This document shows positions 1 through 10,834 of a stretch of 10,834 bases of DNA, one piece after another. The stretch comes from Chromatiales bacterium (GTDB lineage Bacteria > Pseudomonadota > Gammaproteobacteria > Thiohalospirales > Thiohalospiraceae), in contig JALSRO010000317.1 of the NCBI GenBank assembly GCA_026984715.1, positions 1 to 10,834 of the forward strand. Direction: 5' to 3'. The notes under the pieces are model-generated. The model did not search any database. It was not told the origin of the DNA and was given only the letters and a program-made list of their open reading frames with translations. The translations under genes and the position numbers were made by a program. The first letter of the stretch is position 1. Every line of letters starts with the position of its first letter.

Positions 1-520
1 GAGCCCTCCTGAACAGCTCGATATCTGCCGGGCGGGTGATACGATGCGGGTCAACCATTGGCTTCTCCCCGACTGCGCAGGGATTGTGTTTCATGGCACA
101 AGGGTTGTGCTTCATGGCGCAGGGGTTGGTCATGCCGGACGAACGCTGTGTCCCGGCAGTGGTCTCGGTCGAACAGGCCGAAACTCCCGACAACAACAGG
201 GCGACGGCAAGAACTATTAACCCGGCAACAATATATTTCGTATTCAGCCGTGGCGTGCCGGTTCGCAGCAAGGCGGCCCATCGCCGTTGTAGCCACTCTA
301 CAGCAAGATGGGGTAACGCAGCCTGCGGGCCGGCACGCCGCGGCCTGTCATTGAATATCATAGGGTTAGGGGCTTCAGGCAGGCACCGGCCCTGCGTTCC
401 AGTGCTTGGCAAGGGAACGACCCTTGCCTGCGCCCTGCGCCTTGTTCCGGCGCCTGCCTGGAGCCCTGAATGCGACATATATTGTTGCCGGGTTAATAAA
501 TTGCTGGATCTCGTTTCCAT
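1..520 (-). CDS. NPCA-repeat lipoprotein, 5' part, with an in-frame 94-codon element insertion
   Basis: This reading frame is open from an ATG at 520-518 to the left window edge (173 codons), so the C-terminus is missing. The start is chosen for the purine-rich ribosome binding site at 524-532. Codons 1-8 read METRSSNL; codons 9-102 come from the palindromic element at 217-496; then follow VLAVALLLSGVSAC (lipobox V-S-A-C, Cys116, codon 175-173), a Ser/Thr-rich stretch and a Cys repeat: two NPCAMKH units and a third NPCAV (residues 132-150, bases 127-71). After that comes a segment containing VDPHRITRPAD. Without the element the lipobox Cys would be residue 22, an ideal lipoprotein signal. From memory, similar Asn-Pro-Cys repeats precede haem-binding domains in some sulfur-oxidiser proteins, but no CxxCH is visible before the edge, so the function is left open. 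As it stands, the signal is buried behind a basic extension; an internal TTG at 271 would give a new 32-residue signal with a basic start, though without a clear ribosome binding site. Confidence 0.72.
   Translation of the reverse strand, partial: METRSSNLLTRQQYMSHSGLQAGAGTRRRAQARVVPLPSTGTQGRCLPEAPNPMIFNDRPRRAGPQAALPHLAVEWLQRRWAALLRTGTPRLNTKYIVAGLIVLAVALLLSGVSACSTETTAGTQRSSGMTNPCAMKHNPCAMKHNPCAVGEKPMVDPHRITRPADIELFRRA
217..247 (+). repeat. Left terminal inverted repeat of the element
   Basis: It matches the reverse complement of 466-496 at 29 of 31 positions; the mismatches are at 237 and 241. The outer 20 bp, plus the flanking TA, match perfectly. The TA just outside (215-216) is one copy of the presumed target duplication. 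Confidence 0.85.
250..341. repeat. Internal hairpin A of the element
   Basis: This long imperfect stem-loop is built from nested pairings: GGCGTGCCGG (252-261) with CCGGCACGCC (330-339), CGCAG (264-268) with CTGCG (323-327), CCCATC (277-282) with GATGGG (307-312), and TGTAG (288-292) with CTACA (298-302) around the 5-base loop 293-297. Confidence 0.7.
370..466. repeat. Internal hairpin B of the element
   Basis: The base of the stem pairs 370-389 with 447-466 (18 of 20 positions). The tip is a perfect 8-bp stem, GGCAAGGG (408-415) with CCCTTGCC (421-428), closing a 5-base loop. The middle part pairs poorly. Confidence 0.65.
466..496 (-). repeat. Right terminal inverted repeat of the element
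   Basis: This is the partner of 217-247 in inverted orientation, followed by TA at 497-498. In the minus-strand gene it supplies codons LTRQQYMSHS, directly after the original first eight codons. Confidence 0.85.
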
Positions 521-523
521 TTT

Positions 524-532
524 CCTTCTCCC
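524..532 (-). promoter_or_regulatory. Ribosome binding site fixing the lipoprotein start at 520
   Basis: On the minus strand the bases GGGAGAAGG are followed by AAA and the ATG at 520-518; the GGAG core lies 7 bases before the start. None of the later in-frame ATG or TTG codons has a comparable site. This shows that the original start lies outside the inserted element. Confidence 0.65.
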
Positions 533-573
533 GATAATGTGAATGACAGGCGCCGGCTACCTGCCGCCGCCAA

Positions 574-579
574 AGTATA
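574..579 (-). promoter_or_regulatory. Possible -10 box for the NPCA lipoprotein gene
   Basis: The minus strand reads TATACT about 55 bases before the start at 520. A TTGTAA lies 21 bases further upstream, too far for a regular -35 box, so this is only a weak candidate promoter. Confidence 0.22.
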
Positions 580-750
580 GTCGTCGACGAAACAGAAAAC
601 TTACAATCAGGAAAACAATCGGCCGAATGGAGAGCAGCTCATGGGAGCCGCCCGGATCGCTTCCGGGAGGGCTATGCCCAGAAGAGAACGGGGGATCATC
701 CTTCTTTCAACCGTTGAGACCACATCTTTCATAGGCAGGCGGGTAACCGC
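580..750. other. Intergenic stretch without a recognisable gene
   Basis: This lies between the lipoprotein promoter candidate and the terminator of the next unit. The only structure seen is a 6-bp stem, CCCGGA (651-656) with TCCGGG (662-667), with no T-run on either side. A 30-codon minus-strand frame exists here, but its purine run abuts the ATG directly and nothing in the peptide is recognisable, so it is not called. Confidence 0.4.
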
Positions 751-778
751 AAAAAAAACCCGCACCAGCAGGTGCGGG
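751..778 (-). terminator. Intrinsic terminator of the 1034-residue lipoprotein gene
   Basis: On the minus strand a perfect 8-bp stem, CCCGCACC (778-771) with GGTGCGGG (766-759) around the loop TGCT, is followed by eight T residues (758-751). It begins 63 bases after the stop codon at 842-844. The plus strand lacks a T-run after the stem, so it acts in one direction only. Confidence 0.93.
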
Positions 779-841
779 TCATTCAACAGCTCCGGATACC
801 GCTCTTACAGCACCGGATCAGGCCGGAGTGAACGGTACAGT

Positions 842-3800
842 TCAGCCGGCACCTCCAGCCCCGGTTCCGGGAAAGCCACCGGAATTGCCGCCGCCGTTTC
901 CATTGCCCCCTGACGAATCCGGCGTACCTGGAGTACCATCGCCAAGGCCGGGGCCTTCCGGCGCAAAGGTAAAGGCGGGTCCGGTAAGGGTCTCTCCTCC
1001 AGTGACAACCTCTTCGTGCCGTTCGAAATCGCCACCGTCGCTTCTCTGGTCCCTCACATAGCGCAATACGCCTCCCCAGGTCTCAAATCTGGCGTTGTCC
1101 TCACCATCGGGCCAGAGCACCGGCTCGGAAACACCAGGTTCTCCATCTCCATCATCATCGCGGAACAGCACTATCTGATAGTGGGCGCTGGGGTCGGCAT
1201 TCAGGTAGTCACCGATGGTTGGGGTCAACGAGTAACTGCCGGCGGTCACGCCAGCCACCTCTACCACCGTCCGCTGCCACTGATCGACAAGCAAATCCGG
1301 ATTGAAGGACTCCTTCATCAGCGCCACCTTCCAGCGAGTGTCGGAGCTGTCGGGTGCAGTGCCTTCGATGGTGAAAGTGGCGTTCATATCCAACGCCTCA
1401 CCGACGTAGAACTCGGCCCAGCCACAGCTGCCACGGCCGATCTCCCTACCGTTGTCCGTATCGATGAACAGGGCGCACACATTCACGTTGTAGGAGCCCT
1501 GCCCAACCTCCATGCGTTCTAGGAGTACCGGCAGGGTGAACGAAGTGCCAAACAGCTTCCGATCCTGCTGCCAGGTGTCGTAGATCGGCTGCCAGTCACA
1601 TCCATTGTCGTCACAACCGCGATTGAGACCGACATTGAGCGAGTACGCAATCTTGACACCATCGGGAAGCTCTACCCGTGGTTTCTCCCAACTCAGGGTT
1701 ACTTTGGCCTTGTCTTTGATTCCATCCCCGTCACTGTCCTCATTGAGGGCGAAAGTGGTGTTGCCACCGTCAGCCAGCCACTGTTCCTGCAGGGCATCCC
1801 ATTCGGCACAGGGTCCCGCCTTGCCTTCGCAGGATTTTGGCCACGCCGGCATGCCATTCGGCGCAGTGAGATGCGGACGCACATCACTCATTCCCACCAG
1901 CACCTTCCTGTTGAACTCACGGGAAGCAATCACCGCACCCGCCTGCTTGACATCTACCCTGTAGCTACCAGAGACGAAATCAGAGATGACGTCGGTCTCG
2001 GCCAGATTGACTGGGCCACCGTTACCACCCTGCTCATGTTGCGCCTTCGCCCAAGGATCGAGAACAAAACAGCTCTCGAAACCGGGCCCCCGATCACCTT
2101 CCGGACCACCATCAGGCCCATCCGCATTTTGTGGGCCCATATCCCCCCCCGGAGGCGGCATACGCAACAGCTCTTCGCTGAGCAAAGCAACCGAGGCCCT
2201 CCCACCGTTGCTGGTCGGATAGCTCAACTCCACGGTCAGGTCGCTGCCACCATCGCCCCCCTGTGCACCGTCCTGCCGGGCCAGCTGTGCCAGCTTCGAC
2301 AGATCGGAGACACAGACATTGGCGCGCAACATATCGACCTCACTGCCACCCATACCATCCGGACCGGAGATCCAGGCCTTGTCCGGCATGATATCCAGCC
2401 AGGAGATCTCTACTCCGTCCAGTGCGTCCAGGTTCTGTGGCTCAAAGAAGCCGTACAGCTGCATCAGTCCCGGCTGACCACCCTGGCCATTTGCATATGC
2501 GGGGTCGAAGTGCATGGGATCGAAGTTGACAGGATCCTGCATCTCCACCTGGACCGCACCATCTTCACCCACCTCCGTGGTGGCCAGACCATCGACATCC
2601 TTGCCCGCCTGCTTCAGTTTGTCCGCCATATAGACATCGGTAACGAAAATGGTAAAGGCAATCGCCTGTGGAACATTCAGTTCATCAGTCGATGTGATTA
2701 CCTTTCCCTTCCACTCTGTCGCAGGGAAGAGTGCCGGAATAACCGACGGAATTTCCCGGAGCGCCTTCTTCTCTTCCTTGGTCATTGTGCCGCTGGCCTT
2801 CTTCTCCATCAGGGCGTAGATATCAGAAAGCTTGCTCTGGAATGATTCCATGGCACCTGTTTTGGTGGTACCCAACGCATTCAGATCTGCTGCCAGGCGG
2901 GGATCGATCTTCAGTCCCGCCTTGATTCCCTCGAAGAGAGTGCCGATCGCCATCATCCTGTTTTCGATGAAGCGAGTGGCAAAGAAATCGCCGATGAACG
3001 CAGGAACATCTCCATCCCCCAGCATCTCCTTGAATACCCGCTCTATCAGCTTGCGCTTGCCGGCATCGCTGGAGGAGTCGATCTGCTCCAGTTCCCTGAC
3101 CTTGATCTCCGCCTTGACGGCATCCACCTCGCTGGCGACGGTTTCATCCGACAACAGATTGCCCGCAGCCGATTCCAGCTGTTCGTTGGCACCATAGTTC
3201 ACGCTCTTCTCCGACTTGAGCCGGGCCACATCGGTAATATAAGCGCCGGTGGCATCCCTGGGCGCCTCGACAACCATCGAAGGCACTTGGACCGCGCCAC
3301 TTCGAACCAGTGTAACCACCGCCTGTTTCACCGACTTGATGATGTCATCCACCACCTCCGGCGCGATATCCTTGCCCTCGGTAGCGGTCAGGATGGCATT
3401 GATGATTGTATCCACCACTACCGTCGATTCAGGCGAGACAACTCCATCTTCAACTTTCGGTGTACCTTTGGGAACCTCGATATTGACCTTCATCTCGAGT
3501 GCCTTGTTCCCTTCCAACAGGCGCAGATACTTGATCACATACTGCTTTCCATCCGCCACATCGGGGCAACTGTATTTCGGATTTCCACTCTCATCGGTCT
3601 GATCATCGAAGGAACAGTCGATACCGGTATCCTGCAGCTCACCATCCGGACCGACCACATACAGTTTCACGATTGCATTGCCGGTTGTGGCGAGAGCGTT
3701 GCGGCTGGCCGCAGACATCTGCATGGTAGTACCATCTACAACATTGGCATCAGAACCATTGAGCGCAGAGAGCGCAATAACACCAGAGATGAATGAACTT

Positions 3801-3946
3801 CCGGAATAGGGATTGGCAGTTCCGGTATCGGGATTGCCGTTGTCGGCGACCGGATCATCCGCGCTGCTGGACGATCCGCCACATCCAGCCAGCAACAGTG
3901 AAGACGATACCAACGCGGCCAGCAGTTTCAACTTGGGACTATTCAA
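842..3946 (-). CDS. Large secreted lipoprotein of unknown function (1034 aa)
   Basis: The start is a TTG at 3946-3944, supported by a GAGGAG site 8 bases upstream; the other nearby start (GTG) runs into a stop at once. Residues 1-22 form a lipoprotein signal ending in the lipobox LAGC (Cys22), followed by a Ser/Gly/Asp linker. Residues from about 55 to 450 are mostly predicted helical and acidic. The part around 500-640 is rich in Gly, Pro and Met. Two Asp-rich loops of the thrombospondin-3/EF-hand type are visible: DSDGDGIKD near residue 737 and DDDGDGEPG near 928; both are likely calcium sites by analogy. The last 30 residues are almost all Gly, Ser, Pro and Asn. Paired cysteines through the second half suggest disulfides, which fits export. 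No enzyme family is recognised. It is a single-gene unit with its own terminator at 751-778. An outer-membrane, surface-exposed location is inference. Confidence 0.85.
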   Translation of the reverse strand: MNSPKLKLLAALVSSSLLLAGCGGSSSSADDPVADNGNPDTGTANPYSGSSFISGVIALSALNGSDANVVDGTTMQMSAASRNALATTGNAIVKLYVVGPDGELQDTGIDCSFDDQTDESGNPKYSCPDVADGKQYVIKYLRLLEGNKALEMKVNIEVPKGTPKVEDGVVSPESTVVVDTIINAILTATEGKDIAPEVVDDIIKSVKQAVVTLVRSGAVQVPSMVVEAPRDATGAYITDVARLKSEKSVNYGANEQLESAAGNLLSDETVASEVDAVKAEIKVRELEQIDSSSDAGKRKLIERVFKEMLGDGDVPAFIGDFFATRFIENRMMAIGTLFEGIKAGLKIDPRLAADLNALGTTKTGAMESFQSKLSDIYALMEKKASGTMTKEEKKALREIPSVIPALFPATEWKGKVITSTDELNVPQAIAFTIFVTDVYMADKLKQAGKDVDGLATTEVGEDGAVQVEMQDPVNFDPMHFDPAYANGQGGQPGLMQLYGFFEPQNLDALDGVEISWLDIMPDKAWISGPDGMGGSEVDMLRANVCVSDLSKLAQLARQDGAQGGDGGSDLTVELSYPTSNGGRASVALLSEELLRMPPPGGDMGPQNADGPDGGPEGDRGPGFESCFVLDPWAKAQHEQGGNGGPVNLAETDVISDFVSGSYRVDVKQAGAVIASREFNRKVLVGMSDVRPHLTAPNGMPAWPKSCEGKAGPCAEWDALQEQWLADGGNTTFALNEDSDGDGIKDKAKVTLSWEKPRVELPDGVKIAYSLNVGLNRGCDDNGCDWQPIYDTWQQDRKLFGTSFTLPVLLERMEVGQGSYNVNVCALFIDTDNGREIGRGSCGWAEFYVGEALDMNATFTIEGTAPDSSDTRWKVALMKESFNPDLLVDQWQRTVVEVAGVTAGSYSLTPTIGDYLNADPSAHYQIVLFRDDDGDGEPGVSEPVLWPDGEDNARFETWGGVLRYVRDQRSDGGDFERHEEVVTGGETLTGPAFTFAPEGPGLGDGTPGTPDSSGGNGNGGGNSGGFPGTGAGGAG

Positions 3947-3954
3947 TTTTCACT

Positions 3955-3960
3955 CTCCTC
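3955..3960 (-). promoter_or_regulatory. Ribosome binding site deciding the TTG start at 3946
   Basis: GAGGAG on the minus strand lies 8 bases before TTG AAT AGT CCC. This is the best Shine-Dalgarno match near the gene, and the resulting protein begins exactly at a lipoprotein signal peptide, so both signals agree on the rare start codon. Confidence 0.7.
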
Positions 3961-4211
3961 TCAGAATTGTCGGAACGGTAACAAAGCAGCATTTCACCAA
4001 CACATCGGCGAGGGAAGGTGGCTTCTTTACCCCAAATATGCAAAAAAACTTATGGACTATTTCCAAACCGGAGAGAGCATCTCCATAACCAAGCGTATTA
4101 TCGAGAGAAATTCACGGAACGGGCAACAGCACGAAGATTGGGCAAAGAATGACAGAAGAGCCCATTCAGCCGTGGGAAAGCACTCCCGAATACTGGTGGC
4201 TAGGCAGAGCC
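3961..4211. other. Intergenic gap upstream of the large lipoprotein gene
   Basis: This holds the 3' flank of the DUF123 gene and the leader of the lipoprotein gene, both on the minus strand. No convincing intrinsic terminator was found: a seven-T run on the minus strand (about 4043-4049) follows only a 4-bp stem. No clear -35/-10 pair was found either, although the A/T-rich part around 4035-4070 is the likeliest place for a promoter. Confidence 0.35.
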
Positions 4212-4568
4212 CTATACCGGGCCGAGATATTTCAGATGGGAACCACAGCCGCTGCGACAGTCCGACGCACCAAAACCAGGAACCGGAATCTCTCCCACTG
4301 ACGCCTGGTTCAGCCGGCATTCGGGAAGGATGGAGCGCTCCACGCGAACCACCCTCGCCGCAGGATGATGGAGCAGGTAGTCGATATGCCAGCGCAACCT
4401 CTTGTTGTCGCTACAGTGACGGCGGATACGGGCCTCGATGTTGCGTCTGGCACTGCCGGTATAAAGATACTCCCCCGCGGAAAAACGGTGACGCCCGAGA
4501 GCCCCCACCCGGATCACCGCATTACGGGAGAGAGTGATATATAGCTGGTAGCTACACGGCTCTGCCAT
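4212..4568 (-). CDS. GIY-YIG-like DUF123 family protein
   Basis: The 118-residue protein matches the DUF123 (COG1833) group of GIY-YIG-fold proteins. The motif parts are QLYITL at residues 8-13 (in place of GIY) and EYLYTGSA at 33-40 (YIG part), followed by the Arg-rich helix EARIRRH (45-51) and the signature LRWHIDYLL (58-66). The C-terminal PGFGASDC...GCGSHLKYLG (97-116) with its Cys residues is also typical, so the gene appears complete. Such proteins are thought to act on nucleic acids; in some genomes the domain is fused to endonuclease III, but no substrate is established here. The start lies 9 bases after the lolD stop, so it is probably the last gene of the helicase-Lol block. Its ribosome binding site is weak, which suggests translation coupled to lolD. 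Confidence 0.82.
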   Translation of the reverse strand: MAEPCSYQLYITLSRNAVIRVGALGRHRFSAGEYLYTGSARRNIEARIRRHCSDNKRLRWHIDYLLHHPAARVVRVERSILPECRLNQASVGEIPVPGFGASDCRSGCGSHLKYLGPV

Positions 4569-4577
4569 ACCCGAACG

Positions 4578-5249
4578 TCACACGAGCCGCCCGTTCTCCA
4601 GGGAGAGCACCCGGTCCATGCGCCCGGCGAGCTGCATGTCGTGGGTGACCACTACAAAGCTGGTGCCCAGCTCGCAGTTCAACTGCACCATCAGTTCATA
4701 GACTTGCGCGGCCGTCCGATTGTCCAGGTTACCGGTGGGCTCATCGGCCAGAATGCAGTGGGGATCGGTAACCAGTGCCCGCGCGACTGCAGCGCGCTGC
4801 CGCTCTCCCCCGGAGAGCTCTCCAGGGCGATGCCGCAGCCTCTCCTGCAGTCCAACCCGGGCGAGCATGGCAGCAGCCCGCTCCCGGGCCTGCTGTGTAG
4901 CCACCCCCCGGATCAGCAACGGCATGGCAACATTCTCCAGGGCGCTGAACTCCGCCAGCAGATGGTGGAACTGATAGACGAATCCCAGGGCTCGATTGCG
5001 CAGCCGCCCCCGCCGGGCGTCGCCAAGGCGGGACATATCCTCGCCATCGATCCAGATCTCTCCGGCGGTCGGCGTGTCCAGGCCACCGAGCAGATGCAGC
5101 AGTGTGCTCTTTCCCGACCCGGAGGCGCCGATTATGGCGATGCGCTCCCCGCGGGCGACGGCAAAATTCACCTCTCGCAACACCTCCACTGTCAGCCCCC
5201 CCTCATGGAAGGTCTTGGAGAGATTACGGCACTCCAGCACGCTACTCAT
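4578..5249 (-). CDS. lolD: Lipoprotein-releasing system ATP-binding protein LolD
   Basis: This is the cytoplasmic ATPase of the inner-membrane complex that extracts outer-membrane lipoproteins and hands them to LolA. The 223-residue protein has Walker [10 protein letters not shown] (41-49), a Q-loop Gln at 93, the ABC signature LSGGERQR (145-152), Walker B ILADE (166-170, catalytic Glu170) and the switch His203. [18 protein letters not shown] (90-107) is characteristic of LolD. The frame is open further upstream, but the ATG at 5249 is preferred: it gives the family length and overlaps the permease stop by 8 bases (ATGAGTAG), a common arrangement for translational coupling. The macrolide exporter ATPase MacB domain is a close relative, but the short single-domain protein and the permease next to it support LolD. 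Confidence 0.93.
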
Positions 5250-6489
5250 AGCGCAGTGCCTCCGCAGGCTGGACACGGGAAGCACGCCAGGCGGGATAGA
5301 TAGTGGCAAGCATGCTCAGTACGAAAGCGAGAGTGGCGATGGTGGTCACCTCGCTCCAGCGCAGCTCGGAGGGGAGCTCGCTGATATAGTAGACGCTGGC
5401 GGGCAGGAAATGGATTCCAAAGGTGCTCTCTATCGCCGGCACGATGGTATCGATGTTCAGCGCCAGGGATACGCCCCCCAGGATCCCCAGCAGGGTCCCT
5501 ACCATCCCGATTACCACCCCCTGGATGATGAAGATTCCCATGATACTGGCTGGCGACGCACCAAGGGTTCGCAGAATGGCGATATCTCCCTGCTTGTCGG
5601 TCACCACCATCACCAGAGTGGAGATGATGTTGAATGCCGCCACCGCCACGATCAGCAGCAGGATGATGAACATGGCGGTCTTTTCGATCTTCAGGGCACG
5701 GAAGTAGTTGGTGTGGCTGCGGGTCCAGTCACTCACCCAGTAACGCTCCCCCAGCCGATCCTGCAGATCCGCTGCAACCTCCGGTGCGAGAAACATGTCG
5801 TCCAGCTTGAGGCGCACCCCGCTGACGCTCTCATCGAAGCGGTAGAGCCTTGCCGCGTCACGCATGTGGACAAGCACCAGGGCGCTGTCGTACTGGAACA
5901 TCCCCACCTCGAACACACCCGCAACGGTAAACCGTTTCAGGCGAGGCAGAATACCGGCCGGAGAGACGTTGGTACTGGGTGTTATCAAGGTAACCTTGTC
6001 ACCGACACTCACCCCCAGGGTAGTAGCCAGCTCGCTACCGAGGATGATGTTGAAGCTCCCTGGCTGCAGTACATCGAGGCTCCCCGCCACCATCTTGCTG
6101 CCCACCACCGAAACCTGTGGCTCCTGGCTGGGTAGCAGGCCGCGCACCATGGTGCCCTGTACCCGGTCGCCCGCCGTTACCATCCCTTCCGCATGAATAT
6201 ATGGAGCGGCCCCCAGAACATGGGGAAAATCACGGCTCTTCTCCAGAACCTCCGGCCAGTTACGCAGGCGACCGTCCAGACCACTGACCGTGACGTGGGC
6301 CGCCATTCCCAGGATGCGTTCCCGCACCTCGTTCTGGAAGCCGTTCATTACGGACAGAACGGTTATCAGGGCCGTAACACCAAGGGCGATACCCAGCATC
6401 GAGATCAGGGAGATGAATGAAATAAAATGGTTGCGGCGTTTGGCTCGCGTGTAGCGCAGCCCGATATAGAGTTCCAACGGCTTAAACAT
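5242..6489 (-). CDS. Lipoprotein-releasing permease of the LolC/LolE/LolF family
   Basis: This is the membrane part of the Lol exporter (415 aa). It has one N-terminal membrane segment (about 22-48), a large periplasmic domain (49-270) and three C-terminal segments (about 271-296, 316-344 and 381-400), the MacB/FtsX topology. The motifs [15 protein letters not shown] (297-311) and ELPSELRW (371-378) are family hallmarks. Residues 175-187 ([13 protein letters not shown]) resemble the LolC 'hook' that binds LolA. It starts at ATG 6489; a TTG nine bases upstream is less likely, and neither has a strong ribosome binding site. Only one permease gene lies here, next to lolD, whereas E. coli has lolC-lolD-lolE. 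It may be a LolF-type homodimeric subunit, unless a second permease lies elsewhere. An 82-base gap separates it from the Cdd1 gene upstream. Confidence 0.9.
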
Positions 6490-6572
6490 AGGGCGCAATT
6501 AAACCATATTTGAGGTCTGGCCGGTAATCTTCCCGCCAGAATTCACCGATTTGCATCGCCCAGGCGCCTCTC

Positions 6573-6884
6573 TCACTTCTTCTTTGCTCTCTGCGCAATA
6601 CAGCGCTTACGCTCGCAGGTAAACGACCACCATGGAGAGGCCTCTCCTCCCTCCATGAAGTGGACTGCGGAGATGAACACATCGAGAACACACGGGTCAT
6701 GCCGGCGCCCTGTTCTCCTGCATAGTTCCTCATAGAGCTGCAGTGGATCCTTCCCGATCAGCTCCCGGGGATGCATGATTCCGAGCAGATGCAGATCACG
6801 CGCCATCGCCGGCCCGATATTGGGAAGCTCCTCCAGCGCAGCAACCGTTTCTCTCTCCGGGCTCTTCAAGATGTTCCGACCCAT
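6573..6884 (-). CDS. Cdd1-type helix-hairpin-helix protein
   Basis: The 103-residue protein matches the small 'pathogenicity locus' Cdd1 family. It has a helix-hairpin-helix segment LEELPNIGPAMARDLHLLGI (17-36), the conserved RHDPCVLDVFISAVHFM (61-77) and the end PWWSFTCERK (84-93), followed by a Lys-rich tail. The hairpin suggests nucleic-acid binding; no biochemical role is established that I know of. The ATG at 6884 shares its A with the stop TGA of the helicase gene (TGATG), so translation is probably coupled. The frame extends upstream within the helicase gene, but the family begins at this ATG. Confidence 0.85.
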   Translation of the reverse strand: MGRNILKSPERETVAALEELPNIGPAMARDLHLLGIMHPRELIGKDPLQLYEELCRRTGRRHDPCVLDVFISAVHFMEGGEASPWWSFTCERKRCIAQRAKKK

Positions 6885-8707
6885 CAGCCAGCCCTCTTCT
6901 TCAACGAGATCTCTTTGCGCCTTTTGCCACTGAGGAACTTGCGCATCCTCTTTTTGTCTTTGTGCCTCGCCTTGCCCTTCAGCCTGCTCGCTTTGGCTGG
7001 CGCCCGGCCAACCTCTCCGAGAATGCCGATATTCAGTTTCCGGTTGCATACCCAGACCTTTTTCAGATGGGTGAAGATCTCTTTTGGCATCCCTTCCGGA
7101 AGATCGACCGTACTGTAGCTGTCATGGAGTTTTATATGACCGATATGCTGGCTGTCCACGCCCGCTTCGTTGGCGATGGCTCCCACAATGTTTTTTGGCT
7201 GGACGCCATGCTCCCGACCCACATCGATACGGTAGCGAACCATTCCCTTCGCAACCGCTGATGATGAGCGTGATGGTGGCCGTTCCCGATCCCGCTGCCG
7301 CCCTCTGGCTTCACCCTGCCGGGGCGGGACGCGGCGCGGCTCCCTGCTCTCCCTGCTGTTACTCTGCCGGGGGCTCGCTTTTTCCTTTACCACCAACGGC
7401 CGCTCGCGCTGCACCAGCCAGGCCAGGGCTGCGGCGATTTCACTGATCCCGGTATTGTGCTCGTTCTGGTACTGCTCGATCAGCTGCTCGAAATAGTCCA
7501 GCTCCTGGCTCTCGATGGTCTCGGTGACAAGCTCCTTGAACTGCGCCACGCGGCGATTGGCCACATCCTCCCGCGTGGGAAGTTGCATCGGTTTGATCAC
7601 CTGTCGGGTGGCCTTCTCGATCGCCCGCAACATCCGCTTCTCGCGCGGCGCAACAAACAGAATCGCCTTGCCCTGCCGCCCGGCCCGTCCGGTGCGGCCG
7701 ATGCGGTGCACATAGGCCTCGGTATCGTAGGGGATGTCGTAGTTGACCACATGGCTGACCCGTTCCACATCGATACCGCGTGCCGCCACGTCGGTGGCAA
7801 CCACGATATCCAGACTCTTTCTCTTCAGGCGATCAATGGTTTTTTCCCGCAACGCCTGGTTCATGTCACCGTTCAACGGGCCGCTGGAGTAACCACGCGC
7901 CTCCAGTTTCTCCGCCAGCTCCACGGTGGAGTTTTTGGTGCGCACAAAGATGATCATGGCGTCGAAGGTTTCCACTTCCAGAATACGGGTCAGGGCATCC
8001 AGTTTATGAGTTCCGGTCACCTGCCAGTAATACTGGGTGATGGTATCCACCGTGGTGGTTCTGGTTTTTATCTTTATCTCTACCGGATCATGCAGGTGAC
8101 GCTGGGCGATACGGCGAATAGCTGTGGGCATGGTGGCAGAGAACAGGGCAATCTGCCGCTTCTCCGGAGCCTGTTCCAGAATCCACTCTACGTCGTCGAT
8201 GAAACCCATCTTGAGCATCTCGTCCGCCTCATCCAGCACCAGCGAGATGAGATTGTCGAGCCGGAGACTCTTGCGGCGCAGATGGTCCATCACCCGGCCG
8301 GGGGTTCCCACCACCACCTGAACACCCCGTTTGAGCTGGCGCAGCTGGGTGCCCATATCCTGCCCGCCATAGATGGGCAGAATATGAAAATCCTTCAGAT
8401 GGCGGGCGTAGCCCTGAAATGCCTCGGCAACCTGAATAGCCAGCTCCCGGGTGGGCGCCAGCACCAGCACCTGGGGCTGCTTGAGGGAGACATCCAGCCG
8501 GGTCAGCAGCGGCAGGGCAAACGCCGCCGTCTTGCCGGTTCCCGTCTGGGCCTGCCCCACCAGATCCCGCCCCTCCACCAGCGGAGGAATACTCTCCGCC
8601 TGGATGGGCGACGGCGCTTCATAACCCGCCTCCTCAACTGCTTTCAGGATCGCCGGGGCAAGCCCCATCTGCTGGAAAAGGGGGCGCGGCACTCTGTTTG
8701 ATGACAT
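6884..8707 (-). CDS. deaD: DEAD-box ATP-dependent RNA helicase, DeaD/CsdA type
   Basis: The enzyme unwinds RNA duplexes with ATP; family members act in ribosome assembly and mRNA turnover, mostly in the cold. Over 607 residues the motifs come in order: Q motif (28-35), motif I AQTGTGKT (53-60), PTRELA (85-90), TPGR (135-138), DEAD (159-162), SAT (190-192), IIFVRT (252-257), ATDVAARGID (304-313) and HRIGRTGRAG (334-343). After a Ser/Arg-rich linker (441-486) comes a DbpA-like RNA-binding domain (about 487-560) and a Lys/Arg tail (573-607). This C-terminal half distinguishes it from the RhlE and RhlB types. The start at ATG 8707 has only a weak ribosome binding site. A perfect TATAAT about 75 bases upstream implies a leader, as is usual for cold-induced deaD genes. 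Cdd1 is coupled downstream. Confidence 0.95.
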   Translation of the reverse strand: MSSNRVPRPLFQQMGLAPAILKAVEEAGYEAPSPIQAESIPPLVEGRDLVGQAQTGTGKTAAFALPLLTRLDVSLKQPQVLVLAPTRELAIQVAEAFQGYARHLKDFHILPIYGGQDMGTQLRQLKRGVQVVVGTPGRVMDHLRRKSLRLDNLISLVLDEADEMLKMGFIDDVEWILEQAPEKRQIALFSATMPTAIRRIAQRHLHDPVEIKIKTRTTTVDTITQYYWQVTGTHKLDALTRILEVETFDAMIIFVRTKNSTVELAEKLEARGYSSGPLNGDMNQALREKTIDRLKRKSLDIVVATDVAARGIDVERVSHVVNYDIPYDTEAYVHRIGRTGRAGRQGKAILFVAPREKRMLRAIEKATRQVIKPMQLPTREDVANRRVAQFKELVTETIESQELDYFEQLIEQYQNEHNTGISEIAAALAWLVQRERPLVVKEKASPRQSNSRESREPRRVPPRQGEARGRQRDRERPPSRSSSAVAKGMVRYRIDVGREHGVQPKNIVGAIANEAGVDSQHIGHIKLHDSYSTVDLPEGMPKEIFTHLKKVWVCNRKLNIGILGEVGRAPAKASRLKGKARHKDKKRMRKFLSGKRRKEISLKKRAG

Positions 8708-8781
8708 GAAACAATCTCTGTGGGGGGCCTTGCGGAACAGTGCGAGTCGAAAAATGCAGATACAGGGCCGGAAAACCGACG

Positions 8782-8787
8782 ATTATA
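8782..8787 (-). promoter_or_regulatory. -10 box of the helicase promoter
   Basis: The minus strand carries a perfect TATAAT, preceded by an A/T-rich stretch. The hexamer at the ideal -35 distance is a poor match; a TTGTTT is present but only 11 bases away. Transcription from here would give a leader of roughly 65-70 bases before the start at 8707. Confidence 0.5.
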
Positions 8788-8864
8788 CCTCAACCAAAAA
8801 ACAATTGCCTGATACTGCCCTCCCTCCGGCAAGTTTCACCGCGACCGAAGAGAGTGGGGGACTG

Positions 8865-9350
8865 ATGCTGGCTTTTGAACCGCGGGAAAGCGGTATCATG
8901 CAACGCCCACCCCCCCACGATCCGCGCCAGCCGATACTCTCCCACCGCCTGCTACTGCGCATCGCTGTAGTGGGTACACTACTCCTGGCCGGCTCCTTCG
9001 GCCTGTTCAACTGGGCGCTGGCGGATGGCGCCAGTGAAGCGGAGGCCAGAACCATTGCGGTAAACGTGTTTGTGTGCAGCGAGCTGTTCTATCTGTTCAA
9101 CTGCCGCTCCCTGATCCGCTCCATGTTTTCCCTGGGGATTTTCAGCAATCGCTGGCTGATATGCGGCATCGTAACCATGACAGGGCTGCAACTTCTGTTC
9201 ACCTATTCCCCTTTCATGAACGGAATCTTCTACAGCGCCCCTACCTCCCCCTCCGGCTGGCTTCCAATCGTGGCGGTTGGTGCAGTTATCTACATCGTGG
9301 TAGGCTTCGAGAAGCGGCTGCAGAACAACGGTCTGCAACCCGGCCGGTAA
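8865..9350 (+). pseudogene. C-terminal fragment of a P-type cation-transporting ATPase
   Basis: The 161 residues match only the last membrane domain (Cation_ATPase_C type) of Ca2+/cation P-type ATPases. MLAFEPRESGIMQRPP (1-16) is the conserved stretch that normally precedes the final membrane helices. Four helices follow (about 29-52, 62-80, 95-115 and 132-147), and ELFYLFNCRS (73-82) is a family mark. The phosphorylation loop with DKTG, the ATP-binding domain and the first helices are all absent: homology stops at about 8860, and only the helicase leader lies upstream. It is therefore most likely the remnant of a deletion. The frame is nonetheless free of stops and a G-run (8856-8860) sits 4 bases before the ATG, so a stand-alone small membrane protein cannot be excluded. 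Confidence 0.8.
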
Positions 9351-9382
9351 CAGGGACTATACTTGACTATTACGGGAGCAAT

Positions 9383-9389
9383 GGAGGAG
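9383..9389 (+). promoter_or_regulatory. Ribosome binding site of the di-haem cytochrome gene
   Basis: GGAGGAG lies just before two in-frame ATG codons at 9392 and 9398. Spacing from GGAGG is 4 bases to the first and 10 to the second, so either could be used; the proteins would differ by only two residues. Confidence 0.6.
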
Positions 9390-9391
9390 CA

Positions 9392-10120
9392 ATGACTATG
9401 CAACCCTATTCCAGTTACAGATGGTTCGCGGTGCTGCTGCTGACAATCGGCAGTGGCTTTTCGTCCATACTGTTTGCGGGAGACTCCCCACCGCCTGACG
9501 GCAAGAGTATCTACAATCGCTTCTGCATCTACTGCCATGGTGAAAAGGGGGAGGGGGATGGCCCTGCCGGCGCACTCTCCGGCGTGGCCACGGGGGATCT
9601 CTCCAACAAGGCCTATATGTCGCAACTGTCCGATCAGGAGCTCCACGACCGGATCGCCTGGGGGGAGGAGAAGTATCCATACCTGCAGATGCCCGGCTGG
9701 CGCAACAGCCTCAGTGATGAGGAGATCCATGCAGTAATGAAATATGTCCGCACCCTGGCTGTGGACAAGGGGCCGCTCACCACTCCATCGCCAAAGGAAC
9801 GGGAAGAGAGGTTCCGCAAGGATCCACTGGAGCGGGGCCGGATCTACTACCTCCACTACTGCTCCGGCTGCCATGGTAAATCCGGACACGGCGACGGGGA
9901 GTTCGCGAAGACACTCCCCGACCGACCCGCCGCGCTGAGTAATCCCGCCATAGCAGCCACGATTACGGTACAGAGCATCAACGACTATCTCACTGCGCGC
10001 AAGCAGAGCAAAAAGGTCCGCAACATGCCGATCTTCGAGGATGACTTCAGCGACAAGGTGGACGAGATCGTTCTGTATATCAAAACACTGGCAAAAAAAG
10101 AGGGTAATTCAAAACCGTAG
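9392..10120 (+). CDS. Di-haem class I cytochrome c, periplasmic
   Basis: The 242-residue protein is an electron carrier with two cytochrome c domains. Residues 1-29 form a signal peptide (Arg10, hydrophobic 12-28, cleavage after LFA). Domain 1 has CIYCH (45-49) and a likely axial Met100 in QMPGW. Domain 2 has CSGCH (157-161) and a likely axial Met212 in RNMPIF. Each domain ends in a helix typical of the fold (IHAVMKYVRTL and VDEIVLYIKTL). Haem attachment to the CxxCH motifs takes place in the periplasm. The partner enzyme is unknown: the neighbours are an ATPase remnant and galE, and no oxidase or dehydrogenase gene lies nearby. No intrinsic terminator follows the stop. Confidence 0.92.
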   Translation: MTMQPYSSYRWFAVLLLTIGSGFSSILFAGDSPPPDGKSIYNRFCIYCHGEKGEGDGPAGALSGVATGDLSNKAYMSQLSDQELHDRIAWGEEKYPYLQMPGWRNSLSDEEIHAVMKYVRTLAVDKGPLTTPSPKEREERFRKDPLERGRIYYLHYCSGCHGKSGHGDGEFAKTLPDRPAALSNPAIAATITVQSINDYLTARKQSKKVRNMPIFEDDFSDKVDEIVLYIKTLAKKEGNSKP

Positions 10121-10142
10121 GCGTTCCCGCCGCTATGAGTTG

Positions 10143-10176
10143 ATGGTATCCTTCGGGCTTTGCTTGTGGATACCAT
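10143..10176. repeat. Perfect 9-bp inverted repeat between the cytochrome gene and galE
   Basis: ATGGTATCC (10143-10151) and GGATACCAT (10168-10176) are exact inverted copies separated by 16 bases. The centres are about 25 bases apart, between two and three helical turns. There is no T-run after it, so it is not an intrinsic terminator. It could be an operator or an mRNA stem ahead of the galE ribosome binding site. Confidence 0.6.
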
Positions 10177-10182
10177 ACCTTA

Positions 10183-10189
10183 GGGGGGG
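10183..10189 (+). promoter_or_regulatory. G-run serving as the galE ribosome binding site
   Basis: Seven G residues preceded by A lie 2 bases before the ATG at 10192. The G-rich run can pair with the anti-Shine-Dalgarno in several registers. A homopolymer of this length is also a possible site of slippage. Confidence 0.4.
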
Positions 10190-10191
10190 TT

Positions 10192-10834
10192 ATGACCAAG
10201 AGACCAATTCTGGTTACCGGTGGCGCCGGCTACATCGGCAGCCACGTCGTCCGTCAGCTGGGAGAGGCGGGCGAGCAGATCATCGTGCTGGATAACCTAT
10301 GTACCGGCTTTGCCGATTCGGTACTCTACGGCGAGCTGGTGGTGGGTGATTCGGGTGATCGGGAACTGGTCGGGCGCCTGCTGACGGAGCACCAGATCGA
10401 TACAGTAATGCACTTTGCCGCTCATCTGGTGGTGCCCGAATCGGTAGAGAAACCGCTCAAGTACTACGGCAACAACACCTGCAACACCCGCAACCTGCTA
10501 CAGTGCTGTGAGGAGGCCGGTGTCAAGAACTTCATCTTCTCCTCAACCGCAGCCACCTATGGTATCCCGGAGGGAGGCATAGCCACCGAGGAGACCACCA
10601 CCGCCCCAATCAATCCCTACGGGACATCCAAGCTGATGTCGGAATGGATGCTGCGTGATCTCTCTGCAGTCAGCGATCTGAAGCATGTCATCCTGCGCTA
10701 TTTCAATGTAGCCGGTTCCGATCCCGGAGGGCGTATCGGGCAACGCACCCCGAACGCGACCCTGCTGGTCAAGGTGGCCTGCGAGGCCGCAACCGGGAAG
10801 CGGGATTGCGTCAAGATCTTTGGCACTGACTACT
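10192..10834 (+). CDS. galE: UDP-glucose 4-epimerase GalE, N-terminal part
   Basis: This extended short-chain dehydrogenase interconverts UDP-glucose and UDP-galactose with tightly bound NAD, supplying galactose for surface polysaccharide. The visible 214 residues contain the NAD-binding GGAGYIGS (10-17), DNLCTG (34-39), HFAAHLVVPES (74-84), the catalytic FSSTAATYG (116-124, with Thr119 at the usual Ser/Thr position) and Tyr143-Lys147 in NPYGTSK. LRYFNVAGSDPGGRIG (166-181) is the family stretch that follows. The gene runs off the right edge; about 110-120 residues are missing by comparison with the family. It starts at ATG 10192 behind a G-run, 71 bases after the cytochrome stop. Confidence 0.93.
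   Translation, partial: MTKRPILVTGGAGYIGSHVVRQLGEAGEQIIVLDNLCTGFADSVLYGELVVGDSGDRELVGRLLTEHQIDTVMHFAAHLVVPESVEKPLKYYGNNTCNTRNLLQCCEEAGVKNFIFSSTAATYGIPEGGIATEETTTAPINPYGTSKLMSEWMLRDLSAVSDLKHVILRYFNVAGSDPGGRIGQRTPNATLLVKVACEAATGKRDCVKIFGTDY

Follow-up and report, generated by a model that had tools for sequence, protein, structure and literature searches.

How a mobile element can lie within the coding sequence of an export signal while the gene around it remains open is the question raised by the first 520 nucleotides of the window, by which we mean the whole 10,834-nucleotide stretch analysed here (contig JALSRO010000317.1, from a Chromatiales bacterium). A first-pass annotation had proposed that an element flanked by TA duplications splits the signal peptide of a lipoprotein gene, and this is what we observe. 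The element is a complete 280-bp MITE at 217-496, read in frame on the minus strand as LTRQQYMSHSG...LNTKYIVAGLI, with TA target-site duplications at 215-216, on the side downstream of the gene, and at 497-498, on the upstream side, inside codon 8 (TTA). Its 31-bp terminal inverted repeats (217-247 on the plus strand, 466-496 on the minus strand) agree at 29/31 positions and, with the flanking TA included, form a 33-nt inverted repeat (94%). The repeat at 217-247, read outward on the minus strand, codes LNTKYIVAGL(I). The element is classed as a MITE as it is short, has terminal inverted repeats and a target-site duplication, carries no transposase, and is present in multiple copies. The window genome (G000) is a 2.14-Mb draft in 490 contigs, 86.5% complete, which contains three more copies of the 284-bp stretch, of equal length and 96-99% identity, as well as longer 331-339-bp variants and many partial ones; further TA-flanked copies thus exist in the genome, as the first-pass annotation had anticipated. 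The 20-bp MITE end, with up to 3 mismatches allowed, occurs 134 times in this genome (69+65), and a reversed-pattern control returned none (0+0). Chance is ruled out for the window element by these matches and the equal-length copies. Rfam gave no match to it at gathering scores.

The interrupted gene is read on the minus strand from an ATG at 520-518, preceded by a ribosome binding site assigned by consensus (GGGAGAAGGAAA, 521-532), and it occupies 2-520; the end of the contig truncates it, so that the window holds an incomplete gene. The insertion is stop-free, so that the ORF stays open from 520 to 2 and exits at the contig end, and excision of 282 bp joins METRSSNL (497-520) to VLAVALLLSGVSAC (173-214), with the lipobox Cys as residue 22. 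The insert-free signal peptide, METRSSNLVLAVALLLSGVSAC, has the charged start, hydrophobic core and lipobox with Cys of a lipoprotein. The remaining part of the gene was not found on other contigs of G000, and the complete extended product is present in the protein database (P0003, 293 aa), encoded on a 19.7-kb contig, which shows the gene intact to its natural end. P0003 has a CNSCH haem motif and weak matches to the cytochrome families CCP_MauG and SoxA-TsdA, and the window gene has one Pfam match just above the cut-off and one below; the haem motif marks the product as a c-type cytochrome. Uninterrupted 5' ends lacking the additional 94 codons are found in the orthologues from G004 (MEIRSAVILSVAGLLVLFGISAC) and G001 (METRNPLTLMAAGLSLLFMVSVHAAE), which are respectively 65% identical, and 54% identical over 35 residues, to the part behind the insert. 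No orthologue was detectable in the other five genus genomes, nor did we find an empty allele from the same species; the case for an empty site in the window therefore rests on the orthologues from G004 and G001. The in-frame MITE in a lipoprotein signal peptide is therefore confirmed as an observation, and each testable sequence claim in the earlier interpretation of it held.

Two other observations concern the window. In the cytochrome family (window 2-214 and P0001-P0016), the mature protein bears variable NPCAMK-type Cys repeats at one end or at both, and these are expanded in some metagenomic relatives. At 8706-9350, a stand-alone 214-aa ORF matches only the C-terminal part of cation-transporting ATPases, and looks like either a fragment or a separate membrane protein.

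The 15-bp MITE end (≤1 mismatch) is present in all eight genus genomes searched, whereas the reversed control gave one match in one genome, and a search with the element over 56 genomes matched nine at E≤0.001, namely the eight genus genomes and one distant, weak match. The exact 21-base end pattern was found in at least 104 stretches of named genomes; the 80 stretches listed come mainly from MAGs titled Sedimenticola sp., Chromatiales or Gammaproteobacteria, with single matches in unrelated records. A possible mobiliser is the intact IS630-type element at L057:955-2049 (G005:C58), which has a 341-aa DDE_3 transposase and ends beginning TATTAACCCGGCAAT that agree with those of the MITE over the outer 14 bases only, TA included. 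No autonomous partner with the exact MITE ends was present among the PF13358 matches of the eight genus genomes or in the surveyed loci, and mobilisation of the MITE in trans is therefore something that we infer. Palindromes of about 37-40 bp that comprise scarcely more than the two ends (L306:3400-3439 and G007:C127:11577-11613) may be the family's smallest form, and that at L306 adjoins a transposase-like stretch (3437-3622). A different palindromic repeat, with ends TGTCCTGTCTCCGAAGTTCGTT and an interior that weakly resembles the MITE, lies at L038:1450-1712 (G036:C5), in a genome from another family of the class.

To place the window insertion among its relatives, we surveyed the stretches around the listed end matches in the eight genus genomes, of which G006 was hardly sampled, together with loci from named genomes. 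Among the matches listed, this gave 191 non-redundant complete elements (122 + 69), some of which are degenerate or false since pairing tolerated up to 8 mismatches at one end; with that tolerance, TA is present on both sides of 106 elements, on one side of 70 and on neither side of 15. Thirty-one rows (30 distinct ORFs) contain an ORF that starts ahead of the element, runs through it and continues for at least 50 codons behind it. Eleven of the 31 are insertions in credible genes, ten of them with a Pfam match or an orthologue and one (L188) with neither, and within this 191-element sample all 11 of these in-frame, stop-free insertions sit in signal peptides. Beside the window gene, they interrupt an outer-membrane barrel protein in two species (L005 in G000 and L036 in G002), an SBP_bac_3 protein (L013), a protein with no Pfam match (L188), an NHL protein (L192), a DUF2782 protein (L194), TamA (L201), an SLT/LysM lipoprotein (L222), a secretin whose matches lie below Pfam cut-offs (L232) and BamB (L236). 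In nine cases we called the signal peptide with a simple rule rather than with SignalP; this rule, which picks out 107 of 416 long ORFs, misses L194 and L201, and those two were recognised by eye.

These insertions share a common design. All 11 have the phase xTA, in which TA forms the last two bases of a codon, and a length divisible by 3. Entry is at a Leu codon in eight, an Ile codon in one and a Ser codon in two, the TA having drifted in both of the latter, and each reading leaves the element as YIVAGLI or a variant that continues the hydrophobic core. In L192, L222 and L232, and in P0123 described below, the junction is at the n-region or ahead of it, outside the hydrophobic core.

The remaining rows yielded no further genic insertions that we could recognise. 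Fifteen lack a Pfam family and hence were not classed, while the five others with Pfam matches (L010, L121, L130, L306 and L260) do not look like coding-sequence insertions. The CBS protein at L306, a candidate counter-example, has a mis-assigned right end and its own start; the AcrB-type transporter at L260, from a Bacteroidales record, is read as a chance match to the end pattern because its Pfam match is not interrupted by any insert. At L121, L130, L010 (where the Pfam match lies below the cut-off) and L017, the elements look to be upstream of genes with their own start. Other loci weigh against the reading favoured below: L096 and L278 resemble one-ended remnants adjoining signal-peptide remainders, and at L003:1501-1784 (G000:C412) a metalloprotease-like gene (HEIGHAIGLAH) has its signal peptide interrupted by the same MITE in the orientation that is closed by stops; this gene would be either lost or restarted within the element.

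Comparison with relatives supports the reading of these loci as insertions. The L005 site is empty in the sister genome G005 (L312), where CCAAAACCGTTGTTTTTACTTTTA|GTGCTGGC is uninterrupted, with 36 identical junction bases and a single TA. The closest genus match to the barrel gene of G002 is in G007 (80%) and is without the insertion of G002, so the two insertions in barrel-gene signal peptides look independent. TamA has one match per genome in all eight genus genomes; G003, listed as 100% complete, has it only as the element-bearing copy, with the frame open, and the other seven all have an uninterrupted signal peptide as judged by eye.

When the stretch of P0003 encoded by the element was searched against 5.8 billion proteins, 11 proteins were returned from 434 candidates. 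Beside P0003 itself, six have a Pfam family, and all six join the element peptide, ending in YIVAGLI, YIVAGII or YSVAGLI, to a signal-peptide remainder: SCO1 (P0123), BamB (P0124, with 492 of 494 residues identical to L236), MlaA (P0125), a PQQ protein (P0127), a YaiO/TPR protein (P0129) and PCuAC (P0130). Four more are without a Pfam family (P0121, P0122, P0126 and P0128). The search thus added five exported proteins, for a total of 16 insertions in 15 different genes, with BamB counted once and the barrel protein twice.

The best evidence for selection is the continuity of the reading frame at these sites. Across the 382 directions in which the elements can be read, the xTA phase is open through the element in 63, xxT.A in 19 and TAx in one. 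When every empty site was scored in each direction and each phase, the signal-peptide rule detected 13 xTA insertions, one xxT.A insertion and none in TAx. Of these 13 xTA insertions in signal peptides, nine keep the frame and contain no stop, compared with 54 of the 369 remaining directions (Fisher p=2.2e-5), which is our best indication that coding continuity is selected; at least three of the 13 are doubtful (L008, L157 and L278). By comparison, the enrichment of all elements in signal peptides is modest, with 13 of 191 against 745 of 26,373 TA sites in the same loci (expected 5.4, 2.4-fold, p=0.004), or 8 of 209 directed sites against 185 of 21,515 under a stricter rule. As this enrichment is only 2.4-fold, the element overall shows no strong targeting of signal peptides, which are instead where its in-frame genic copies survive. 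Only 113 of the 3325 xTA sites in the 416 long ORFs fall in rule-predicted signal peptides, and 11 of 11 is therefore far from random, although we attach no nominal probability to a set that was partly recognised by eye. Insert lengths divisible by 3 are not clearly over-represented overall (45/122 and 36/69, with many sister copies).

We consider it probable that this TA-targeting MITE is tolerated in signal peptides because the ribosome reads through it and the additional residues are then cleaved off, leaving the mature protein unchanged. A non-autonomous element with ends related to an IS630-type transposon would insert at the TA of a Leu codon in the signal-peptide region, in the codon phase, xTA, that is most often open through the element. 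Insertion in this phase calls for a Leu, Ile or Val codon with TA as its last two bases, a requirement well matched to hydrophobic cores. Translation would enter the element as LTRQ.. and exit as ..LNTxYIVAGLI, its last residues joining the signal-peptide remainder, so that the junction would rebuild a longer hydrophobic core that begins in the element and keeps the original cleavage site; in the window, the element end coding KYIVAGLI (215-238, minus strand, TA included) is the proposed extension of the core. Initiation at the native start would yield a preprotein with 53-111 extra residues, which signal peptidase would cut away together with the signal. As everything upstream of the cleavage site would be removed, the mature protein would be unchanged and the insertion nearly neutral. 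Relatives of the element may recur in signal peptides because extra residues can there be made and then removed, while in-frame copies at other gene positions would persist in the mature protein and be lost. Whether the family is in addition adapted to signal peptides, with ends that act as a portable half signal peptide (charged residues, then YIVAGLI) and an interior kept open in the phase that fits the core, is a more tentative proposal, and one that we regard as doubtful. If true, the element would find in export signals a refuge within genes, and would itself supply new or altered signal peptides.

The most serious alternative is that translation starts inside the element, making the upstream part irrelevant. 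An in-frame TTG lies 19 codons ahead of the junction in 10 of the 13 junctions examined (it is absent from L096 and from both of L198), and initiation there would produce MLRTGTPRLNTIYIVAGLI followed by the remainder, a signal peptide of ordinary length; the gene at L003 would be expressible only through a start within the element. By eye, no clear ribosome-binding site precedes this TTG, and internal starts would make an in-frame, stop-free insertion needless, yet 9 of the 13 rule-detected insertions are of this kind. We therefore regard internal initiation as unlikely to account for the pattern. The interrupted genes could instead be non-functional or decaying, and in frame by chance, in keeping with the stops that close the signal-peptide insertion at L003 and with draft genomes in which intact copies may lie elsewhere. 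This is the less plausible of the two given a coding continuity well above baseline (9/13 against 54/369), the open frames of TamA and the barrel protein, each a single match in its genome, and a window gene that is intact to its natural end in P0003. Lastly, nearly all genomes here are fragmented drafts in which repeats break contigs, and the 19.7-kb contig encoding P0003 may derive from the same sample, but an assembly artefact joining repeats to unrelated flanks is very improbable, as the sequences on either side of the window copy, like those on either side of L005, match a single continuous orthologous gene, the empty site of L005 is exact, and the same design recurs across several assemblies.

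Read-through of the element followed by cleavage thus remains the explanation that we favour. It would make the cleaved signal peptide a position at which mobile DNA may reside within a conserved gene while the mature protein is unaltered, and it becomes testable at what distance from the protein start a signal peptide can still work. On a practical level, genes of this kind may be given a wrong start, or be overlooked, by gene callers and signal-peptide predictors.

There are precedents for MITEs lying in frame and, in a few cases, for repeat elements that form part of a signal peptide. In the literature searched, which included few subscription papers, we found no family whose recognisable in-frame genic copies all lie in signal peptides, and the portions available of papers on Haloquadratum (PMC3119063) and Porphyromonas (PMC5771137) do not describe MITEs in signal peptides. 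The RUP element of Streptococcus pneumoniae, as presented in the available part of PMC2229807, likewise targets TA and has ends resembling an IS630-type transposon (compare L057), and is intergenic or located in IS elements, whereas some copies of the present family are in frame within export signals. The 107-bp form of the Correia element of Neisseria also has TA ends and open frames often fused in genes, a likeness that we draw by description; the portion of PMC2229807 available makes no tie to signal peptides. Rickettsia palindromic elements are short repeats found in frame, and tolerated, in many unrelated protein genes, among them metabolic genes such as that for guanylate kinase, and the available parts of the accounts describe the insert as retained in the protein (PMC10969869, PMC2229807). 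By description, the MITE family resembles these elements in inserting in frame in protein genes with the frame open through the element, and it differs from what those accounts report in that all of its recognisable in-frame genic copies are in signal peptides. A further likeness is to the enterobacterial repeats YPAL/RU-2 and ERIC/RU-1 (Delihas 2007), whose peptides are fused to ORFs and in some cases add hydrophobic segments; in the part of that source available, the fusions are predicted for the beginning of one or two genes, without an empty site, whereas here there are 16 insertions in 15 genes, in one constant phase, with empty sites in orthologues.
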